Source: Halalkalicoccus sp. CGA53
GTDB lineage: Archaea; Halobacteriota; Halobacteria; Halobacteriales; Halalkalicoccaceae
Length of the DNA: 64,000 nucleotides
Reading direction: 5' to 3'
Assembly: GCF_036429475.1 (NCBI RefSeq)
Contig: NZ_CP144125.1
Coordinates: 1,612,001 to 1,676,000, forward strand
The translations under genes and the position numbers were made by a program. Under the pieces are notes generated by a model, which saw only the letters and a program-made list of their open reading frames with translations, was not told where the DNA came from and did not search any database. Below, piece after piece: positions 1 to 64,000 of the stretch; position 1 is the first letter of the stretch, and every line of letters starts with the position of its first letter.

Positions 1-270
1 ACCGTCGAGCGGGCGGCCGACGGGTCGGTCGAGCGCGTTACCGACCTGATGACGGATCTGGCCGACGGGACCGAGACGGATCGGTACCCGGTCCCCGGCC
101 CGGTCTCCGGGGTGACGACGCCCGAACAGTGTGTCCTCGCGACGTTCGTCGTGCTCGGGATCGGGACGATCGCCGTCATCGACGGTGCGGACTTCGCGCT
201 CGCGGTCGGGTGTGGTCTGGCCGCGCTCGCGTTCGTCTCGGTCGCGATCGGGATGGAGCGGCGTGGCTGA
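1..270 (+). CDS. C-terminal part of a membrane protein (partial)
   Basis: The reading frame is open from the first base, so the start lies upstream of the window. The visible 89 residues begin with a charged soluble stretch. Two adjacent hydrophobic segments follow (about residues 42-62 and 64-85), and the protein ends with a short basic tail (ERRG). This looks like the membrane anchor at the end of a longer protein. I recognise no family. It converges on the next gene: its stop codon ends at 270 and the neighbour's stop begins at 271. Confidence 0.6.
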   Translation, partial: TVERAADGSVERVTDLMTDLADGTETDRYPVPGPVSGVTTPEQCVLATFVVLGIGTIAVIDGADFALAVGCGLAALAFVSVAIGMERRG

Positions 271-1032
271 TCAGCGTCGGTTCGGCTCCCACTCGGAGCA
301 GGCGTCCATCGTCTCCATCACCTCGTCGGTCGCCCCGCAGTACGGCCGCAGCGAGCCGTTCACCTCGGCGTAGTCGAAGTGAGCGCAGTTGCCGCAGTAG
401 CGGTCGACCGGGGGGCGCTTCGGCGCGGTCATCACGACGGCGTCGCCGCCGTCGCTGACGGGTCGGTCGGGTCCCGTCTCTGGAGAGCCGAGGACGCCGA
501 CGCTTCCGAGTCCCGTCCTCGTCGGGACCTCGACGATACGCGTCTCCCCTCGTTTGAGTACGTTGAGGCTGACGGTCCCTCCCGGAGCGTTCCTGACCTT
601 GAACGTCGCGACGCCGGCGAAGAGACAGCCGAGCGTGATCGCGACGCCCAGCGCGTAGACGGCGGTGACGGCGAGCGTGTAGTCGTTCCCGTAGCCCCAC
701 CAGTCGGCGGGGTAGGCGAGGCGGAAGAGGCCGACGCCGACGAGCGCGAGCGCCGCGCCGACGGCGGCCGCGATCCGGAGGCGGTCGCTCGCGGGGAGGA
801 CGACCGCGATGCCGACGACGACCGCGGGAACGCCGAGGCCGGCGAGCGTGCCGGCGAACCGGCGGGCGGCGAACGTATCCAGCCCGAAGAAAGTGGCGAG
901 GCCGGTCGTCGCGAAGAGCAGTCCGAACACCGAGGCGAGGGTCCCCAGGACGAACAGCGAGAGCCCGGCGACGAGTCGGCGAGACCCGACGTCTCCGACG
1001 GGGCCGTTGTAAACGTCGTCGAGGCCGGTCAT
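271..1032 (-). CDS. Four-helix membrane protein with C-terminal cysteine cluster
   Basis: A 253-residue protein. After a short N-terminus (MTGLDDVYN) come four hydrophobic segments at about residues 20-50, 58-80, 88-112 and 118-145. A soluble C-terminal half follows. Its last 45 residues hold a CGNC pair, a later YCG and a final Cys (DACSEW), which suggests a small metal-binding knuckle, probably for zinc. The start at 1032 is chosen because the upstream extension of this frame has no coding character and crosses the promoter region of the next gene. It resembles uncharacterised haloarchaeal membrane proteins. The function is unknown. Confidence 0.75.
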   Translation of the reverse strand: MTGLDDVYNGPVGDVGSRRLVAGLSLFVLGTLASVFGLLFATTGLATFFGLDTFAARRFAGTLAGLGVPAVVVGIAVVLPASDRLRIAAAVGAALALVGVGLFRLAYPADWWGYGNDYTLAVTAVYALGVAITLGCLFAGVATFKVRNAPGGTVSLNVLKRGETRIVEVPTRTGLGSVGVLGSPETGPDRPVSDGGDAVVMTAPKRPPVDRYCGNCAHFDYAEVNGSLRPYCGATDEVMETMDACSEWEPNRR

Positions 1033-1135
1033 AGCCGGCGTATGCCCTCCTCGTATAAAACGGTGTGTCAGATCGGTGTCTGACGCGGCCCCCGATGATA
1101 AACAACCATGTACGAGCGCGGAGAGAGCTACATCC

Positions 1136-3148
1136 ATGGAATCGCTCGAAGACGTCACGCGTATCGTCCACGAACCGGACGCGGAGTTTGTCGCGTCGAC
1201 GAACGTCGCGGCGTTCATGGAGGAGTACGACATCTCCGACTACGACGAACTCATCGAGCGGACCTGCGGGGAGGTCGAGGGGGTAGACGCCTCGGGGATC
1301 GACTGGTTCTGGGACGAGATGGTCTCCTATCTCGATGTGGAGTTCTACGAGCAATACGACACGGTCCGCGACGACACCGACGGTCCGCAGTTCACCGACT
1401 GGTATCCAGGAGGGGAGATCAACCTCGCGCACAACCTCTGTGACAGACACGCCGCGCTCGACTCCGGAACCAGAAACAAAGTAGCGCTCATCTGGGAGGG
1501 CGAACCCGGTGAGGTCCGGGAGGTGACCTACCACGAACTACACCGCGAGGCGAACCAGGTGGCGAACGCGCTCGACGACCGCGGGGTCGAGACCGGCGAC
1601 ACCGTCGCGCTCTACATGCCGATGGTGCCCGAGGTCGTCTCGATCCTCTACGGCTGTTTCAAGGCCGGCGCGATCGCGGTGCCGATCTTCTCCGGCTTCG
1701 CCGCCGACGCCGTCGCCACCCGGATCGAGGACGCCGACTCCTCGCTCCTTTTCACCGGCGACGGCTTCTACCGCCGCGGGGGCGAGATCCGGCTGAAGGC
1801 GAGCGCGGACGAAGCGATCGAGGAGGCCGCGGCCGAAGGGACCGAGATCGAGGACGTGATCGTCGTCGACCGCCTCGGCTCCCGGGCGGCAGGCGAGATC
1901 CAGTGGAGCGAGGACCGGGACGAGTGGTGGGACGATGCCGTGAAGAGCCGGGACGACGACTACGAGACGAAACGGCTCCCCTCCGACGCGGAGTCGATGC
2001 TGCTCTACTCCTCCGGGACGACCGGCACGCCGAAGGGCATCGTCCACACGCACGCCGGGGTCGGGATCCAGACCGCGAAGGAGATCCACTTCGGATTCGA
2101 CCAGAAGCCCTCGGATCGGTTCTTCTGGGTCTCCGATATCGGCTGGATGATGGGGCCGTGGACGCTGATCGGCAACCACACCTTCGGCGGGACGGTGTTC
2201 ATGTACGAGGGCGCACCCGACCACCCCGGCCCCGATCGGTTCTGGGAGATGATCGACCGCCACTCGCTCACCCAGTTCGGCATCTCGCCGACGGCGATCC
2301 GCGCGCTCAGAAAACACGGCGAGGAGCCACTCGAGGGCCACGACCTCTCCTCGCTTCGAATCCTCGGTTCGACCGGCGAGCCGTGGGACCCCGAGTCCTG
2401 GCGCTGGTTCTACGAGCACGTCGGCGGTGGCGAGTGCCCGATCATCAACATCTCCGGCGGCACCGAGATCTGTGGCTGCTTCCTGATGCCGATGCCGAAC
2501 CAGCCGCTGAAACCGTGTACCCTCGGTGGACCGGGGCTGGGGATGGACATCGACATCGTGAACGCCGAAGGCCGGTCGGTCGCCGACGAGGGTGAACGCG
2601 GCTTCCTCGTCGCGCGCGACTCCTGTCCCTCGATGACCAAGAGCCTCTGGAGCGGCGACGAACACTACGTAGAGGAGTACTGGAGCACGTTCGAGGAGAT
2701 GTGGGACCACGGCGACTGGGCCCAGAAGGACGACGACGGCTTCTGGTTCCTCCACGGGAGAGCCGACGACGCGCTCAACGTCGCGGGTCGGAAGGTCGGT
2801 CCCGCCGAGGTCGAGGGCGCGTTGATCGATCACCCCTCGGTCAACCAGGCCGCCGCGATCGGTGCCCCGGACGACACCACAGGCACTGCAGTCGTCGCCT
2901 ACGTCATCCTCGAAGACGGGTTCGCGCCGAGCGACGACCTCAGGGCCGAACTCAGGGAACAGGTCGGCGACGAACTGGGTAAGCCGTTCCGGCCGAGAGA
3001 GGTACTGTTCGTCTCCGACTTCCCCCGCACACAGAGCGGGAAGATCGTCCGCCGGGCGGTGAAGGCGAGCTACACCGACGAGGATCTCGGGGACCTGAGT
3101 TCGATCGAGAACCCCGACGCGATCGACGACCTCGACGACGCTCTGTAG
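1136..3148 (+). CDS. AMP-forming acyl-CoA synthetase (acetyl/acetoacetyl-CoA synthetase-like)
   Basis: A 670-residue enzyme of the ANL superfamily. It should activate a carboxylic acid with ATP to an acyl-adenylate and then transfer it to CoA in the cytoplasm. The P-loop SSGTTGTPKG lies near residue 291, the adenylate-binding GGTE motif near 438, and the C-terminal lysine motif SGKIVRR near 637. The length matches the acetyl-CoA synthetase type. The tryptophan-rich WQTE motif that narrows the acetate pocket in true acetyl-CoA synthetases is replaced by ISGGTEICG. That looks more like acetoacetyl-CoA synthetase and suggests a larger acid. The ATG at 1136 is preferred over an upstream in-frame start because the extra residues are not conserved-looking. 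It converges with the hydrolase at 3151. Confidence 0.88.
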   Translation: MESLEDVTRIVHEPDAEFVASTNVAAFMEEYDISDYDELIERTCGEVEGVDASGIDWFWDEMVSYLDVEFYEQYDTVRDDTDGPQFTDWYPGGEINLAHNLCDRHAALDSGTRNKVALIWEGEPGEVREVTYHELHREANQVANALDDRGVETGDTVALYMPMVPEVVSILYGCFKAGAIAVPIFSGFAADAVATRIEDADSSLLFTGDGFYRRGGEIRLKASADEAIEEAAAEGTEIEDVIVVDRLGSRAAGEIQWSEDRDEWWDDAVKSRDDDYETKRLPSDAESMLLYSSGTTGTPKGIVHTHAGVGIQTAKEIHFGFDQKPSDRFFWVSDIGWMMGPWTLIGNHTFGGTVFMYEGAPDHPGPDRFWEMIDRHSLTQFGISPTAIRALRKHGEEPLEGHDLSSLRILGSTGEPWDPESWRWFYEHVGGGECPIINISGGTEICGCFLMPMPNQPLKPCTLGGPGLGMDIDIVNAEGRSVADEGERGFLVARDSCPSMTKSLWSGDEHYVEEYWSTFEEMWDHGDWAQKDDDGFWFLHGRADDALNVAGRKVGPAEVEGALIDHPSVNQAAAIGAPDDTTGTAVVAYVILEDGFAPSDDLRAELREQVGDELGKPFRPREVLFVSDFPRTQSGKIVRRAVKASYTDEDLGDLSSIENPDAIDDLDDAL

Positions 3149-3150
3149 GG

Positions 3151-4032
3151 TCAGCGGAGAAACGTCCGGAGCTCCGAGACGATCCGCTCTCTCCCCCGCT
3201 CCGACGGAAAGTGCGACTCCCCCTCCAGCACGACCGTTCCGACGAGGTACGGGATCACCCGTTCGGCGTGCGGTCGGATCTGTTCGGGCGGGAAGAAGAC
3301 GTCCTCCTCGGCGACCACGAGGAGCGTCGGGGAACCGAACCTCGAGAGCTCCTCGCGTGTCGCCCGTTTCGGGAACGTGCGCTCGAGACGGACCTCGTGG
3401 AAGACCGTGCCGACCAGGTCGACTATCTCTCGGTCTCCCTCCTCGACGGGATCGCTGAACATCGGGGCGACGGCCCGGCCGAGTCGCTCTTCCGTCGGTC
3501 GAAGCCGATAGCGGTACATGGGGAGCACGATCTCGCGGAGCATTCGGACGATCGATCCGGTACCCAGTCCGGCGGGGTTTATCAGCGCCGCCCGGTCGAT
3601 TCGCTCCGGCGCGTACGCGGCGGTCCGGAGGACGATCCCGCCGCCGTACGAGGGCCCCACCATCGCGACGCTGTCGAGGCCGAGTCCGTCCAGTAGATCC
3701 GTCACCCACTCCCCGTAGCTCGAATCCCGCGGCGAGACACGGGTTTCAGCGCTCAGCCCCGGATGACCGATCGTGTCGGGAGCGTAGAGCCGGAACTCGT
3801 CGGCGAGCGGGAGGAACCACTCCAGACTCACCGGGTTCACCATGTTCCCGCCGTGAAAGACGAGCAGTGGGGTGCCATCCTTCGGACCGGTGACAAGCAC
3901 GTGCGTCTCGCCGTAGCGCGTCTCGACCCACCGCTCGTCGAACTCGCCCAGCGAATCGACCATCTCCCGGTATCGGCGCTCGATCTCTTTCTTGCCAGCC
4001 TCGCTCCGGTAGATCTCGGATACCTCGTTCAT
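3151..4032 (-). CDS. Alpha/beta-fold hydrolase
   Basis: A 293-residue alpha/beta hydrolase. The oxyanion motif HGGN is near residue 60 and the nucleophile elbow GPSYGGG near 127. An acidic residue follows strand 7 (VVAEEDVFF, about 244), and the catalytic histidine lies in GESHFPSE (about 273). This is a complete triad, as in esterases and C-C bond hydrolases. The substrate cannot be read from sequence. Its ATG overlaps the stop of the upstream gene by four bases (ATGA), so the two are translationally coupled. Being paired with a synthetase-like protein and facing an acyl-CoA synthetase, a role on acyl esters or thioesters is possible but only inferred. Confidence 0.85.
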   Translation of the reverse strand: MNEVSEIYRSEAGKKEIERRYREMVDSLGEFDERWVETRYGETHVLVTGPKDGTPLLVFHGGNMVNPVSLEWFLPLADEFRLYAPDTIGHPGLSAETRVSPRDSSYGEWVTDLLDGLGLDSVAMVGPSYGGGIVLRTAAYAPERIDRAALINPAGLGTGSIVRMLREIVLPMYRYRLRPTEERLGRAVAPMFSDPVEEGDREIVDLVGTVFHEVRLERTFPKRATREELSRFGSPTLLVVAEEDVFFPPEQIRPHAERVIPYLVGTVVLEGESHFPSERGRERIVSELRTFLR

Positions 4033-4757
4033 CCCGGTCGTCCCTCGATCGGTACCGCATCGACCCGGATCACCTCGACTTCGGGTGCGTCTCCAGCCGC
4101 GACCGCCACGTCGCAGACCTCTCCGTCGGGGAAGACGACCGTCGCACCGGCAGCGAGCGGGGCGAGCACGCCCGCGACGACGGTTCCCGGTGCGGAGAGT
4201 GGGGCGCGGATAGCCACCTCGATCCCGGGTTCGAGACCGCACCCCGTTCGGATAGTGTCGGCCGCATCGAGGAGCTCTTCGTGGGTGTACTCGCCGTCGG
4301 CGGCGACGAGCACGGGGTCGTCTCGTCCGAGGTCCGGCGGGATCGGGCAGGCCGGGTTCTCGCTCCAGACCCCCTCGCCGAAGCCCTGAACTCCTGGTGA
4401 ACTCTCCCCGTCGCCGTAGGCGATCCGGTGACCGCTTCGCCCGATCTCGTAGCCCTCGATTCGGTCGGCGGGCGCGACGAGCAGCCGATCCTCTACCTCA
4501 CTCGGTGGATCGAAGCGAACCCGCGCGCCGAGCAGCGCCGCCCCGAACAGCGAGAGCAGCGGCGCGCCGCTCTCCTCGCTCACGACCGCGACCGTGGTTT
4601 CCGAACCGACCCCGAAGTGCCGGAAGAAGTTCCCCGTCTTCTGTGCGGTCGTGATGAACTGGTAGTAGTCGTAGCGGGTGTTCACGCCGGTCGGGGCGCG
4701 AAGCGCCGTGTCGCGCGAGCGTCGGTCGCGGGCGACGATCTCGCCGATCGTATCCAT
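4029..4757 (-). CDS. ANL-like (acyl-CoA synthetase-like) protein lacking the ATP-binding loop
   Basis: A 242-residue protein that resembles only the N-terminal subdomains of AMP-forming acyl-CoA synthetases. Residues 25-85 match the first Rossmann-like part (YQFITTAQKTGNFF, then a beta strand VAVVSEE). Residues 150-210 match the part that normally follows the P-loop (THEEL, then GVLAPLAAGATVVFP). Where SGTTGxPKG should stand there is only VLVAADGEY, and the adenylate and lysine motifs of the C-terminus are absent. Catalysis of adenylation is therefore unlikely. The reading frame is intact and ends inside the start of the hydrolase gene (four-base overlap), so it looks like a maintained accessory subunit rather than a fresh pseudogene. 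Confidence 0.7.
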   Translation of the reverse strand: MDTIGEIVARDRRSRDTALRAPTGVNTRYDYYQFITTAQKTGNFFRHFGVGSETTVAVVSEESGAPLLSLFGAALLGARVRFDPPSEVEDRLLVAPADRIEGYEIGRSGHRIAYGDGESSPGVQGFGEGVWSENPACPIPPDLGRDDPVLVAADGEYTHEELLDAADTIRTGCGLEPGIEVAIRAPLSAPGTVVAGVLAPLAAGATVVFPDGEVCDVAVAAGDAPEVEVIRVDAVPIEGRPG

Positions 4758-5035
4758 ACGCTCGCTTCGGTGTGTCGGACGAAAACCGGGCCGGTTCCGG
4801 TTCGTGAGGATCAGCGGGACGTTCCGTAGCTACCGATCGTACCCGAATGACCACTGGAGGCGTACGATGGGTAGAGGGGAGCTCGTTACGGACTTCGTCC
4901 GGTTCGGTCACCCGGTACCGACCCGACCGCTCGGTACGGAAACGTCGGCCGTCTCTCGGTCTCTCCGAACTACGGGGAACGTGCCGAAGGGACACCGTGC
5001 GGTGTTTTTATGAGTGGAGCCACGTCGATAGTCGT

Positions 5036-5740
5036 ATGGCTGAAACGAAGGTCGCGGTGGTGACGGCGGCGGGAAGCGGCATCGGCGAGGCATGTGCACG
5101 GCGACTGACCGGGGACGGATACACCCCAGTTCTGCTGTCGCGGTCTGGGAGCGCCGTCGAGGTCGCGAACGAACTCGGCGGGGACGGGTTCGAGGGCTCG
5201 GTGACCGATCCCGACGACCTGGCTGCTCTCGTCGAGACGACGGTCGAGCGCTACGGTCGTATCGACGCGGTGGTGAACAACACGGGGCACCCGCCGTCCG
5301 GCGACCTCCTCGAGATCTCCGACGAGGAGTGGTACGAGGGGCTCGACCTCGTCCTGTTGAACACTATCCGTACGGCTCGCCTCGTCACGCCCGTCATGGA
5401 AGAACAGGGTCACGGGTCGATCGTGAACATCTCGACGTTCTCGGCGTTCGAGCCCTCCAGCGAGTTTCCCGTCTCGTCGGTGCTCCGGGCCGGACTCGGG
5501 TGTTTCACCAAGCTCTACGCCGACCGATACGCAGCGAGCGGGATCCGGATGAACACGGTGCAGCCCGGATTTGTCGACAGTTACGACGTAGACGAGGAGA
5601 CGAGAGCCAGAATCCCGATGGGACGACCGGCACGAACCGACGAGATCGCGGACGCGGTCGCGTACCTGCTCTCACCCGCATCGAGCTACATCACCGGTCA
5701 GAACGTCCGCGTCGATGGCGGCCTTACAGCCTCCGTATAG
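5036..5740 (+). CDS. SDR-family protein with altered active site
   Basis: A 234-residue short-chain dehydrogenase/reductase-fold protein. The N-terminal dinucleotide motif is AAGSGIG (about residues 11-17), followed by NNTG (about 82) and the catalytic-serine region NIST (about 136). The usual YxxxK pair is absent: the position reads [11 protein letters not shown], with Phe and Arg near the expected Tyr and Lys. The C-terminus has the normal SDR pattern (PGFV, then [14 protein letters not shown]). A divergent SDR branch with an SxxxR-type motif is known, so the protein may still be an oxidoreductase or a binding protein. The ATG at 5036 is chosen because the SDR fold begins directly after it. 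Confidence 0.8.
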
Positions 5741-5757
5741 ACGCCGCAAACTCGCCC

Positions 5758-5775
5758 GCTACCTCGGTCGGTAGC
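5758..5775 (+). terminator. Hairpin after the SDR gene
   Basis: A perfect six-base stem (GCTACC / GGTAGC) with a six-base loop starts 17 bases after the SDR stop codon. It has no long T tract, so it may only help to end or stabilise the transcript. Confidence 0.3.
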
Positions 5776-6130
5776 GTGGTCGACGACACGATCCGTATCC
5801 GGAATGTGCCGACAGGAAGGATCGACGACCAGCTCGGCCACCACATCACCTCACCGCTCCGCCTGCGTCTCCGATTCGACCGTTCACACCTCGACGATCC
5901 CCTCGAGACCACCGCGAAGCCACACACGGTCAGTGGAGGCTCCCGTCGTCGGCCTGCTCATCTTTCAACTGCTCGCAGAACTATCGGCTAAAGGGTGTTT
6001 TCGCTCCCGATGGAGTTGGAGTACTGTCTCTGCCGTGTGGGTGAATCCGTTTCCGCGTTCGAACACCACCGCGGTGGGGTCGATTCGACCTATCGAACGC
6101 TGAAATACTCGCCGGCCGTACCGGTCCACG
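5776..6130. other. Non-coding stretch without recognised features
   Basis: About 355 bases between the SDR gene and the SRPBCC gene. Short open frames exist on both strands but none resembles a protein family or has a persuasive start. A GAAATAC element near 6101-6107 could be part of the promoter of the gene at 6131. I see nothing else. Confidence 0.5.
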
Positions 6131-6568
6131 ATGCGAACGATCGAGACGGAGATCGAGATCGACGCCTCCCCCGAGGAGGTCTGGGACGTGCTGGTCGACT
6201 TCGAGTCCTACCCCGAGTGGAACCCGTTGCTCACGTGGATCGACGGCGAGGCGACGCCGGGGGCTCGGCTCCGGGTCCGGATCGAACCGCCCGGATCGCG
6301 GGGAATGACGTTCCGGCCACGACTCGTCGTCGCGGAGCCGAACCGGAGACTCGAGTGGCTCGGCAGACTCCTCGTCCCACACGTCTTCGACGGCCGGCAC
6401 GAGTTCCGGCTCGAACCCGTCGGCGAGAGAACGCGGTTCGTCCACCGCGAGACGTTCTCGGGGCTGTTGATGCCCGCGGTGCTCGATGGGGAGGGAGTAA
6501 AAGCCGGGTTCCGCGCGATGAACCGGGCGCTCAAGGCGCGTGTCGAGGGCGACGAACCGAGCGATTGA
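6131..6568 (+). CDS. SRPBCC-domain protein (polyketide cyclase/START-like)
   Basis: A 145-residue single-domain protein of the SRPBCC (helix-grip, START/Bet v1) superfamily. The family signature is at the N-terminus: IEIDASPEEVWDVL, followed by YPEWNP. The middle is rich in strands, and the C-terminal helix (AGFRAMNRALKARV) closes the hydrophobic cavity. Members bind lipids, aromatic compounds or other hydrophobic ligands, and some are cyclases or hydratases. No catalytic residue can be named here. The gene is 50 bases upstream of the DHFR-like gene on the same strand and may share a transcript with it. Confidence 0.85.
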   Translation: MRTIETEIEIDASPEEVWDVLVDFESYPEWNPLLTWIDGEATPGARLRVRIEPPGSRGMTFRPRLVVAEPNRRLEWLGRLLVPHVFDGRHEFRLEPVGERTRFVHRETFSGLLMPAVLDGEGVKAGFRAMNRALKARVEGDEPSD

Positions 6569-6618
6569 CGGCTCTCGGGGCCGGTTTACATATCTCGTTT
6601 GCAGAAGTACCGCTACGG

Positions 6619-7161
6619 ATGGGATCCGGTCGGATCACGCTGTACGTCGCGACGAGCCTCGACGGGTTCGTCGCGGACGAGCAGGGTGGGGTCGCCTGGC
6701 TCGAAGCGTTCGACGGTACCGACGAGGACGAAGGACGGAGGAGTTACGAGGCGTTCTTCGAGAGCGTCGACTGTCTGGTGATGGGGTCGCGAACCTACGA
6801 GCAGGTCCTCGGCTTCGGCGAGTGGCCCTACGGGAGAAAGCCGACCTACGTCGCGACGAACAGAGACCTCCCTCGCGCGACGGAACGAATCGAGTTCGTT
6901 TCGGGTGAGATCGGATCGATCGCCGACGACCTCACGAGCGAGTACGACCACGTCTGGCTCGTTGGCGGGGCGGCGTTCGCAGGGTCGTTTCTCGCCGCGG
7001 ATCGTGTCGACGAGATCCGGCTTTCTGTCGTTCCGCTGTTGCTCGGCGACGGGATCTCGCTGTTCGGAGACGGCACTGGAGAGCACAGACTCGCGTTACT
7101 GGACAGTACGGAGCACTCGAACGGTATCGTCGAACTCCGCTGCAGGGTGGGCGAGAGCTGA
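6619..7161 (+). CDS. Dihydrofolate reductase-family (RibD C-terminal-like) protein
   Basis: A 180-residue protein of the DHFR/RibD-C fold, which binds NADPH. It starts with the typical ITLYVATSLDGFVAD. The nucleotide-binding VMGSRTYEQVLGF lies near residue 55, and WLVGGAAFAGSFL near 114 corresponds to the GG(A/G) loop. Bacterial and archaeal members of this short form are poorly defined reductases, often called YwjB- or YyaP-like. True folate activity is not implied. The ATG at 6619 is chosen because the fold begins six residues later, whereas upstream in-frame sequence lies inside the SRPBCC gene. Confidence 0.85.
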   Translation: MGSGRITLYVATSLDGFVADEQGGVAWLEAFDGTDEDEGRRSYEAFFESVDCLVMGSRTYEQVLGFGEWPYGRKPTYVATNRDLPRATERIEFVSGEIGSIADDLTSEYDHVWLVGGAAFAGSFLAADRVDEIRLSVVPLLLGDGISLFGDGTGEHRLALLDSTEHSNGIVELRCRVGES

Positions 7162-7627
7162 TTGGCCTTTCGGAGGGCATCGTAGACCTCATCGGCAGGC
7201 GTTGTTACCGACGACGAGGAGTAGAATCGGCCGCTCACGAGAGATGTGTACTGACCGCCGAGAGATGTACCACTCAGCGTAGATCTTCAGAGACTCGTGC
7301 TGAATACACGGCGTGAATGTGGCACCAGGCGTTGGTGGATCGTTACGGAGTCGGATCGGTCAGTGCAGGGGATCCATGAACCACTGATTCTCAGATAATT
7401 CGATGTACAAGAAACTTACTCGACTCCAACATCTATTCACAAGGTGGCCCTCCACCGCCGGTGGAGCATCGAATTCCGTACTAACCCAAGTTGAGTTAGC
7501 GAAACTTTGCAAGCGGTCATCTAGTACTCCTCGTTCGAACAAACGATAGTCAACTGTGGACACCGCTACGTGCCTGCACAGAGTAATGAGCCTATAGCCA
7601 GAATTCCCATCCGGGGAGACGTTCGAC
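7162..7627. other. Gene-poor stretch at the start of a decayed region
   Basis: About 466 bases, visibly richer in A and T than the surroundings, without a supported gene. A short stretch in one frame (7453-7479) reads HRRWSIEFR, which recalls the end of some haloarchaeal transposases but is bounded by stops. An inverted repeat CTAAC / GTTAG is present at 7481-7499. The stretch may hold eroded gene remnants. Confidence 0.4.
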
Positions 7628-7750
7628 ATGAAATGGCAGATCAAGCAGATCGAATGGGAGGCTGTCGCGGGCATTCTAGCAGCGGTTCTCGCGCTCGTAC
7701 TCCATTTCCTGCACATCGTGGATCTCGACGAGTTGGCGCTCCTGTGGTGA
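7628..7750 (+). CDS. Very small membrane protein, possibly truncated
   Basis: A 40-residue open frame, MKWQIKQIEWEAVAGILAAV and onward, with one hydrophobic helix (about residues 13-32). A GGGGAG element lies about ten bases before the ATG and a CCTATAGCC element about 35 bases before it. The segment EWEAVAGILAAVLAL followed by LHFLH resembles small haloarchaeal one- or two-helix proteins of unknown function as I remember them. Those usually continue with a second helix and a basic RDLR end. Here the frame stops at TGA (7748-7750), and the bases after it would read RLRDRF. It may therefore be a truncated copy. Confidence 0.45.
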   Translation: MKWQIKQIEWEAVAGILAAVLALVLHFLHIVDLDELALLW

Positions 7751-7954
7751 CGTCTCCGCGACCGCTTTTGGATGGTTTGATGACATGATGCCTGTTTCAG
7801 TCTCCTCCCGAGGATTCGGCCTTCGTCTACCCGATGGCTTCATTATCGTGGTTCGTCCACGATTTATCTCACTACGCGTGGCAGCTATACTGCCCGAAGA
7901 TACGGGTGAGACACCTGAATTACTTGGGGTGGGAAACCCATACACATACGATGG

Positions 7955-8155
7955 ATGTCTCCGGGTGAAAGAGTGAAGGTTCGCTTTACCTGCCACGAAT
8001 GCAAGAACTCGTTTAACGGGGAGGTGGAGAATCAGTGGGGCATGTACGAATTTGTTCGTTGTCCAGCCTGCAGTGGCGCGAAGACGACACTGGCTGCAAC
8101 AGCGTCCAGAATGAACGCGGATCACCGAGGAGAGTTCGAAGAGAGGGAGGGGTAA
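7955..8155 (+). CDS. Small zinc-ribbon protein
   Basis: A 66-residue protein with two CxxC knuckles: CHEC at about residues 13-16 and CPAC at about 36-39. They are separated by a strand-like segment, the usual arrangement of a zinc ribbon. A basic start and an acidic tail (HRGEFEEREG) flank the ribbon. A GTG at 7973, six codons later, is an alternative start. The partner and function are unknown. It stands alone in the sparse 7162-8787 region, convergent with the interrupted zinc-finger gene. Confidence 0.55.
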   Translation: MSPGERVKVRFTCHECKNSFNGEVENQWGMYEFVRCPACSGAKTTLAATASRMNADHRGEFEEREG

Positions 8156-8214
8156 CGTCCTCTACGAGCCACGAGTAGGCGAACGTCTTCGGTACGTGGA
8201 GGTTGTTTAGAAGA

Positions 8215-8415
8215 CTACCCGCTCCACTCGCCACCGATGTCTCCAGTGATGTTCTCCCGCTATGCTTCGAACCGCGCCTCACAGGTTTCGGCGGATTCGA
8301 TGTGTTCCATGAATCCGGCACCGCCGTCCCGTAAATTCTCGCTACAGAACGCACAGAACTCTGGATTGGCCCACTCATCGGAATCCCGAGGCGGGTGCGA
8401 ACCGTCAGAGTCCAT
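8215..8415 (-). pseudogene. Small C2-type zinc-finger protein interrupted by an in-frame TAG
   Basis: From the ATG at 8415 the frame reads 51 residues. They include WANPEFCAFCSENLRDGGAG, then a conserved-looking FMEHIESAETCEARFEA, and then TAG at 8260-8262. Beyond that stop the same frame continues as RENITGDIGGEWSG to a second TAG (8215-8217). This layout matches a widespread haloarchaeal small zinc-finger family (I believe DUF7501) in which a Trp precedes the R-E/D-x region, so TAG probably replaces TGG. The promoter appears intact. Either the protein now ends at 51 residues, after the CxxC and the later His/Cys, or the gene is dead. Confidence 0.6.
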
Positions 8416-8441
8416 GTCTGTGATTACAATCTCTGAGTGGA

Positions 8442-8449
8442 TAATACTG
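8442..8449 (-). promoter_or_regulatory. TATA-like box of the small zinc-finger gene
   Basis: On the minus strand AGTATTAT stands 27-34 bases before the ATG at 8415. That spacing gives a leaderless transcript, the common haloarchaeal arrangement. Confidence 0.4.
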
Positions 8450-8787
8450 GTTGTGAATTACCCTTATCCAGTGGCGGAGCAATTGGTGTATCAGCGGCTG
8501 TCGAGTAATTTAGCCGTCTGACGGAAGTGTACCTTCTTAGATGTGATTCTCTGCAATCGACATCTCCATCGGTTGGTAAGCACGTCTACTGACCACCCGT
8601 TTCAGACAAACTCGGGCAAAACGAACGCGATCGCCGTGTTACACTCCATCCTCTATATCCTGCAAGCGATTTCTGGCAGTATAACGCCATATCGAACTGT
8701 GCGACGGTACGTGACCCCCCTTTACTGATCGATTCGGCGAAGCGGAAGACGGGGCTACCAACCGTTTCACGATACCCTCGATCGGAC
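8450..8787. other. Gene-poor stretch with a possible Doc-like relic
   Basis: No intact gene is visible. A plus-strand open frame at 8543-8728 contains HLHRLVSTSTDHPFQTNSGK followed by TNAIAVLHSILYIL. Its order of RLV, HPF, GK and a hydrophobic helix loosely recalls the Fic/Doc core HPFVDGNKR, of which a clear copy exists at 41152-41361. The central DGN is missing. If related, this is a far-decayed toxin remnant. Confidence 0.25.
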
Positions 8788-9915
8788 TCAGAACGTGTCG
8801 CGGATCTTCTCGAAGAACCCTTTGCCGACCTCGACCTCCTCGCCGCCAGCCTCGGCGAACGCCTCGAGCGCCTCGCGCTGCTCGCGGTTGAGCGTCTTCG
8901 GCGTGACGACCTGCACCGTGACGTAGAGGTCGCCACGACCGCGGCGTCTGAGCCGGGGCATCCCCTTCCTTTCCAACCTGAACGTCTCGCCGCTCTGGGT
9001 CCCCTCCTCGATCTCGAACTCGACCGCGCCGTCGAGCGTCGGCACTTCGATCGTGTCGCCGAACGTCGCCTGTGGGAACGAGATCGGGGCCCGGTGCCTG
9101 AGATCGTCGCCCTCGCGCTCGAAGTCGGGGTGCTCCTCGACGGTGATCTCGATCAGCAGGTCGCCGCGCGGACCCCCGCGCTCGCCCGGGGCTCCCTCGC
9201 GCTCCATCCGGAGCGTCTGGCCGTCGGCGATCCCTGCGGGCACGTCCACGGTGAGCGTCGACTCCTCCCGGACGACGCCCTCGCCGCGACACTCGCCACA
9301 GCGGTCGGCGAACTGCTTTCCCTCGCCGCCACAGCGCCGACAGGTCGTCGTCTGCTGCATCCGGCCGAACGGCGTCTGCTGGACCTGGGTGACCTGACCG
9401 CTGCCGCCACACTCACCACACGTGGTCGGGTCGTGTCCGCCCTCGCCGTCACACGCCTCGCACTCGGTCGGCCTGGTGAGCGTCATCTCCTTGGCCGCCC
9501 CCTCGTACGCCTCCTCCAGCGTGATCGTGAGCGTCGTCCTGAGGTCCGCGCCCTGCCGCGGGCCGTTTCGGCTCCGGCCGCCGCCGAAGAACTGCTCGAA
9601 GATGTCGCCGAGGCCGCCACCGCCACCGAACGGGTCGCCGCCACCGAAGGGATCGCCACCCCCGCCGCCGTCGAAGCCGCCGCGCTTTTCGGACTGCTCG
9701 AAGCGGTCGTGGCCCATCCGGTCGTAGGCCGCCCGCTGGTCCTCGTCGCTCAACACCTCCTTCGCTTTCTGTACCTTCTTGAACTTCTCCTCGGCGTTCG
9801 GCTCGTCGCTCACGTCGGGGTGATACTGCGCCGCTTTCTTCCGGTAGGCGCGTTTGATCTCCTCCTCGCCGGCGTCCCGACTCACGCCGAGGATCTCGTA
9901 GAAATCCTCGCTCAT
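8788..9915 (-). CDS. dnaJ: Chaperone protein DnaJ
   Basis: A 375-residue type I J-protein. It delivers unfolded clients to DnaK and stimulates DnaK's ATPase in the cytoplasm. The J domain covers residues 1-68 with HPD near 33. A Gly/Phe-rich linker runs from about 75 to 120. Four zinc-finger repeats of the CxxCxGxG type lie at about 145-215 (CEACDGEG, CGECGGSG, CRRCGGEG, CGECRGEG), followed by the two substrate-binding barrels. The start at 9915 (MSEDFYEILGV) is chosen because the J domain begins there and ten upstream residues are not J-like. It lies on the same strand as dnaK and grpE but is separated from dnaK by about 3.8 kb. Confidence 0.97.
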   Translation of the reverse strand: MSEDFYEILGVSRDAGEEEIKRAYRKKAAQYHPDVSDEPNAEEKFKKVQKAKEVLSDEDQRAAYDRMGHDRFEQSEKRGGFDGGGGGDPFGGGDPFGGGGGLGDIFEQFFGGGRSRNGPRQGADLRTTLTITLEEAYEGAAKEMTLTRPTECEACDGEGGHDPTTCGECGGSGQVTQVQQTPFGRMQQTTTCRRCGGEGKQFADRCGECRGEGVVREESTLTVDVPAGIADGQTLRMEREGAPGERGGPRGDLLIEITVEEHPDFEREGDDLRHRAPISFPQATFGDTIEVPTLDGAVEFEIEEGTQSGETFRLERKGMPRLRRRGRGDLYVTVQVVTPKTLNREQREALEAFAEAGGEEVEVGKGFFEKIRDTF

Positions 9916-10190
9916 CAGTTGTCCTCCCGTATTCGGTTGAGACACTTGAACTGCCCGCTTGTCGGAACCGTCCCGGAGCCTCCGTGTCGCCGTGGCGTCA
10001 CCTCCGGTGACTCGTCGAACGAAACGACCCGGGGAGTCGACGCCGTCCGACTCGACGACGGTTCGATCGGGGGGCGGCTCTCGTCTCCCGACGGACCCGA
10101 CGAAACGACTCGTTACGGTGAGACGGCTCCGGTACGCTGGACCGATTATCGAACGGGTAACGAAGTGTGAGACCGACGTCGCTCTCCCCG

Positions 10191-11126
10191 ATGCGACGAG
10201 ACAACGGTGTGTCGAGACGTTCGGTTCTCGCCCTCGGCGCCGCCGCGATGGGAACGGCGACGGCCGGAGTGGCCGTCGGTTCGACTGACGACGGTACCGG
10301 GGACGGTGACGGGGAGGACGGACCGGCGGTTCGCAGGCTCGAGTGTGGAGCGGAGATCGAAGAGGCGTTCACCGGCGAGGAGCCTCGATTCGAGGCCGAC
10401 GAGGTGGATGAGCCCGAGTGGGACCCCGAGCGGTTCGACCCTCTACCGGCGCTCCGGGACGGACACCGGTACCGCGAGTACCGGTTCGACGGTCGGGAGG
10501 GGGAACGGATCGACCTCTTCGTGCGGACCGAGCGGACCGGCGACCCGGACCCCGACGACGCCCACGGCGAGTTCCCGTTCGCGGGCGAACCCGCCATCTA
10601 CCTGCTCGACGCGGACGGGACCCTCATCGCGTCGATGCACGAGGAGACGTTCACCCACCGTGGGGTCGCCTTCCTCTTCGCCGAGATCCCCGCCGACGGA
10701 GAGTATCGGATCGTCGCCATGGACTGGAACGTCGCCGACCCGGAGTACCGGTACTGGCTGCACGTCAGTTGCTGGGACCGGGAGCCGCCGACCGTACCGG
10801 AGCGCCTCGAGTGTGGCTCGTCGGTCACGGGCGAACTCAGCGACGAGGACCGCCGTGGCCTCCCGAGCGAGGAGCATCGCTACGACCTCTACAGCTTCGA
10901 CGGGGAGTGTGGCGATTGCGTTCGGCTGACCGTGACGGCCGAGGACGGCTCACCGCACGTCTCGCTCGTCTCCCCGGACGGCGATCTCCTCGCCGTCGCG
11001 TCCGGCGAGGGCGAGGCGACCGTCGACGGCTACCGGCTCGGTTCGACCGGCACGTACGGCGTCCTCGCCACGAGCGTCGAACCGGACGAGCGGTTCGCGT
11101 ACGACCTGACTCTCGAGTGCTGGTGA
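10191..11126 (+). CDS. Tat-exported protein with two PPC-like beta domains
   Basis: A 311-residue protein. The N-terminus (SRRSVLALGAAAMGTATAG) has a twin arginine, a hydrophobic core and small residues for cleavage, so it should be exported folded by the Tat pathway. Two related regions follow: residues about 85-195 (YREYRFDGREGERIDLFV) and about 220-310 (YDLYSFDGECGDCVRLTV). Each resembles the PPC (bacterial pre-peptidase C-terminal) jelly-roll domain, and each is preceded by a Cys-containing RLECG motif. No protease or other catalytic domain is present. A cell-surface binding or adhesive role is possible. Confidence 0.75.
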   Translation: MRRDNGVSRRSVLALGAAAMGTATAGVAVGSTDDGTGDGDGEDGPAVRRLECGAEIEEAFTGEEPRFEADEVDEPEWDPERFDPLPALRDGHRYREYRFDGREGERIDLFVRTERTGDPDPDDAHGEFPFAGEPAIYLLDADGTLIASMHEETFTHRGVAFLFAEIPADGEYRIVAMDWNVADPEYRYWLHVSCWDREPPTVPERLECGSSVTGELSDEDRRGLPSEEHRYDLYSFDGECGDCVRLTVTAEDGSPHVSLVSPDGDLLAVASGEGEATVDGYRLGSTGTYGVLATSVEPDERFAYDLTLECW

Positions 11127-11270
11127 CCGGCTGACCGACGATCGCCCCTCTCGCCGACGGACGGCTTCCGGTCTCCCTCGCTTCGGTGGACCGTCCCCCG
11201 GACGTCTCGACCGGCCGACTGAACTCGGGTTCAGCGAACCTTTTACTCCCTCTCTGCTGTAACTCGGTCC

Positions 11271-13019
11271 ATGGCGACGGATACCACGGCCGAGTTCGTC
11301 GAGGTCGCCTCGCTCTCCGACCTCGAATCGGAGGGGCGTGCGCTCGTCTCGGCCGACGGCCAGGCGATCGCGCTGTTTCACCACGAGGTTGAGGTCTACG
11401 CCGTGGACAACCGCTGTCCACACATGGGCTTCCCGCTGACGAGGGGCACCGTCGACGACGGGATCCTCACCTGTCACTGGCACCACGCCCGGTTCGAACT
11501 GGAGCGAGGCGACACGTTCGACCCCTGGGCCGACGACGTCCAGACGTTTCCCGTCCGGATAGACGGCGACACGGTCTCGCTCGACCCCGACCCCGAGCCG
11601 ACGGTGCCACCCGAGACGCGCTGGCGGAACCGGCTCGCGGACGGGCTCCAGGAGGACCTCTCGCTCGTGATGGCGAAGGCGGTGATCGGCCTCGACGACC
11701 ACGGCGAGGGCTTTACCACCCCGCTCGAGACCGCCGTCCGGTTCGGGACCCGGTACCGGAACTCGGGCTGGGGTCGGGGACTGACCACGCTCGGCTGTAC
11801 CGCGACGATCTACGACCACGTCGGCGGGCGCGACAAACGCCGGGCGATGTCCACGGGCGTCCGCGAGGTGGCCGACGACAGCGCCGGCGAGCCACCCAGG
11901 TTCGAACAGCGCGCGTTCGAGAGCCGTTCGATCCCGAGAGACCGCCTCCTGTCCTGGTTCCGCGAGTCGATCGAGGTGCGCGACCGTGCCGGTTCCGAAC
12001 GGTGTCTGCTGACGGCCATCGCGACGCTTCCTCCCGAGGGGGTCGCGGAGCTGCTGTTCACCGCGGCGACGGACCACCGCTACATGGACGCGGGTCACAC
12101 CCTCGACTTCGTCAACACGGCGTTCGAGGTGCTCGACCACGTCGGATGGGAGGGCCACGCCGACGCGGTGCTCGCCTCGACGGTCCCCCGGCTCACGGGC
12201 GCGACCCGATCGGAGGAACTCTCCTCGTGGCGACAGCCGGTCGACATCGCCGACCTCTGTGCCGACGCCGAGGATCTCCTCCCGGACCTCGTCGCCGCGG
12301 GCGAGGGAACGGAGTGGCATCGTCCCGAGGGATTCGTCGAGACGCTGCTCTCGGAGGACCCCCACACGGTGATCGACGCGCTCACCGAGGCGATCGCCGC
12401 GGGCGCCACGGTGCGAGAACTCGCGGACGCGGTCGCCCGCGCGGCGACGCGGCGGGTCGCCTACTTCGCGACGAACAACGAGTTCAACGACTGGAACACG
12501 GTGCATCACACGTTCACCTACGCGAACGCGGTCCACCGGGCGGCCGCGAAGACCGATACCCGGAACCTCTACCGGGGCTGTTTCGACGGCGCGATGTCGG
12601 TCTACCGCGATCGATTCCTGAACACCCCACGCGCCCCGCTGCCCGAACCCGGCGAGTCGGATCGCGATCCGGCGACGATCAGGGAGGAGCTGTTGGAGAG
12701 CTTCGACGAACAGGGCCAGGTCGAGCGCGCCGCACGCCTCGTGAGCGAACACTTCGACGCCGGGGGCGACCCGACCGACCTGAAGCGGACGCTCGGACGG
12801 GGACTGCTCAGAGAGGACGCCGGCTTCCACACGATCCAGAGCGTCGAGGCGGCGTTCCAGCGATTCGACGCCGTCGAGAGCGAGGAGGAGCGACGGCTCG
12901 CGCTGGTGGCGACCGCCCGGTACATGGCCGCGCACTTCCCGACCCGCAGGCGAAACGAACAGACGTTCTCGATCGCGACCCGGCTGCATCGGGGCGAACG
13001 GCTCCACGAGGCCGAGTGA
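11271..13019 (+). CDS. Rieske 2Fe-2S protein fused to a large helical domain
   Basis: A 582-residue protein. Residues 1-105 are a Rieske ferredoxin domain with both cluster motifs, CPHMG (about 45) and CHWHH (about 65), as in the electron-entry domains of ring-hydroxylating oxygenases. The remaining roughly 470 residues are mostly helical. They contain several histidines in conserved-looking places (TDHRYMDAGHT, NTVHHTFTYANAVHR), which could bind a metal or a second cofactor. This part is not the usual oxygenase alpha-subunit domain, and I cannot assign it. It follows the exported protein after about 140 bases. Confidence 0.75.
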   Translation: MATDTTAEFVEVASLSDLESEGRALVSADGQAIALFHHEVEVYAVDNRCPHMGFPLTRGTVDDGILTCHWHHARFELERGDTFDPWADDVQTFPVRIDGDTVSLDPDPEPTVPPETRWRNRLADGLQEDLSLVMAKAVIGLDDHGEGFTTPLETAVRFGTRYRNSGWGRGLTTLGCTATIYDHVGGRDKRRAMSTGVREVADDSAGEPPRFEQRAFESRSIPRDRLLSWFRESIEVRDRAGSERCLLTAIATLPPEGVAELLFTAATDHRYMDAGHTLDFVNTAFEVLDHVGWEGHADAVLASTVPRLTGATRSEELSSWRQPVDIADLCADAEDLLPDLVAAGEGTEWHRPEGFVETLLSEDPHTVIDALTEAIAAGATVRELADAVARAATRRVAYFATNNEFNDWNTVHHTFTYANAVHRAAAKTDTRNLYRGCFDGAMSVYRDRFLNTPRAPLPEPGESDRDPATIREELLESFDEQGQVERAARLVSEHFDAGGDPTDLKRTLGRGLLREDAGFHTIQSVEAAFQRFDAVESEEERRLALVATARYMAAHFPTRRRNEQTFSIATRLHRGERLHEAE

Positions 13020-13077
13020 GGGTATCGAACTCGCCGTCACCGAAAGCCCTTGGTGCTCCGGCGAGTCGAGGCGACCG

Positions 13078-13254
13078 ATGGTCTCGACCGACACACAGAT
13101 CACAGCCGTCTTCGTCGTTCTCGCGGTCGTCCTCTGGTACGTGACGACGGGACTGACCGACAGCACGATCGCAGCGCTCGCCGTCCTCATCGGCGTCGGA
13201 CTCGTCCTCCCGCTCGGGATCAGGAGCTGGCGACACCGATCCGGGGCCGCCTGA
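13078..13254 (+). CDS. Small two-helix membrane protein
   Basis: A 58-residue open frame. It starts MVSTDTQITAVFVVLAVVLW and has two hydrophobic segments (about residues 8-23 and 30-47) joined by a short TTGLTDST turn, with a basic C-terminus (RSWRHRSGAA). Codon use is GC-rich at third positions like that of neighbouring genes, which supports a real gene. It begins about 60 bases after the Rieske fusion gene on the same strand. No family or function is recognised. Confidence 0.55.
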   Translation: MVSTDTQITAVFVVLAVVLWYVTTGLTDSTIAALAVLIGVGLVLPLGIRSWRHRSGAA

Positions 13255-13263
13255 CCGCCCGGC

Positions 13264-13666
13264 TCAGACCGCGTCCAGCCCTGCCTCCGCCACGGTTATG
13301 TCCTCCTCGACGCCCCCGCCGCTGACGCCGATCGCCCCGATCGGTTCCGCTCCGTCCCCTCGATCGGAACGCCGCCGCCGAAGACGACGATCCGGCCGTC
13401 GTTGGTCGCCTCGATCCCGTAGAGCTCCTCGCCCGGCTGGGCGAGCTCTCCGAGTTCCTCCGTAGACATCTTCATCGCGAGCGCAGTGTACGCCTTGTCA
13501 CGGGCGATGTCGACGCTCGCGAGCAGCGCGTCGTCCATCGGTGGAACGCGACCGGGTTCGCCCCGGCGTCGACCACCGCGATACACATCGGGACGCCGAT
13601 CTCATCGGCTCTCCCCTCCGCGGCCGTCACCATGCCTTTCGCGACCCCGAGTGTCACTCGATCCAT
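13264..13666 (-). pseudogene. GlcG/HbpS-like heme-binding domain protein with two frameshifts
   Basis: The region encodes a complete GlcG/HbpS (DUF336) protein of about 134 residues, but in three frames. The first is MDRVTLGVAKGM to NPVAFHR. The second is MDDALLASVDIARDKAYTAL to IVVFGGGVPIEG. The third is GAEPIGAIGVSGGGVEED to AEAGLDAV and a stop. One base seems to be missing near 13539, and one C near 13356-13359 in a run of C. Every segment is well preserved, so this is either very recent decay or sequencing error. Family members bind heme or small ligands in redox sensing and glycolate metabolism. Confidence 0.75.
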
Positions 13667-13762
13667 GGGCCACTCACGTCACACCTCGCGATAGGTGTCG
13701 GCGTGGTTGACAGACGGTTTCGCCGAGAAGTAACCGATCGCGACCGACCGCCGCGAGAGCGG

Positions 13763-15694
13763 CTACTGGTCGCCGTCGTCGTCCTCTTCGCCGACGTCCT
13801 CGAAGTCGGCGTCGACGTACTCGCCGTCGCTGCCGGGTCCGGCCCCGGCATCGGGGCCAGCGCTGGCACCGGCACCCGGCCCGCCGGCCATGTCCTCGGG
13901 GTCGAAGTCCGCACCCGCGCCGCCGGCGCCCGCGGCCTGCTGGGCGGCCTGTTGCTGGTACATCTGCTTGCCGATCTCGGAGAGCGCCGTGCTCAGCTCC
14001 TCGGTCGCCTCCCGGAGCTCCTCGGTCTCACTCTCTTCGTCCTCAAGGACCGCTTCGAGGTCGTCCATCGCGGCCTCGATCTCCTCTGCGAGCTCGTCGT
14101 CGACGTTCTCCTCGTTCTCCTCGAGCAGCGTGCCCGCACGGGTGAGCGCCGACTCGGCGTCGTTGCGCGCCTCGATCCGTTCGCGGCGCTCTCTGTCCTC
14201 CTCGGCGTACTGCTCTGCGTCCTCCTGCATCCGCTCGATCTCCTCGTCCGAGAGCCCCGCGCCGCCCTCGATCGTGATCTCCTCGCTGGAGCCGGTGCCC
14301 TTGTCCTCGGCGGCGACGTTCACGATCCCGTTCTCGTCGATGTTGAACGTCACCTCGATCTGCGGCGTTCCGGCCGGCGCCGGCGGGATACCGCTCAGCA
14401 TGAACTCGCCGAGCAGTTCGTTCTCCTCGGCGATCTCGCGCTCGCCCTGGAACACCCGCACCTGCACCGAGGTCTGGTTCGCCGCCGCGGTCGTGAAGAT
14501 CTTCGACTCCTCCGTCGGTATGGTCGTGTTCTTCTCGATCAGCCGCTCGAAGAGCCCGCCTTTGACCTCGATGCCGAGGCTCAGGGGAGTGACGTCGAGC
14601 AGGACGATGTCGTCGACCTCCCCACCCAGAACGCCGGCCTGGATCGCCGCGCCGAGCGCGACGACCTCGTCGGGGTTGACGTTCTTCTTCGGCTCCGAAC
14701 CGACGAGCTCCTCGACCTGCTCCGAGACCTGCGGCATCCGGGTCGACCCACCGACGAGGATCACCTCGTCAATCTCGCCCGCGTCGTAGCCGGCGTCGGA
14801 GAGCGCCTGCTCGGTCGGCCCGACGGTCCGCTCGATCAGGTCGGAGGTGAGCGACTCGAACTTCGCGCGGGTGAGACTCTCCTCTAAGTGAACGGGTCCG
14901 GAGTCCGTCGCCGTGATAAAGGGTAGGTTGATGTCGGTCTCCTTTCGACTGCTGAGTTCGATCTTCGCCTCCTCGGCGGCCTCGGTCAGTCGCTGGAGCG
15001 CCTGGCGGTCCTCGCGGAGGTCGATCCCGTGGTCCTTCTGGAACTCCTCGGCGAGGTGGTCGATGATCGCTCGGTCCCAGTCGTCCCCGCCGAGGTCGTT
15101 GTCGCCGTTCGTCGCGACGACCTCGTAGACGCCGCCGCCGAGGTCCAGCACCGAGACGTCGAAGGTGCCCCCGCCGAGGTCGTAGACGAGCACCGTCTGG
15201 TCCGAGTCGTCGTCGAGCCCGTAGGCCATCGACGCGGCGGTCGGCTCGTTGACGATGCGTTCGACCTCGAAGCCGGCGATCTCGCCGGCGTCCTTCGTCG
15301 CCTGGCGCTGCCGGTCGTTGAAGTACGCCGGGACGGTGATCACCGCCTTCTCGACTTCGTCGCCGAGATACTCCTCGGCGTCGCGCTTGAGTTTGCCGAG
15401 GATCATCGCCGAGATCTGCTCGGGCGTGTACTCCTCGCCCTCGACCTCGACGGTGTAGTCCTCCTCGCCCATGTGACGCTTGATCGATCGGATCGTGCGC
15501 TCGGGGTTCTGGACCGCCTGGTTCTTCGCCGGTCGACCGACGAGCCGCTCGTCGTCGTCGGTGAACGCGACGACCGAGGGCGTCGTCCGGTCGCCCTCGG
15601 CGTTGACGATGATCTCGGGGTCGCCGCCTTCCATCACCGCCATCGCGCTGTTCGTCGTCCCCAGGTCGATTCCGAGGATCTTGTTACTCGCCAT
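13763..15694 (-). CDS. dnaK: Chaperone protein DnaK (Hsp70)
   Basis: A 643-residue Hsp70. The nucleotide-binding domain starts with [15 protein letters not shown] and includes the phosphate loops [17 protein letters not shown] (about 170) and GGSTRMPQV (about 310). The linker [10 protein letters not shown] (about 365) leads into the substrate-binding beta domain, and the helical lid is highly acidic. The C-terminal tail is Gly- and Ala-rich and ends in an acidic EEDDDGDQ, typical of halophilic adaptation. It binds exposed hydrophobic peptides in an ATP cycle driven by DnaJ and GrpE. It lies 135 bases downstream of grpE on the same strand with its own likely promoter. Confidence 0.98.
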
Positions 15695-15720
15695 TTGCCG
15701 TTAGATTGCGCGTTCGGTCG

Positions 15721-15728
15721 GTTAAACC
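15721..15728 (-). promoter_or_regulatory. TATA-like box of dnaK
   Basis: On the minus strand GTTTAACC lies 27-34 bases before the dnaK ATG, consistent with a short or absent leader. It suggests that dnaK is transcribed separately as well as, or instead of, from the grpE promoter. Confidence 0.4.
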
Positions 15729-15829
15729 TTGCTACATCGGTCGCCCGACGCTCCGATACACCCCGGCGCCCGCTATCGGTTTTCGGGCTCGAAGACGCGA
15801 GAGACGGGAACCTATATCACGGCCCGCAA

Positions 15830-16507
15830 TCAGCCGGTTTCCTCGCCGTCGCTCACCGTCACCTGCGCCGCCCGGAGCACCTTCTCGCCCATCTCGTAGC
15901 CGGGGGTGTAGAGCTCCTCGACGGTCCCCTCGGGTCGGTCGCTCTCGACTCGCATCATCACCTCGTGACGCTGCGGGTCGACCTCGGTACCCGGTTCGGG
16001 TTCGATCGCCCGGACGTTCTCCTCCTCCAGCACGCGGTCGAACTCCGAGAGCGTCGACTCGACGCCGGGGCGGATGTCGGCCTCCTCGTCCTGTGAGAGG
16101 GCTCGAACCAGGTTGTCCCGGACGCCGACGAGCCGGCTCACGAGGTCCTCGGTCGCCGTCTCGCGGAGCTGGTCCTCCTGGCGCTGTCGCCGCTTCTTGT
16201 AGTTCTGGAAGTCGGCCTGTACCCGCCGGAGACTCGATTCGAGCTCCTCGATTCGCTCCTCGCGCTCGGCGAGGTCGGCTTCGAGGTCGTCGATCCGCTC
16301 CTCGCGATCGATCAGTTCCGCCTCCAGTTCGTCGACCCGCTCCGACGACGCCGGATCCTCCTCCGTGCCGACCGTCTCTCCCTCGCTCACCTCTCCCTGG
16401 TTCGATTCCGCCTCGATTCCGACCTCCCCGTCACCCTCTCGCTCCTCGGTTCCCGTGGCGTCGTCCTCGGCGACTTCGGACGGGGTCGCGTCGTGCTCGT
16501 CGGTCAT
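15830..16507 (-). CDS. grpE: Nucleotide exchange factor GrpE
   Basis: A 225-residue GrpE. An acidic, disordered N-terminus (about residues 1-50) leads into a long coiled coil (about 50-110, with repeats such as IDDLEADLAEREERIEELE). The GrpE core follows (FQNYKKRRQRQEDQL, about 120) and then the C-terminal beta domain, with HEVMMRVE and GTVEELYTPGYEMGEKVLR. It releases ADP from DnaK. The order grpE then dnaK on one strand is the usual haloarchaeal chaperone arrangement. Confidence 0.95.
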   Translation of the reverse strand: MTDEHDATPSEVAEDDATGTEEREGDGEVGIEAESNQGEVSEGETVGTEEDPASSERVDELEAELIDREERIDDLEADLAEREERIEELESSLRRVQADFQNYKKRRQRQEDQLRETATEDLVSRLVGVRDNLVRALSQDEEADIRPGVESTLSEFDRVLEEENVRAIEPEPGTEVDPQRHEVMMRVESDRPEGTVEELYTPGYEMGEKVLRAAQVTVSDGEETG

Positions 16508-16646
16508 ACCGGTTCCTACCGCCTGCGCGCTTTAATGCTTGTAGAATCGGATCCGGCGACCGCGATTAATAATAGTCAATAGACGGTTATCACAATCTAG
16601 CAAGTGCCGCTTCATATTACACAACTCCGGGTCGGGTGCTAACAGG

Positions 16647-16654
16647 CTTTTTAC
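16647..16654 (+). promoter_or_regulatory. TATA-like box before the small MCHC protein gene
   Basis: CTTTTTAC is centred about 30 bases before the ATG at 16681, the spacing of a leaderless haloarchaeal promoter. Confidence 0.4.
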
Positions 16655-16680
16655 GCCCTCTCGACCTGCATCGGGACGCA

Positions 16681-16815
16681 ATGTGTCACTGCTTCGAGTC
16701 CGTCGAGGGGATGAGCGATGACGAACGCGCCGAGGTGCGCGCCGAACACACCGACGAGGAGCTGCGAGCCGAGTGTACGGACGAAGAGCTCGAACTGCTC
16801 GGCGTCGCGGCGTAG
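16681..16815 (+). CDS. Small acidic protein with N-terminal CxC motif
   Basis: A 44-residue protein starting MCHCFESVEGMSDDERAEVR. The rest is a charged helix pair ending in ELELLGVAA. Very similar tiny proteins with the same MCHCF start are, from memory, common in haloarchaea. The CHC at the N-terminus could hold a metal or serve as a thiol site. A TATA-like box at leaderless distance supports expression. The function is unknown. It lies between grpE (divergent) and the XPB gene. Confidence 0.6.
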   Translation: MCHCFESVEGMSDDERAEVRAEHTDEELRAECTDEELELLGVAA

Positions 16816-16934
16816 GGTTCACTCGACGAACCGATCGGTCACCACTCGACCGGATCGGAGCCTCCGTGCTCAGTGCGGGAGACGTGACCGGCAAGGTCTT
16901 AACGTTCTTAGCCTCGGCACCCTATCCACCCGCA

Positions 16935-18281
16935 ATGGCGCTCACCCTCGACTACGAGAGCGGGACGATCCGGGTCGAGGGCGAAGGTGAGATCCTCGAC
17001 TCGGTGCCGTTCGTCGAGACCGACGACCGCTCGCTCACCGGTAGAGCGCCGGCCTTCCGCTACGCCGACCTGTGTAGCTACCTCGATCGAGAGGGAATCC
17101 GCTACGAGGACCGCGTCCTCGAAACCCGTCCGCTTTCTGGGCTCGCCTCCTCGTACGACCTTCGCCCGTATCAGCGCGAGGCGCTCGCCGACTGGCGGGA
17201 GAACGACGACCGGGGCGTGATCGAACTCCCGACCGGGAGCGGGAAGACGGTCATCGCGATCGCCGCGATCGAGTCGCTCTCGACCCCGACACTCGTCGTC
17301 GTCCCGACGCTCGACCTGCTCTCGCAGTGGCACGAGGTCCTCGGTACCGAATTCGACGTCCCGATCGGGCAGTTCGGCGGCGGCCTGCAGGACGAGACGG
17401 CGATCACGGTCTCGACGTACGACTCGGCCTACCTCAAAGCCGACTCGGTGGGCGACCGCTTCGGGCTGGTGATCTTCGACGAGGTCCACCACCTGGGAGG
17501 TGAGGGATACCGGCAGGTCGCACGTCTGCTCGCCGCACCGGCTCGAATGGGGCTCACCGCGACGTTCGAGCGGCCTGACGGCGCCCACGAGACGATCGAG
17601 GAGCTCGTCGGTCCGGTCGTCCACCGGCTCTCGGCCGAGGACCTCGCGGGCGAGCACCTCGCACCGTACGACGTGAAGCGGATCGAGGTCGAGCTGACGG
17701 AGGAGGAACGGGCCGCCTACGAGCGCGAGCAGTCGACGTTCGTCGAGTATCTCAGGACCGCGAACGTCCGGATGACTCGCGGAAGCGATTATCAGGAACT
17801 CGTCAAGCGCTCCGGGAACGACCCGAGAGCCCGGGAGGCGCTGCTCGCGAAGCAGCGAGCCCGGGACCTGATGATGAACAGCGAGGCGAAAGTCGATCTC
17901 CTGGGGGAGCTGCTGGACCGCCACCGCGAGGACCGGGTGATAGTCTTCACCGCGCACAACGACCTCGTCTACCGGCTTTCGGAGGCGTTTCTGATCCCCG
18001 CGATCACCCACCGGACGGGAACGAGAGAGCGCCGCGAGATCCTCGAACGCTTCCGTGAGGGCACCTACTCGCGTATCGTCGCCTCGAACGTGCTGGACGA
18101 GGGCGTCGACGTCCCGGACGCGAACGTCGCGGTCGTGCTCTCGGGCAGCGGGAGCGAACGGGAGTTCACCCAGCGACTCGGCCGGGTCCTCCGGCCGAAA
18201 GACGACGGCGGCCGGGCGATACTCTACGAGGTCGTGAGCAGGGAGACGGCGGAGGAGAACGTCGCGGCGCGCAGACGGTGA
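16935..18281 (+). CDS. xpb: XPB-family DNA helicase
   Basis: A 448-residue superfamily 2 helicase of the archaeal XPB/Rad25 type. An N-terminal damage-recognition-like region (residues 1-75) precedes the helicase core. Walker A is PTGSGKTV (about 97-104), motif II is DEVHH (about 182), and motif III is LTATFERPDG. The second core domain has VIVFTAHND and the motif VI region QRLGRVLRP. XPB unwinds or distorts DNA in repair. Its nuclease partner Bax1 is encoded nearby at 20790. The ATG at 16935 is chosen because an upstream in-frame extension would run through the stop of the small gene at 16815 and has no XPB character. Confidence 0.92.
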   Translation: MALTLDYESGTIRVEGEGEILDSVPFVETDDRSLTGRAPAFRYADLCSYLDREGIRYEDRVLETRPLSGLASSYDLRPYQREALADWRENDDRGVIELPTGSGKTVIAIAAIESLSTPTLVVVPTLDLLSQWHEVLGTEFDVPIGQFGGGLQDETAITVSTYDSAYLKADSVGDRFGLVIFDEVHHLGGEGYRQVARLLAAPARMGLTATFERPDGAHETIEELVGPVVHRLSAEDLAGEHLAPYDVKRIEVELTEEERAAYEREQSTFVEYLRTANVRMTRGSDYQELVKRSGNDPRAREALLAKQRARDLMMNSEAKVDLLGELLDRHREDRVIVFTAHNDLVYRLSEAFLIPAITHRTGTRERREILERFREGTYSRIVASNVLDEGVDVPDANVAVVLSGSGSEREFTQRLGRVLRPKDDGGRAILYEVVSRETAEENVAARRR

Positions 18282-18365
18282 CGTCGCGGCCGGCGGTCGG
18301 GGGAAGGCACTCGGTACCGGCTCCCATCGCCGTTTTATCACCTCGCGGATGTTCAGTACGCCGTG

Positions 18366-19076
18366 ATGGAGTCGGACCCGTTCGGCCGGGCGCTCCGCGA
18401 TCACCACCTCGGGGGACGCGAGGACCCGCTCGTCGACCGTGACGGCGATCGAACCCGAGAGCAACCGATCGAGCGGTGGTACTTCGACGAGTTCGACGGC
18501 GACCCGTTCCTCGAACGGTGGCTCGACGGGCCGCTGCTCGACATGGGTGCGGGCGTCGGGAGACAGACGCTCTACTTCCAGGAACGGTTCGAGACGGTCG
18601 CGATCGAGGTGGGCCAGCGCCTCGTCGACACGATGCACGAACGGGGCGTCGAGGACGCCCGCCTCGCGGACATGTTCGCGCTACGCGAGACGTTCGAGCG
18701 CGATCGGTTCCGATCGGCGCTCGCGATCGGTACGCAGGTCTGCCTCGCGGGGTCGATGAGTGGGTTGAGACGGTTTCTCGCCGACCTCGCACACGTGACG
18801 ACGCCCGACGCGACGGCGGTGATCGACAGCTACGACCCGACGCTCGCGGCGACGGCGGAGACGTTCGGCTACCGCGCGGACCCTGCACCCGGCCTCGCCC
18901 ACCGTATCTACCACTGCGAGTACGGGGAGTGGGTGGGTGAGACGCTCCTCTTTCGGGGCTTCAGCCCCGACAGACTCCGCGAGGCCGCGATCGGAACGGA
19001 CTGGCGCGTCGCCGAGGTGAACCCACATCCGCCGGAAGAGCCCGTCCAGTTCCGGGCGGCGTTAGTCAAGCGATAG
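18366..19076 (+). CDS. SAM-dependent methyltransferase
   Basis: A 236-residue class I methyltransferase. Motif I is LLDMGAGVGRQTLYFQ (about residues 58-73), followed by an acidic residue at the end of strand 2 (VAIEVGQ). Motif IV-like DSYDP is near 157. The N-terminal WYFDEFDGDPFLERWL forms the cap before the Rossmann core. The substrate cannot be deduced. A GTG directly before the ATG (18363) is an alternative start. It lies 84 bases after XPB on the same strand and converges with the CoA ligase at 19112. A link to XPB is only positional. Confidence 0.8.
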   Translation: MESDPFGRALRDHHLGGREDPLVDRDGDRTREQPIERWYFDEFDGDPFLERWLDGPLLDMGAGVGRQTLYFQERFETVAIEVGQRLVDTMHERGVEDARLADMFALRETFERDRFRSALAIGTQVCLAGSMSGLRRFLADLAHVTTPDATAVIDSYDPTLAATAETFGYRADPAPGLAHRIYHCEYGEWVGETLLFRGFSPDRLREAAIGTDWRVAEVNPHPPEEPVQFRAALVKR

Positions 19077-19111
19077 CCGCTTCCGAGAGCACCCCCTTTC
19101 CGATCTCGGCC

Positions 19112-20704
19112 CTACCCGATCATCCGCTCCTCGCCCTCCCAGTACTCCTGTCTGAGTTCGTACTTCTGGATCTTTCCGGTCGCGGTCTCGGGGAGGTCGG
19201 AGACGAACTCGACGCTCGAGGGGACCTTGTACCGGGCCAGTCGCTCGCGCAGGAACGACAGTATCTCGTCGCCGCTCGGCTCGGCACCCTCGCGCGGGAC
19301 GACCAGCGCCTTCGGCGTCTCGCCCCACTCCTCGCTCGGAACGGGGATCACCGCGGCCTTCGCCACGTCCGGGTGGTCGTAGAGCTGATCCTCGACCTCG
19401 ATACTCGAGATGTTCTCCCCACCCGAGATGATGATGTCCTTCTCCCTGTCCTGGATCGTCACCATCCCGTGGGGGTCGATCGTCGCGAGGTCGCCGGTGT
19501 GGAAGTACCCAGAGACCTTCGCCGAGAACGCCTCCTCGGTCGCCTCGGGCTTTCCCAGGTACCGGTCCATCACCTGGTTCCCCCGGACGACGATCTCGCC
19601 GATCGTCTGGTCGTCCCGCGGGACGTCCCGACCCTCGTCGTCGACGACGCGGATCTCGGTTCCGAGTACGGCGGCGCCCTGTTTCGGCTTGATCTCGAAC
19701 GGGTCGCCCGCGCCGAGGCGTCTGGGGGCGTTACTCGTCGCGATCAGCGGTGCGGTCTCGGTCAGCCCGTAGAGGTGTAGCAGCCGCCATCCGAACTCCT
19801 CCTCGACCGCGCGGATCGTCGCCACCGGCGGTGCGCTCCCGGCGGTCGTGATCCGCACCTCGCGATCGCCGGTCGTCTCCAATTCGGTCGCCTCGTGGTG
19901 GTCGATCAGCCGGTTCAACACCGTGGGCGCGCCACAGAGGTACGAGACGTCGTACTCTCCGATCCGCCGGAACGTCTCGCCCGGGTCGAACGCCCGCTGA
20001 CAGACGTGCGTGCCCCCGATCCCCGTCACGGCGTAGGTGTGGCCCCAGCCGTTGCAGTGGAACATCGGCAGCGTCCAGAGGTAGGTGTCGTCGTCGCGAA
20101 GCTCCATGTGCGCGGTGACGAGCATCGCGTGGTAGTGTTCCGTTCTATGGGTCCTCACCACACCCTTCGGGTCGCCGGTCGTCCCGGAGGTGTAGTTGAT
20201 CGTCGCGTCGTCGTCCTCGGCGATCTCCGGCCGTTCGGGTGCCTCGGAGGATGCCTCCGCGAGCGCCTCCTCGTAGTCTTCCCACTCGCCGTCGATCTCG
20301 GCCGCCCGGTAGCCGAGGACCGTCTCCGTCGGGACGTCGTCTCTCACCGCCTCGACCTTCCCCGCGAGTTCGTGGTCCGCGATCACCGCGACCGCCTCGC
20401 TGTCGCGCAGGATGTAGCCGTAGTCCTCGGGCGTGAGTCGGTAGTTCATCGGAACGTTCACCGTCCCTACGAGGTTCGTCGCGAACAGCGTCTCCAGGAA
20501 GTAGTGGGTGTTCGTCGCGAGAAGCGCGACCCGATCGCCCGGGGAGACGCCCCGTTCGGCCAGCGCGTTCGCTAGCCGGTGGACTCGCTCCGCGAACTCG
20601 CCGTAGGTGTACTCGGTGCCGTCGTCGGCGATCACTCCCACCGCGTCGCCGTAGCGATCCACCGCCCGGTCGAAGAACTCGAGCGTCGTCAGTGGAACGT
20701 TCAT
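19112..20704 (-). CDS. Medium/long-chain fatty acid-CoA ligase
   Basis: A 530-residue AMP-forming ligase of the AlkK/FadD type. It activates fatty acids to acyl-CoA for beta-oxidation or lipid remodelling. The P-loop is YTSGTTGDPKGVV (about residue 176), the adenylate motif is YGLTETAP (about 318), the hinge GDLATIDPHG is near 413, and the C-terminal lysine lies in ATGKIQKYEL (about 513). The start at 20704 (MNVPLTTLEFF) is chosen because the enzyme fold begins there. The upstream frame crosses the promoter shared with the divergent Bax1 gene. Confidence 0.92.
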   Translation of the reverse strand: MNVPLTTLEFFDRAVDRYGDAVGVIADDGTEYTYGEFAERVHRLANALAERGVSPGDRVALLATNTHYFLETLFATNLVGTVNVPMNYRLTPEDYGYILRDSEAVAVIADHELAGKVEAVRDDVPTETVLGYRAAEIDGEWEDYEEALAEASSEAPERPEIAEDDDATINYTSGTTGDPKGVVRTHRTEHYHAMLVTAHMELRDDDTYLWTLPMFHCNGWGHTYAVTGIGGTHVCQRAFDPGETFRRIGEYDVSYLCGAPTVLNRLIDHHEATELETTGDREVRITTAGSAPPVATIRAVEEEFGWRLLHLYGLTETAPLIATSNAPRRLGAGDPFEIKPKQGAAVLGTEIRVVDDEGRDVPRDDQTIGEIVVRGNQVMDRYLGKPEATEEAFSAKVSGYFHTGDLATIDPHGMVTIQDREKDIIISGGENISSIEVEDQLYDHPDVAKAAVIPVPSEEWGETPKALVVPREGAEPSGDEILSFLRERLARYKVPSSVEFVSDLPETATGKIQKYELRQEYWEGEERMIG

Positions 20705-20789
20705 GATCGTTTCTACTGTCACATCGACACACCGCCACAAAATACCTGCTGTCGGGGTGTTTTTCACTCCCCCCTGCGAACCACGAGCG

Positions 20790-22292
20790 ATGCTCAGGAA
20801 GGAGCACCTCCGCGTCTCGCGGGCGGGCGGGGGATACCACCTCCAGTTCGCCGGCCGCGAGCACCGCCCGCTCGCCGCGCGCGTGATCGGCACCTTCCAG
20901 GGCCACGTCGGCCAGCCACGCGAACGGCTGGAGGAGGCGCTGGCCGAGCGCGAGGCCGGGGCGGAGGACTTCAAACTCGTCCGCGGGCTGGCGGCACTAC
21001 TCGAACGCGAGTGTACGTTCGAGACCCGCGCGCCCATCGACCCCGAGCGCGCCCGCAGGGTGGCGTTCGAGGAGGCGGAAGTCGTCGGCGTCGCGAGCGA
21101 CCGCGAACGGGACGAAGCGCTCTCGCGAGCGGGCGAGCGGCTTCGAGCCGACCCCGACGAAGTCTCGGAGTCGCTCTACGCCGACCTGGAGGGCCGGCAG
21201 GTTCTCACGGAGATCGGCGACCGGTACGACCCGGACTCGCTCCTCGCGCAGTACGACCTCTCGCTCGCCCAGACCGCGCTCTTCGACGCGACGGAGGTCC
21301 GCGTGCGGTCGTCCGATCCCCGGACGCTCGTCTCGGCCGCCAAGCGCCTCGGCCTGCTCTACGAGGTCGAGCGAACCCCCGATGGCCGCGAACTCGTTCT
21401 GACCGGCCCGGACACCGTCTTCGGGGCGACCCGACGGTACGGCACCCGGTTCGCCCGGCTCCTCCGGAGCGTCGCGAGTACCGAGAAGTGGTCGCTCACG
21501 GCGACGGTCGACGACTACGGGACCGAGCGGACGCTCGAACTCTCCGAGGAGGACCTGCGGGTTCCGGAGGCAGAGCCAGTGACGGAAGTCTCCTACGACA
21601 GCGCGGTCGAGGCGGAGTTCGCGACGCGTTTCTCGGCGCTCGACCTCGACTGGGAGCTGATCCGCGAGCCGGAACCGCTCGAGACCGGCGCGAGCGTGAT
21701 GATCCCGGACTTCGCGTTCGACTACCGCTTTTCGAGCCTCAGAGTGTTCTTCGAGATCATGGGTTTCTGGACCCCGGAGTACGTCGAGAAGAAACTCGGC
21801 CAGCTCGAGGACGTCGAGGAGGTCGACCTGATCGTCGCCTACGACGCCTCGCTCGGCGTCGGCGACGAGCTGGGAGAACGGGACGTTCGGGCGATCCCGT
21901 ACACCGGCCGCATCCGGGTGAAGGACGTTCGGGACGCCCTTCGGACCTACGAGCGCGACCTCGAAGCCGAGAGCGCGGCCGCCCTCCCGGAGTCGCTCGC
22001 GCCCGAGGAGGACGTCCTCCCGATCGCCGACCTCGCCGACAGCCTCGGCGTGAGCGAGCGCGCTCTCTCCCCGGTCTCGTTTCCCGAGCACGAGTGCGTC
22101 GGCCGGACGCTCGTTCGACCGGCGGTCCTCGACCGGATCGACGCGGAGATCGAGGGCGGCGAGTCGCTCTCTGCCGTCGAAGAGGTCCTGAAATCACACG
22201 ACGTGAGCGAGACGAGCGCCGTGCTCTCGCGGCTCGGCTACCGGATCGCCTGGCAGGGTCTCGGCTCGGGGACGCTCGAACCAGTTGAATAA
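20790..22292 (+). CDS. bax1: Bax1-type nuclease (DUF790), partner of XPB
   Basis: A 500-residue DUF790 protein. In archaea this family is Bax1, an endonuclease that binds XPB and cuts DNA bubbles or forks in repair. The N-terminus (MLRKEHLRVSR) and the first 150 residues match the XPB-binding part. The PD-(D/E)xK nuclease signature is visible as an upstream Glu, IPDFAF (about 307) and FFEIMGFWTPEY (about 320). A TATA-like TTTTTCAC lies 26-32 bases before the ATG. It is divergent from the CoA ligase and about 2.5 kb downstream of XPB on the same strand. Confidence 0.9.
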   Translation: MLRKEHLRVSRAGGGYHLQFAGREHRPLAARVIGTFQGHVGQPRERLEEALAEREAGAEDFKLVRGLAALLERECTFETRAPIDPERARRVAFEEAEVVGVASDRERDEALSRAGERLRADPDEVSESLYADLEGRQVLTEIGDRYDPDSLLAQYDLSLAQTALFDATEVRVRSSDPRTLVSAAKRLGLLYEVERTPDGRELVLTGPDTVFGATRRYGTRFARLLRSVASTEKWSLTATVDDYGTERTLELSEEDLRVPEAEPVTEVSYDSAVEAEFATRFSALDLDWELIREPEPLETGASVMIPDFAFDYRFSSLRVFFEIMGFWTPEYVEKKLGQLEDVEEVDLIVAYDASLGVGDELGERDVRAIPYTGRIRVKDVRDALRTYERDLEAESAAALPESLAPEEDVLPIADLADSLGVSERALSPVSFPEHECVGRTLVRPAVLDRIDAEIEGGESLSAVEEVLKSHDVSETSAVLSRLGYRIAWQGLGSGTLEPVE

Positions 22293-22294
22293 GC

Positions 22295-22312
22295 AATAAA
22301 AACCTTTTTATT
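22295..22312. terminator. A/T-rich inverted repeat, likely bidirectional terminator
   Basis: An eight-base inverted repeat with two bases between the arms (AATAAAAA-CC-TTTTTATT) starts two bases after the Bax1 stop. It gives a T tract on both strands, as used for archaeal termination. It could serve Bax1 and also the convergent gene ending at 22396. Confidence 0.55.
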
Positions 22313-22395
22313 AACACAGGGTATTGGTTGGATTACTTCCCGATCCTGTTCCCCTCCCCACCCCCGGGATCCGGGAAGTGACGTTTTCGAGACCG

Positions 22396-22932
22396 CTACT
22401 CCCACTGTCGACCCTTGGGTACGACGGATCTGAGTTCGCCGTGGAGGTAGAGTCCGACGCCGAGCGGTTCGAGCGCGCCGGCGAGGTCGTGAGCGGCGAT
22501 CAGGTAGCCCCAGTCGCCGTCCCACTCCACGCGCTGGTCGTGTCCCCGGACGAACGCGCTGGCCTCGCTCTCGCCGAGTTCGATCACGTTCTCCGTCGCT
22601 GCGCCGCCGAAGCGAAGCGCGGCGCTCGTCGTGGGTTTCCAGTGTTCCTGTCTGGTGCGAAGGAGCGTGATCCCGAGCGCTTCGATCTCCATCTCGGAAT
22701 CGGCCTCCCCCGCGTACGCCCAGAGCTTCCCCGCGCCCTTCTCCCAGAACGTGTGGCCCTCGAAGGTCTCGGGGGGGATCCCGAAGCGCTCGTCGAAGTA
22801 CGCGAGCACCTCCTCGCGCGTCGGCCTCCCGGGAACGACCCGCTCCGCGCCCGTGACCGGGAGCCGGTCGAACCGCTCGCCCACGTTCTCCTGTCTCCCG
22901 TCCCGGTCGCCCCCGTTTCGGTCGTCGCTCAC
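22396..22932 (-). CDS. Uncharacterised protein coupled to an RNA methylase (PUA-like candidate)
   Basis: A 178-residue protein. The first 40 residues are charged and probably disordered (VSDDRNGGDRDGRQENVGER). The rest is compact: REEVLAYFDERFGIPPETFE, then GHTFWEKGAGKLWAYAG and a C-terminal LGVGLYLHGELR. It begins with GTG at 22932, which overlaps the stop of the methylase gene (GTGA), so the two are translated together. Archaeal NSUN enzymes often use an RNA-binding PUA-type partner domain, and this protein may supply one. I think it corresponds to a haloarchaeal DUF (DUF7122), but I am not certain of the number. Confidence 0.7.
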   Translation of the reverse strand: MSDDRNGGDRDGRQENVGERFDRLPVTGAERVVPGRPTREEVLAYFDERFGIPPETFEGHTFWEKGAGKLWAYAGEADSEMEIEALGITLLRTRQEHWKPTTSAALRFGGAATENVIELGESEASAFVRGHDQRVEWDGDWGYLIAAHDLAGALEPLGVGLYLHGELRSVVPKGRQWE

Positions 22933-23837
22933 GCGTCCACCTCCAGTTTCGCACAGAAGAAGCCCCCCGTGTCGTTCTGATGGGGGTAGAACCGTTTGGC
23001 GTGCTCGACCGAGGGGTCGTACTCCTCGTCGCGCCACTCGTGGACACCGGGGTCGTGTGCGAGGGCGGTCTCGTAGGGGACGACCGAGCAGTCCTCGGTG
23101 GCGAGGACGTGATCGAGCACCGCCTCGTTCTCCTCGGGTGCGAAGGTACAGGTCGAGTAGACGACTGAGCCTCCGTCTCTCGTGGCTTGCACCGCCCGTC
23201 GGAGCACTCCCTTCTGGATCCCCGCGACGCTCTCGACGTGACCGAGCGACCACTCGTCGGCCACGTCCGGGTTCTTCCGGATCGTCCCCTCGCAGGAACA
23301 GGGAGCGTCGACGAGCGCCCGGTCGAACGCCTCGAACGGGAACGGTCGGAGCGAGTAGTTGCGCGCGTCGGCGCAGGTCACCGCGAGGTTCGTCACCCCG
23401 AGTCGTTCGGCGTTGTGCCGCAGCGCCGAGAGCCGTCCCAGGTTCTGGTCGTTCGCGACGACGGTTCCCGTGTCGGCCATCAGCGCCGAGAGCTGTGTCG
23501 CCTTCCCACCGGGCGCCGCACAGGCGTCCCAGACCCGCTCTCCCTCCTCGGGCTCGAGGACCGCCGCCGGCAGCGAGGAGACCTCCTCCTGACCGTGGAG
23601 CCAGCCGTGGTAGTACGGCCAGGTCCGCCCCGGCTTTTCGACACCGAGTTCGAGGACCCGGTCGTTCCACGACCGGCGCTCGAACTCGATCCCGGCCTCC
23701 TCGAGCGCCCGAAGCGCCCGTTCGACGCTCGCTCGGATCGTGTTGACCCGAACGACGGTGGGCAGCGGCTCGGAGCAGGCCGCGACGAACGCCTCGTGGT
23801 CGTCGACGAGCGGTTCGTACCGGTCGAGGAACTCCAT
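22929..23837 (-). CDS. RNA (cytosine-5-)-methyltransferase, NSUN/RsmB family
   Basis: A 302-residue SAM-dependent methylase for C5 of cytosine in tRNA or rRNA. The SAM motif is DACAAPGGKATQLSALM (about residues 114-130). The two family cysteines are in DAPCSCEGT (about 186) and YSTCTFAPEENE (about 237). The N-terminal PTVVRVNTIRAS is the small RNA-binding lead-in. The protein is short for the family and lacks an appended RNA-binding domain, which fits with the coupled gene downstream providing one. It diverges from the PAC2 gene across about 80 bases. Confidence 0.9.
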   Translation of the reverse strand: MEFLDRYEPLVDDHEAFVAACSEPLPTVVRVNTIRASVERALRALEEAGIEFERRSWNDRVLELGVEKPGRTWPYYHGWLHGQEEVSSLPAAVLEPEEGERVWDACAAPGGKATQLSALMADTGTVVANDQNLGRLSALRHNAERLGVTNLAVTCADARNYSLRPFPFEAFDRALVDAPCSCEGTIRKNPDVADEWSLGHVESVAGIQKGVLRRAVQATRDGGSVVYSTCTFAPEENEAVLDHVLATEDCSVVPYETALAHDPGVHEWRDEEYDPSVEHAKRFYPHQNDTGGFFCAKLEVDA

Positions 23838-23919
23838 CGGCGGAGAGAGCGTCCGTCCCCGCTTGTGGATTTCGACTCGCGCCGCCGTCGTTTATGTGGC
23901 CGGACTGCGTAGCCTTGTC

Positions 23920-24666
23920 ATGGCACGCATCACCGTCCGCGACGACTCGGACTCGGCGTCGGTATCGGGAGCGACCCTGATCGAGGGGCTGCCCGGCGTC
24001 GGTCTCGTGGGAAAGATCGCCACGGACCACGCCATCCAGGCCCTCGACATGCGCTACTACGCGAGCGTCCACTGCGATGGGCTCCCTCGGATCGGGGTCT
24101 ATCACAGCGAGGAGGACGAGGTGAAGCCCCCCGTGCGGATCTACGCCGACGTCGAGACCGACCTGCTGGCGCTCCAGAGCGACGTCCCCGTCTCCGGGTC
24201 GGGCGCACCCCAGTTCGCCCAGTGTATCTCGGGCTGGCTCGCCGAACACGACGTGACCCCGATCTACCTGAGCGGCCGCCCGGCCGAGCGCGACGGTGCG
24301 CCCGAACTCTACGGCGTTTCTACGGGAGGGGGATCGGAACTGCTCGACGAGGCGGGGATCGTCCCTCCGCGGGAGTCGGGGTTCGTGAGCGGGCCGACCG
24401 GCGCGCTGCTCGCCCGGGCGGCCGAGACCGACCTCACCGGCGTCGGGCTGATCGTCGAGAGCGACCCGAAGTTCCCCGACCCCGAGGCCGCCCGGATCCT
24501 CCTCGACAGCGGCATCGGCCCGATCACCGGTGTCGACGTGGACACGAGCGACCTCGTCGAGCGCGCCGAGGAGATCCGCGAGGGCCGGGAACAGCTCGCG
24601 AGACGGCTCCAGGAGGTCGACGACGACGAGCGCACCGAAGCCCGCCCGCTCGGGATGTACCAGTAG
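23920..24666 (+). CDS. PAC2-family protein (proteasome assembly chaperone-like)
   Basis: A 248-residue member of the PAC2 superfamily, related to eukaryotic proteasome assembly chaperone 2 and to archaeal PbaB-type proteins. Family hallmarks are LIEGLPGVGLVGKIATDHAI (about residues 18-37) and YGVSTGGGSELLDEAGIV near 130. The acidic GPTGALLARAAETDLTGVGL follows. A short coiled tail (EEIREGREQLARRLQEVDDD) closes the protein. It may help to assemble proteasomes or other complexes. The proteasome ATPase PAN is encoded 30 kb away in this window. A GTG-started RND gene follows after 111 bases. Confidence 0.88.
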   Translation: MARITVRDDSDSASVSGATLIEGLPGVGLVGKIATDHAIQALDMRYYASVHCDGLPRIGVYHSEEDEVKPPVRIYADVETDLLALQSDVPVSGSGAPQFAQCISGWLAEHDVTPIYLSGRPAERDGAPELYGVSTGGGSELLDEAGIVPPRESGFVSGPTGALLARAAETDLTGVGLIVESDPKFPDPEAARILLDSGIGPITGVDVDTSDLVERAEEIREGREQLARRLQEVDDDERTEARPLGMYQ

Positions 24667-24777
24667 CTCCGGTCTGGCCGTCCCGGTCCGTCCGCGGCAT
24701 CGACACCGCTAAGCCCGTGCTGTTTGTAGAACAGTACAGACACCATGTCCTCGTCGTGCCCGGCGGTGACCGGCTGA

Positions 24778-27700
24778 GTGGATCCGAGAGCCCGATTGCT
24801 CTCCGCGATCACGAACCGGAGCCGCACCGTCATCGCGGTCGTGCTCGTCCTCACGCTCGTCCTCTCGGGGGGTCTCGGCGCGATCGACGACGCCGCCTCG
24901 CTCGACCAGTTCGAGACCGAGAGCGCGGAGGCCGACGAGCTCGACTACATCACCGACCGCTTCGGCGACGGGGAGAACACGACGAGCGTCCAGGTGGTCG
25001 TGCGGGACGAGAACGTGCTCTCGCGCGACTCGCTGCTCGAGTCACTCCGGTTCCAGGAGGACCTCCGTGGTAACGAGACGGTGAACGGGACGCTCGCCGA
25101 GGATCCGTTCGGCGACCTCGCACTGACCGTCGCCAGAACGGCGATCATCGAGGAGGAGGCCGACGCGCTCGAGGAAGAGGCCGACGACCTCGAAGCACGC
25201 GCCGACGAACTCGAGGCGGAGGCCGACGACCTGGAAGAACGCGGCGAGGAACTCGAGGAGCGCGGCGACGACCTGGAAGAACGTGGCGAGGAACTGGAGG
25301 AGCGCGGCGACGAGCTCGAAGAACGTGGCGAGGAGCTCGAAGCGCGTGGCGAGGAACTCGAGGCGGACGCCGAGGAGCTCGAAGCACGCGAGGCCGACCT
25401 CGAAGAACGTGGCGAGGAGATCGAAGCCGACGCGGCCGAACTCGAGACGCGTCAGGAGCAACTCGAGTCCGACGCCGCCGACCTCGAAGAACGCCGGGAA
25501 GCCCTCGAATCCGACGCCGCCGACCTCGAAGCGGAGGGAGAGGCGATCGACGAGCGTCGGGCGGAGCTCGAAGCGCGTCAGGAACAACTCGAAGCCGACG
25601 CGGCCGACCTCGAAGCACGCGAGGAGGCGCTCGAGGAGGACTGGGCCGACTACGAACGACGTGCACAGGAGCCGGACGCCGACGAGGAAGCACTCGCCGC
25701 CGAGGAGGAGGAGCTCGAAGAGCGTCGGGCGGTGCTCGAAGCCGACGCGGCGGCGCTCCAGGAACGGGAAGAAGCCCTCGGGGAGGACTGGGCCGAGTTC
25801 GAATCGGACGCGGCGGAACTCGAAGAGCGCCAGGCGGATCTCGAGGAACGTAGCGAGGAGCTCGAAGCGGACGGCGAGGCGCTTGAAGAACGACAGGAGG
25901 AACTAGAGGCCGACGGGGCGGAGCTCGAAGCGCGACAGGAGCAGCTCGAGTCGGACGCTGCGGACCTCGAATCGGACGCTGTGGACCTCGAAGCTCGCGC
26001 CGACGAACTGGAGGAGGAGCGTGAGGAGCTGGAGCGGGAGGCCGACGAGCTGGAGGAGGAGGTCGACGAACTCGAAGCGGAGGCCGACGAGCTGGAGGAG
26101 GAGGTCGACGAACTCGAAGCGGAGGCCGACGAGATCGAGGAGGAGGCCGACCGGCTCGAGGAGGAAGCCGACGAACTGGAGGCGGAAGGTGAGGCGCTGG
26201 AGGACGAAGCCGACGCGCTCGAAGACGAGGCCGACGACCTCTCGGACCTCGATCCGTCCCTGGAAGAACGGATCGAACAGCTGGAGTCGATGACCGACCA
26301 GGAGGTCGAGGACGTCGTCGCGGACTTGCTCGACGAGGACGCCGACGACGGGTTGTTCGTCTTCCTCCCGACGGCGTTCGAGCCGGGCTCGACCGAGGCG
26401 GACGCCCGGATGTTGTTCGTCACGCAGCTCTCGGAGGAGGAGGTCGTCGAGGGCGAGGCGCCCGACCGGATCGTCGACTCGCAGCTCGCGGTCGCCGACC
26501 TCGCCGACGACCGGTTCGACGACGCGGTTGTGCTCGGCTCCGGGATCATCTCCGACGAGATCGACCGCTCGCTCGACGACAGCCTGCTGATCGTGCTGCC
26601 GCTCGCGCTGGTGTTCGTCGCGGTCGTGCTCTCGGTCGCCTACCGCGACCCGTTCGACATCCTCCTGGGGATGTTCGGCGTCGTCGTCGTCCTCGTCTGG
26701 ACGTTCGGGTTCATGGGCTGGATCGGCATCGACTTCAACATGGTGATGGTCGCGGTCCCCGTGCTGCTCATCGGGCTCTCGATCGACTACGCGATCCACG
26801 TCTTCATGCGCCACCGCGAGCAGCGGGCGAGCGACGGAGGTTCGACGAGACGGGCGATGGCGGTCGCGCTCTCGGGGCTCGGGCTGGCGCTCGTCTGGGT
26901 GACCGCGACGGCCGTGATCGGCTTCCTCTCGAACCTCGTCAGCCCCGTCGGGCCGATCCGTGAATTCGGCGTCGTCAGCGCGTTCGGCATCGCCTCGGCG
27001 CTCGTCGTCTTCGGGGTGTTGCTCCCGGCGACGAAGCTCGAACTCGACGCGATGCTGGAGCGGAGGGGGATCGACCGCGAGAAGCGGGCGTTCGGGACCG
27101 GCGGTGGCCGGTTCAGCACGTTCCTCTCCGGCGGCCAGCGGATCGCTCGGCGTGCGCCCTGGGTGGTCGTCCTCGTCGCGCTCCTCCTGACGGTGGGCGG
27201 GGCGGCCGGCGCGACGCAGGTCGACACGACGTTCGAGCAGGAGGACTTCATCGCGGACGACCCGCCGGAGTGGGCGAGCGCGCTTCCCGGCCCGTTCGCG
27301 CCCGGCGACTACTCCGCGAAGAGCACGCTAGAGTACGTCGACGAGTACTTCGTCCGCGGTGACTCGCAGGCACAGCTCCTCGTCAGGGGCGAGCTGACCG
27401 ACGACGACACGCTCACCCGGATCGACGCCGCGGAGCGAGAGGCGGGGAACGCGGACGTGACGGTGACGCTCGCGAGCGGCGGCGCGGACGTCGACGGGCC
27501 GGTCTCGGCCATGGAGGACGTCGCCGACGAGGACGACGCGTTCAACGAGACGTTCGCGGGTGCGGATACGACCGGCGACGGCGTCCCCGACTCCGACGTC
27601 GAGAGCGTCTACGACGCCTTCTTCGAGGCCGACAGCGACCGGGCGGCGGACGTGCTACACCGCACCGACGAGGGCGAGGTCGAGTCGGCACGGATCGTCG

Positions 27701-28398
27701 TCTCGGTCCGCGGCGACGCACCCTCCGGCGAGGTGACCGAGGAGATGCGTGCGGTCGCGGCGTCGCTCGACGGCGACGGCCTGGTCGCGAGCGCGACCGG
27801 CCAGGTGATCGTCTTCCACGTCGTTGAGCAGGAGCTCTTCTCGACGGTGATCGAGAGCCTGCTCGTGACGCTCGTCGCCGTCTTCGCCTTCCTGATGGCG
27901 GGGTACCGCTGGCTCCACGGCAGCGCGACGCTCGGGGCGATCACGCTCGCGCCGATCGTCTTCTCAGTGGCTTGGATCCTCGGATCGATGTACCTCCTGG
28001 GGATCTCGTTCAACGTGATGACCGGGCTCATCACCAGCCTCACCGTCGGGCTGGGCGTGGCGTACAACATCCACATGACCGAACGCTACATGCTCGAACG
28101 CGGCCGGGGAGCGGACACCTGGGAGGCGCTCTCTCGAGCCGTCACCGGGACGGGTGGGGCACTCCTGGGGAGCGCGGCGACCACCGTCGGTGGGTTCGGG
28201 GTGCTCGTCTTCGCCATCCTCCCGCCGCTCCAGCAGTTCGGCCTCATCACTGGCCTGACCATCGTCTACGCGTTCTTCGGGAGCGTCTTCGTCCTCCCGA
28301 GTTTCCTCGCGCTCTGGACGCGCTATCTCGCGCCCGAGGGGGTTTCGGTTCCGACGCTATCGGTGGGTACCCGGGAGGCCGCAGGCGATAACGACTGA
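24778..28398 (+). CDS. RND/MMPL-type exporter with a giant heptad coiled coil
   Basis: A 1206-residue protein of the archaeal HAE3/MMPL branch of RND transporters. The first transmembrane helix is at residues 17-33. Residues about 125-488 are a nearly perfect heptad array (LEERGEE, LEADAEE, LEARQEQ), inserted in the first extracellular loop. Five helices follow (about 595-760) with SIDYAIHVFMRH, which carries the Asp typical of the proton relay. The second half repeats this (helices from about 790 and 1020-1195), but its matching motif is GVAYNIHMTERY, with Ala instead of Asp. GTG at 24778 starts the protein. Lipid or hydrophobic-compound export is the family role. What the coil reaches or binds is unknown. 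Confidence 0.88.
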   Translation: MDPRARLLSAITNRSRTVIAVVLVLTLVLSGGLGAIDDAASLDQFETESAEADELDYITDRFGDGENTTSVQVVVRDENVLSRDSLLESLRFQEDLRGNETVNGTLAEDPFGDLALTVARTAIIEEEADALEEEADDLEARADELEAEADDLEERGEELEERGDDLEERGEELEERGDELEERGEELEARGEELEADAEELEAREADLEERGEEIEADAAELETRQEQLESDAADLEERREALESDAADLEAEGEAIDERRAELEARQEQLEADAADLEAREEALEEDWADYERRAQEPDADEEALAAEEEELEERRAVLEADAAALQEREEALGEDWAEFESDAAELEERQADLEERSEELEADGEALEERQEELEADGAELEARQEQLESDAADLESDAVDLEARADELEEEREELEREADELEEEVDELEAEADELEEEVDELEAEADEIEEEADRLEEEADELEAEGEALEDEADALEDEADDLSDLDPSLEERIEQLESMTDQEVEDVVADLLDEDADDGLFVFLPTAFEPGSTEADARMLFVTQLSEEEVVEGEAPDRIVDSQLAVADLADDRFDDAVVLGSGIISDEIDRSLDDSLLIVLPLALVFVAVVLSVAYRDPFDILLGMFGVVVVLVWTFGFMGWIGIDFNMVMVAVPVLLIGLSIDYAIHVFMRHREQRASDGGSTRRAMAVALSGLGLALVWVTATAVIGFLSNLVSPVGPIREFGVVSAFGIASALVVFGVLLPATKLELDAMLERRGIDREKRAFGTGGGRFSTFLSGGQRIARRAPWVVVLVALLLTVGGAAGATQVDTTFEQEDFIADDPPEWASALPGPFAPGDYSAKSTLEYVDEYFVRGDSQAQLLVRGELTDDDTLTRIDAAEREAGNADVTVTLASGGADVDGPVSAMEDVADEDDAFNETFAGADTTGDGVPDSDVESVYDAFFEADSDRAADVLHRTDEGEVESARIVVSVRGDAPSGEVTEEMRAVAASLDGDGLVASATGQVIVFHVVEQELFSTVIESLLVTLVAVFAFLMAGYRWLHGSATLGAITLAPIVFSVAWILGSMYLLGISFNVMTGLITSLTVGLGVAYNIHMTERYMLERGRGADTWEALSRAVTGTGGALLGSAATTVGGFGVLVFAILPPLQQFGLITGLTIVYAFFGSVFVLPSFLALWTRYLAPEGVSVPTLSVGTREAAGDND
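25150..26245 (+). repeat. Degenerate 21-base coding repeats (about 52 heptads)
   Basis: Within the RND gene the DNA repeats with a 21-base period. Units code for Leu-Glu-x-x-(Ala/Gly/Arg)-(Asp/Glu)-(Glu/Asp). Leu would take the d position and Ala or Gly mostly the a position of the heptad. Neighbouring units such as LEERGEE and LEERGDE are almost identical, which points to expansion by tandem duplication. Confidence 0.85.
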
Positions 28399-28480
28399 TA
28401 CGGACCGCTGTACCCGTGTACCGCTCGGACCGGGAGGCGGGCACCGATCCGACCGGTACAGACTACGACGATCCGTATTA
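28399..28480. repeat. Dispersed intergenic repeat of about 80 bases, copy A
   Basis: It starts one base after the RND stop codon. Its left end TACGGACCGCTGTACC and the following CGCTCGGACCGG match the copy at 52750-52828 with few differences over about 35 bases. The right end again carries GGTAC and ATCCGT. Its terminal inverted repeat is imperfect: ACGGA pairs with TCCGT, and the rest is eroded. It may be a mobile miniature element, or a structured RNA or terminator element. Confidence 0.5.
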
Positions 28481-28551
28481 TCGGTCTCCGGTACCGGCTC
28501 GACCTCCGCGAACCGAACGGTTCAATCGCCTGCCGACCGATAGCGACGAGG

Positions 28552-29237
28552 GTGAAGAGGATCGGACTCTCCGCGGTCGACGGGGCGGGCAAGACCACGG
28601 CGACGAGGGCCGTCGAACGACGACTCGGAGACGACGGCGAGAGGATCGAGACGCTTCACTGGCCGAACGACTCGCTGGTCGTGCTCCTGCCTCGAAAATC
28701 GGGACGACTCGCCTCCCGGGTCGCGGCCACCGTCGGAAACGACCGCCTCCGCTCCGAGGTGGCCCGGACCACGGTTCCCGGGAACGGCGGAGGGAGGTCC
28801 GGCGAGCGAGCCGTGGTCGCTCGACTCCGCGGGGCCGTCTTCGCCTCGCTGCTCGTGCTCGCGTTCTGTCTCGTCCTCGTGAACGAACGGGTGATGCGGG
28901 TCACCCTCCCCCTCCGGTACCCCGTCGCCGACCGGATCGTCCTCGACCGCTCCGCGTTCGACGACCTGGTCCATCTCGAGTACCTCGGGCTACCCGCTTC
29001 GCTCGTCGACCGCGGGATCGCGGCGATCGACACGACGGGGATCTCCCTGATCGACGTCCCGCCGGCGGTCGCGATGGCCCGGGACTCGGGAGTGGACGGT
29101 TCCGATCACCCCCCGTCCTACTACCCGGAGAAGGCGCCCTCTACCGGCGGTACGCCGATCGTCACGGGATCGCCCGACTCGACGGGACGGACGAGGTCGA
29201 CGTGCTGTGTGGGTGGATCGTTCGCGGGAGCCCGTAA
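28552..29237 (+). pseudogene. Thymidylate kinase-like P-loop protein with a frameshift
   Basis: A GTG-started frame with a nucleotide-kinase P-loop (SAVDGAGKTTATRAVERRL, residues 7-25). A hydrophobic stretch lies at about residues 99-112, and LDRSAFDDLVHLEYLGLP at about 128 corresponds to the dTMP kinase DR motif. After YYPEKA (about 29137) the homologous end continues in another frame as LYRRYADRHGIARLDGTDEV to a TAA at 29235-29237. Restoring one base near 29134-29138 gives about 228 residues. The hydrophobic insertion is unusual for a thymidylate kinase. Either recent inactivation or sequencing error explains the shift. Confidence 0.7.
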
Positions 29238-29395
29238 CCCCTTCGACGGGTCCGGTTCGCCGTTCGGTGGCCCTCTGCAGAACGGCGTCGGCCCGTCATC
29301 TCCACGGACGCCAGACCTCCCCGTGCTCGCGACCACGGGCGTCCGTGGACGACGAACCCCGCACAGTTATCGGGCTCCCACGCGCTCGGTAGCCC

Positions 29396-30517
29396 ATGAC
29401 GGAGTTCTCACGGCGCGTCGAGGCGGTGTCGATCAGCGGCATCCGCGAGGTGTTCGAGGCGGCGGGCGCCGACGCGATCAACCTCGGGATCGGCCAGCCC
29501 GACTTCCCCACGCCCGAGCACGCCCGCGAGGCCGCCCTCGCCGCGATCCGGGAGGGAAAGACCGACGGCTACACCTCGAACAAAGGTACCAGAGAGCTTC
29601 GCGAGGCGATCAGTTCCCGGTACCGGGCCGACTGGGACCTGACCGTGGACCCGGGCGATATCATCGCGACCGCGGGCGGGAGCGAGGCGCTCCACATCGC
29701 CCTGGAGGCACACGTCGATCCGGGTGAAGAAGTGCTCTTTCCCGACCCGGGGTTCGTCTCCTACGACGCGCTCACCCGGATCGCCGACGGGGTGCCGAAG
29801 CCGCTCCCGCTACGCGAGGACCTCACGCTCGACCCCGAGGTGGTGGAGGAGGCGATCACCGACGAAACGGCGGCGTTCGTCGTCAACAGCCCCTCGAACC
29901 CGACTGGTGCGGTGCAGTCGACCGATGACATGCGCGAGTTCGCCCGGATCGCCGACGAGCACGACGTCCTCTGTATCTCCGACGAGGTGTACGAACGCAT
30001 CGTCTTCGAGGGCGAACACCGCTCGCCGCTTTCGTTCGCAGAGAGCGACAACGTCGTCGTCGTGAGCGCCTGCTCGAAGACCTACTCGATGACCGGTTGG
30101 CGACTCGGCTGGGTCACCGCGAGCACGCGACGGATCGAGCGGATGCTCAGGGTCCACCAGTACGTCCAGGCGTGTGCGAGCGCGCCGGCGCAGTACGCCG
30201 CCGAGGGCGCTCTGCGGGGGCCACAGGACGTCGTCCGCGAGATGCGCGAGACGTTCGAAGAGCGCCGGGACCTCGTCCTCGACGGACTGACCGACGCCGG
30301 CCTGGAGACGCCCACGCCGCAGGGCGCGTTCTACGCGATGCCGAAGGTCCCCGAGGGCTGGGTCGCCGAGGTGCTCTCGCGCGGGGTGATCGTCGTCCCC
30401 GGCGAGGCGTTCGGCGCGAACGGCGCGGGCCACGCCCGGCTCTCCTACGCCACGGGCACCGAGGAGCTGAAGGAGGCGCTCTCGATCATCCACGAGGCGA
30501 CGCGGGCCGTCCGATAG
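29396..30517 (+). CDS. Pyridoxal phosphate-dependent aminotransferase (aspartate-type)
   Basis: A 373-residue fold-type I, class I/II aminotransferase. It should move an amino group between an amino acid such as aspartate and 2-oxoglutarate. The N-terminal substrate region is INLGIGQPDFPTPEHA. SNPTG (about 164) contacts the carboxylate, and SDEVYERIVF follows. The Schiff-base lysine is in SACSKTYSMTGWRLGW (about 227). The C-terminal arginine is in ARLSYATG. Length and motif order are standard for archaeal AspC. The exact amino acid cannot be read from sequence. Confidence 0.93.
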   Translation: MTEFSRRVEAVSISGIREVFEAAGADAINLGIGQPDFPTPEHAREAALAAIREGKTDGYTSNKGTRELREAISSRYRADWDLTVDPGDIIATAGGSEALHIALEAHVDPGEEVLFPDPGFVSYDALTRIADGVPKPLPLREDLTLDPEVVEEAITDETAAFVVNSPSNPTGAVQSTDDMREFARIADEHDVLCISDEVYERIVFEGEHRSPLSFAESDNVVVVSACSKTYSMTGWRLGWVTASTRRIERMLRVHQYVQACASAPAQYAAEGALRGPQDVVREMRETFEERRDLVLDGLTDAGLETPTPQGAFYAMPKVPEGWVAEVLSRGVIVVPGEAFGANGAGHARLSYATGTEELKEALSIIHEATRAVR

Positions 30518-30544
30518 CGCCCCGGTACGTGCAAGCCTCTTCAC

Positions 30545-31024
30545 TCATCCGGGCTCCTCCCTGCACCGGACGATTCGCACCTCGGTTACGCCATCGAAAT
30601 CGCCGTCGGCGCCGACGAGCAGCGCCGCGTCGACCTGCTCGGCGGTCGCGATCGCGAACGCGTTTCCGAGCGCGGGGCCGTACCCGAGGACGTACTCGGC
30701 TGCGCTCTGCCACACTCCGTCGGTTCCGACGGATCGGATCCCGATGTCGAACAGCCAGCTGACGTACCGATCGGCGTCCGCCCCGCCGTACACCCGTGCG
30801 ATCACGTACCGGATCTCGGCGAGGTTCACCTGACTGACGAACCCGGAGACCTCGCCCTCGCTCACGGCGTCCAGATAGGCGTCGACGGTCTCCGCACCCG
30901 GTTCGTTCGTGGCGTGTGCGACGATCGGCTCCGTATCGAACACGACACGGTCGGGAAGCGACGTCACCGCCGTTCCCGCCGTCGACGTCGCCGGCGACTC
31001 CGCGACCGGTTCGGACGACGCCAT
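30545..31024 (-). CDS. vapC: PIN-domain toxin (VapC-like) with an Asp-to-Asn change
   Basis: A 159-residue PIN ribonuclease-fold protein, probably the toxin of a VapBC pair. About 25 disordered residues precede the domain. The first acidic residue is in VVFDTEPIVAH and the second in NLAEIRYVIARVY. The fourth region is LLVGADGDFDG. The third, normally LGDAFAIATA in haloarchaeal relatives, reads LGNAFAIATAEQVDAALL here, so Asn stands where a metal-binding Asp is expected. Its ATG shares a base with the antitoxin stop (TGATG), so the pair is coupled. A GTG three bases earlier is an alternative start. Toxicity may be weakened or lost. Confidence 0.82.
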   Translation of the reverse strand: MASSEPVAESPATSTAGTAVTSLPDRVVFDTEPIVAHATNEPGAETVDAYLDAVSEGEVSGFVSQVNLAEIRYVIARVYGGADADRYVSWLFDIGIRSVGTDGVWQSAAEYVLGYGPALGNAFAIATAEQVDAALLVGADGDFDGVTEVRIVRCREEPG

Positions 31025-31353
31025 CACTCCCCGCCGCTCTCCTCGCCGATCCGATCGACGAGGGTCGTCCGGTCGTCTTTCTCCTCGGCTCGGAGGTCGC
31101 GCAGAACCTCGCTGGCGGGTCTCTCGTCGGCCTCCTCTCCCGAAGGGTTCAAACGCTCGCGTATCTCTGCCGCCGACGGAACCGCCTCGACGATCACCTC
31201 TCCCCCGGCGGTCTCGCGGAACGCGACACGTCCGGGCGACTCGATACCGAGCCGCTCGCGGAACCGCTTCGGGATCGTCGCCTGCCCGTGTTTCGAGAGC
31301 GAAACGACCTCTCGGTCGTCAGTGTGACCCGCACTCGTCTCTGAGCTACTCAT
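31024..31353 (-). CDS. vapB: AbrB/SpoVT-type antitoxin
   Basis: A 109-residue protein. Residues 14-55 are a swapped-hairpin AbrB/MazE DNA-binding domain (VVSLSKHGQATIPKRFRERL, then GRVAFRETAGGEVIVEA). The charged C-terminal half (EEADERPASEVLRDLRAEEK) is the part that usually wraps around the toxin. The stop codon overlaps the start of the PIN gene. Such proteins repress their own promoter. An inverted repeat just upstream may be the operator. Confidence 0.85.
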   Translation of the reverse strand: MSSSETSAGHTDDREVVSLSKHGQATIPKRFRERLGIESPGRVAFRETAGGEVIVEAVPSAAEIRERLNPSGEEADERPASEVLRDLRAEEKDDRTTLVDRIGEESGGE

Positions 31354-31361
31354 ATCTAGTA

Positions 31362-31370
31362 GTAGTCTAC
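31362..31370 (-). promoter_or_regulatory. Candidate operator of the toxin-antitoxin pair
   Basis: GTAG-T-CTAC is a short inverted repeat 9-17 bases before the antitoxin start. It sits between the start and a possible T-rich promoter element near 31376-31386. Binding there would block the promoter, as expected for autoregulation. The repeat is short, so the call is tentative. Confidence 0.3.
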
Positions 31371-31465
31371 AGTTCAGAAAAGTCCTGTGGTCAGAGATAA
31401 TCGAGATCCCAGGTCGCCGATCGGATCTCCACAACTTATAGGCGTAGCCCGCGCCGAGAGGTCTC

Positions 31466-32878
31466 ATGACCGACGATTGCTCGTTTCTCTCCGGTCTCGG
31501 CATCGCGGGCGAGGTCTCCTTCGAGGCGACCCGCCGCGAGGAGCGCGCTGCCGACTGGGGTGCCGAACGCCGCGGCGGCGCACGGACGCCGGACGCGGTC
31601 GTCTGGCCGGAGAGCACGGAGGACGTCTCGCTCTTGCTGGCCGCCGCGACCGACCACGGGGTCCCCGTCACGCCGTACGCCGCTGGCACGGGGCTGGAGG
31701 GCAACGCCGTCCCCGCCCACGGCGGGATCAGCCTCGACCTGACCCGGATGAACGCGATCCCCGACTACAGACCCGAGGACCTCCAGATCGACGTCGGGCC
31801 AGGGGTCTTCGGCTCCGCGGTCGACGAACACGTCGCCCGTGATGGCCTCTTCTTCCCGCCACTTCCCTCTTCGGGGGAGATATCGACGATCGGCGGGATG
31901 ATCGCGACCGACGCGAGCGGGATGCAGACGGTCAAGTACGGCGAGGTGGGCGACTGGACGCTGCGGGTAGAGGCGGTGATCGCCGACGGGAGCGTCCTCT
32001 CCTGTGGCTCGCGGGCGAAGAAGACCTCGAGCGGCTACAACCTCAAAGAGCTCCTGATCGGGAGCGAGGGCACCCTCGGCGTGATCACCGAGGCGACGCT
32101 TCGACTCGCCGGCCGGCCCGAACAGATTAAGGGGGGAAGAGCGGTCTTCGGGTCGCTCGATAGCGCGACGGAGGCGATCACCGACGCGATCCAGTCGGGC
32201 GTCGACGTGGCGAAGATCGAACTGCTCGATTCGCTCACCGCCCGGATGGCCAACGCCCACCTCGACGTCGACCTCCCGGAACGCCCGCTCGTCTTCCTCG
32301 AGTTCCACGCGAACCACGGGATCGACCGGGAGATCGACTTCTGTCGCACGGTCTTCGAGTCCCACGGCGTCGAACGCTTCGAGATCGCGGAGAGCGATGC
32401 GGAGATGGACGACCTCTGGCGCGCCCGAAAGGAACTCGCCTACGCCGAGTCGAACTACCGGGAGGAGCTGGAGCCGATCCACCCCGGCGACATCACGGTC
32501 CCGATCAGCAGGTATCCCGAGATCGTCCGCTACGCGTCGGAGCTGGGCAGGGAACAGGACCTCCTCGTGCCGTGTTTCGGCCACGCGGGCGACGGTAACC
32601 TCCACTACACCGTCCTCGCCGACTTCGACGACCCCGAGCATCTCGCGCGCTGCGAGGAGGTCTACGAGCGGGTCGTCCGCCGTGCGATCGAACTGGGTGG
32701 AACGGCGACGGGCGAACACGGCATCGGCCAGGGGAAACAGAAGTACCTCGAACCGGAACACGGGCCGGCGACCGTCGAGACGATGCGCGCGATCAAGCGG
32801 GCACTCGACCCGACGGACACGTTGAACCCCGGGAAGGTCTTCCCCGAAACCGAAGGTGGGGGGCGTCTGCTCCAGTGA
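31466..32878 (+). CDS. FAD-linked 2-hydroxyacid dehydrogenase (GlcD/D-lactate dehydrogenase type)
   Basis: A 470-residue flavoprotein. The FAD-binding (PCMH) domain covers residues about 40-215, with VTPYAAGTGLEGNAVPAHGG, then GGMIATDASGMQTVKYG and KTSSGYNLKELLIGSEGTLG. The C-terminal FAD-oxidase domain has the metal-site motif CFGHAGDGNLHYTV (about 370) and ends in TATGEHGIGQGKQKYL and DPTDTLNPGKVFP. It should oxidise glycolate or D-lactate to the keto acid and pass electrons to the respiratory chain. It stands alone, divergent from the toxin-antitoxin pair. Confidence 0.92.
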   Translation: MTDDCSFLSGLGIAGEVSFEATRREERAADWGAERRGGARTPDAVVWPESTEDVSLLLAAATDHGVPVTPYAAGTGLEGNAVPAHGGISLDLTRMNAIPDYRPEDLQIDVGPGVFGSAVDEHVARDGLFFPPLPSSGEISTIGGMIATDASGMQTVKYGEVGDWTLRVEAVIADGSVLSCGSRAKKTSSGYNLKELLIGSEGTLGVITEATLRLAGRPEQIKGGRAVFGSLDSATEAITDAIQSGVDVAKIELLDSLTARMANAHLDVDLPERPLVFLEFHANHGIDREIDFCRTVFESHGVERFEIAESDAEMDDLWRARKELAYAESNYREELEPIHPGDITVPISRYPEIVRYASELGREQDLLVPCFGHAGDGNLHYTVLADFDDPEHLARCEEVYERVVRRAIELGGTATGEHGIGQGKQKYLEPEHGPATVETMRAIKRALDPTDTLNPGKVFPETEGGGRLLQ

Positions 32879-32887
32879 GTGATCCGT

Positions 32888-32910
32888 CGCGGTCGGGAGA
32901 CCCGACCGCG
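32888..32910 (+). terminator. Perfect ten-base hairpin after the dehydrogenase gene
   Basis: CGCGGTCGGG-AGA-CCCGACCGCG starts nine bases after the stop codon. The stem is long and all but two pairs are G-C, with a three-base loop. No T tract follows, so it may protect the 3' end or assist termination. Confidence 0.5.
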
Positions 32911-33236
32911 CCTCGCCAGAGGAGCGGAGAACGGTAGGCCAGGGGCGGGGGCGCACAGAGGCACCTGACACGACCGAACCCCCGGGCTTGGCCTCCGTTC
33001 GAAGGCTCGGACCTGACCGACCTATACCTACGCCCTGATAGCTGTCTCACTCCGTGGGACACCGGCGGACGAGCGAGGAAACCGACCGACACCGGCTCCC
33101 GTAGCCCGATCGCGTCCCTATTGTGGCCCACGCGTCCATCGAGAGGGGTACGGCAGACCGGTCGGTCCACGGCTCGCCCCGACGCGCGCTCGCCGCCGCC
33201 ACGGTCGGCTTCGCGGGCGTCGTCTACGGGCCCGCC
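32911..33236. other. Non-coding stretch before a hydrolase remnant
   Basis: About 325 bases without a supported gene. It may contain eroded sequence of the hydrolase whose 3' end remains at 33237-33461, but I cannot recognise the missing part. Confidence 0.4.
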
Positions 33237-33461
33237 GTGACCGAGTTCGAGCCCGCTCGGTTCGCGGAACTGACGACGCCGCCGGTGCTCCTCACCGGCA
33301 CCGAGAACGGCCAGTGGGCGAAGGATTCGACCGACCCGCTCGACGACGCGCTCCCGAACAGCCGCGTCGTCACCTTCGACGGCCACGGACACGCCGCGAT
33401 GCTCACCGCGCCGGATCGCTTCAGCGACGAGGTGCCCGCGTTCGTCCGCGAGACGCACTGA
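33237..33461 (+). pseudogene. C-terminal remnant of an alpha/beta hydrolase
   Basis: The frame from about 33237 reads VTEFEPARFAELTTPPVLLT, then WAKDSTDPLDDALPNSRVV and FDGHGHAAMLTAPDRFSDEV, and ends at 33461. This is the last quarter of an alpha/beta hydrolase: the strand before the acidic residue, the strand before the histidine, and GHGHAA with the catalytic His. The nucleophile part is absent. The frame stays open upstream to 33123 but has no family character there, so this is best seen as a 5'-truncated gene. Confidence 0.6.
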
Positions 33462-33677
33462 GGGGACAGCGATCGTTCCCTTCCCGAAATTCGATGGGCC
33501 CGGTCTAGCGAGCACTCGGTTCGTTCGTCGCTAGAGAGCGCCTCTCTCGAGAGGCGTACCGAACCGGACTGACCCGCAGCCCTCGAGTGACTCCTCGATC
33601 GACGGCACTCTGTGCCCCCGCTCGAGGGGTGAATCGGTGGACGGGGAAACCGTCGACCCCGTCGAGGTCGACGCCGC

Positions 33678-34193
33678 TCAGTTCGCGGTCCCGGTCGGGT
33701 CCGCCTCGGCCGGCGCGTACTCCCTGGCGTATCGGCCGGCGAACGGGAGCTCGTATTCCTCCCCGGAGTACGCCTTGTACATCAGGAAGACCCAGACGAC
33801 GACTCCGAACGGTGTGAGGAGGAAGAACCCGAGCCCGAGTACGAGGGCGATCAGCCACCCCACGATCGGGATGAAGGCGAAGAACGTGGTCGCGAACGTG
33901 ACGAGGACACCGAGGACGAACAGCCCGCCGAAGACGACCGTGCTCTGGGCGGCGTGGAACCGGACGAACTCGTTGTCCTCCTCCAGGAGGTAGAACAGGA
34001 CCCCGGTCACGGGACCGAGCAGGTAGCTCAGTGCCCCGGCGACGTTCTCGTCCAACCCCGTTTGCGTCTCCTCACCGGTCGAAACCGCTCGTTCTCCGTC
34101 CTCCCCACCGGCCGTGGCGCCGTCGGTCACCGTCGTCTCGTCCGGAGCCACCCGCTCGGCCGTGTCCTCCGCGTCGTCTCGATCTGTCGCCAT
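33678..34193 (-). CDS. DUF4870-like membrane protein
   Basis: A 171-residue protein. The first 45 residues are acidic and disordered. Three hydrophobic segments follow (about residues 50-66, 78-100 and 105-140), with the family pattern ENVAGALSYLLGPVTGVLFY, then NEFVRFHAAQSTVVFG. A conserved-looking GVVVWVFLMYKAYSGEEYEL stands near the end. This matches DUF4870/Tic20-like small membrane proteins, whose function is unknown. The ATG at 34193 is chosen because further upstream sequence is not conserved-looking. It is about 235 bases from the SDR gene upstream. Confidence 0.78.
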   Translation of the reverse strand: MATDRDDAEDTAERVAPDETTVTDGATAGGEDGERAVSTGEETQTGLDENVAGALSYLLGPVTGVLFYLLEEDNEFVRFHAAQSTVVFGGLFVLGVLVTFATTFFAFIPIVGWLIALVLGLGFFLLTPFGVVVWVFLMYKAYSGEEYELPFAGRYAREYAPAEADPTGTAN

Positions 34194-34430
34194 CGTATCC
34201 CCTCGTCTACACGGACACATATGAAACACACCCCTCTCGGACCGTACTGCCCCGAACGAGACGAGGAAACGCGATCTCGATACGGACCTCTCGTCACGGA
34301 GTTCCGGGATCGCGGATGGCGAGGACGGACCGACGGCTGAAACCACTCGGACCGAGTGTGGCGGCGTCCGATCGGTCGGTCCACCGGTGTATCGGTCGAG
34401 AAGGGAAGTCCCACGACTCCGACCGCCCCC

Positions 34431-35204
34431 TCAGAACTCGAGTGACTCTTGGATCGGCGGGACGCCCTGTGCGACGACCGTCTCGCCGGCGATGTACGAC
34501 GACGCGGGGCTCGCGAGGAACTGGACGACGTCGGCGATCTCCTCGCTCGTTCCGATCCGCCGGTCGACCTCCTCCCTGTCCACCGCCTCCGCGCTCACGC
34601 CCATCTGCGCCTCGACGCCGGGCGTGGCGACGAACCCCGGCGCGACGCAGTTCACCCGCACGCCCCGGTTCGCCCACTCGTAGCCGAGCGTCGCGGTCAG
34701 GTTGCTCACCGCCGCCTTCGCCGCGCCGTAGTGGCTCATGTACGGCGCGCCGCGCTCGCCCGCGACCGACGAGACGTTCACGACCGTTCCGCCGTCGTCC
34801 ATCGCCTCGCCCGCGAGCTGGGTGCAGTGGTAAGTCCCGTGGAGGTTGATGTCGACGATCGTCTTCCAGCCGTTCTCACTCATGTCCGAGAAGGGGGCCA
34901 TGAAGCTCGCACCGGCGTTGTTCACCAGACAGTCGAGCCCGCCGAACTCCTCCACAGTGGCGTCGACGAACTCGCCGACCGCCTCCCGGTCGGTGACGTC
35001 GCACTCGACCGCGAGCGCCGATCCAGGTACCGCACTCGCCTCGATCCCATCGGCGACCGGATCGACGTTCCCCTGCTCGCGCGAGCAGACCACCACGTCC
35101 GCGCCGTCGGCGGCGAAGCGTTCGGCGATCGACTTCCCGATCCCGCTGGACGCGCCGGTGACGATCGCCCGCTGTTCCGCCACGCTGAATCCGTCGGTGG
35201 GCAT
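34431..35204 (-). CDS. Short-chain dehydrogenase/reductase
   Basis: A 257-residue classical SDR. The cofactor motif is TGASSGIGKSIAERF (about residues 17-31), followed by NNAGASFMAP (about 92). The catalytic triad is complete: Ser in VVNVSSVAGE (about 143) and YGAAK (about 158-162). PGFVATPG is near 189. Substrates range from 3-oxoacyl thioesters to alcohols and cannot be fixed from sequence. It is divergent from the metallo-hydrolase gene across 87 bases. In contrast to the SDR at 5036 all catalytic residues are present. Confidence 0.9.
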   Translation of the reverse strand: MPTDGFSVAEQRAIVTGASSGIGKSIAERFAADGADVVVCSREQGNVDPVADGIEASAVPGSALAVECDVTDREAVGEFVDATVEEFGGLDCLVNNAGASFMAPFSDMSENGWKTIVDINLHGTYHCTQLAGEAMDDGGTVVNVSSVAGERGAPYMSHYGAAKAAVSNLTATLGYEWANRGVRVNCVAPGFVATPGVEAQMGVSAEAVDREEVDRRIGTSEEIADVVQFLASPASSYIAGETVVAQGVPPIQESLEF

Positions 35205-35291
35205 GGTCCGACGTGGGGCGAACGCGTGATAACCGTGTGCAAACCCCTCGCCTATCGACGCGCGTTTACCCCCGGAAGGAGTGACGGGCCC

Positions 35292-36260
35292 ATGGAGCGG
35301 ATCTCGCTCGGCAACCAGGAGTTCGAGGGGCGGAACAACGCCTACGTGCTGGAGGGTGAGGGGCTGACGCTCGTCGACACCGGCGTCGCGACCGGGACTA
35401 CCAGGGAGGGGCTCCGAGAGGGCCTCGCCGACCTCGGCTACGGGTTCGCCGACGTCTCGCAGGTCGTGCTCACGCACTTTCACTCGGATCACGCGGGTCT
35501 CGCCGGCGAGATCCAGGCCGAGGGCGACGCGACGGTCTACGTCCACGGGGCCGACGCCCCGCTCGTCGCACAGGAGGAGGCGGCGCTCTCCGACCTCGAC
35601 GCGCTCCGCCGGAGGCTCTTCACGCGCTGGGGGATGCCCGACGAGGAACGGGAGGGCCTGCTCGCCTTCCTCGAGGGCCACACCCACATCGCGGGCGAAC
35701 CCGTGGACGTGACGCCGATCGAGGACGGTACAGCGATCGAGGCCGGCGAGACACTGCTCAGAGCCGTCCACACGCCCGGTCACGCCGCCGGACACTGCTG
35801 TTACGAACTGGAGGGGGCAAGCGAGGCGTTCGTCGGCGACGCGATCCTTCCGGTGTACACGCCGAACGTCGGCGGTGCGGACGTCCGGGTCGACCGACCG
35901 CTCGAACGGTACCTGAAGACACTCTCGCGGATCGCGGGCGCGAAGTACGGTCGCGCCTGGCCCGGCCACCGCGACCCGATCGACGACCCGTCGGGCAGAG
36001 CGCGAACGATCGCCGCACACCACCGAGAGCGTACCGAGAACGTGCTTGGGGTGCTCTCCGAGCACGGCCCCGCCGACGCCTGGACGGTGAGCGCGCACCT
36101 CTTCGGCGACCTCTCGGGCATCCACGTCATGCACGGGCCGGGCGAGGCGTACGCCCACCTCGACCACCTCGCGAGGGAGGGGGTGGTCGCCGACGCCGAC
36201 GGGACCTACGAGCTACTCGAGTCGGATCCGGACCTCGAGGCAGTGCTGGCGGTCGAGTGA
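35292..36260 (+). CDS. Metallo-beta-lactamase-fold hydrolase
   Basis: A 322-residue binuclear metal hydrolase. The main metal motif THFHSDHAG (about residues 60-68) is complete. The third histidine is in TPGHAAGHCCYEL (about 162), and a conserved Asp lies in FVGDAILP (about 180). A PGHRDP segment near 221 supplies the last histidine. The C-terminal 90 residues form a winged-helix-like domain (TENVLGVLSEHGPADAWTVS), as in LACTB2-type thioesterases or nucleases. The substrate may be an acyl thioester or RNA. The local context does not decide. Confidence 0.88.
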   Translation: MERISLGNQEFEGRNNAYVLEGEGLTLVDTGVATGTTREGLREGLADLGYGFADVSQVVLTHFHSDHAGLAGEIQAEGDATVYVHGADAPLVAQEEAALSDLDALRRRLFTRWGMPDEEREGLLAFLEGHTHIAGEPVDVTPIEDGTAIEAGETLLRAVHTPGHAAGHCCYELEGASEAFVGDAILPVYTPNVGGADVRVDRPLERYLKTLSRIAGAKYGRAWPGHRDPIDDPSGRARTIAAHHRERTENVLGVLSEHGPADAWTVSAHLFGDLSGIHVMHGPGEAYAHLDHLAREGVVADADGTYELLESDPDLEAVLAVE

Positions 36261-36280
36261 GCCGGACCCCGTAGCGCCGC

Positions 36281-37255
36281 TCACTCGGCCGCTGGCGCGA
36301 GCTCCTCGACCGTCCGCTCGACCGTCTCCCCGCTCGCTCGCTCCGGGACGACCAGGATCGGCTCGTCGACGGTCGGCAGCGTCGCGATCTCCGAAAACCG
36401 TTCTCTGGCCTCCTCGGGGGTTCCCGCGACGCCGAGCGCCTCGACCATCCCGTCGGTGACCTCGTCGACCGCCCGTCCGCGCTCGCCCGCCGCCCACGCC
36501 TCCGAGACCGTCTCCGCCTCCTCCGGAAACAGCGTCGCGACCGACTTCCTGTACCCCGGTCCGTTGCCGACGTAGTAGGCGACGTGGCTGCGGATCAGGT
36601 CGTACGCCTCGTCTCGCTCCTCGCACACCGCGGAGGGGACGTAGGGGGAGACGTCGATCTCGTCCGGGTCTCTGCCGGCCTCCGCCGCTGCCTCGGCGAT
36701 CACCGAGAACGCCTCGTCCATGCGCGGGAACGGGACGTTGTGCGGGAGCCAGCCGTCACAGAGCCGGCCCGTCAGCCGCCTGTTCGCCGGCCCGAGCGCC
36801 GCGTTGTAGAGCGCGACGTCCACGCCGAGCGGGGGGACGCCCTCGACGCGGCGGAACTCGCCCGAATAGCTCACCCGATCGCCGTCGCCGGTGAGCTTTT
36901 TCACGAGCTCAACCGTCTCGTGGGCCTGCCCGATCGGCGAGTCGAACTCGAGGCCGTGGATCGCCTCGATCGCCCGCGGCGTGCTCGGGCCGACGCCGAC
37001 TCTGACCGTCTGGTCCGTGGCTCTCGCGAGCGACGCGGCCGCGCCCGCGATGGCGGCCGGGGTCCGCGAAAAGACGTTGACGATCGCCGTCCCCACCGGG
37101 AGGTCGGTCGCCTCGGCGATCCGACCGAGCCTGACGAACGCGTCCCACCCCCAGAGTTCGCCGCTCCAGATCGAGCTGTAGCCACCCGACTCGGCGCGCC
37201 TCGAGATCTCAACCGGACCGACACCCGTGTTCGGGACGAGCAGCCCACGGTGCAT
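36281..37255 (-). CDS. LLM-class (F420-dependent type) oxidoreductase
   Basis: A 324-residue TIM-barrel protein of the luciferase-like monooxygenase superfamily. The start GLLVPNTGVGPVEISRRAES is typical, followed by SSIWSGELWGWDAF, then LPVGTAIVNVFSRTPAAIAG and VRVGVGPSTPRAIEAI. These correspond to the cofactor-binding strands of archaeal F420-dependent members such as Mer-like enzymes. It likely reduces or oxidises an unknown substrate with coenzyme F420 or FMN. It converges with the metallo-hydrolase gene and diverges from the DUF389 gene. Confidence 0.87.
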   Translation of the reverse strand: MHRGLLVPNTGVGPVEISRRAESGGYSSIWSGELWGWDAFVRLGRIAEATDLPVGTAIVNVFSRTPAAIAGAAASLARATDQTVRVGVGPSTPRAIEAIHGLEFDSPIGQAHETVELVKKLTGDGDRVSYSGEFRRVEGVPPLGVDVALYNAALGPANRRLTGRLCDGWLPHNVPFPRMDEAFSVIAEAAAEAGRDPDEIDVSPYVPSAVCEERDEAYDLIRSHVAYYVGNGPGYRKSVATLFPEEAETVSEAWAAGERGRAVDEVTDGMVEALGVAGTPEEARERFSEIATLPTVDEPILVVPERASGETVERTVEELAPAAE

Positions 37256-37333
37256 GTCACTCGATCTCGTGCCGGTCGGAAAACCGTGCCGGTCGATCAC
37301 GCCGGTTTTGTGTGTGGTCCGAGAGTGGACGGT

Positions 37334-38623
37334 ATGCGAGTGGTTCGGGTCCTCGTTCCGGAGGACCGCCGCGATGGCTGGCTCGACGCACTCGACGACC
37401 GCGACGTGGACTACGTTGTCACCGCGGAGTCGAGCGGTCGATCCGAGGGGGTGGTCGTCGAGTTCCCGCTGCCGACGGCGGCCGTCGGCACCGTCATGGA
37501 CGACCTCAGGGAGGAGGGCTTCGACGGGGAGTACACCGTCATCACGAGCGCCGAGACCGCGACGACCGAGAACTTCGACGCGCTCCAGCGACGCTACTCC
37601 GGCAGACACGACGACAGCATCGACCGGACCGAGATCCGCGCGAAGGCGTTCACGATGACGCCGAACCTCAGCACCTACTACGTGATGACCGTGCTGAGCG
37701 CGGTCGTCGCGACCGCCGGGCTCTTACTCGACTCGCCGGCGATCGTCGTCGGCGCGATGGTGATCGCCCCGCAGGTGAGCGCCGCGCTCACCGCGAGCAT
37801 CGGAACCGTCCTCGACGACCCCTCGATGATCTGGGAGGGATTTCGTGCGCTCGTCCTCGGTCTGCTCGTCGCGGTCGTCGGCGCCACGATCTTCGCCTGG
37901 GCGGTCCGGACGATGTACTTCGTCCCACCGGCGCTCGACGTCCGGACGGTCGCCCAGATCGATCGCCGGATCGCCCCCGGCGTGCTCGCGGTCGTGGTCG
38001 GGATCGGTGCGGGGGCTGCAGGCGCGTTCGGCCTCGCGACGGCCGTCCCGATCTCGATCGTCGGCGTGATGATCGCCGCGGCACTCATCCCCGCCGCCGC
38101 GGCGGTCGGCATCGGCATCGCCTGGGGGCTTCCCTCGGTGGCGATCGGCGCGTTCGTCCTCCTCGTCGTGAACACCGTGCTGATCACGCTCTCCGCGATG
38201 GCCGTGCTCTGGTGGCTCGGCTACCGGCCCGACGACTGGGACGATCGGGAGTTCGGTGACCGGCTCTCCGTCGATAGGTTCGACCGCGGGCTCGCGGCGA
38301 TCGGCGTCCTGCTCGTCGTGCTGATCGTCTCCGGCGGGGTGATCGCGAGCGAGGTCCACTTCGACGTGCAGGTCAACGGGGAGATCGAGCGGACGCTCTC
38401 CGAGGAGCAGTTCTCCGACCTCGAACTCGTCTCGGTGCAGACGCAGTTCAGCGACGCCGGGCTCACCGAGGAGGACAGGCGTATCTCGATCGTGATCAAC
38501 CGGCCCGCGGACACCGACTTCCCGGGGCTCACCGACCGGCTCGCGGAGGCGATCACCGAGCGGACCGGAACCGCCGTTATCGTCGAGATCGAGTACCTGG
38601 AGAAGGACAGCTCCGACCGGTAG
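37334..38623 (+). CDS. DUF389 membrane protein (TIGR00341 type)
   Basis: A 429-residue protein. The first 100 residues are a soluble ACT-like domain (MRVVRVLVPEDRRDGWLDAL). About six to eight hydrophobic helices follow (residues 115-350) with the family motif SPAIVVGAMVIAPQVSAALT (about 136). A soluble C-terminal domain of about 90 residues ends in IVEIEYLEK. Such proteins are widespread in haloarchaea, but their role is unknown. The start at 37334 is placed at the beginning of the ACT-like domain. The next gene starts 19 bases after its stop and may be co-transcribed. Confidence 0.88.
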   Translation: MRVVRVLVPEDRRDGWLDALDDRDVDYVVTAESSGRSEGVVVEFPLPTAAVGTVMDDLREEGFDGEYTVITSAETATTENFDALQRRYSGRHDDSIDRTEIRAKAFTMTPNLSTYYVMTVLSAVVATAGLLLDSPAIVVGAMVIAPQVSAALTASIGTVLDDPSMIWEGFRALVLGLLVAVVGATIFAWAVRTMYFVPPALDVRTVAQIDRRIAPGVLAVVVGIGAGAAGAFGLATAVPISIVGVMIAAALIPAAAAVGIGIAWGLPSVAIGAFVLLVVNTVLITLSAMAVLWWLGYRPDDWDDREFGDRLSVDRFDRGLAAIGVLLVVLIVSGGVIASEVHFDVQVNGEIERTLSEEQFSDLELVSVQTQFSDAGLTEEDRRISIVINRPADTDFPGLTDRLAEAITERTGTAVIVEIEYLEKDSSDR

Positions 38624-38641
38624 CCCGCCGCGCACAGCTAT

Positions 38642-39526
38642 ATGTGCGTCGCGTCCCTCTCGTACGGCGTGCGATTCGCTCGTCACGGCACCGGCCTGCG
38701 TGCCGACCTCGCCGCGCTCGCCTCGCAGGTCCACCCCGTGTTCATGCTCCCACCGCTCGCGAGCTCCTGGTTCGGGAGCATGCTCTCCGGGCAGTTCTCG
38801 CTCGCGCTCGGGACGTTGCACATGACGGCGATCTTCCTCGCGGTCTACACCGCCCACGTCAAGGACGGCTACGTCGACTTCCACATGCGAAGCGAGGACG
38901 ACGACCACCCGATCACCGAACCCGGCTGTCGGCTCGCCCTGCTCTCGGCGTCGGGCGCCTTCTTCGCCTGCCTCGTGCTGCTCTGGCTCTCGGTCGACCT
39001 CTGGGCGGCGCTCCTCACGCTTCCCACCTGGCTCATCGCCTACAACCACGCCCCGCGGCTCGACATGCACCCCCTCGGCGCGACGATGGGTTACCCGGCG
39101 GGGATCGCCCTCGCGATCGTCGGCGGCTACTACGCCCAGACGACGACGCTCTCGACCGTGGTACTCGCGTTCGCCCTCGTCTTCCTCGTGCTGCTCACGG
39201 GGATCAAGGTGATCGACGACGAGGACGACTACGCGTACGACCGCTCGATCGGAAAACGCAGCGTCGCGGTCGTCCTCGGTCCCGGACGCGCCCGCGACTT
39301 CGCCTACGGGCTGATGGGGCTCTCGCTCGCGCTCGTGACCGCCTTCGCGCTGCTCCCGGTCTTCCCGGTCGAGAGCCTCGGCGCGGTCCTCGCGTTCGGG
39401 GTCGTCGCCGGCTTCGCGCGCCGGAGCGACGACCCGACGCTCGCGACGATGCTCCTCGTCCGGGGGGCGTACGTCTTCCTCGCGCTGTTGCTCGCGGCGG
39501 TCTACTTCCGCCCGCTCGGATGGTGA
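38642..39526 (+). CDS. UbiA-type prenyltransferase
   Basis: A 294-residue integral membrane protein with eight or nine helices. Both aspartate-rich loops of the UbiA superfamily are present: DGYVDFHMRSEDDDH (about residues 78-92) and DDEDDYAYDRSIGKR (about 196-210). They bind the diphosphate of the prenyl donor through Mg2+. The first loop is less regular than the usual NxxxDxxxD. Family members make menaquinone, heme O or archaeal ether lipids. Which one applies here is not clear. It follows the DUF389 gene by 18 bases. Confidence 0.85.
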   Translation: MCVASLSYGVRFARHGTGLRADLAALASQVHPVFMLPPLASSWFGSMLSGQFSLALGTLHMTAIFLAVYTAHVKDGYVDFHMRSEDDDHPITEPGCRLALLSASGAFFACLVLLWLSVDLWAALLTLPTWLIAYNHAPRLDMHPLGATMGYPAGIALAIVGGYYAQTTTLSTVVLAFALVFLVLLTGIKVIDDEDDYAYDRSIGKRSVAVVLGPGRARDFAYGLMGLSLALVTAFALLPVFPVESLGAVLAFGVVAGFARRSDDPTLATMLLVRGAYVFLALLLAAVYFRPLGW

Positions 39527-39707
39527 CGCCCTCGATCCGGTCGAGGGCTCGCCCGGCCTCCCGCCGGACGTACTCGCACTCGACGTCGTTCGCCCAAAAC
39601 AGCTCCACGAGCAGCGCCGTCCCACGCTCGAAATCCGCTGGTCCCGTGGGGTGCTCGGTCGCGATTCCCTGCCAGAACGTGAAACGGATCGTCGCGAGCG
39701 GTTCTTG
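39527..39707 (-). pseudogene. Possible fragment of an unrecognised protein
   Basis: Opposite to the UbiA gene, a minus-strand frame reads PLATIRFTFWQGIATEHPTG and later ALLVELFWANDVECEYVRRE and EAGRALDRIEGVTI. It has GC-rich third positions like real genes here. No start codon lies between the frame's upstream TAA (39708-39710) and the coding-like part. The downstream end runs into UbiA antisense. It looks like a decayed or truncated gene. I recognise no family. The bases 39711-39914 contain nothing else I can identify. Confidence 0.3.
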
Positions 39708-39914
39708 TTAGATCGCCTAACTGGCCCCGGCGAGCGGTCGGCCCGTTCCTCTCCTCGCACCAGCCCGCACACTGACCGGATCCGAGGTCCCATCCGTAGC
39801 TATCCCCTGGTGAGGATTATCGTCGTTCACCTCCCACAGGCCGGGTTCGCGACGCGGAACTCGGTTCGTGACGGAACCGAGACGGTTAGGACCCCCCGAC
39901 GCATCTGAGGTGCT

Positions 39915-40334
39915 ATGGCCGAGCCTGTCGAGAAGGCGTACGCCTACGTCACGCGGTTCGTCGCGAACCCGCGCGAACTGCTCGTCTTCAGCCACAGGAA
40001 CCGCGACGCGGGCGTGCAGGTCCCGAAGGGGACGATCGAACCGGGGGAGGACCCCAGAGAGGCCGTCGTCCGGGAGGTCCGCGAGGAGACCGGGCTCACG
40101 GAGCTCCACCGAATCGACTACCTCGTCACCGACACCTGGGAACACCCGAACCGCGGGCTCTACCGCAGACACTTCTTCCACGTCGAGGTCGACCACGAGC
40201 GCGAGCGCTGGAGCCACTCGGTCACCGGCGGCGGCGAGGACGACGGCCTCGTCTTCGAGTACCGCTGGCAGCCGTTCGAGGACGTCTCGCTCTCGCGGGA
40301 GATGGGCGAGTACCTCCACCGGCTGTTCGACTGA
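39915..40334 (+). CDS. NUDIX hydrolase
   Basis: A 139-residue protein with a complete NUDIX box GTIEPGEDPREAVVREVREE followed by TGL (about residues 39-61). This Mg2+-binding helix hydrolyses nucleoside diphosphates linked to other groups. The N-terminal strand KAYAYVTRFVANPRELLVFS and the C-terminal EYLHRLF are standard. The substrate might be a nucleotide sugar, a damaged nucleotide or a dinucleotide, and this cannot be inferred. It stands alone between the UbiA gene and a convergent lipoprotein gene. Confidence 0.92.
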   Translation: MAEPVEKAYAYVTRFVANPRELLVFSHRNRDAGVQVPKGTIEPGEDPREAVVREVREETGLTELHRIDYLVTDTWEHPNRGLYRRHFFHVEVDHERERWSHSVTGGGEDDGLVFEYRWQPFEDVSLSREMGEYLHRLFD

Positions 40335-40372
40335 TCCGCTGATCGGGCGGCGGTCGTCGCCCACGGCCGGAG

Positions 40373-41038
40373 TCAGGCCGGGTGTTCCAGGGCTTCGAGG
40401 AGCGTCTCGATCGCCGCCCGATCGTCGAGGAAGGCCGGGTAACCGCCGACACAGATCACGAAATCCACGTCGGAGTCGACCGGTTCGCTCACGTGGAGCG
40501 TCGCGTCGATCTCGACCGGCAGGTCCGCGATCCTGACCGGTGCGTCGTACACCCCGACGGTCGTCTCGGCCCCGAGGATCGTCGTCTCGTAGCCCTCCCG
40601 CCGGTCGAGCTCCCCGATCTCCGTGTATCCTCGCTGGAGCCCCTCACCGTCCCGAACCAGCTCTGCGACCGCCCGGTCGTCGGCGTCCTCGATCGGGTTC
40701 AGCACCCTCCCGAGGACCTCGCCTTTCGGCGTCGCGTAGGCCGCGAAGACCGCCCCCTGTATCCGCTGGCCCGTGACCTCGACCGCGCGATCGTACTCGA
40801 CGGCCCGGTCGACGAACGTGACCTCCCGACGCTGGCCGACCGCCTCGACCGTCTCCGTGTGCCGTTCAGTCCACCGTTCGCGCTCGTCGTAGCCGACCTC
40901 CTCCAGTACGCTCTCCGGAACGGCGGCGCGCGCCGCGCGGAACTCGACGCCGTCGCCGATCGCGAGGTCGAGACAGCCGGCGACGGTCGCGACGGCGAGA
41001 CCTCCCGTGGCGAGGAACGCACGGCGGGTCCGGTTCAT
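40373..41038 (-). CDS. Tat-type lipoprotein of the DUF6517 family
   Basis: A 221-residue protein. The signal is NRTRRAFLATGGLAVATVAG followed by Cys at about residue 21: a twin arginine followed by a lipobox, so the mature protein should be exported folded and anchored by lipid on the outer face. The rest is beta-rich (REVTFVDRAVEYDRAVEVTG, then GAVFAAYATPKGEVLGRVLNP) and matches DUF6517 lipoproteins of haloarchaea. The function is unknown. It is convergent with the NUDIX gene. Confidence 0.82.
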   Translation of the reverse strand: MNRTRRAFLATGGLAVATVAGCLDLAIGDGVEFRAARAAVPESVLEEVGYDERERWTERHTETVEAVGQRREVTFVDRAVEYDRAVEVTGQRIQGAVFAAYATPKGEVLGRVLNPIEDADDRAVAELVRDGEGLQRGYTEIGELDRREGYETTILGAETTVGVYDAPVRIADLPVEIDATLHVSEPVDSDVDFVICVGGYPAFLDDRAAIETLLEALEHPA

Positions 41039-41125
41039 ACTCGGTACTGAGCCCGAGCGCGTAAATCGCTCACCACTTCACGACGGTCACCTCGTCCTGC
41101 TCACGATCTCGATCACTACCTCCGA

Positions 41126-41140
41126 GTACACGTAGTGTAC
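41126..41140. promoter_or_regulatory. Inverted repeat GTACAC-GTA-GTGTAC
   Basis: A perfect six-base inverted repeat with a three-base spacer. It lies 12 bases before the open frame of the Doc remnant, where the antitoxin or operator of an intact toxin-antitoxin locus could have been. It may be a surviving repressor site. Confidence 0.35.
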
Positions 41141-41151
41141 ACAACCGTTGA

Positions 41152-41361
41152 AACGACGTCGAGAACGGGAGTTCCGGAACGGTAGTCGAGACGATTCACG
41201 AGAAGGCGTTTCACCTTCTCCGACCGTTGGTAGCGAATCACCCGTTCGTCGACGGGAACAAGCGCATTGCGCTCACCACGACGGCCGTACTCTACTCGAT
41301 CGTCCGCTTCGCGTCCGTCTCACCGGAAGCGGTCTCGGAGACGCTCTATGCCGACGACTGA
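41152..41361 (+). pseudogene. Remnant of a Doc (Fic-fold) toxin
   Basis: The frame reads ETIHEKAFHLLRPLVANHPF and then VDGNKRIALTTTAVLYSIVR, ending at TGA 41359-41361. HPFVDGNKR is the active motif of Doc/Fic proteins. In haloarchaeal Doc it is preceded by a PETIHEKAFHLLRLLVAN-type segment, as here. The N-terminal half of the toxin is missing (a TGA at 41149-41151 closes the frame) and no antitoxin is present. The C-terminus is short. The core motif is perfectly kept, so the loss of the gene front appears recent. Confidence 0.75.
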
Positions 41362-41391
41362 TCTCTCTCGTCTCGCCGTCCTCGCGCCCTC

Positions 41392-42573
41392 TCACTTCGC
41401 CGTACTCACGATCTTCACCACGTCGCCCTCCTCGAGTTCGTGGTCCTCCCCGATCCGCCGCTTCTCGCGGGCGTCGACCGCGTGGAGGTAGCCGTCGCCG
41501 ATGTCCGAGTGGACGGCGTACGCGAGGTCGCGCGGTGTCGAGCTACGGGGGAGCAGGAACGCGTCGGGGAGGACGTTCCCCTGACCGTCGGTCCACTTCG
41601 ACTCGTTCTGGACCGGATAGGCGGTAAACCGGTCGAGCAGGTCGTAGACCGCGGCGTTCAACGCGCCCTGCACGCCGGTCCCCTCCCAGTGCTCCATCAC
41701 CGCTCCGATCCGCTCCAACCCTGCGCGCTGGGCGTCGCTCACCTCGCCGACGATCTCGAACCCCGGATCGCCGGGATCGTACTCGAGTAGCCCCGCCTCA
41801 GCGCCCTGGCGCAGCGCGAGTTCGCCCTCCGCGGTCGTCGGGATCACGAGCTTCTCTCGCTCGCGCAGGCGCTCGAGGTTCTCCTCGGGGGCGACGTCGG
41901 CCTTGTTCGCGGCGACGACGATCGGCTTGGTGCGGGCGCGGACCGCCCGCGCGAGCGCCTCGCGGTGCTCGTCGGTCCACTCGCGGGGATCGGAGGGGTA
42001 CTTCAGCTCTCGGAGGGTCGCGACGACCTCCGGTTCGGTGGCACCGAAGCCCGTGAGCACGTCCGTGATCGCCGCGTCGATCTCGAAGTCCGGGGTGCGG
42101 GACTGGCGTTCGACGGACTCCCAGTTGCGCTCGACGATCCCCGCGAGCCACATGTCCATCTCCTCCTCGATGAAGTCGATCTCGGAGAGCGGGTCGTACG
42201 TGCCGACCTCGACGGATTCGCCCTCCTCGTTTGTCCCGCCGGCGGCGTCGACGACGGTGATTATGACATCTGCCTCGGTGAGCGCGTCGAGGAACTGGTT
42301 GCCGAGTCCGCGGCCCTCGTGTGCTCCCGGCACCAGTCCCGCGACGTCGATCAGCTGGATCGGGACGTATCGCTTCCCGTCGCGGCAGTGTTCGTTCCCG
42401 CAGCGTTCCTCGCGATCGAGACAGGGACAGCGCGTGCGCACGTAGCTCACGCCCCGGTTAGGGTCGATCGTCGTGAACGGGTAGTTCGCGACGTCGACCT
42501 CGGCACGGGTCGCGGCGGTGTAGAACGTCGACTTGCCCGCGTTGGGCTTGCCGGCGAGCGCGATGGAGATCAT
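41392..42573 (-). CDS. ychF: YchF/OLA1-type translation-associated GTPase/ATPase
   Basis: A 393-residue Obg-family NTPase. G1 is GKPNAGKST (residues 8-16), the switch region is NYPFTTIDPNRG, G3 is DVAGLVPGAHEGRGLGNQFL (about 77), and G4 is VAANKADV. An insertion with CPCLDREERCGNEHC (about 50-65) could bind zinc and is, as I recall, common in archaeal members. The C-terminal TGS-like domain ends in HELEEGDVVKIVSTAK. These proteins bind ribosomes and hydrolyse ATP or GTP in translation quality control. It is divergent from the ATP-grasp gene across 109 bases. Confidence 0.92.
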   Translation of the reverse strand: MISIALAGKPNAGKSTFYTAATRAEVDVANYPFTTIDPNRGVSYVRTRCPCLDREERCGNEHCRDGKRYVPIQLIDVAGLVPGAHEGRGLGNQFLDALTEADVIITVVDAAGGTNEEGESVEVGTYDPLSEIDFIEEEMDMWLAGIVERNWESVERQSRTPDFEIDAAITDVLTGFGATEPEVVATLRELKYPSDPREWTDEHREALARAVRARTKPIVVAANKADVAPEENLERLREREKLVIPTTAEGELALRQGAEAGLLEYDPGDPGFEIVGEVSDAQRAGLERIGAVMEHWEGTGVQGALNAAVYDLLDRFTAYPVQNESKWTDGQGNVLPDAFLLPRSSTPRDLAYAVHSDIGDGYLHAVDAREKRRIGEDHELEEGDVVKIVSTAK

Positions 42574-42682
42574 ACCCCTGAGTCGGGGAAACGGGGGCAA
42601 GCGCCTTTCGGTGGACGTACGCGCTGGCGGTCGGTCGCTCCGGTTCGCGACGGCTTTTACCGCCCGGTGGAGAAGTGACTCC

Positions 42683-43915
42683 ATGGCCGAACAGTTTCAC
42701 TCCACGGAGGGCCTGATCGAACGCCTGGACGACGCCTCGTTCGACCGCCCACCCGCACTCGTCGCGAACGCCCACATCACGGGCCTTGGCGTCGCGCGCG
42801 CGCTCACCAGGTACGACGTTCCGGTGATCGCGCTCGACCGCGACCCGAACGGCGTCGCGACCTCGTCCCGAGCCGTCGACTACGCCGGGGCGGTGACCGA
42901 CCCCCTCACGGACCTCGAGGCGTTCGGCGAGGAGATAGGGGAAATCGCTGCCGCGATCGGTGACGAGCCGGTCGCGTTCGCCTGCATGGACGAGTGGGTC
43001 AACGCCTTCGCCCGCGCCGACCCGGATGGAGTGGCCCTCCCGTTCGCTTCGAGGACCGCGATCGACGCGCTGCTCGACAAGGAGTCGCTCTACACCCTCG
43101 CCGGGGAGCTCGGGGTGCCCGTCCCCGAGACCTACGCGCTCCACGAGACCGATCCGGAGACGGTGATCGAGGCGCTCGGCTTCCCGATGGTCGTCAAACC
43201 CGCGAGAAAACGCGAGGGCGAGGAGGCGCTCGGCTCGAACGTGATCCGGGTGCGGGACGAAGAGGAGTTCGCGGAGGTCGTCGCGACGGCCCGCGAGGTG
43301 GGGATCAGGATCCTCGCCCAGGAGCGCGTCGACGTCGAGGTCGGCGAGGATCGCTCGCTCGCCTCCTACCGCTCGCCCGACGGAGAGGTGCTCTCGGTCG
43401 TCGGCAACGCCCGGGTCAGGAACCCCCGGGAGTTCGGCACCTCCTCGTACGTCGAGGTGGTCGAGGACCCCGGTCTCGGAGCGGGCGCGCTCTCGTTGCT
43501 CGCCGAGGTCGGCTATCACGGCATCAGCGAGTCGGAGTTCGTCTACGACCGCTCGCGCGAGGAGTACGTCCTCCTCGACGTGAACACCCGGCCGTGGAAG
43601 TGGATCGGCCTGCCGGTCGCCGCGGGCGCCGACCTCCCGATGGCGGCCTACAGCGAGGCGACCGGAGAGCCCTTCGCCGCCGGCGAGGTCCGGGAGGCGC
43701 GCTGGGTCTACCTCCCGGACTACCTCCGACTGCTCTCGACCGACCGCTCGTTCGGTGACCTCCTCTCCGGAGCGGACTGGCGTGCGCTCGCCTCCGGCGC
43801 GTTCGAGGAGAACGGAACTCTCACGAGCGGGGTCTACTCGCCGTCGGACCCGGGGCCGATCGCCGACGTGGTTCGGACCGAGTTCACCGACCGACAGTAC
43901 TACTGCTCCTGTTGA
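42683..43915 (+). CDS. ATP-grasp protein (carboxylate-amine ligase-like)
   Basis: A 410-residue ATP-grasp enzyme. The N-terminal pre-ATP-grasp fold covers residues 1-115. The ATP-binding region follows with DKESLYTLAGELGVPVPETY (about 133-152) and FPMVVKPARK (about 171). The metal-binding end is LLDVNTRPWKWIGL (about 300). It should join a carboxylate to an amine or thiol through an acyl phosphate. The D-aspartate/carbamoyl phosphate-type layout fits peptide- or sugar-modifying ligases, but the substrate is unknown. It ends two bases before the convergent regulator gene. Confidence 0.87.
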   Translation: MAEQFHSTEGLIERLDDASFDRPPALVANAHITGLGVARALTRYDVPVIALDRDPNGVATSSRAVDYAGAVTDPLTDLEAFGEEIGEIAAAIGDEPVAFACMDEWVNAFARADPDGVALPFASRTAIDALLDKESLYTLAGELGVPVPETYALHETDPETVIEALGFPMVVKPARKREGEEALGSNVIRVRDEEEFAEVVATAREVGIRILAQERVDVEVGEDRSLASYRSPDGEVLSVVGNARVRNPREFGTSSYVEVVEDPGLGAGALSLLAEVGYHGISESEFVYDRSREEYVLLDVNTRPWKWIGLPVAAGADLPMAAYSEATGEPFAAGEVREARWVYLPDYLRLLSTDRSFGDLLSGADWRALASGAFEENGTLTSGVYSPSDPGPIADVVRTEFTDRQYYCSC

Positions 43916-43916
43916 A

Positions 43917-44288
43917 TCAGGCGGTCTCGCTTCCCTCCGCGAGGACGCCCGTTTCCAGTTCCCTCGCGGCCGCGAGCAGCCGATCCAGCCCGGCCGGCCA
44001 GTCCCGACCCACGATCTCCCCCGAGCGCTCGTCGTACTCGATGAGACCCCCCTGTTCGAGCCTCGGCAGGTGGACGTGATGGAGGCCGATCTCGAACGCC
44101 CGCCAGTCCTCACCCCGTCCCCGCCGCTCGTGCAGGATGCGCTGTATCGAGGTCCGCCCGTCCTGCTGGAGCCGGGTCAGCACCAGTCGCCGACCCGGAT
44201 CCCGCAGGAGGTCGAACAGCGTGTCGACCTCGTCCGACCCCTCCGGTCGGTACGTCCCCGTTCCCCGGTATCCCCTCTCGTCGGACAT
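43917..44288 (-). CDS. Winged-helix regulator (DUF7344-like)
   Basis: A 123-residue protein. Residues 20-95 form a winged helix (DEVDTLFDLLRDPGRRLVLT, then VHLPRLEQGGLIEYDERSGE). This is the arrangement of the haloarchaeal DUF7344 family of transcription factors, in which the first helix DTLFDLL is typical. The rest is a C-terminal helix with an acidic end. The A/T-rich upstream region (44289-44350) holds promoter elements for this gene. The target genes are unknown; the convergent ATP-grasp gene is a candidate. Confidence 0.8.
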   Translation of the reverse strand: MSDERGYRGTGTYRPEGSDEVDTLFDLLRDPGRRLVLTRLQQDGRTSIQRILHERRGRGEDWRAFEIGLHHVHLPRLEQGGLIEYDERSGEIVGRDWPAGLDRLLAAARELETGVLAEGSETA

Positions 44289-44388
44289 GCTGTTATCATT
44301 GTACTACCAGCTATTAACTTTACTCGTTTATTTGAGATCAAACATATCATACGGGATCGGTAGTGAACCTCCGCGACCCGAACCCGAC

Positions 44389-44396
44389 GTATAAGC
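44389..44396 (+). promoter_or_regulatory. TATA box of the NtaA-type monooxygenase gene
   Basis: GTATAAGC is centred about 27 bases before the ATG at 44419, which gives a leaderless transcript. Confidence 0.5.
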
Positions 44397-44418
44397 CGAC
44401 CCCGACCGAACCGGTCGC

Positions 44419-45807
44419 ATGGACGGCGAACACCTCCACCTGAACCTCTTCACGATGTGTTCGGTCGAACACGTGAGCCCCGGCTCGTGGCGGTACCCGG
44501 GCGATCAGTCCCATCGGTATCTCGATCGATCCTACTGGACGGAGGTCGCCCGCACCGCCGAGCGCGGCGGCTTCGACGCGGTCTTCTTCGCGGACGTCCG
44601 GGGGGTCTACGACGTCTACGGCGGCTCCCGGGAGGCCGCGCTCCGACACGCGATCCAGACCCCTTCGGGCCACCCGCAGGCGCTGATCCCCGCGATGGCG
44701 GAGGTGACCGACTCGCTGGGCTTCGCCGTCACCCGTTCGACGACCTACACCCACCCCTACCAGCTCGCCCGCGAGTTCTCCACGCTCGACGCGCTCACCG
44801 ATGGCAGGGTCGCGTTCAACGTCGTCACCTCGTACTTGGAGAGCGCCGCCCGGAACCTCGGGCTCGAGCGGCGGATGGACCACGACGACCGCTACGACCG
44901 CGCCGACGAGTTCATGGACGTCTGCTACCGGCTTTGGGAGGGGAGTTGGGAGGACGAGGCGGTCGTTCGCGACCGCGAGAACGGGGTCTTCACCGATCCC
45001 GAGAGGGTCCACCCGATCGAGTTCGAGGGCGAGTTCTTCTCCGTGCCGGGCCCCCACGGCTGTGAGCCGACCCCACAGCGGACGCCCGTCATCTACCAGG
45101 CCGGCTCCTCGGATCGGGGTCGGGAGTTCGCCACCCGCCACGCGGAGGCGGTGTTCGTGAGTCACCCGACCGAACGCGGCGTCGGCGAGTACGTGCGGGA
45201 CATGCGCGAACGTGCGGCCGGGGCGGGTCGCGACCCCGACTCCCTCGCGTTCTTCCCGGGGATCGTCCCGATCGTCGGCGAGACAGCGGAGCTCGCGGAG
45301 GCGAAGTACGAGAGCTACAAAGACTCGATCGACACCGAGGCGGTGCTCACGCTCCTGAGCGGGTTCATGGACATGGACCTCTCCGAACTCGACCCCGACC
45401 AGAAGGTCGAGCACATCGAGACCGAGGCGATCCAGGGAGCGGTGAACGCGTTCACGACGAGCGACCCCGACCGGGAGTGGACGGTGCGCGAGATGGCGCA
45501 GTTCGCGGGGCTGGGATCGACCTCGCCGGTTCTGGTCGGAACCGGTAGGGAGATCGCCGACGAGATCGAGTACTGGTTCCGGGAGGTGGGTGTCGACGGC
45601 TTCAACGTCAAGGAGATCGTCCGACCGGGATCGCTGGTCGACTTCGTCGATCTGGTGGTACCGGAACTCAGGGAGCGGGGGCTGCTCGCGGGGATCGACG
45701 AGCGGACGAGCGGGACGCTCCGGGAGACGACGTTCGGGCGGTCGCGCCTGCCGGAGGACCACCCGGGACGGCGCGGCGCGCTGGCCGGGATGGGCCGGAG
45801 TAGCTAG
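44419..45807 (+). CDS. FMN-dependent monooxygenase of the NtaA/SnaA/DszA family
   Basis: A 462-residue luciferase-like monooxygenase. The N-terminal part has the family segments SWRYPGDQSHRYLDRSYWTE (about 25) and FDAVFFADVRGVYDVYGGS (about 53), then HPYQLAREFSTLDALTDGRV and FNVVTSYLESAARNLG. The central KQRTPVIYQAGSS-like segment reads PQRTPVIYQAGSSDRGREFA. Such enzymes use FMNH2 from a partner reductase to oxidise nitrilotriacetate, antibiotics or organosulfur compounds. No flavin reductase is adjacent. Its last four bases overlap the stop of the small convergent gene. Confidence 0.9.
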   Translation: MDGEHLHLNLFTMCSVEHVSPGSWRYPGDQSHRYLDRSYWTEVARTAERGGFDAVFFADVRGVYDVYGGSREAALRHAIQTPSGHPQALIPAMAEVTDSLGFAVTRSTTYTHPYQLAREFSTLDALTDGRVAFNVVTSYLESAARNLGLERRMDHDDRYDRADEFMDVCYRLWEGSWEDEAVVRDRENGVFTDPERVHPIEFEGEFFSVPGPHGCEPTPQRTPVIYQAGSSDRGREFATRHAEAVFVSHPTERGVGEYVRDMRERAAGAGRDPDSLAFFPGIVPIVGETAELAEAKYESYKDSIDTEAVLTLLSGFMDMDLSELDPDQKVEHIETEAIQGAVNAFTTSDPDREWTVREMAQFAGLGSTSPVLVGTGREIADEIEYWFREVGVDGFNVKEIVRPGSLVDFVDLVVPELRERGLLAGIDERTSGTLRETTFGRSRLPEDHPGRRGALAGMGRSS

Positions 45808-45929
45808 ACGAGATCCGAGAGTGAGAACTCGCGCTCGCAGTCGGGACAGTAGTAGCTGTCGAGGTCTCGTTTCTGGACGCCCTCCACACGCTCGCAGAAC
45901 GGACAGGCGATGTCGACGACCGAGGCCAT
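45804..45929 (-). CDS. Tiny zinc-ribbon protein
   Basis: A 41-residue protein, starting MASVVDIACPFCERVEGVQK, with CPFC and CPDC knuckles 20 residues apart and an acidic end (FSLSDLV). That is one complete zinc ribbon and nothing else. It overlaps the monooxygenase tail-to-tail by four bases, so its own stop codon is fixed by a compact arrangement. Similar one-ribbon proteins are common in haloarchaea. The role is unknown, perhaps in nucleic acid or protein binding. Confidence 0.65.
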   Translation of the reverse strand: MASVVDIACPFCERVEGVQKRDLDSYYCPDCEREFSLSDLV

Positions 45930-45970
45930 ACGGGGGCTTCGACGGACACCGAAATAGCTCCTGTGACGTC

Positions 45971-46402
45971 TCAGTCTCCAGTCGGCAGCCGGCTCTGCAC
46001 GGATTCCGCCCCCGCGACGCGTGCTTCGTGGTCGAGCAGTCGCCGCTTCGTCGTCACGCCGTCGGCAGCGGAGTAGCCCCGGAGCGAGTCGTCGCTCCCG
46101 ACGACGCGGTGACACGGGATCACGATCGGGACCGGGTTCCGTCCGCAGGCCTGCCCGACGGCGATCGGACTCGTGTCGAGATCAGCGGCGAGCGCGCCGT
46201 ACGTGCGAGTCTCGCCGCAGGGTATCCCCGCCATCGCCCGCATCACCCGGCCGGTGAGGTCGTCCGGAAACGCGACCGTCAGGTCGAACGCTCTGCGCTC
46301 GCCGCGTTCGTACTCCCCTACCTGCCGTCGGATCTCGTCGGTCGACTCCTCGACGTAGCGTTCGTCGATCCCGATCGTCGTTCCGAAGGCCGTGATCTGC
46401 AT
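45971..46402 (-). CDS. ogt: Methylated-DNA-protein-cysteine methyltransferase
   Basis: A 143-residue O6-alkylguanine repair protein. The suicidal cysteine lies in IPCHRVVGSDDSLRGYSA (about residues 97-114). The DNA-recognition helix segment is CGETRTYGALAADLD (about 61), and GQACGRNPVP is the family loop with the Asn hinge region. It moves an alkyl group from O6-guanine onto itself. The ATG at 46402 (MQITAFG) is preferred to a GTG three codons earlier. It lies 41 bases from the tiny zinc-ribbon gene on the same strand. Confidence 0.92.
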   Translation of the reverse strand: MQITAFGTTIGIDERYVEESTDEIRRQVGEYERGERRAFDLTVAFPDDLTGRVMRAMAGIPCGETRTYGALAADLDTSPIAVGQACGRNPVPIVIPCHRVVGSDDSLRGYSAADGVTTKRRLLDHEARVAGAESVQSRLPTGD

Positions 46403-46524
46403 CGGACTCACTGTCCGAACGTACGACGACGAACGTATAACTCGGTTCCCCTTACCCAGTTCGACCGGGACTGCGCGCCTTATTACCGCGCGTGTACTGA
46501 GAGAGGGAGAGGACGATCCACCGG

Positions 46525-47142
46525 ATGATGCCCTGGGAACACGTGATCATCGGGTACATCGCGTACTCGGTAGTCGTCCACCTGGTCTACCGCGACTCGC
46601 CGACCGCGGGCGAGACGGTCGTGGTCGTAATCGCCTCGGTTCTCCCCGACGCCATCGACAAGCCGCTCGCCTGGGAGTTCGGCGTCTTCGCGGGCGGCTA
46701 CGCCCTCGGCCACTCGGTCTTCTTCGCGGTCCCTCTCGCGCTCGTCGTGGGGGCGCTCGCCTCCCGCCTGGGTCGTCCGCGGATCGGGGTGGCGTTCGCG
46801 ATCGGCTACCTGCTCCACCTCCCGTTCGACGTGCTCCCGGGCTTCCTCCGCGAGGGGGAGCTGAAGATCGACCGGCTGCTCTGGCCGGTCAGAGAGCGGG
46901 GCGGGAGCCCCGGTGCGGGCTTTCGCGAGGAGCTCATCGAGAACGTCGTCCCGTACGCGCGAGCGATCCTCGAACCCGATCCCTCGCCGTACGCGCTGGT
47001 CCTGTTCGGAACACTGCTCCTCGTGGCACTGCTCTGGGTCTACGACGGGATGCCCGTCGCTCGCGAGGCGTACGTGTTCGCCCGGAGGAGGGTTCGAGCG
47101 AGCGGTTCCGACGCTGCGGAGAGGAGCGGGCGGGACCGGTGA
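46525..47142 (+). CDS. Membrane-bound metal-dependent hydrolase-like protein (YdjM type)
   Basis: A 205-residue integral membrane protein with four or five hydrophobic helices. The start MMPWEHVIIGYIAYSVVVHL carries a conserved histidine. VLPDAIDKPLAW (about residue 40) and GGYALGHSVFF (about 58) give a DxxD and a His, and LLHLPFDVLPG (about 96) gives a second His and Asp. This matches the LexA-regulated YdjM/YvsG-like family. Haloarchaeal copies have no known substrate. The acidic loop after helix four is long. Confidence 0.75.
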   Translation: MMPWEHVIIGYIAYSVVVHLVYRDSPTAGETVVVVIASVLPDAIDKPLAWEFGVFAGGYALGHSVFFAVPLALVVGALASRLGRPRIGVAFAIGYLLHLPFDVLPGFLREGELKIDRLLWPVRERGGSPGAGFREELIENVVPYARAILEPDPSPYALVLFGTLLLVALLWVYDGMPVAREAYVFARRRVRASGSDAAERSGRDR

Positions 47143-47174
47143 TCGGTCGACGCCGTCGAACCGTCGACGCGGAC

Positions 47175-47912
47175 TCAGGGGAGCCGGATCGCCATCATCA
47201 CCTCGTCGGCGTAGTGGCCGTTGATCTTGTAGTGGTCCTCTCGCACCGCCTCGACCTCCCAGCCCTGTTCCTCGAGGAACGCGATCGCCTCCTCGTTCGT
47301 CGCGGGCACGCTCTGGTAGACCCGCTCGTAGCCCTGCGAGCCGGCCCACTCGAGCCCGCGGTTGAGCAGGTGGCTCCCGATCCCCCTGCTCCGGTACTCG
47401 TCGATGACCCCGACGGTGAGTTCGGCGGTGTGGCTCAGCTTCTCCAGTTCAGAACCGTGGATGTGGACCCAGCCGACGACCTCCTCGCCGACGGTGGCGA
47501 CGAAGAACATCCGCGACTCGATCTCGTTGTGTCTGAGCAGCGCGTCCTGGTGGTCGATCTCGTCGGCGACCGTCTCGGCGACGATGTACGTGCCCGCCTC
47601 CGCGACCTGCCGGATCGCGCCGACGATCCCCGCCAGGTCCTCCTGGCGGGCGGGTCGGATCGCGAACTCGACGTCCTCGGCCCGGTGTTCCTCGCGTTCG
47701 CCACCGTCGAGCGAGACGCGGAAACTCCCGCTCTCGTCGGCCTCGATCCGGCCGTCGCGTTTGAGGATCGCGACGTGGTGGCGCAGCCCTCCGGGATCGA
47801 TCTTCAGCTCGCGTTCGAGTTCGCCGAGCGTCGCCGAGCCGTGGCGTTCGACGTAGCCGTAGATCCGTTTCCTGTCCTCGTGGCCGAAGCGAAGGCTCTC
47901 TCTCCCTGCCAT
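47175..47912 (-). CDS. GNAT acetyltransferase with N-terminal winged helix
   Basis: A 245-residue fusion. Residues 8-72 are a winged helix (RKRIYGYVERHGSATLGELE, then IDPGGLRHHVAILKRDGRIE), as in ArsR/MarR-like regulators. Residues 82-225 are a GNAT domain with the acetyl-CoA loop DEYRSRGIGSHLLNRGLEWA (about 170-189) and NEEAIAFLEEQGWEVE. The combination suggests an acetyltransferase that is recruited to DNA or senses a ligand. It may modify amino acids, antibiotics or proteins. Its start lies about 25 bases after the stop-free spacer of the next operon. Confidence 0.88.
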   Translation of the reverse strand: MAGRESLRFGHEDRKRIYGYVERHGSATLGELERELKIDPGGLRHHVAILKRDGRIEADESGSFRVSLDGGEREEHRAEDVEFAIRPARQEDLAGIVGAIRQVAEAGTYIVAETVADEIDHQDALLRHNEIESRMFFVATVGEEVVGWVHIHGSELEKLSHTAELTVGVIDEYRSRGIGSHLLNRGLEWAGSQGYERVYQSVPATNEEAIAFLEEQGWEVEAVREDHYKINGHYADEVMMAIRLP

Positions 47913-47937
47913 GGGCTGGTATACCCTACCAGTTCAC

Positions 47938-48312
47938 TTAACCGTTGTCGCTTTCCGGGACGCCGGTGAGGATCTGGGCCGTGTCGTGGACGTTCTCGGT
48001 GTCGATCAGTGCCTCCGCGGCGGTCCGGATCGAGACCTCCGGATCCAGCTCGACGCCGTAGCAGGCGGCGTAGAGCGCGAACCAGTCGTTCATCGCCCCT
48101 TCGAGCGTTCGAAACGCCTCCGGCGAGAACTCGGTGTACCGCCCTCCGGTGCGACCCTCGACGTAGAGCCAGATCGCCTGGCCCGCCCCCTCGCGAAGAT
48201 ACGCGAGCGCTTCCTCCCGATCCGGCGGCTCCTCCGGCGGTTCGAACCGCTCACGGTCCGCCTCGGCACGCGAGGCGAGCTCCTCGACCTCCCGGGCGAC
48301 CCAGCTCTCCAT
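47938..48312 (-). CDS. Uncharacterised last gene of the etf operon
   Basis: A 124-residue acidic, mostly helical protein. It starts MESWVAREVEELASRAEADR, with EALAYLREGAGQAIWLYVEG and MNDWFALYAACYGVELDPEV in the middle. The tail HDTAQILTGV could be a short amphipathic helix. The single Cys and the aromatic-rich WFALYAACYGV are notable. Its ATG shares a base with the stop of the dehydrogenase gene (TGATG), so it is translated with the electron-transfer flavoprotein proteins. I recognise no family. It may assist assembly or membrane docking of that complex. Confidence 0.72.
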   Translation of the reverse strand: MESWVAREVEELASRAEADRERFEPPEEPPDREEALAYLREGAGQAIWLYVEGRTGGRYTEFSPEAFRTLEGAMNDWFALYAACYGVELDPEVSIRTAAEALIDTENVHDTAQILTGVPESDNG

Positions 48313-50054
48313 CAGCCCTGCTTGAACTCGACGCCCTTCCCGCCGCGCGGGTGTTCCCAGTGGGTGTCTGCGATCACCGCACAGGTGCCACACTCGACAC
48401 ACGGCTGTGTGTCGAGGCTGACGAGCCGTTCCTCGCTCCCGTTCGTCTGGACCACCTCCTCGCGATAGCAGCCCCCACCGAACTCCATCGCGCTCACCGG
48501 ACAGGCGGTCACGGCGGTCCCGCTGGCCTGCCAGGAGTTGTCGAGAAGCTCGATGTGTGGGTTGCCGATGTCGGTGTCGTAGGTCAGGTCGCCGATGCGC
48601 TCCTCGAGCGACGGCGGCTCGATCTCTCGGTCCGCGGTGACCCGCTCGCCGATCTCCTCGGCGATCACCGTCGGCATCGTCACGTACGGCGTCCGCGTGT
48701 CGGGTACGATCGACGAGAGCGTCGGCGAGCTGTAGAGGCGCTGGAGCCGGCCCCCGATGGTCGAGACCGCCTTCCGCCCGACCCGCGAGGCGACCACGCG
48801 GTCGGCGGCCCGCTCGGCCGGCCCGCGTTCGCCGACCGCTGCCGACGCCCGGTAGCCCCTCGGTCGAAGCTTCGCCATCACGCCCTCCGAGCGGAGTTTC
48901 TCGGCGTAGTACTCGCCCGCTCTGTGTGGCTCGCCACGCGTACGTGCCTCGACGAACGCCTCAGCGGCGAGCGCGCCCGCGGACACCGCGTGGTTCATCC
49001 CCTTGATGATCGGCCCCTGGGCCTGCATCTGACCGGCGGCGTCACCGACCACCACGAGCCGATCCTCGTGTGGCTCCGGGTGCGCTACCTTCTTCGAGTC
49101 GGGAACGAGCTTCGCCGAGTACTCGCGCTCGTCGTACTCGCCCCGGAACCACTGGTCCAGGAGTGGGTGGGTGAGCAGCGCGTCGAGCAGTTCGTGCGGT
49201 TCGGCGCGCTCCTCTGCGAGGCTGTCGAGGTGGAACACCGTCCCGATCGAGAGCGAGGCCTGGTTCGTGTAGAGGAACCCGCCACCACGGACGCCCTCGA
49301 AGAGGTCGCCCGAGACGAGGTGGGCGACGCCCTCGCCCTCGTCGATCCCGAACCGGTCGTCTATCGTCCCCGAGTCCATCTCGACGACGGCCTTCACGCC
49401 CTGGAACCAGTCCTCGGGGTTCTCCCAGTCCATCAGGCCCGCGTCGCGGGCGAGTTCGGAGTTGACGCCGTCGGCCGCGACGATCAGATCCGCGGTGACG
49501 GGATCGAGTTCGTCGAACGTGACGCCGACGATCTCGCCGTCCTCCCTGAGCAGGCCGTTCGCACGGACCCCGCTGAGCACGCCGCCGCCGGTCTCTCTGG
49601 TCATCTCGTGGACCTGCGCTTCGAGCCAGGAGTCCATCTTCCTCCGCAAGACGGCGTCGGACCACTCCGTGTCGTGCTCGTGGAGGTCGGTGATGTCGAA
49701 CGTCGCCACCTTCTCGCCGGCGACGTTGTGGATGTAGTACTCCGTGATCGGCCGTTCGGCGGCCTCCTCCCTGAACCCCGGGAAGAGCCCGTCGATCGTG
49801 TACGGCGCGGACTCCTCGGCGTAGAGCAGGCCACCCGAAACGTTCTTTGAGCCGGCCTCGACGCCGCGTTCGATCACCAGCGTCTCGACGCCGTTTCGCG
49901 AGAGCGCCGCCGCCGCGGCCGCCCCACCGGGTCCGCAGCCGACGACGATCGCCTCGTAGTGTTCGTACTCCTCCTCGCTTCCGACGTCGGTCGTCTCTCC
50001 CCAGTCGGCCGCCTCCGCGGCCGCACCCTCGGGGTCTCGTTCCGCGTCCGCCAT
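48312..50054 (-). CDS. fixC: ETF:quinone oxidoreductase (FixC) fused to a ferredoxin-like FixX part
   Basis: A 580-residue flavoprotein. The FAD motif GCGPGGAAAAAALSRNG lies at residues 37-53. SRKNVSGGLL-like sequence (NVSGGLLYAEESAP) and GDAAGQMQAQGPIIKGMNHA (about 345) are typical of FixC/ETF-QO. The last 120 residues contain the iron-sulfur-type region: TACPVSAMEFGGGC (about 514) and PCVECGTCAVIA (about 554). That equals a fused FixX. It takes electrons from EtfAB and reduces menaquinone at the membrane. It follows etfA directly (TGA then ATG). Confidence 0.93.
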   Translation of the reverse strand: MADAERDPEGAAAEAADWGETTDVGSEEEYEHYEAIVVGCGPGGAAAAAALSRNGVETLVIERGVEAGSKNVSGGLLYAEESAPYTIDGLFPGFREEAAERPITEYYIHNVAGEKVATFDITDLHEHDTEWSDAVLRRKMDSWLEAQVHEMTRETGGGVLSGVRANGLLREDGEIVGVTFDELDPVTADLIVAADGVNSELARDAGLMDWENPEDWFQGVKAVVEMDSGTIDDRFGIDEGEGVAHLVSGDLFEGVRGGGFLYTNQASLSIGTVFHLDSLAEERAEPHELLDALLTHPLLDQWFRGEYDEREYSAKLVPDSKKVAHPEPHEDRLVVVGDAAGQMQAQGPIIKGMNHAVSAGALAAEAFVEARTRGEPHRAGEYYAEKLRSEGVMAKLRPRGYRASAAVGERGPAERAADRVVASRVGRKAVSTIGGRLQRLYSSPTLSSIVPDTRTPYVTMPTVIAEEIGERVTADREIEPPSLEERIGDLTYDTDIGNPHIELLDNSWQASGTAVTACPVSAMEFGGGCYREEVVQTNGSEERLVSLDTQPCVECGTCAVIADTHWEHPRGGKGVEFKQG

Positions 50055-51722
50055 TCAGTCGTCACCCCCCGCGGGGGCCGCCGCGAGGTCGATCTCGCCC
50101 GTCTTCATCGCCTCCGTCAGCCTCGGAAGCACCTCGAAGAGGTCGCCCTCGATGTAGTAATCGGAGAAGTCCTTGATCCGCGCGTCGTCGTCGGTGTTGA
50201 TCGAGACGACCGTCTCGGACTCGTCCATCCCGACCTTGTGCTGGACCGCCCCGGAGACGCCGGCGGCGATGTAGAGCTCCGGCTCGACGACGACGCCCGT
50301 CTCGCCGATCTGTCGTTCCTCGCTGACGTACTGCTCGACGTGGCCGTCGACCTGGTAGGAGGCGGTGACGATACCCCGTGTCAGCCCGAGCGCCGCGTCG
50401 TCGAACTGATCCACGAGCTCGAGCGCGAGTTCGATCCCTTTCGTCGGGTCGTCGCCGATCCCGCGTCCGATACAGACGATCACCTCGTGGCCGGTGATGT
50501 CCACACCCTCGTCGAGCACGTCGTGATCCGTGACCGAGACGCGGAACCACTCCTCCTCTAGATCGAGGTCGTGTTCGACCACCTCGCCCTCGCGCTCGGG
50601 GTCCGGCTCGGGGAGTTCGAAGCTCCCCGGGATCACCGACGCCCCCTGCGGGTGGAACTCGCGGTCGGGGTTGTCCAGACAGAGGATCGTCGAGTACTCG
50701 AAACCCGAGAAGTCCGGCCGCTTCATGTGCAGCACGCGCTCGAACTCGCGTTTCGAGCCCGCCTTCCCCGTCTTCGCGGGGTTGCTGATCGTCGTCTCGG
50801 TGATGTAGAGGTCAGAGCAGTCGCTCGCGAGCCCGCTGTCGAGTTCGCCCTGTACCTGCGCCGAGAGGTCGCGACCGTTGTTCGTCGCCGGGAAGAGCAC
50901 GTAGCGGGGTTCGTCGTACTGTCCGCCGTCGCGTTCGCGCCACTCGGCCTCCCTCGCGTCCTCTCCCTCGAGCGGCCGTGCGCCCCAGCGCGCCATGTCG
51001 CAGAAGATCTCGGTGTACGGCTTGTGGAGAAAGCGGGTGAGCCGGGGATCCTCGTGGACGACGACGACGTCCGCACCGTAGGCGATCACCTCGTCGGTCA
51101 GCCCCGCTATGTCCTCGCCGATCAGCACCGCGACGACCTGCTCGTCCTCGCCGTACGCCTCGTTGTACCCGTCCATCAGCTCGCGGGCCTTCCCGAGCAT
51201 CTCCCTGGAGACGTCGATCAGCTCGCCGTGCTGGGTCTCACAGTAGACCCACATGTCGCGGTAGTCGCCGCCGGAGAGCGCCTTGACGTACTGTTTGTCC
51301 TCCGTGGGGTGATCGAGGTCCGGGTGTTTCTCCTCGGGCGAGAGCCGTTCTTCGGGCTCCTCGTCCTCGTCGCTCTCGGCGACCGCGTCGATCCGCTTCT
51401 GAATCAGGCTCTTCGCGCTCTTTCTGTCCTCGCCCGCCTCCTCGGCCGCGATCAGCTCGCCCAGTCGCTCCGGGTCGTCGATGCCGCGGATCGCGTTGCC
51501 GAGTTCGGCGACCGTGAGCTCCGTGGGGTCGATCTCCTCGTCGACCTCCGCCTCCTCGCGGAGCTTCTCGATCCGGCTCTCGATCAGCGTCTTCACGTTC
51601 TCCCTGTCCTCGCCGGCCTCCTCGCGTGCGAGGATCTCCTCTAACTCCTCCGCGTCCTCGATCTCGCGGAGCGCAGGCCCGAGTTCGGCGATCTCGTACT
51701 CGCCGGGGTCGAACTCGGCCAT
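50055..51722 (-). CDS. etfA: Electron transfer flavoprotein alpha subunit with duplicated N-terminal module
   Basis: A 555-residue EtfA, much longer than the usual 320 or so. Residues 11-54 and 71-114 are two copies of one helical module (both with AELG, EEAGEDR and LI(E/Q)(S/K)RI). They precede the ETF domain, which starts near 145 (DYRDMWVYCETQHGELIDVS). The FAD-binding C-terminal part has AVQHKVGMDESETVVSINTD (about 492) and the canonical SDYYIEGDLFEVLP. A roughly 100-residue section (about 320-400) between these is also longer than usual. With EtfB it shuttles electrons to FixC. Confidence 0.93.
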   Translation of the reverse strand: MAEFDPGEYEIAELGPALREIEDAEELEEILAREEAGEDRENVKTLIESRIEKLREEAEVDEEIDPTELTVAELGNAIRGIDDPERLGELIAAEEAGEDRKSAKSLIQKRIDAVAESDEDEEPEERLSPEEKHPDLDHPTEDKQYVKALSGGDYRDMWVYCETQHGELIDVSREMLGKARELMDGYNEAYGEDEQVVAVLIGEDIAGLTDEVIAYGADVVVVHEDPRLTRFLHKPYTEIFCDMARWGARPLEGEDAREAEWRERDGGQYDEPRYVLFPATNNGRDLSAQVQGELDSGLASDCSDLYITETTISNPAKTGKAGSKREFERVLHMKRPDFSGFEYSTILCLDNPDREFHPQGASVIPGSFELPEPDPEREGEVVEHDLDLEEEWFRVSVTDHDVLDEGVDITGHEVIVCIGRGIGDDPTKGIELALELVDQFDDAALGLTRGIVTASYQVDGHVEQYVSEERQIGETGVVVEPELYIAAGVSGAVQHKVGMDESETVVSINTDDDARIKDFSDYYIEGDLFEVLPRLTEAMKTGEIDLAAAPAGGDD

Positions 51723-52583
51723 TCAGTCACCCCCCGCGAACGCGGTCATCGCCTCCGCCACCTCGGCCATCCCCTCGGGATCGCGCGCGTCCACCATCGT
51801 CGCCTCCCGCTCGGCGGGTGCCTTCGGGATCGGGTCGACCGACTCGACGATCGTCGGCGAGCCCGACAGCCCGATGTAGTCGGGATCGAGGTTCAGGTCG
51901 GCGTGGTCCCAGACGGTGAGGTGCTCTTCGTACTCCTCGGCGCGGCGTTTCGTCTCGGCACTGAGGTCCTTGTGGGTGAGCCGGTGGCTCGCCTTCCTGT
52001 ACGTCGGTTCGAACTCCGGGTCGGTGACGATGAACGCCGGGAGATCGCACTCGACGGTCTCGATCTCCTCGACGTCACCCTCCACGAGGCGTTTCGCCCG
52101 CACCGTCCGCTCGGCCTCGTCGACGTCCAGCGCGATGACGTGGGTGATCATCGGCCAGTCGAGACACCAGCAGGTCTGTGGGCCGGTGTGGCCGGTCTCG
52201 CCGTCGGCGGTCTTGAAGCCCGCGAACACCAGGTCCGGCGGCTCGACTTCGGCACCTACCTTCTCGATCCCGGTCGCGACGGTGATCGCCGTCGCCCACG
52301 TGTCGGCGGCGGCCATCTCGCGGTCCGAGAGCAGGTAGAGGTCGTCCGCGTAGATCTCCATCGCCTCCTGCAGGATCTCCTTGTAGCCCGGCGGCCCCAT
52401 GCTCATCGCGCTGACCCGGCCGCCGTGGCGGACCTTCGTCATCAGTGCCGCCCGGGCGGCGTAGGCATCGTTCGGGTTCATCACCGTGGGGGTCTTCCCC
52501 CGCTCCAAGTGGCCCTCCTCGTCGAACGAGACCTCTCCCTCGCTGAAGTCCGGAACGCCCTTCGTCATCACGACCGAGTGCAT
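51723..52583 (-). CDS. etfB: Electron transfer flavoprotein beta subunit
   Basis: A 286-residue EtfB, first gene of the operon. NPNDAYAARAALMTKVRHGG (about residues 37-56) and MGPPGYKEILQEAMEIYADD follow the family pattern. VLVFAGFKTADGETGHTGPQ-like sequence (PDLVFAGFKTADGETGHTG, about 122) is the conserved nucleotide-binding loop. It forms the heterodimer with EtfA that receives electrons from acyl-CoA and other dehydrogenases. Its stop is immediately followed by the etfA ATG. A likely promoter stands about 60 bases upstream. Confidence 0.95.
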   Translation of the reverse strand: MHSVVMTKGVPDFSEGEVSFDEEGHLERGKTPTVMNPNDAYAARAALMTKVRHGGRVSAMSMGPPGYKEILQEAMEIYADDLYLLSDREMAAADTWATAITVATGIEKVGAEVEPPDLVFAGFKTADGETGHTGPQTCWCLDWPMITHVIALDVDEAERTVRAKRLVEGDVEEIETVECDLPAFIVTDPEFEPTYRKASHRLTHKDLSAETKRRAEEYEEHLTVWDHADLNLDPDYIGLSGSPTIVESVDPIPKAPAEREATMVDARDPEGMAEVAEAMTAFAGGD

Positions 52584-52643
52584 CGTCCCTCCCGATCCGT
52601 GGTCACTGGTCCCATTGTACGGCGGGTGGTTTGGGACGACCCG

Positions 52644-52651
52644 TTATTATA
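52644..52651 (-). promoter_or_regulatory. TATA box of the etf operon
   Basis: On the minus strand TATAATAA lies about 61-68 bases before the etfB ATG. The transcript would therefore have a leader of roughly 35-40 bases, unlike the leaderless genes nearby. Confidence 0.5.
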
Positions 52652-52749
52652 GTATCGCCGGCCGGCTCGGACCCGCAGGCGACGTGGGGTCGCCCCCGAC
52701 CACGGCCGCGACGCTCGACGTCGTCGGACGGTCATGCCGAGTCGATTCG

Positions 52750-52828
52750 TACGGACTGCTGTACCTGTTTAGCGCTCGGACCGGTACCTGCCTCTCGGTT
52801 CGAGTGGTACGGACGGACAGCAGTCCGT
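52750..52828. repeat. Dispersed intergenic repeat of about 80 bases, copy B
   Basis: The element has perfect 12-base inverted ends, ACGGACTGCTGT (52751-52762) and ACAGCAGTCCGT (52817-52828), separated by 54 bases. Its left 35 bases match copy A at 28399 with few differences, and the two right ends are also similar. It directly abuts the stop codon of the bactofilin-like gene and lies upstream of the etf promoter. Confidence 0.55.
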
Positions 52829-52829
52829 C

Positions 52830-53717
52830 TCAGACCTCGTCCACGTTCCCGCTTCGCGCGAGCGTCATCTCCCCGCGGGCGCGCATCGCGCCGTCGACGG
52901 TCGCCTCCGGGTCGAAGGTGAGCGCGTCACAGGAGACGTCCCCGCGAACGCGCGAACTCGGCGCGAGGGCGACGGTCCCGCTTCTGGTGGTAACGTCGCC
53001 GTGGACGACCGTCCCCTCCCCGACGGTGACGTCCCCACGGGCGCGCAGGCTCCCGAACAGCTCGCAGTTCTCGCCGACGTCGATCGACTCCGCACGGAAG
53101 TTGCCGTGGAGCCGACAGTCGTTCCCGATCCTCGCCGGCGCCGAGACCCGCCAGGCGTCGTCCGAGACGGTCGACCCTCGCGGGATCGCGAGCGGTTCGA
53201 CCTCGTCGGCTTCCTCCTCGACGAGCTCCGAGAGCAGTTCGTCGGCTGCCTCCTCCTCGCCGATTCTGAGTAACTGCGCGAGGTAGATGAAAAGGAAGAC
53301 GACCGTCGGCATCGGATTCCTGATGACGATCCAGCCGTTGGCCTCGAACCCCTCGGTTATCTCTACGTCGTCGCCGATGTCGAGGTCGCCGCCGACGACC
53401 AGCCGGCCGTCGATCCTGACGCGCTCGCCGAGGTAGGCGTCGCGCTCGACGAGCACGTTGTCCGCGACCGACGACCACATGTCGAGCCGGCAGTCGCCCT
53501 CGGCCTCGATGTGGCCGTCGAACGTCACCCGTTCGCCCGCGACGACGGTCTTCCCTCTGACCCCGAACTCGACGGTGCTCTGGCCGCCGACGAGTACGTC
53601 GCCGTCGGTCACGAGGTCGTGTTCCTCGCCCCGCGTGCCGTCGGGGATCACGAGTTCGTCGAGCGGATCGGTTCTCCCTCCGAGTTGCACGTCACCCTCT
53701 GCGCACGCCCGGGGCAT
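52830..53717 (-). CDS. Bactofilin-like polymer-forming protein with a hydrophobic insertion
   Basis: A 295-residue protein. Two beta-helix stretches with short repeating turns surround a central segment. The first is about residues 12-130 (GDVLVGGQSTVEFGVRGKTV, then GDLDIGDDVEITEG). The second is about 185-290 (GNDCRLHGNFRAESIDVGEN, then GDVTVGEGTVVHGDV). The centre holds a hydrophobic run PMPTVVFLFIYLAQLLRIG (about 142-160) and an acidic helix. Bactofilins polymerise through the beta helix. A membrane-touching insertion in the middle is unusual. The ATG at 53717 is chosen because the eight residues before it are not conserved-looking. Confidence 0.72.
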   Translation of the reverse strand: MPRACAEGDVQLGGRTDPLDELVIPDGTRGEEHDLVTDGDVLVGGQSTVEFGVRGKTVVAGERVTFDGHIEAEGDCRLDMWSSVADNVLVERDAYLGERVRIDGRLVVGGDLDIGDDVEITEGFEANGWIVIRNPMPTVVFLFIYLAQLLRIGEEEAADELLSELVEEEADEVEPLAIPRGSTVSDDAWRVSAPARIGNDCRLHGNFRAESIDVGENCELFGSLRARGDVTVGEGTVVHGDVTTRSGTVALAPSSRVRGDVSCDALTFDPEATVDGAMRARGEMTLARSGNVDEV

Positions 53718-53789
53718 AAACCTCCTGTCGGTCGGACACACGTCAGACTCCAGCGACCGGCTGCCGTCGGTGTCACCGATGACGAGACG

Positions 53790-53797
53790 TTTTTATC
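53790..53797 (+). promoter_or_regulatory. TATA box of the DUF5800 gene
   Basis: TTTTTATC is centred about 26 bases before the ATG at 53819, a clear leaderless haloarchaeal promoter. Confidence 0.5.
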
Positions 53798-53818
53798 CCC
53801 GAGCGGGCTACGCGGCCC

Positions 53819-54013
53819 ATGACCAGCATCGCCATCGACGACGACGGCGTCGACGTCGTCCACGAGGGCACCGAGTTCCGCCTCGAACGCGAGCTGATCG
53901 AGGAAGCCACCGAAAAATCCTACTACGACGTCACCGACCACGAGATCCTCCGGATCATCGAGAAGGACCCGGAGCTCTCGGGCGAGGCGCGTCGCGTCGG
54001 GGACATCATTTAA
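53819..54013 (+). CDS. Small DUF5800-type protein
   Basis: A 64-residue protein, starting MTSIAIDDDGVDVVHEGTEF and ending in LSGEARRVGDII. The short N-terminal beta hairpin is followed by two helices (RELIEEATEKSYYDVTDHEI). It matches my memory of DUF5800, a small family confined to haloarchaea. Ribosome or nucleic-acid binding is possible but not shown. The next small gene begins 23 bases after its stop on the same strand. Confidence 0.75.
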   Translation: MTSIAIDDDGVDVVHEGTEFRLERELIEEATEKSYYDVTDHEILRIIEKDPELSGEARRVGDII

Positions 54014-54036
54014 GTAACGGGCGGCGAAGGGCCGGT

Positions 54037-54168
54037 ATGGACCGCTCGACACTCGATCACCCCGCGTTCAGAACGGCCCTCGGGACGGGCCTCGGCTACG
54101 GCCTGATCCTGCTCGTCATGTTCGTCGCGCTCTTTCTCGTCCCGTACGCGATCTTCGTCGCGCTGTAG
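54037..54168 (+). CDS. Small one-helix membrane protein
   Basis: A 43-residue protein that starts MDRSTLDHPAFRTALGTGLG. Its hydrophobic run (residues 20-42) ends in IFVAL. The preceding D-H-P-A-F-R-T-A-L pattern and tight position after the DUF5800 gene suggest a conserved haloarchaeal pair. The function is unknown. The 214 bases between this gene and the proteasome ATPase gene hold nothing I recognise. Confidence 0.65.
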   Translation: MDRSTLDHPAFRTALGTGLGYGLILLVMFVALFLVPYAIFVAL

Positions 54169-54382
54169 CGGGAGCTCCGGCCCGTTTCGGGCCTCGCGCT
54201 CCCCCGACGACCCGGGAGCGTCGCGCCCGCGCCCACGGTGACGCCGTCCTCGAGCGTCGGTGACGTTTCTCCTCCGCGAGCGAATCGCCACCGGGTCTCC
54301 CGCCATCGCCGTTCGGACGTCCTCGCACACCCGTCGGTACGTGAGCGGTGGTGTACGCGGGCGGGGAGTACTATCCCTCGTC

Positions 54383-55597
54383 TCAGGCGAACGTCGCGGA
54401 GACGTCGGCGTCCTCGTCGTTCTCCGCCTGAACCTTCTCCCAGGCGGCCTCGAAGTCGGTCATCCGGATCTCGGTGCGGTCGTCGCGGATCGCGAACATC
54501 CCCGCCTCCGTACAGATCGCCTTGATGTCGGCCCCGGAGGCCTCCTCGGCGGCCTCGGCGAGGTCGGAGAACTCGACGTCGTCGGCGACGTTCATCCCGC
54601 GGGTGTGGATCTCGAAGATGAGTTCGCGGCCCTCGGCGTCGGGTTTCGGCACCTCGATGAGTCGGTCGAACCGGCCCGGCCGGAGGATCGCGCGGTCGAG
54701 CATGTCGAAGCGATTGGTCGCGGCGATGATACGGATCTCGCCGCGTTCCTCGAAGCCGTCCATCTCCGAGAGGAGCTGCATCATCGTCCGCTGGACCTCG
54801 GCGTCGCCCGAGGTCTTCGACTCGGTCCGCTTGGAGGCGATCGCGTCGATCTCGTCGATGAACAGCACCGCCGGCTCGTGCGCGCGGGCGACCTCGAAGA
54901 GGTCACGAACCAGCTTCGCACCCTCGCCGATGAACTTGTGGACCAGCTCGGAGCCGGCCATCTTGATGAACGTCGCGTCGGTCTCGTTCGCGACCGCCTT
55001 GGCCATCAACGTCTTTCCCGTACCGGGCGGGCCGTAGAGCAACACACCGGACGGTGGCTCGATTCCCACCTCTTCGAACTGATCCGGCTTCAACAGCGGA
55101 AGCTCCACCGTCTCTCTGACCTCGTTCAGCTGCTCGTCGAGCCCGCCGATGTCCGCGTAGGTCACCTCGGGACTGGTCTCGACCTGCATCACGCGGGCGC
55201 GGACGTCGGTCTCCCCGTCGAGGGCCTTCACGATCGACAGCGAGTTGTTCACCGCCACTCTACTGTCCGGTTCGAGGTCGGCGCGCATCTCCTCGGTGAC
55301 CTCGGTCAGCGCCTCCTGATTGTTGCCGTGCTGTTTGATGATGACGCCCTCGTCGGTCAGCTCCTGGACCGTGGCGATAAAGAGCGGCGACTGTTTGAGC
55401 TTCTTGTTCTCGTGGGTGAGCCGTTCGAGTTTCTGCTGGTACTTGTTGTTCTCTGCGTTCGCGTCGAGCAACTTATCGCGCATCTCCTCGTTCTGGGACT
55501 CGATGATCGAGAGGCGGTCGCGCAACGCCTCGATCTTGTCCTGTTTCGACGCGTCGTCCTCGTACGGGAGGTCGACGTCCTCGACGGTGTCGGTCAT
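54383..55597 (-). CDS. pan: Proteasome-activating nucleotidase (PAN)
   Basis: A 404-residue AAA+ ATPase that unfolds proteins and feeds them into the 20S proteasome. Residues 15-70 are the N-terminal coiled coil (IEALRDRLSIIESQNEEMRD), and 75-140 the OB domain. Walker A is GPPGTGKT (about 191), Walker B LFIDEID (about 246), and the arginine-finger region is RPGRFDRLIEV. The C-terminus is SATFA, a variant of the HbYX motif that docks into the proteasome. The start at 55597 (MTDTVEDVD) avoids 22 upstream residues without PAN character. The minus-strand TCTTATGAATC near 55620 may be its TATA region. Confidence 0.95.
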   Translation of the reverse strand: MTDTVEDVDLPYEDDASKQDKIEALRDRLSIIESQNEEMRDKLLDANAENNKYQQKLERLTHENKKLKQSPLFIATVQELTDEGVIIKQHGNNQEALTEVTEEMRADLEPDSRVAVNNSLSIVKALDGETDVRARVMQVETSPEVTYADIGGLDEQLNEVRETVELPLLKPDQFEEVGIEPPSGVLLYGPPGTGKTLMAKAVANETDATFIKMAGSELVHKFIGEGAKLVRDLFEVARAHEPAVLFIDEIDAIASKRTESKTSGDAEVQRTMMQLLSEMDGFEERGEIRIIAATNRFDMLDRAILRPGRFDRLIEVPKPDAEGRELIFEIHTRGMNVADDVEFSDLAEAAEEASGADIKAICTEAGMFAIRDDRTEIRMTDFEAAWEKVQAENDEDADVSATFA

Positions 55598-55710
55598 TGG
55601 GCTGTAATAAGGCGCTGATTCATAAGAGGTTTCGGGTCGTTCCGGGAAGCCCCCTCGATCCACCCCGTCGCGCCCGGAAGATGCCCAATGGTTATATTTT
55701 GAAACGACAA

Positions 55711-55718
55711 CTATTATC
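55711..55718 (+). promoter_or_regulatory. TATA-like box before the winged-helix gene
   Basis: CTATTATC is centred about 32 bases before the ATG at 55746, in a visibly A/T-rich stretch (55690-55720). A second candidate, TTATATTT, stands at 55692-55699. Confidence 0.35.
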
Positions 55719-55745
55719 GTCTCGTATTCCGTAGGCGACTACCAC

Positions 55746-56012
55746 ATGAGTACGTCAGAGGCGACCTCAGGTGAGACCGACCCCGGCTGGGAGGCGGTGC
55801 GGGAGCTTCCCCCGAGTGCGAAGCTCGTCGCGAAGGTCCTCGAGTACCAGGAGACGCTGACGCAGAGCCAGCTCGCCGAAGAAACCCTGCTCCCGCCGCG
55901 CACCGTCAGATACGCGCTGAACCGACTCGAGGAGGTGGGCGTCGTCGAATCGCGCTTCTCCTTTTCGGACGCGAGGAAACGACTCTACTCGCTCTCGATC
56001 GACGCGCGCTGA
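55746..56012 (+). CDS. Winged-helix transcription regulator (MarR-like)
   Basis: An 88-residue protein. After a short acidic N-terminus, residues 22-88 form a winged helix: SAKLVAKVLEYQETLTQSQL, then PRTVRYALNRLEEVGVVESR and a hairpin SFSDARKRLYSL. The TVRYALNRLEEVGVV part is the recognition helix. It is the only domain, as in small haloarchaeal MarR/TrmB-like regulators. It precedes the mre11-rad50 genes on the same strand by 75 bases and could regulate them. Confidence 0.85.
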   Translation: MSTSEATSGETDPGWEAVRELPPSAKLVAKVLEYQETLTQSQLAEETLLPPRTVRYALNRLEEVGVVESRFSFSDARKRLYSLSIDAR

Positions 56013-56086
56013 CCCACCGGTTCACTCCGCTCACTTTCACCCCGCTCTCAGAACCCCTTTAGGCGAGGGTGGGGTAGGGACGGGGG

Positions 56087-57508
56087 ATGACACGGGTGAT
56101 CCACACCGGCGACACCCACATCGGCTACCGGCAGTACCACCGAGAGGAGCGCCGGGCCGACTTCCTCGCCGCCTTCGAACGGGTGATCGACGACGCGATC
56201 GACGAGGACGTCGACGCCGTGGTCCACGCCGGCGACCTCTTTCACGACCGCCGACCCGACCTGGTCGACCTCCTCGGGACGCTCGACGCCCTCCGGACGC
56301 TCGAGGGTGCAGGAATCCCGTTCCTCGCCATCGTCGGCAACCACGAGGGGACGAGAAGCGACCAGTGGCTCGACCTCTACGAACGCCTCGGCCTCGCGAC
56401 CCGTCTCGACGCGTGCGGGACCGTGGTGGGAGAGGTCAGCTTCTACGGCCTCGACCACGTCCCCGAGTCCCAGCGCGAGGAGCTCTCCTACGAGTTCGAG
56501 CCCACGGAGAGCGAGTTCGCCGTCCTCGTATCGCACGGCCTGTTCGAGCCGTTCGCCCACGCGAACTGGGACACCGAGGAGCTCCTCTCGCGCTCGACGG
56601 TCGAGTTCGACGCCCTGCTCCTCGGCGACAACCACGTGCCCGGTCAGCAGCGGGTCGACGAGACGTGGGTCACCTACCCCGGCTCGACCGAGCGCGCGAG
56701 CGCGAGCGAGGAGGACGACCGTGGCTACAACCTCGTCACGTTCGACGACGGTTCGAGCGGGGACGAGAGCGGCGAACGGACCACGGGCGACGGCGTCAGG
56801 ATCGCCCGCCGGGGGATCGAGACGCGTCCGTTCGTCTTCTGCGATGTCGACCTCGGCGAGGGCGAGGGGGTCGACCGCGTGCTCGAACGCGTCGGCCAGC
56901 ACGAACTCGAGGACGCGGTCGTGATCGTCCGTGTCGCGGGGGAGGGCGAGCCGATCACCCCCGCGGAGGTCGAACGGTACGCGACCGACCGCGGCGCGCT
57001 CGTCGCGCGGATGTACGACCGTCGGGAGGTCGAATCGGGTACCGAGATCGACGTCTCGTTCGCCGACCCCGACGAGGCGGTCAGAGAGCGGGTGCGGGAG
57101 ATGGGGCTCAGCCCGGTCGCGAGCGCGGTCGACGAGACGGTCAGGGCGAGCAAGCTGGCCGACTCGACCGTCCGGATGGCGGTCGCCGACACGGTTCGGG
57201 AGCGCCTCGACGACCTGGATGCGTTCGAGGGGGTGGACGAGTCGAAAGCAGAGGAGGGGGCGGTCTCGGGGACGGAGGCCGACCTCCGAACGGGGGCGGA
57301 AGACGATCCGGCGGAGGACACGAGTGAATCCCGTGGAGCCACGGAGACGGTCGACGGTGCCGAGGCGGACGGTCGTGACGGTGCCGCGACGGCGGTCGGG
57401 CGCTCGGAGGCTGCCGAGGCGGCGAGTGACGGCGGCGAGGAGAGCGAGCCGGGGGAGACCGAGGACTCCGAGGGCGACGACCAGCGTTCGATGGAGGAGT
57501 ACCTGTGA
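56087..57508 (+). CDS. mre11: DNA repair nuclease Mre11
   Basis: A 473-residue Mre11. The phosphoesterase motifs are GDTHIGYRQYHREERRADF (about residues 8-26), HAGDLFHDRRPD (about 47), VGNHEG (about 84), SHGLFEPFAHANW (about 148) and a GDNHVPGQQRV segment (about 184) in place of the usual GHxH form. A capping domain follows. The last 100 residues are acidic and disordered and end in RSMEEYL, possibly the Rad50-binding end. With Rad50 it processes broken DNA ends using two metal ions. It ends inside the start of rad50 (four-base overlap). Confidence 0.95.
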   Translation: MTRVIHTGDTHIGYRQYHREERRADFLAAFERVIDDAIDEDVDAVVHAGDLFHDRRPDLVDLLGTLDALRTLEGAGIPFLAIVGNHEGTRSDQWLDLYERLGLATRLDACGTVVGEVSFYGLDHVPESQREELSYEFEPTESEFAVLVSHGLFEPFAHANWDTEELLSRSTVEFDALLLGDNHVPGQQRVDETWVTYPGSTERASASEEDDRGYNLVTFDDGSSGDESGERTTGDGVRIARRGIETRPFVFCDVDLGEGEGVDRVLERVGQHELEDAVVIVRVAGEGEPITPAEVERYATDRGALVARMYDRREVESGTEIDVSFADPDEAVRERVREMGLSPVASAVDETVRASKLADSTVRMAVADTVRERLDDLDAFEGVDESKAEEGAVSGTEADLRTGAEDDPAEDTSESRGATETVDGAEADGRDGAATAVGRSEAAEAASDGGEESEPGETEDSEGDDQRSMEEYL

Positions 57509-60177
57509 GGGTCGACCGACTCCGCCTCTCGAACTTCAAGCCCTACGGCGAGTGCGACCTCGCCCTCGACACCGGGGTGACGGTGATCCACGGGCCGAAC
57601 GGCGGCGGGAAGTCCTCGCTGCTCGAGGCGTGTTTCTTCGCGCTCTACGGCTCGTCGGCGCTCTCCGGTACGCTCGAGGAGGCGATAACGAACGGCGAGG
57701 AGGAGTGCGAGGTGGCGCTCTCTTTCACCCACGGCGGGGAGTCGTTTCACCTCGAGCGGCGGATCCGGCTCTCGGGCGACCGGGCGACGACCGCCCGGTG
57801 TACGCTCGAGACCCCCGGCGGGACGATCGAGGGTGCGCGCGACGTCGAGCGGACGATATCGGCACTCCTGCGGATGGACGACGAGGCGTTCGTCAACTGC
57901 GCGTACGTCCGTCAGGGCGAGGTGAACAAGCTGATCCACGCGACGCCGGCCGAACGCCAGGACACGATCGACGAACTGCTCCAGCTCGGAACGCTCGAGG
58001 AGTACAGAGAACGCACCAACGAAGCCCGGCTGGGCGTCGAGGACGTGCGAAGCGACGTCCGCGGCGGCCTCTCCGAGATCGAGGCACAGATCGAGGCGAA
58101 AGAGGAGAAGGGACTCCCCGCGGAACTGAACGAGCTCGAGACCGAACTGAACGAGGTCGAGGCGGAGGTCGAGCGGTTCGAGGGGAACCGGGAGCGCGCA
58201 CGCGACACCCGCGACGCGGCGATCGAGATACTCGAAGAACACGAAGCGCGCAGGGAGGAACTCTCCGATCTCGAATCGGAGGTCGAATCGCTTCGTGCGA
58301 CGATCGCCGAGACCGAACGCGAACGCGAGCGACTGCGCGAGCGGATCGGGGAGCGCCGCGAGGAGCAGGGAGAGCTCCGGAACGAGCGCCGAGAGGCGCT
58401 CGCCGAGAGTCCGCTCGACGCGGACGCCGATACGGGTGCGATCGAGGAGCGACGCTCCGAGCTGGAGAACGAGGTGGAGTCGGTTCGCGAGGCGATCCGC
58501 GAGGCGAGCCTCGCGAAGCAGGAGGCGGCGAGCGAGGCGTCCGCCGCCGAGGAGCGCGCGGAGGACAGAGCCGAGCGAGCGGCGACGAACCGCGAGGAGG
58601 CCGAGGGGCTCTCGAGTTCCATCGAGGAGGCGGAGACGACGCTCGCGAGCAGGCGGGAGGCGATCGAGGAGCTCGACGACCGAGCGTCCGACCTCGAAGC
58701 GGAGTTCGCCGACGCACCGATCGAGCGGGGCGAGGCCGAGGCACACCTCGGGGCGCTCGAGGACGAACGCGACGAGTTACGCGAAGAGCGCTCGGAGCTC
58801 CGTGCGCGCCTCGAGGCCGCCCGCGAGCGAGTAGCGGAGGCCGAGCGACTGCTCTCGGAGGGCAAGTGTCCGGAGTGCGGCCAGCCGGTCGAGGGGTCGC
58901 CGCACGTCGACTCGCTCTCGGCGGATCGGGAACGGGTCGACTCGCTAGAGGGAGGTGTGGCCGATCTCGATACCGGGATCGAGCGCCTCGATCCCGGTAT
59001 CGAGACGGCGGAGGAGCTGTGCGACGCGGAGACGGAGATCGAACGCCTGCGCGAGCAACGCTCGACGCTCTCGGAGCTCGTCGAGGAGCGCGCCTCCTCG
59101 ATCGAGGCAGACCGCGAACGGGTCGAGGCGCTCCGAGAGAACGCGGCGGAGTTGGACGACGACGCGGAGAGGGCACGGGAGGAGGCACGGGCTGCACGCG
59201 AACGTGCCGAGGGTCACCAGGCGAAACTGGCCGATCTGGACGAGGATCGGGAGGCGCTCGCCGAGCGGATCGGGCGGGTCGAGCGGATCTCGGACCTCGG
59301 CGAACGGATCGCGGAGCTCGAGACGGAGATCGACCGCCTCGGCGAGGGCCGCGAGTCGAAGGCGGCGCTCAACGACGAGCGCCGCGAACGGCTGGCCGAG
59401 AAGCGCGAGCGGATCGATGAGCTCGAAGCGGAGTACGACCCCGAGCGGATCGAGCGGGCGGAGGCGAACCGGGAGGAGGCCGAGGAGTACCTCGAGCGCG
59501 TCGAGACGAAGCTCTCGGAGCTCGAGCGCGAGGAGGCAGAGCTCCGGGACCGGATCGGCGGCGTGCGCGGCGAACTCGACGAGCTCGACGCACTTCGCGG
59601 GCGTCGAGAGGAGATCGCGGAGCGGCTGGAAGCGCTCGACTCGCTCTACGAGGAGGTCGACGCGCTCCAGAGCATGTACGCGACACTCAGGGCCGAACTC
59701 CGCCAGCGCAACGTCGAGACGCTCGAACGGATGCTGAACGAGACGTTCGACCTGGTGTACCGAAACGACTCCTACGCCCACATCGAGCTGACCGGCGAGT
59801 ACGAGCTCACGGTCTATCAGAAGGACGGCGAGGCGCTCGATCCCGAACAGCTCTCGGGGGGCGAGCGCGCGCTGTTCAACCTCAGTCTGCGGTGTGCGAT
59901 CTACCGCCTGCTCGCCGAGGGGATCGAGGGGACCGCGCCGATGCCGCCGCTGATCCTCGACGAGCCGACGACCTTTCTCGACTCGGGCCACGTCCGCCAG
60001 CTGGTCGAGCTGATCGAGGCGATGCGGACGCTCGGGGTGGATCAGATCGTCGTCGTCAGCCACGACGACGAGCTCATCGGCGCGGCCGATCGACTGGTCA
60101 CGGTCGAGAAGGACCCGACGTCGAACCGGTCGTCGGTCGAACGCGAGAGCGCAGCTGCGGTGACAGTCGGCGACTGA
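57505..60177 (+). CDS. rad50: DNA repair ATPase Rad50
   Basis: An 890-residue SMC-like ATPase. Walker A is GPNGGGKSSLLEA (about residues 31-43), and Q-loop YVRQGEVNKLIHA lies near 133. Two long coiled-coil arms flank the zinc hook CPECGQ (about 455). The signature LSGGERALFNLSLRCAIYRL (about 791) and Walker B LILDEPTTFLD (about 815) complete the ATPase head. It holds DNA ends with Mre11. The start is GTG at 57505, overlapping the mre11 stop as GTGA. The arms are rich in Glu and Arg, as is usual for halophiles. Confidence 0.96.
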   Translation: MRVDRLRLSNFKPYGECDLALDTGVTVIHGPNGGGKSSLLEACFFALYGSSALSGTLEEAITNGEEECEVALSFTHGGESFHLERRIRLSGDRATTARCTLETPGGTIEGARDVERTISALLRMDDEAFVNCAYVRQGEVNKLIHATPAERQDTIDELLQLGTLEEYRERTNEARLGVEDVRSDVRGGLSEIEAQIEAKEEKGLPAELNELETELNEVEAEVERFEGNRERARDTRDAAIEILEEHEARREELSDLESEVESLRATIAETERERERLRERIGERREEQGELRNERREALAESPLDADADTGAIEERRSELENEVESVREAIREASLAKQEAASEASAAEERAEDRAERAATNREEAEGLSSSIEEAETTLASRREAIEELDDRASDLEAEFADAPIERGEAEAHLGALEDERDELREERSELRARLEAARERVAEAERLLSEGKCPECGQPVEGSPHVDSLSADRERVDSLEGGVADLDTGIERLDPGIETAEELCDAETEIERLREQRSTLSELVEERASSIEADRERVEALRENAAELDDDAERAREEARAARERAEGHQAKLADLDEDREALAERIGRVERISDLGERIAELETEIDRLGEGRESKAALNDERRERLAEKRERIDELEAEYDPERIERAEANREEAEEYLERVETKLSELEREEAELRDRIGGVRGELDELDALRGRREEIAERLEALDSLYEEVDALQSMYATLRAELRQRNVETLERMLNETFDLVYRNDSYAHIELTGEYELTVYQKDGEALDPEQLSGGERALFNLSLRCAIYRLLAEGIEGTAPMPPLILDEPTTFLDSGHVRQLVELIEAMRTLGVDQIVVVSHDDELIGAADRLVTVEKDPTSNRSSVERESAAAVTVGD

Positions 60178-60471
60178 ATCGAGGTCGCGGGTGTCGGACG
60201 ACGGATCACGGGTCCCGTTTCCTTTTATCGTGACTCCCGCTCGTGGCAGGAGGATACTTCCCACTACGTGGGACCTACCACGATCCACGGATAGCGTTTT
60301 ATTGGATATCCGCGTGTTATGGAGAGTATGCCTCCGGTACGTAGCCGGTTTGGGGTCCCAACGCTCGTCAGGGCCGTCCTCGCATCTCTGATCGCCGGAG
60401 TTGGCAAACGAGCGTCACGGCGCTCTGAACGTCGGTTTGTGACGTCTTCTTCCTATTGGGAGTGTTAGTAG
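60178..60471. other. Intergenic stretch with a change in base composition
   Basis: Nearly 300 bases without a supported gene. From about 60280 the sequence looks richer in A and T than the preceding genes (for example CGTTTTATTGGATATCC), and this continues through the two transporter genes. A 46-codon frame from 60328 to 60468 has no recognisable character. Promoter elements for the gene at 60472 may lie in the TTCTTCCTATTGG stretch. Confidence 0.4.
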
Positions 60472-61464
60472 ATGGCCGAGAGCTCGACGGATGAACGTTC
60501 GGAACACCGTCGGAAAATCGGTTCTCGCGCGGAACAACTCGACCGGGAACGGACCGCGTTCGAACGGGGTCGGGTTTCACGTGCTACGTTGAAACGACTC
60601 GCGTTGATCGGTGCGCTGTACGTCGGCGTTCTCGTGGCTATCTACGCAACTGTCGCCCAGACGGCCGGGAGAACTGCGTTTCAGATACTTCCGGTCGTGA
60701 TCGTTATCGCCTTCGTCTTCGAGGGGCTCGATTCGTCGGCCGGGATGGGATTTGGAACGGCGCTCGCTCCGCTGTTGTTCATTCTCGGCTACGAACCGCT
60801 CCAGGTCGTTCCAATTCTCTTACTCTCCGAGATGATGACGGGACTCGTTGCCGGATTCGTCCACCACGAATTCGATAACGTACACTTCGAATTGGACCCG
60901 AGTAACGAAGCAACCAAGCTGGTGGCGCTGTTCGCGACCATCGGTTCGGTCGCTGTATTCGCTTCGATCGTCCTCGTCTACGCAGCGGTCGAACTCGATA
61001 CGAGTCTCATTAAAATCTACGTCGGGAGTGTGGTGGTTCTCATGGGCGTGAGCGGGCTGATTCGTGTGAAGATCGGAACAAGCGCCACGTACCGCCCGAA
61101 GGTGTTGGTCGGCTTTGCCCTACTGGCAGGAGTGAACAAGGGCATCGGCGGTGGGGGATACGGACCCGTGATCACTCTCGGACAACTCTTTTCGGGAGTG
61201 TACGAGAAGAGTGCGACGGCTATCACGACGCTCTCTGAAGGGATCGTCTCGTTGGTCGGTGTCGTCGCCTTTTTTCTGATAACGATTCACGGAGTAGCAA
61301 TAGACCCGCTGCTTCTCCCATCGGTATTCGTCGGTGGCTTCCTCGCAGCAGTCCTCGCTCCGTTTTTCGTACGAGTCGTACCGAACGCGGTGTGGCGCTA
61401 CGTGATCCCCGGGTACGCATTCCTCATCGGCGTCTCGGCGATTGTTCTCGGCTTGGATCTGTGA
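60472..61464 (+). CDS. TSUP-family (TauE/SafE) membrane transporter
   Basis: A 330-residue membrane protein. About 40 charged residues precede eight or nine helices (from about residue 43). The two internally related halves are typical of TauE/SafE: IAFVFEGLDSSAGMGFGTAL (about 77) and GVNKGIGGGGYGPVITLGQL (about 217). They carry the glycine-rich turns that face each other. Family members move sulfite, sulfoacetate or other organic anions outward or inward. The DNA looks less GC-rich than the preceding repair genes. The next gene lies about 155 bases further on the same strand. Confidence 0.85.
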   Translation: MAESSTDERSEHRRKIGSRAEQLDRERTAFERGRVSRATLKRLALIGALYVGVLVAIYATVAQTAGRTAFQILPVVIVIAFVFEGLDSSAGMGFGTALAPLLFILGYEPLQVVPILLLSEMMTGLVAGFVHHEFDNVHFELDPSNEATKLVALFATIGSVAVFASIVLVYAAVELDTSLIKIYVGSVVVLMGVSGLIRVKIGTSATYRPKVLVGFALLAGVNKGIGGGGYGPVITLGQLFSGVYEKSATAITTLSEGIVSLVGVVAFFLITIHGVAIDPLLLPSVFVGGFLAAVLAPFFVRVVPNAVWRYVIPGYAFLIGVSAIVLGLDL

Positions 61465-61620
61465 TCGACGTGGTAGGCCATCACGAGGGAATCGTGGTTC
61501 GTCAATTGAACACCGCAGCCGATCGTTGATTTCGTTCCCATAGAGCAGAAATCCGCGAAGTACAGCGGGTTTCCAGCACCGGCTCATGTTATCCGTATGG
61601 GACTTGAATGAGTCTCGGAG

Positions 61621-62586
61621 ATGGCGTCAAGAACCAGTGATGGGTCGATCAGGAGCATCACGTCTACGGGGGTCCCCACGTGCCAGCCCGAAGATACCTC
61701 AGCAGCCGTTCGTGAACGACTCGTAGGTCAGACGTGGGAGAGCGCGGATACGATCTACGTCCTTGACGGGAGGAGGCTCATCGGTCGTATCGATATCACT
61801 GCTCTCCTCCGATCAACGGAGGACCTCCCGATCTCACAGCTGATGGAGCCAGCGAGTGCGCAGCTACAGTCCGGTACGGACCGAGAACACGCCATACTCC
61901 TCGCGATAAAAGAAGACAGAGACGAGATCCCGGTCGTCGACAGCGACGGGCAGTTCATCGGTGCCGTGACCTCCCAGGCCATCATCGATACCATGCACAG
62001 AGAACACTTCGAGGACGTACTCCTCCGTGCGGGGGTACGAAAGGCCGGGCATCAGATCGTAGACCACACATCCGCCCGTGTTCGTATCGCCGTCCGGAGC
62101 CGGGCCCCGTGGCTCCTGTTTGGCCTAGTGGCCGGGTTGCTTCTCAGTGTCATCACGAGCCAGTTCGAGGGGACCATGGAAGAGACGATCGCACTCGCAT
62201 TCTTTCCCCCAGTCATCGCGTACATCGCCGATTCAGTGGGAACGCAGTCGGAGACCATCGCAATCAGGGCGTTTGCGATCGCCGACGTCAACTACGGTAG
62301 CTACATCCAACAAGAACTCCTCGTCGGGATCGTCCTCGGAACCATGATAGGGATCCTCGGTGGGCTCGGCGCAACAGCTATTGTCGACTCGCCACAGATA
62401 GGTTTCGTCGTCGGACTCTCGCTGTTCGTTTCTAGTGCCGTGGCAACCGTCCTCGCCTCCCTCATCCCGGTTGGGTTCATTCTGTTGAACGTGGATCCAG
62501 CACTCGGCAGTGGCCCGATTGCTACCGCACTTCAAGACGCCTTCAGTATCGCTATCTACTTCCTGTTCGCACTTACCCTGCTCTGA
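61621..62586 (+). CDS. Minimal MgtE-type divalent cation transporter
   Basis: A 321-residue protein. Residues 10-125 are a CBS-domain pair (TIYVLDGRRLIGRIDITALL, then EIPVVDSDGQFIGAVTSQAI), the part that senses Mg2+ in MgtE. The five-helix membrane part covers about residues 155-321 with the pore motif FFPPVIAYIADSVGTQSETI (about 195-214). The N-terminal MgtE helical domain is missing, so the protein is shorter than the usual 450 residues. It should conduct Mg2+ or a related ion under control of intracellular levels. It shares the A/T-richer context of the preceding transporter gene. Confidence 0.88.
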   Translation: MASRTSDGSIRSITSTGVPTCQPEDTSAAVRERLVGQTWESADTIYVLDGRRLIGRIDITALLRSTEDLPISQLMEPASAQLQSGTDREHAILLAIKEDRDEIPVVDSDGQFIGAVTSQAIIDTMHREHFEDVLLRAGVRKAGHQIVDHTSARVRIAVRSRAPWLLFGLVAGLLLSVITSQFEGTMEETIALAFFPPVIAYIADSVGTQSETIAIRAFAIADVNYGSYIQQELLVGIVLGTMIGILGGLGATAIVDSPQIGFVVGLSLFVSSAVATVLASLIPVGFILLNVDPALGSGPIATALQDAFSIAIYFLFALTLL

Positions 62587-62852
62587 TCCGTGATTTTCGA
62601 GATCGAGCCACGAGTCGGTTTGGCCGAGATGGTGCGAAGGTGCCTTCTATTCGGTACGGCTCCGAACGCGACTCAGAACTGATGGAGCGACCGATGATCG
62701 ATACGTCTCTCTCGTGAGCGGCCGATTCATCGAACGACGGCCGAAACCTACTCCCGCGAACTCTCCCCCGAGACCCTTGACGAGGTCTCTCACCGGTCAC
62801 CGCCGACCAGGATGAAAGGCCACTGGAAGACGCTCGGATCCGTCCGTCGACC

Positions 62853-63272
62853 CTACCGCAGTGCGTCGAGCGCGCGTTCGCTGAGGTCGGTCGTCGTGTA
62901 GCCACGCTCCCCGTTCACGCTCGTTTCTTCGATCAGTCCCGATACGTGAAGTTCCGCGATCCGGCCGTGGAGGTCGCTCTCACAGAGGTCGTAGGCGGCC
63001 ATGAGTTCACGCACCGAGAGCGGACCCCGGCGGTCGAGTTCGAGGAGCAGGCCCAGCCCGCGGTCGTTGTGAACCGCGGAGAGCAGCGTTCTGGTGGGGG
63101 CAGAGACGGTCCGTGCGGCGGTCTCCAGGGGGGACTCGCCGCCGACGGGAGAGAGCCGGGCGTTCTCGACGTAGCGCTCCTCGCCCGTCTCGGGGTCGAA
63201 GACGAGGCTGCTCTCGGCCGACCGCTTTCGCAGGAGATACCGCCCGCCCTCGTCGTCCTCGACGGTTCGCAT
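62853..63272 (-). CDS. Winged-helix protein of a haloarchaeal family
   Basis: A 139-residue protein. Its first 35 residues form a small strand region (GGRYLLRKRSAESSLVFDPE, then TGEERYVENARL). A winged helix follows (about 60-139): TRTLLSAVHNDRGLGLLLEL, then SVRELMAAYDLCESDLHGRI and a C-terminal GYTTTDLSERALDALR. I believe it belongs to the DUF7346 family, which seems restricted to haloarchaea. A transcription-regulator role is likely but no target can be named. The 266 bases before it (62587-62852) contain nothing I recognise. Confidence 0.8.
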   Translation of the reverse strand: MRTVEDDEGGRYLLRKRSAESSLVFDPETGEERYVENARLSPVGGESPLETAARTVSAPTRTLLSAVHNDRGLGLLLELDRRGPLSVRELMAAYDLCESDLHGRIAELHVSGLIEETSVNGERGYTTTDLSERALDALR

Positions 63273-63308
63273 ACGTGGTCGTGGTTCGGGAGGAAGAAAG
63301 CGGTTCTG

Positions 63309-63662
63309 TTACGGCTCGTCCTCTCCCTCTCCCTCTCCGGGTTCGCCTTCCTGCTCGCCGTACATCTCGTCGAAGTCGAGCCGGGAGTAGTAGAGGAGGC
63401 CGTGTGCGAGGGCGAAGACGCCGAGCAGGGCGAGCGCGCCGCCGAGGCGCCAGTCGCCCCTGAAGTAGACGAGCATCGGGCCGACGCTGACGCCGAAGAC
63501 GCCGATGTGGGCGATGAGGACGAGGGTCCAGAACGCCCTGAGCAGCGACTTCGACATTCCCTCGGGTCCGGTGAGTCCGTGGTCCTCGGGCTCGACGTCG
63601 GGGACGCGTGGTCCGATCTGGGGTTCGTCGGGCTCGTGTGCGGATCGCTCGTCGAGTACCAC
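63309..63662 (-). CDS. Two-helix membrane protein (DUF7322-like)
   Basis: A 117-residue protein. The N-terminal third is soluble and acidic (DERSAHEPDEPQIGPRVPDV). Two hydrophobic segments lie at about residues 42-62 (AFWTLVLIAHIGVFGVSVGP) and 70-90 (LGGALALLGVFALAHGLLYY). The C-terminal tail is a short, strongly acidic run (GEGEGEDEP). GTG at 63662 is the start; the ATG at MSKSLLRAF is an alternative. It resembles a haloarchaeal family I recall as DUF7322. It is 36 bases upstream of the winged-helix gene and may be co-transcribed. Confidence 0.68.
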   Translation of the reverse strand: MVLDERSAHEPDEPQIGPRVPDVEPEDHGLTGPEGMSKSLLRAFWTLVLIAHIGVFGVSVGPMLVYFRGDWRLGGALALLGVFALAHGLLYYSRLDFDEMYGEQEGEPGEGEGEDEP

Positions 63663-63702
63663 GAACGGGGTTCGGAGGGGTGAGTCAAAAGCGGTTCGAC
63701 GT

Positions 63703-63876
63703 TCAGGTCAGATCGGAGAGTCTTACGGTCAGCGACGAGTGTACCCAGGCGAGGGGGTTGTAGCCGTCGAAGAGGACGAGCCCCCCGTCGGCCTCGTACG
63801 CCTCGACGCGCTCGACCGCCTCGCCGGCGGGACGCTCCTCGCGACCGTTCCGTTCGTCTCCGGTGCGTGTGGACAT
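63703..63876 (-). CDS. Small DUF7331-type protein
   Basis: A 57-residue protein, starting MSTRTGDERNGREERPAGEA. It continues with ERVEAYEADGGLVLFDGYNP followed by LAWVHSSLTVRLSDLT. The second half (YEADGGLVLFDGYNPLAWV) fits a small haloarchaeal family that I recall as DUF7331. A TATA-like element stands about 40 bases upstream. It is 40 bases from the GTG of the next gene on the same strand. The function is unknown. Confidence 0.6.
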   Translation of the reverse strand: MSTRTGDERNGREERPAGEAVERVEAYEADGGLVLFDGYNPLAWVHSSLTVRLSDLT

Positions 63877-63911
63877 CGTCGTCGTCACCGTCACGTGGTA
63901 CGCGATAGCAC

Positions 63912-63919
63912 GATATATG
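63912..63919 (-). promoter_or_regulatory. TATA-like box before the DUF7331-type gene
   Basis: On the minus strand CATATATC is centred about 40 bases before the ATG at 63876, leaving a leader of about 13 bases. Confidence 0.4.
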
Positions 63920-64000
63920 TGTTGTTGCTGACCGTCGAATCTGACGACTACTAGGTGAACTAGGTCTTCAGTAGTGTATTCACACGACACACTCGAGATA

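Follow-up and report, generated by a model that had tools for sequence, protein, structure and literature searches.

The window, a 64,000-nucleotide stretch of the genome of Halalkalicoccus sp. CGA53, contains at 24778..28398 an intact open reading frame with a GTG start that encodes an HAE3/MMPL-type RND exporter of 1206 amino acids bearing a long stalk (this and all features below lie on the forward strand). The protein matches the MMPL family (PF03176) over two stretches (E=1.6e-36, 126 bits against a gathering cut-off of 20.5), and its top fold matches in a structure search are MmpL5 and MmpL4. On the basis of these domain and fold matches, it is a member of the RND superfamily, of the MMPL type. 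The best NCBIfam match is HAE3 (TIGR00921; E=1e-64), yet the score of 218.8 bits does not reach the curated cut-off of 351.9 bits. By sequence, the nearest solved structure to the core is the hopanoid transporter HpnN (PDB 6wu0, 5khn), whose matches are confined to the transporter core and leave the stalk unmatched. Matches to bZIP, SMC and Rad50 in the Pfam and NCBIfam searches were dismissed as reflecting coiled-coil composition only.

From residue 493 onward (26254..28395), the Pfam matches, alignment anchors and structural model place the rest of the porter region, the transmembrane core and a second outer loop that is free of coil. Transmembrane helix 4 carries an Asp-Tyr pair (D670-Y671; 26785..26790) and helix 10 an Ala-Tyr pair (A1095-Y1096; 28060..28065). 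Both pairs occur in 107 of 107 sequences, so the clade as a whole lacks one acidic residue of the usual relay. The same genome also encodes the RND paralogues L002 and L003 (G000:C2:419381-421897 and 112362-114764), whose first loop is short and which have Asp at the helix 10 position.

The genes beside the exporter encode PAC2, kinase-like and aminotransferase proteins. The kinase-like gene lies downstream (28416-29727; MKRIGLSAVDGAGKTTATRAV...) and has an apparent frameshift near its 3' end, at about 29150-29240; its counterpart in a metagenome-assembled genome (MAG) of the same genus, L037, is an intact frame of 255 amino acids (6651-7418). Among relatives, a TrmB-type regulator sits directly 3' of the exporter gene in 46 cases (for example L105:8283-9044), a TetR-type regulator lies upstream in 19, and a gene with a metallo-beta-lactamase fold is a neighbour in 29. 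The TrmB-type regulator is not seen beside the CGA53 gene, and the recurrent neighbours of the relatives differ in kind from those in CGA53. No conserved partner gene was obtained from these comparisons.

The first outer loop of the exporter contains a leucine heptad register that runs without a break from L131 to L488 (25168..26241), a distance of 51 x 7 = 357 residues. Every position of this single register is Leu or Ile, with the exceptions of Y292, P299 and F341, and the period-7 spectral power of the segment is 6.3, compared with a maximum of 1.44 among 5000 shuffles. The first-pass annotation, which described an RND exporter with an array of about 52 heptads in this loop, was therefore essentially right. 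Residues 125-488 include 135 Glu, 67 Ala, 46 Asp, 46 Leu and 29 Arg, for a net charge of -152, and 15.6% of the residues in the segment are hydrophobic. Small residues occupy position a and Leu position d, and charged residues fill 92-100% of positions e and g. Two aromatic pairs, W289 (a) with Y292 (d) at 25642..25653 and W338 (a) with F341 (d) at 25789..25800, approximately mirror one another across a turn that lies between them. It is established across the RND superfamily that loop 1 is extracytoplasmic.

AlphaFold2 models the insertion, as a monomer, as an antiparallel hairpin whose two arms are equal, at about 27 nm each (model m19d218998aee; protein numbering is model numbering + 6; lengths are helix residues multiplied by about 0.15 nm). 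The predicted N-terminal arm is a helix of 183 residues (114-296; 25117..25665, about 27 nm), the turn comprises residues 297-302 (AQEPDA; 25666..25683) with P299 at a core d position, and the C-terminal arm is a helix of 186 residues (303-488; 25684..26241). The pLDDT of the hairpin is mostly 80-90 at the tip and base and 40-50 in mid-arm. Given these mid-arm values and a shallow alignment of 38 sequences, the exact pairing of the arms is uncertain.

To compare the insertion across relatives, we searched with the transporter core in 147 related genomes and in a named genome collection, extracted the open reading frames, and took insertion length as the distance between conserved anchors on the N and C sides. 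In CGA53 the insertion spans residues 119-492 (374 amino acids). With this exporter included, 101 of 105 homologues carry at least 100 amino acids at the same site, with a range of 112-792. Thus, the comparison of homologues and heptad counts suggested in the first-pass annotation revealed a conserved position with variable length. That annotation had also regarded a compact loop in homologues as evidence against its reading; such loops do exist, but in only four members (L017, L040, L041 and L073; 19-42 amino acids). These four sequences indicate that some members can dispense with the stalk. Insertion lengths cluster at multiples of seven (59 of 105 leave no remainder; the modes are 154, 175 and 203), and lengths of 154 and 175 recur over many genera. 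A phylum-wide sample of 295 genomes gave matches at E <= 1e-40 almost entirely within the order of the host, with three genomes outside it. One of the three, G155, encodes relatives of 1240 and 1117 amino acids (46-50% identity), the longer of which aligns through the stalk region (46%). The 101 stalks contain 488 N-glycosylation sequons against 80 expected, a six-fold enrichment that is strong in L050, L070, L094 and L055 and that fits an extracytoplasmic location; there are none in the stalk of the CGA53 exporter or its lineage.

Most relatives differ from the CGA53 protein in the form of the insertion. In the model of the Halorussus aquaticus homologue (L055; pLDDT mostly 85-93), the insertion opens with a long helix (115-189), makes three turns and closes with another long helix, which ends at residue 319. 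We read this predicted form, the canonical one, as a two-helix stalk topped by a four-helix head, about 75 residues and 11 nm in extent. The genus Halalkalicoccus is without the canonical head, which is retained in members of the same family (L042, L010, L011). Head-less, long stalks of pure heptads also occur in Halocatena and Haladaptatus, on a separate branch, and in those of Halocatena a Pro-Pro break lies at most about 3 residues from the midpoint of the insertion. The protein from L037, with a core 92% identical to that of CGA53 and the same unbroken register, has an insertion of 311 amino acids, exactly nine heptads shorter. Two features of this protein speak against the hairpin reading: neither Pro nor any other turn can be recognised in its insertion, and the nine heptads are not split evenly between the arms. 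In Natronococcus and Natronolimnohabitans relatives the hairpin occurs in tandem, in at least three copies. Tandem arrays of three or more units of about 150 amino acids make up the insertions (447-792 amino acids) of L067, L069, L075 and L104 (Natronococcus), L068 and L077.

The lengths of the two arms are closely matched. Measured with profile HMMs of the head region, which leave the head class of some divergent members uncertain, N- and C-arm lengths form the series (24,14), (31,21), (38,28), (45,35), (52,42) and (66,56) in one head class and (27,7), (41,21), (48,28), (55,35), (62,42) and (69,49) in the other. The difference N minus C is nearly constant within each class (10 in 23 of 28 sequences and 20 in 38 of 57), and each arm moves in heptads. 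Contrasts were then taken from a maximum-likelihood tree, built from the core by a quick method, by choosing edge-disjoint pairs whose arm lengths differ. Both arms changed equally, within 2 residues, in 15 of 20 contrasts (class A, 6 of 6; class B, 9 of 14), where about one was expected from permutations (P = 1.5e-4 for class A; 0 of 20,000 permutations for class B); the changes were unmatched in five class B contrasts. Matched changes imply that the arms pair with each other. This is strong evidence, from sequence comparison, that the insertion is a hairpin in which selection keeps the arms matched, and the two change together in heptad steps. The sequence patterns and predicted models agree in giving the insertion the equal arms and central turn of an antiparallel coiled-coil hairpin.

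These observations bear on the idea, put forward in the first-pass annotation, that the segment is one continuous helix of about 50 nm. The unbroken heptad register would suit such a helix. Counter to this, AlphaFold2 predicts a hairpin about 27 nm long, and the arms covary in relatives. Furthermore, the four homologues that bridge the site with a short loop indicate that the chain has to return to the same porter domain. We therefore regard a single helix as extremely improbable.

The same mode of length change is known from the hairpins of chemoreceptors (MCPs), antiparallel coiled coils whose length evolves, as in the stalk, by symmetric seven-residue insertions and deletions (PMC5907407). 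Unlike the stalk, these hairpins serve in signalling within the cytoplasm, their tip is strongly conserved and they are not part of a transporter; the parallel lies in the mode of evolution only (PMC5907407).

At the DNA level, the array does not consist of the near-identical 21-base units described in the first-pass annotation. Adjacent 21-bp units share 60.5% of their bases, against an expectation of 58.7% from shuffling synonymous codons (z = 2.3), and for units two spacings apart z is 3.7 against the same shuffle. One recent tandem duplication of 42 bp, or two heptads, is evident at 26037..26133, with exact repeats of at least 50 bp at 26037 and 26079. Recent slippage was rejected as the main source of the array, as this event alone is clear. 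With unit identity near the shuffle level, we infer that most of the array is old and that its regularity has been kept at the level of the protein. An artefact of assembly through repeat expansion, raised earlier as a concern, was also rejected: the genome is in two contigs and 99.7% complete, the independently assembled L037 MAG has the same register, and the insertion is found across the clade.

Could the stalk be low-complexity sequence whose growth is merely tolerated, with slippage on 21- or 42-bp units lengthening it and selection purging only changes that break the hairpin? The fresh 42-bp duplication in the CGA53 gene, the wide variation in length even between sister proteins (374 and 311) and the survival of members with short loops are in keeping with this. 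However, unit identity barely above the level of the synonymous shuffle indicates that most units are old, lengths of 154 and 175 persist in many genera, and the arms have repeatedly been kept equal. On balance we consider tolerated growth quite unlikely.

Alternatively, the stalk might be a ruler, its length tuned in each species to the thickness of the wall or S-layer. Long forms are found in cocci, among them Natronococcus (452-792 amino acids) and Halalkalicoccus (272-342 amino acids), and the wall of Natronococcus occultus is a glycosylated polyglutamine (PMC4243693), which we count in favour of a ruler together with the conserved position of the insertion and its matched arms. Against this, paralogues within one genome are far apart in length, at 175 and 403 in Haladaptatus pallidirubidus and at 175 and 449 in a Natrialbaceae MAG. 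These pairs weaken the ruler role proposed in the first-pass annotation. In addition, the longest Natronococcus forms are tandem hairpins of about 150 amino acids and not a longer single one, and the insertion of Natronococcus pandeyae is just 217. We regard such tuning as very unlikely.

According to the first-pass annotation, no established RND subtype is known to have a coil of this kind. However, MmpL4, MmpL5 and MmpL10 of mycobacteria (PDB 8zkp, 9syt), the nearest known counterparts, combine, like the CGA53 exporter, the RND/MMPL fold with a long extracytoplasmic coiled-coil hairpin inside a porter domain, albeit in the second loop (PMC12501195, PMC12183618, PMC12803245). For MmpL5 and MmpL10 it has been proposed that the hairpins of three protomers build a six-helix tube that leads substrate off the membrane, and the stalk could be a conduit of the same design. 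In line with this, MmpL5 and MmpL4 are the best fold matches, the MmpL hairpin is required for export and trimerisation (PMC12501195, PMC12183618), and the canonical stalk with its head, at about 11 nm, is close to the 13 nm of MmpL5. The differences are nevertheless considerable. The mycobacterial coil lies in the second (PC) domain (PMC12803245), is half hydrophobic (128 of 255 residues in MmpL10; PMC12183618), trimerises and extends about 13 nm (PMC12501195, PMC12183618, PMC12803245), whereas the coil of the CGA53 exporter lies in the first loop, is 16% hydrophobic and is predicted to reach about 27 nm, with insertions of 112-792 residues in relatives, the typical ones of which bear a four-helix head. 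Moreover, e and g positions so heavily charged are ill-suited to an alpha-helical barrel. As both a PC-domain insertion and the hydrophobic, multi-face helices of a barrel are absent from the CGA53 exporter, whose insertion (119-492) is in the first loop, we do not place it in the MmpL coiled-coil group. A conduit is, in our view, unlikely; the almost uniformly charged e and g positions and low hydrophobicity suggest a two-helix rod in place of a sealed six-helix drug tube of the MmpL5 type.

The RND permeases of haloarchaea, among them HVO_A0467 from Haloferax volcanii, share superfamily and taxon with the CGA53 exporter (PMC11349517). HVO_A0467 forms a pair with HVO_A0466, an Ig-like gene, in contrast to the neighbours of the CGA53 gene, and 'extensive coiled-coil regions' are named in passing for haloarchaeal RND proteins, in connection with the filtering of BLAST matches (PMC11349517). 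Our search of the accessible literature found no description of stalked haloarchaeal RND proteins beyond such a passing mention of coiled coils.

We therefore favour the reading, with a probability of roughly 0.7, that the CGA53 protein is an RND exporter with a rigid antiparallel hairpin on its first porter domain, which projects about 27 nm outward and serves as a spacer or tether. Comparison of relatives establishes the conserved position of the insertion and the co-variation of its arms by heptads, as far as sequences can; the models predict a stalk of two helices, which in typical relatives carries a four-helix head and in CGA53 is long and head-less. The hairpin would project from the outer face of the membrane into the space below the S-layer or wall, or through it. 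As a spacer or tether, it may fix the pump, and in most relatives the head, at a set distance from an anchor, for which a component of the wall or S-layer, another subunit of the pump, or a partner are candidates. The Haloferax S-layer has been reported to have narrow pores only (PMC8640222), which would give a pump reason to reach the S-layer in a putative contact.

Looking across the clade, we tentatively suggest, as a possibility that falls well short of the reading above, that stalked RND exporters of haloarchaea arose independently, with the hairpin in the half of the pump opposite to that in mycobacteria. The stalk could then be an adjustable mechanical spacer, altered by pairs of heptads or by the copying of entire hairpins, and by docking the pump to the S-layer or wall it would allow cargo to be released on the far side. 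To date, the coiled-coil extensions studied on RND pumps have been those of mycobacteria, for which a conduit role is proposed. In the large archaeal clade described here, the coil occupies the opposite half of the pump and ranges in length from absent to very long, and these natural variants may allow a conduit to be told apart from a spacer. The coordinated heptad changes are also a clean example of two distant sites in one protein co-evolving, otherwise described for chemoreceptors.
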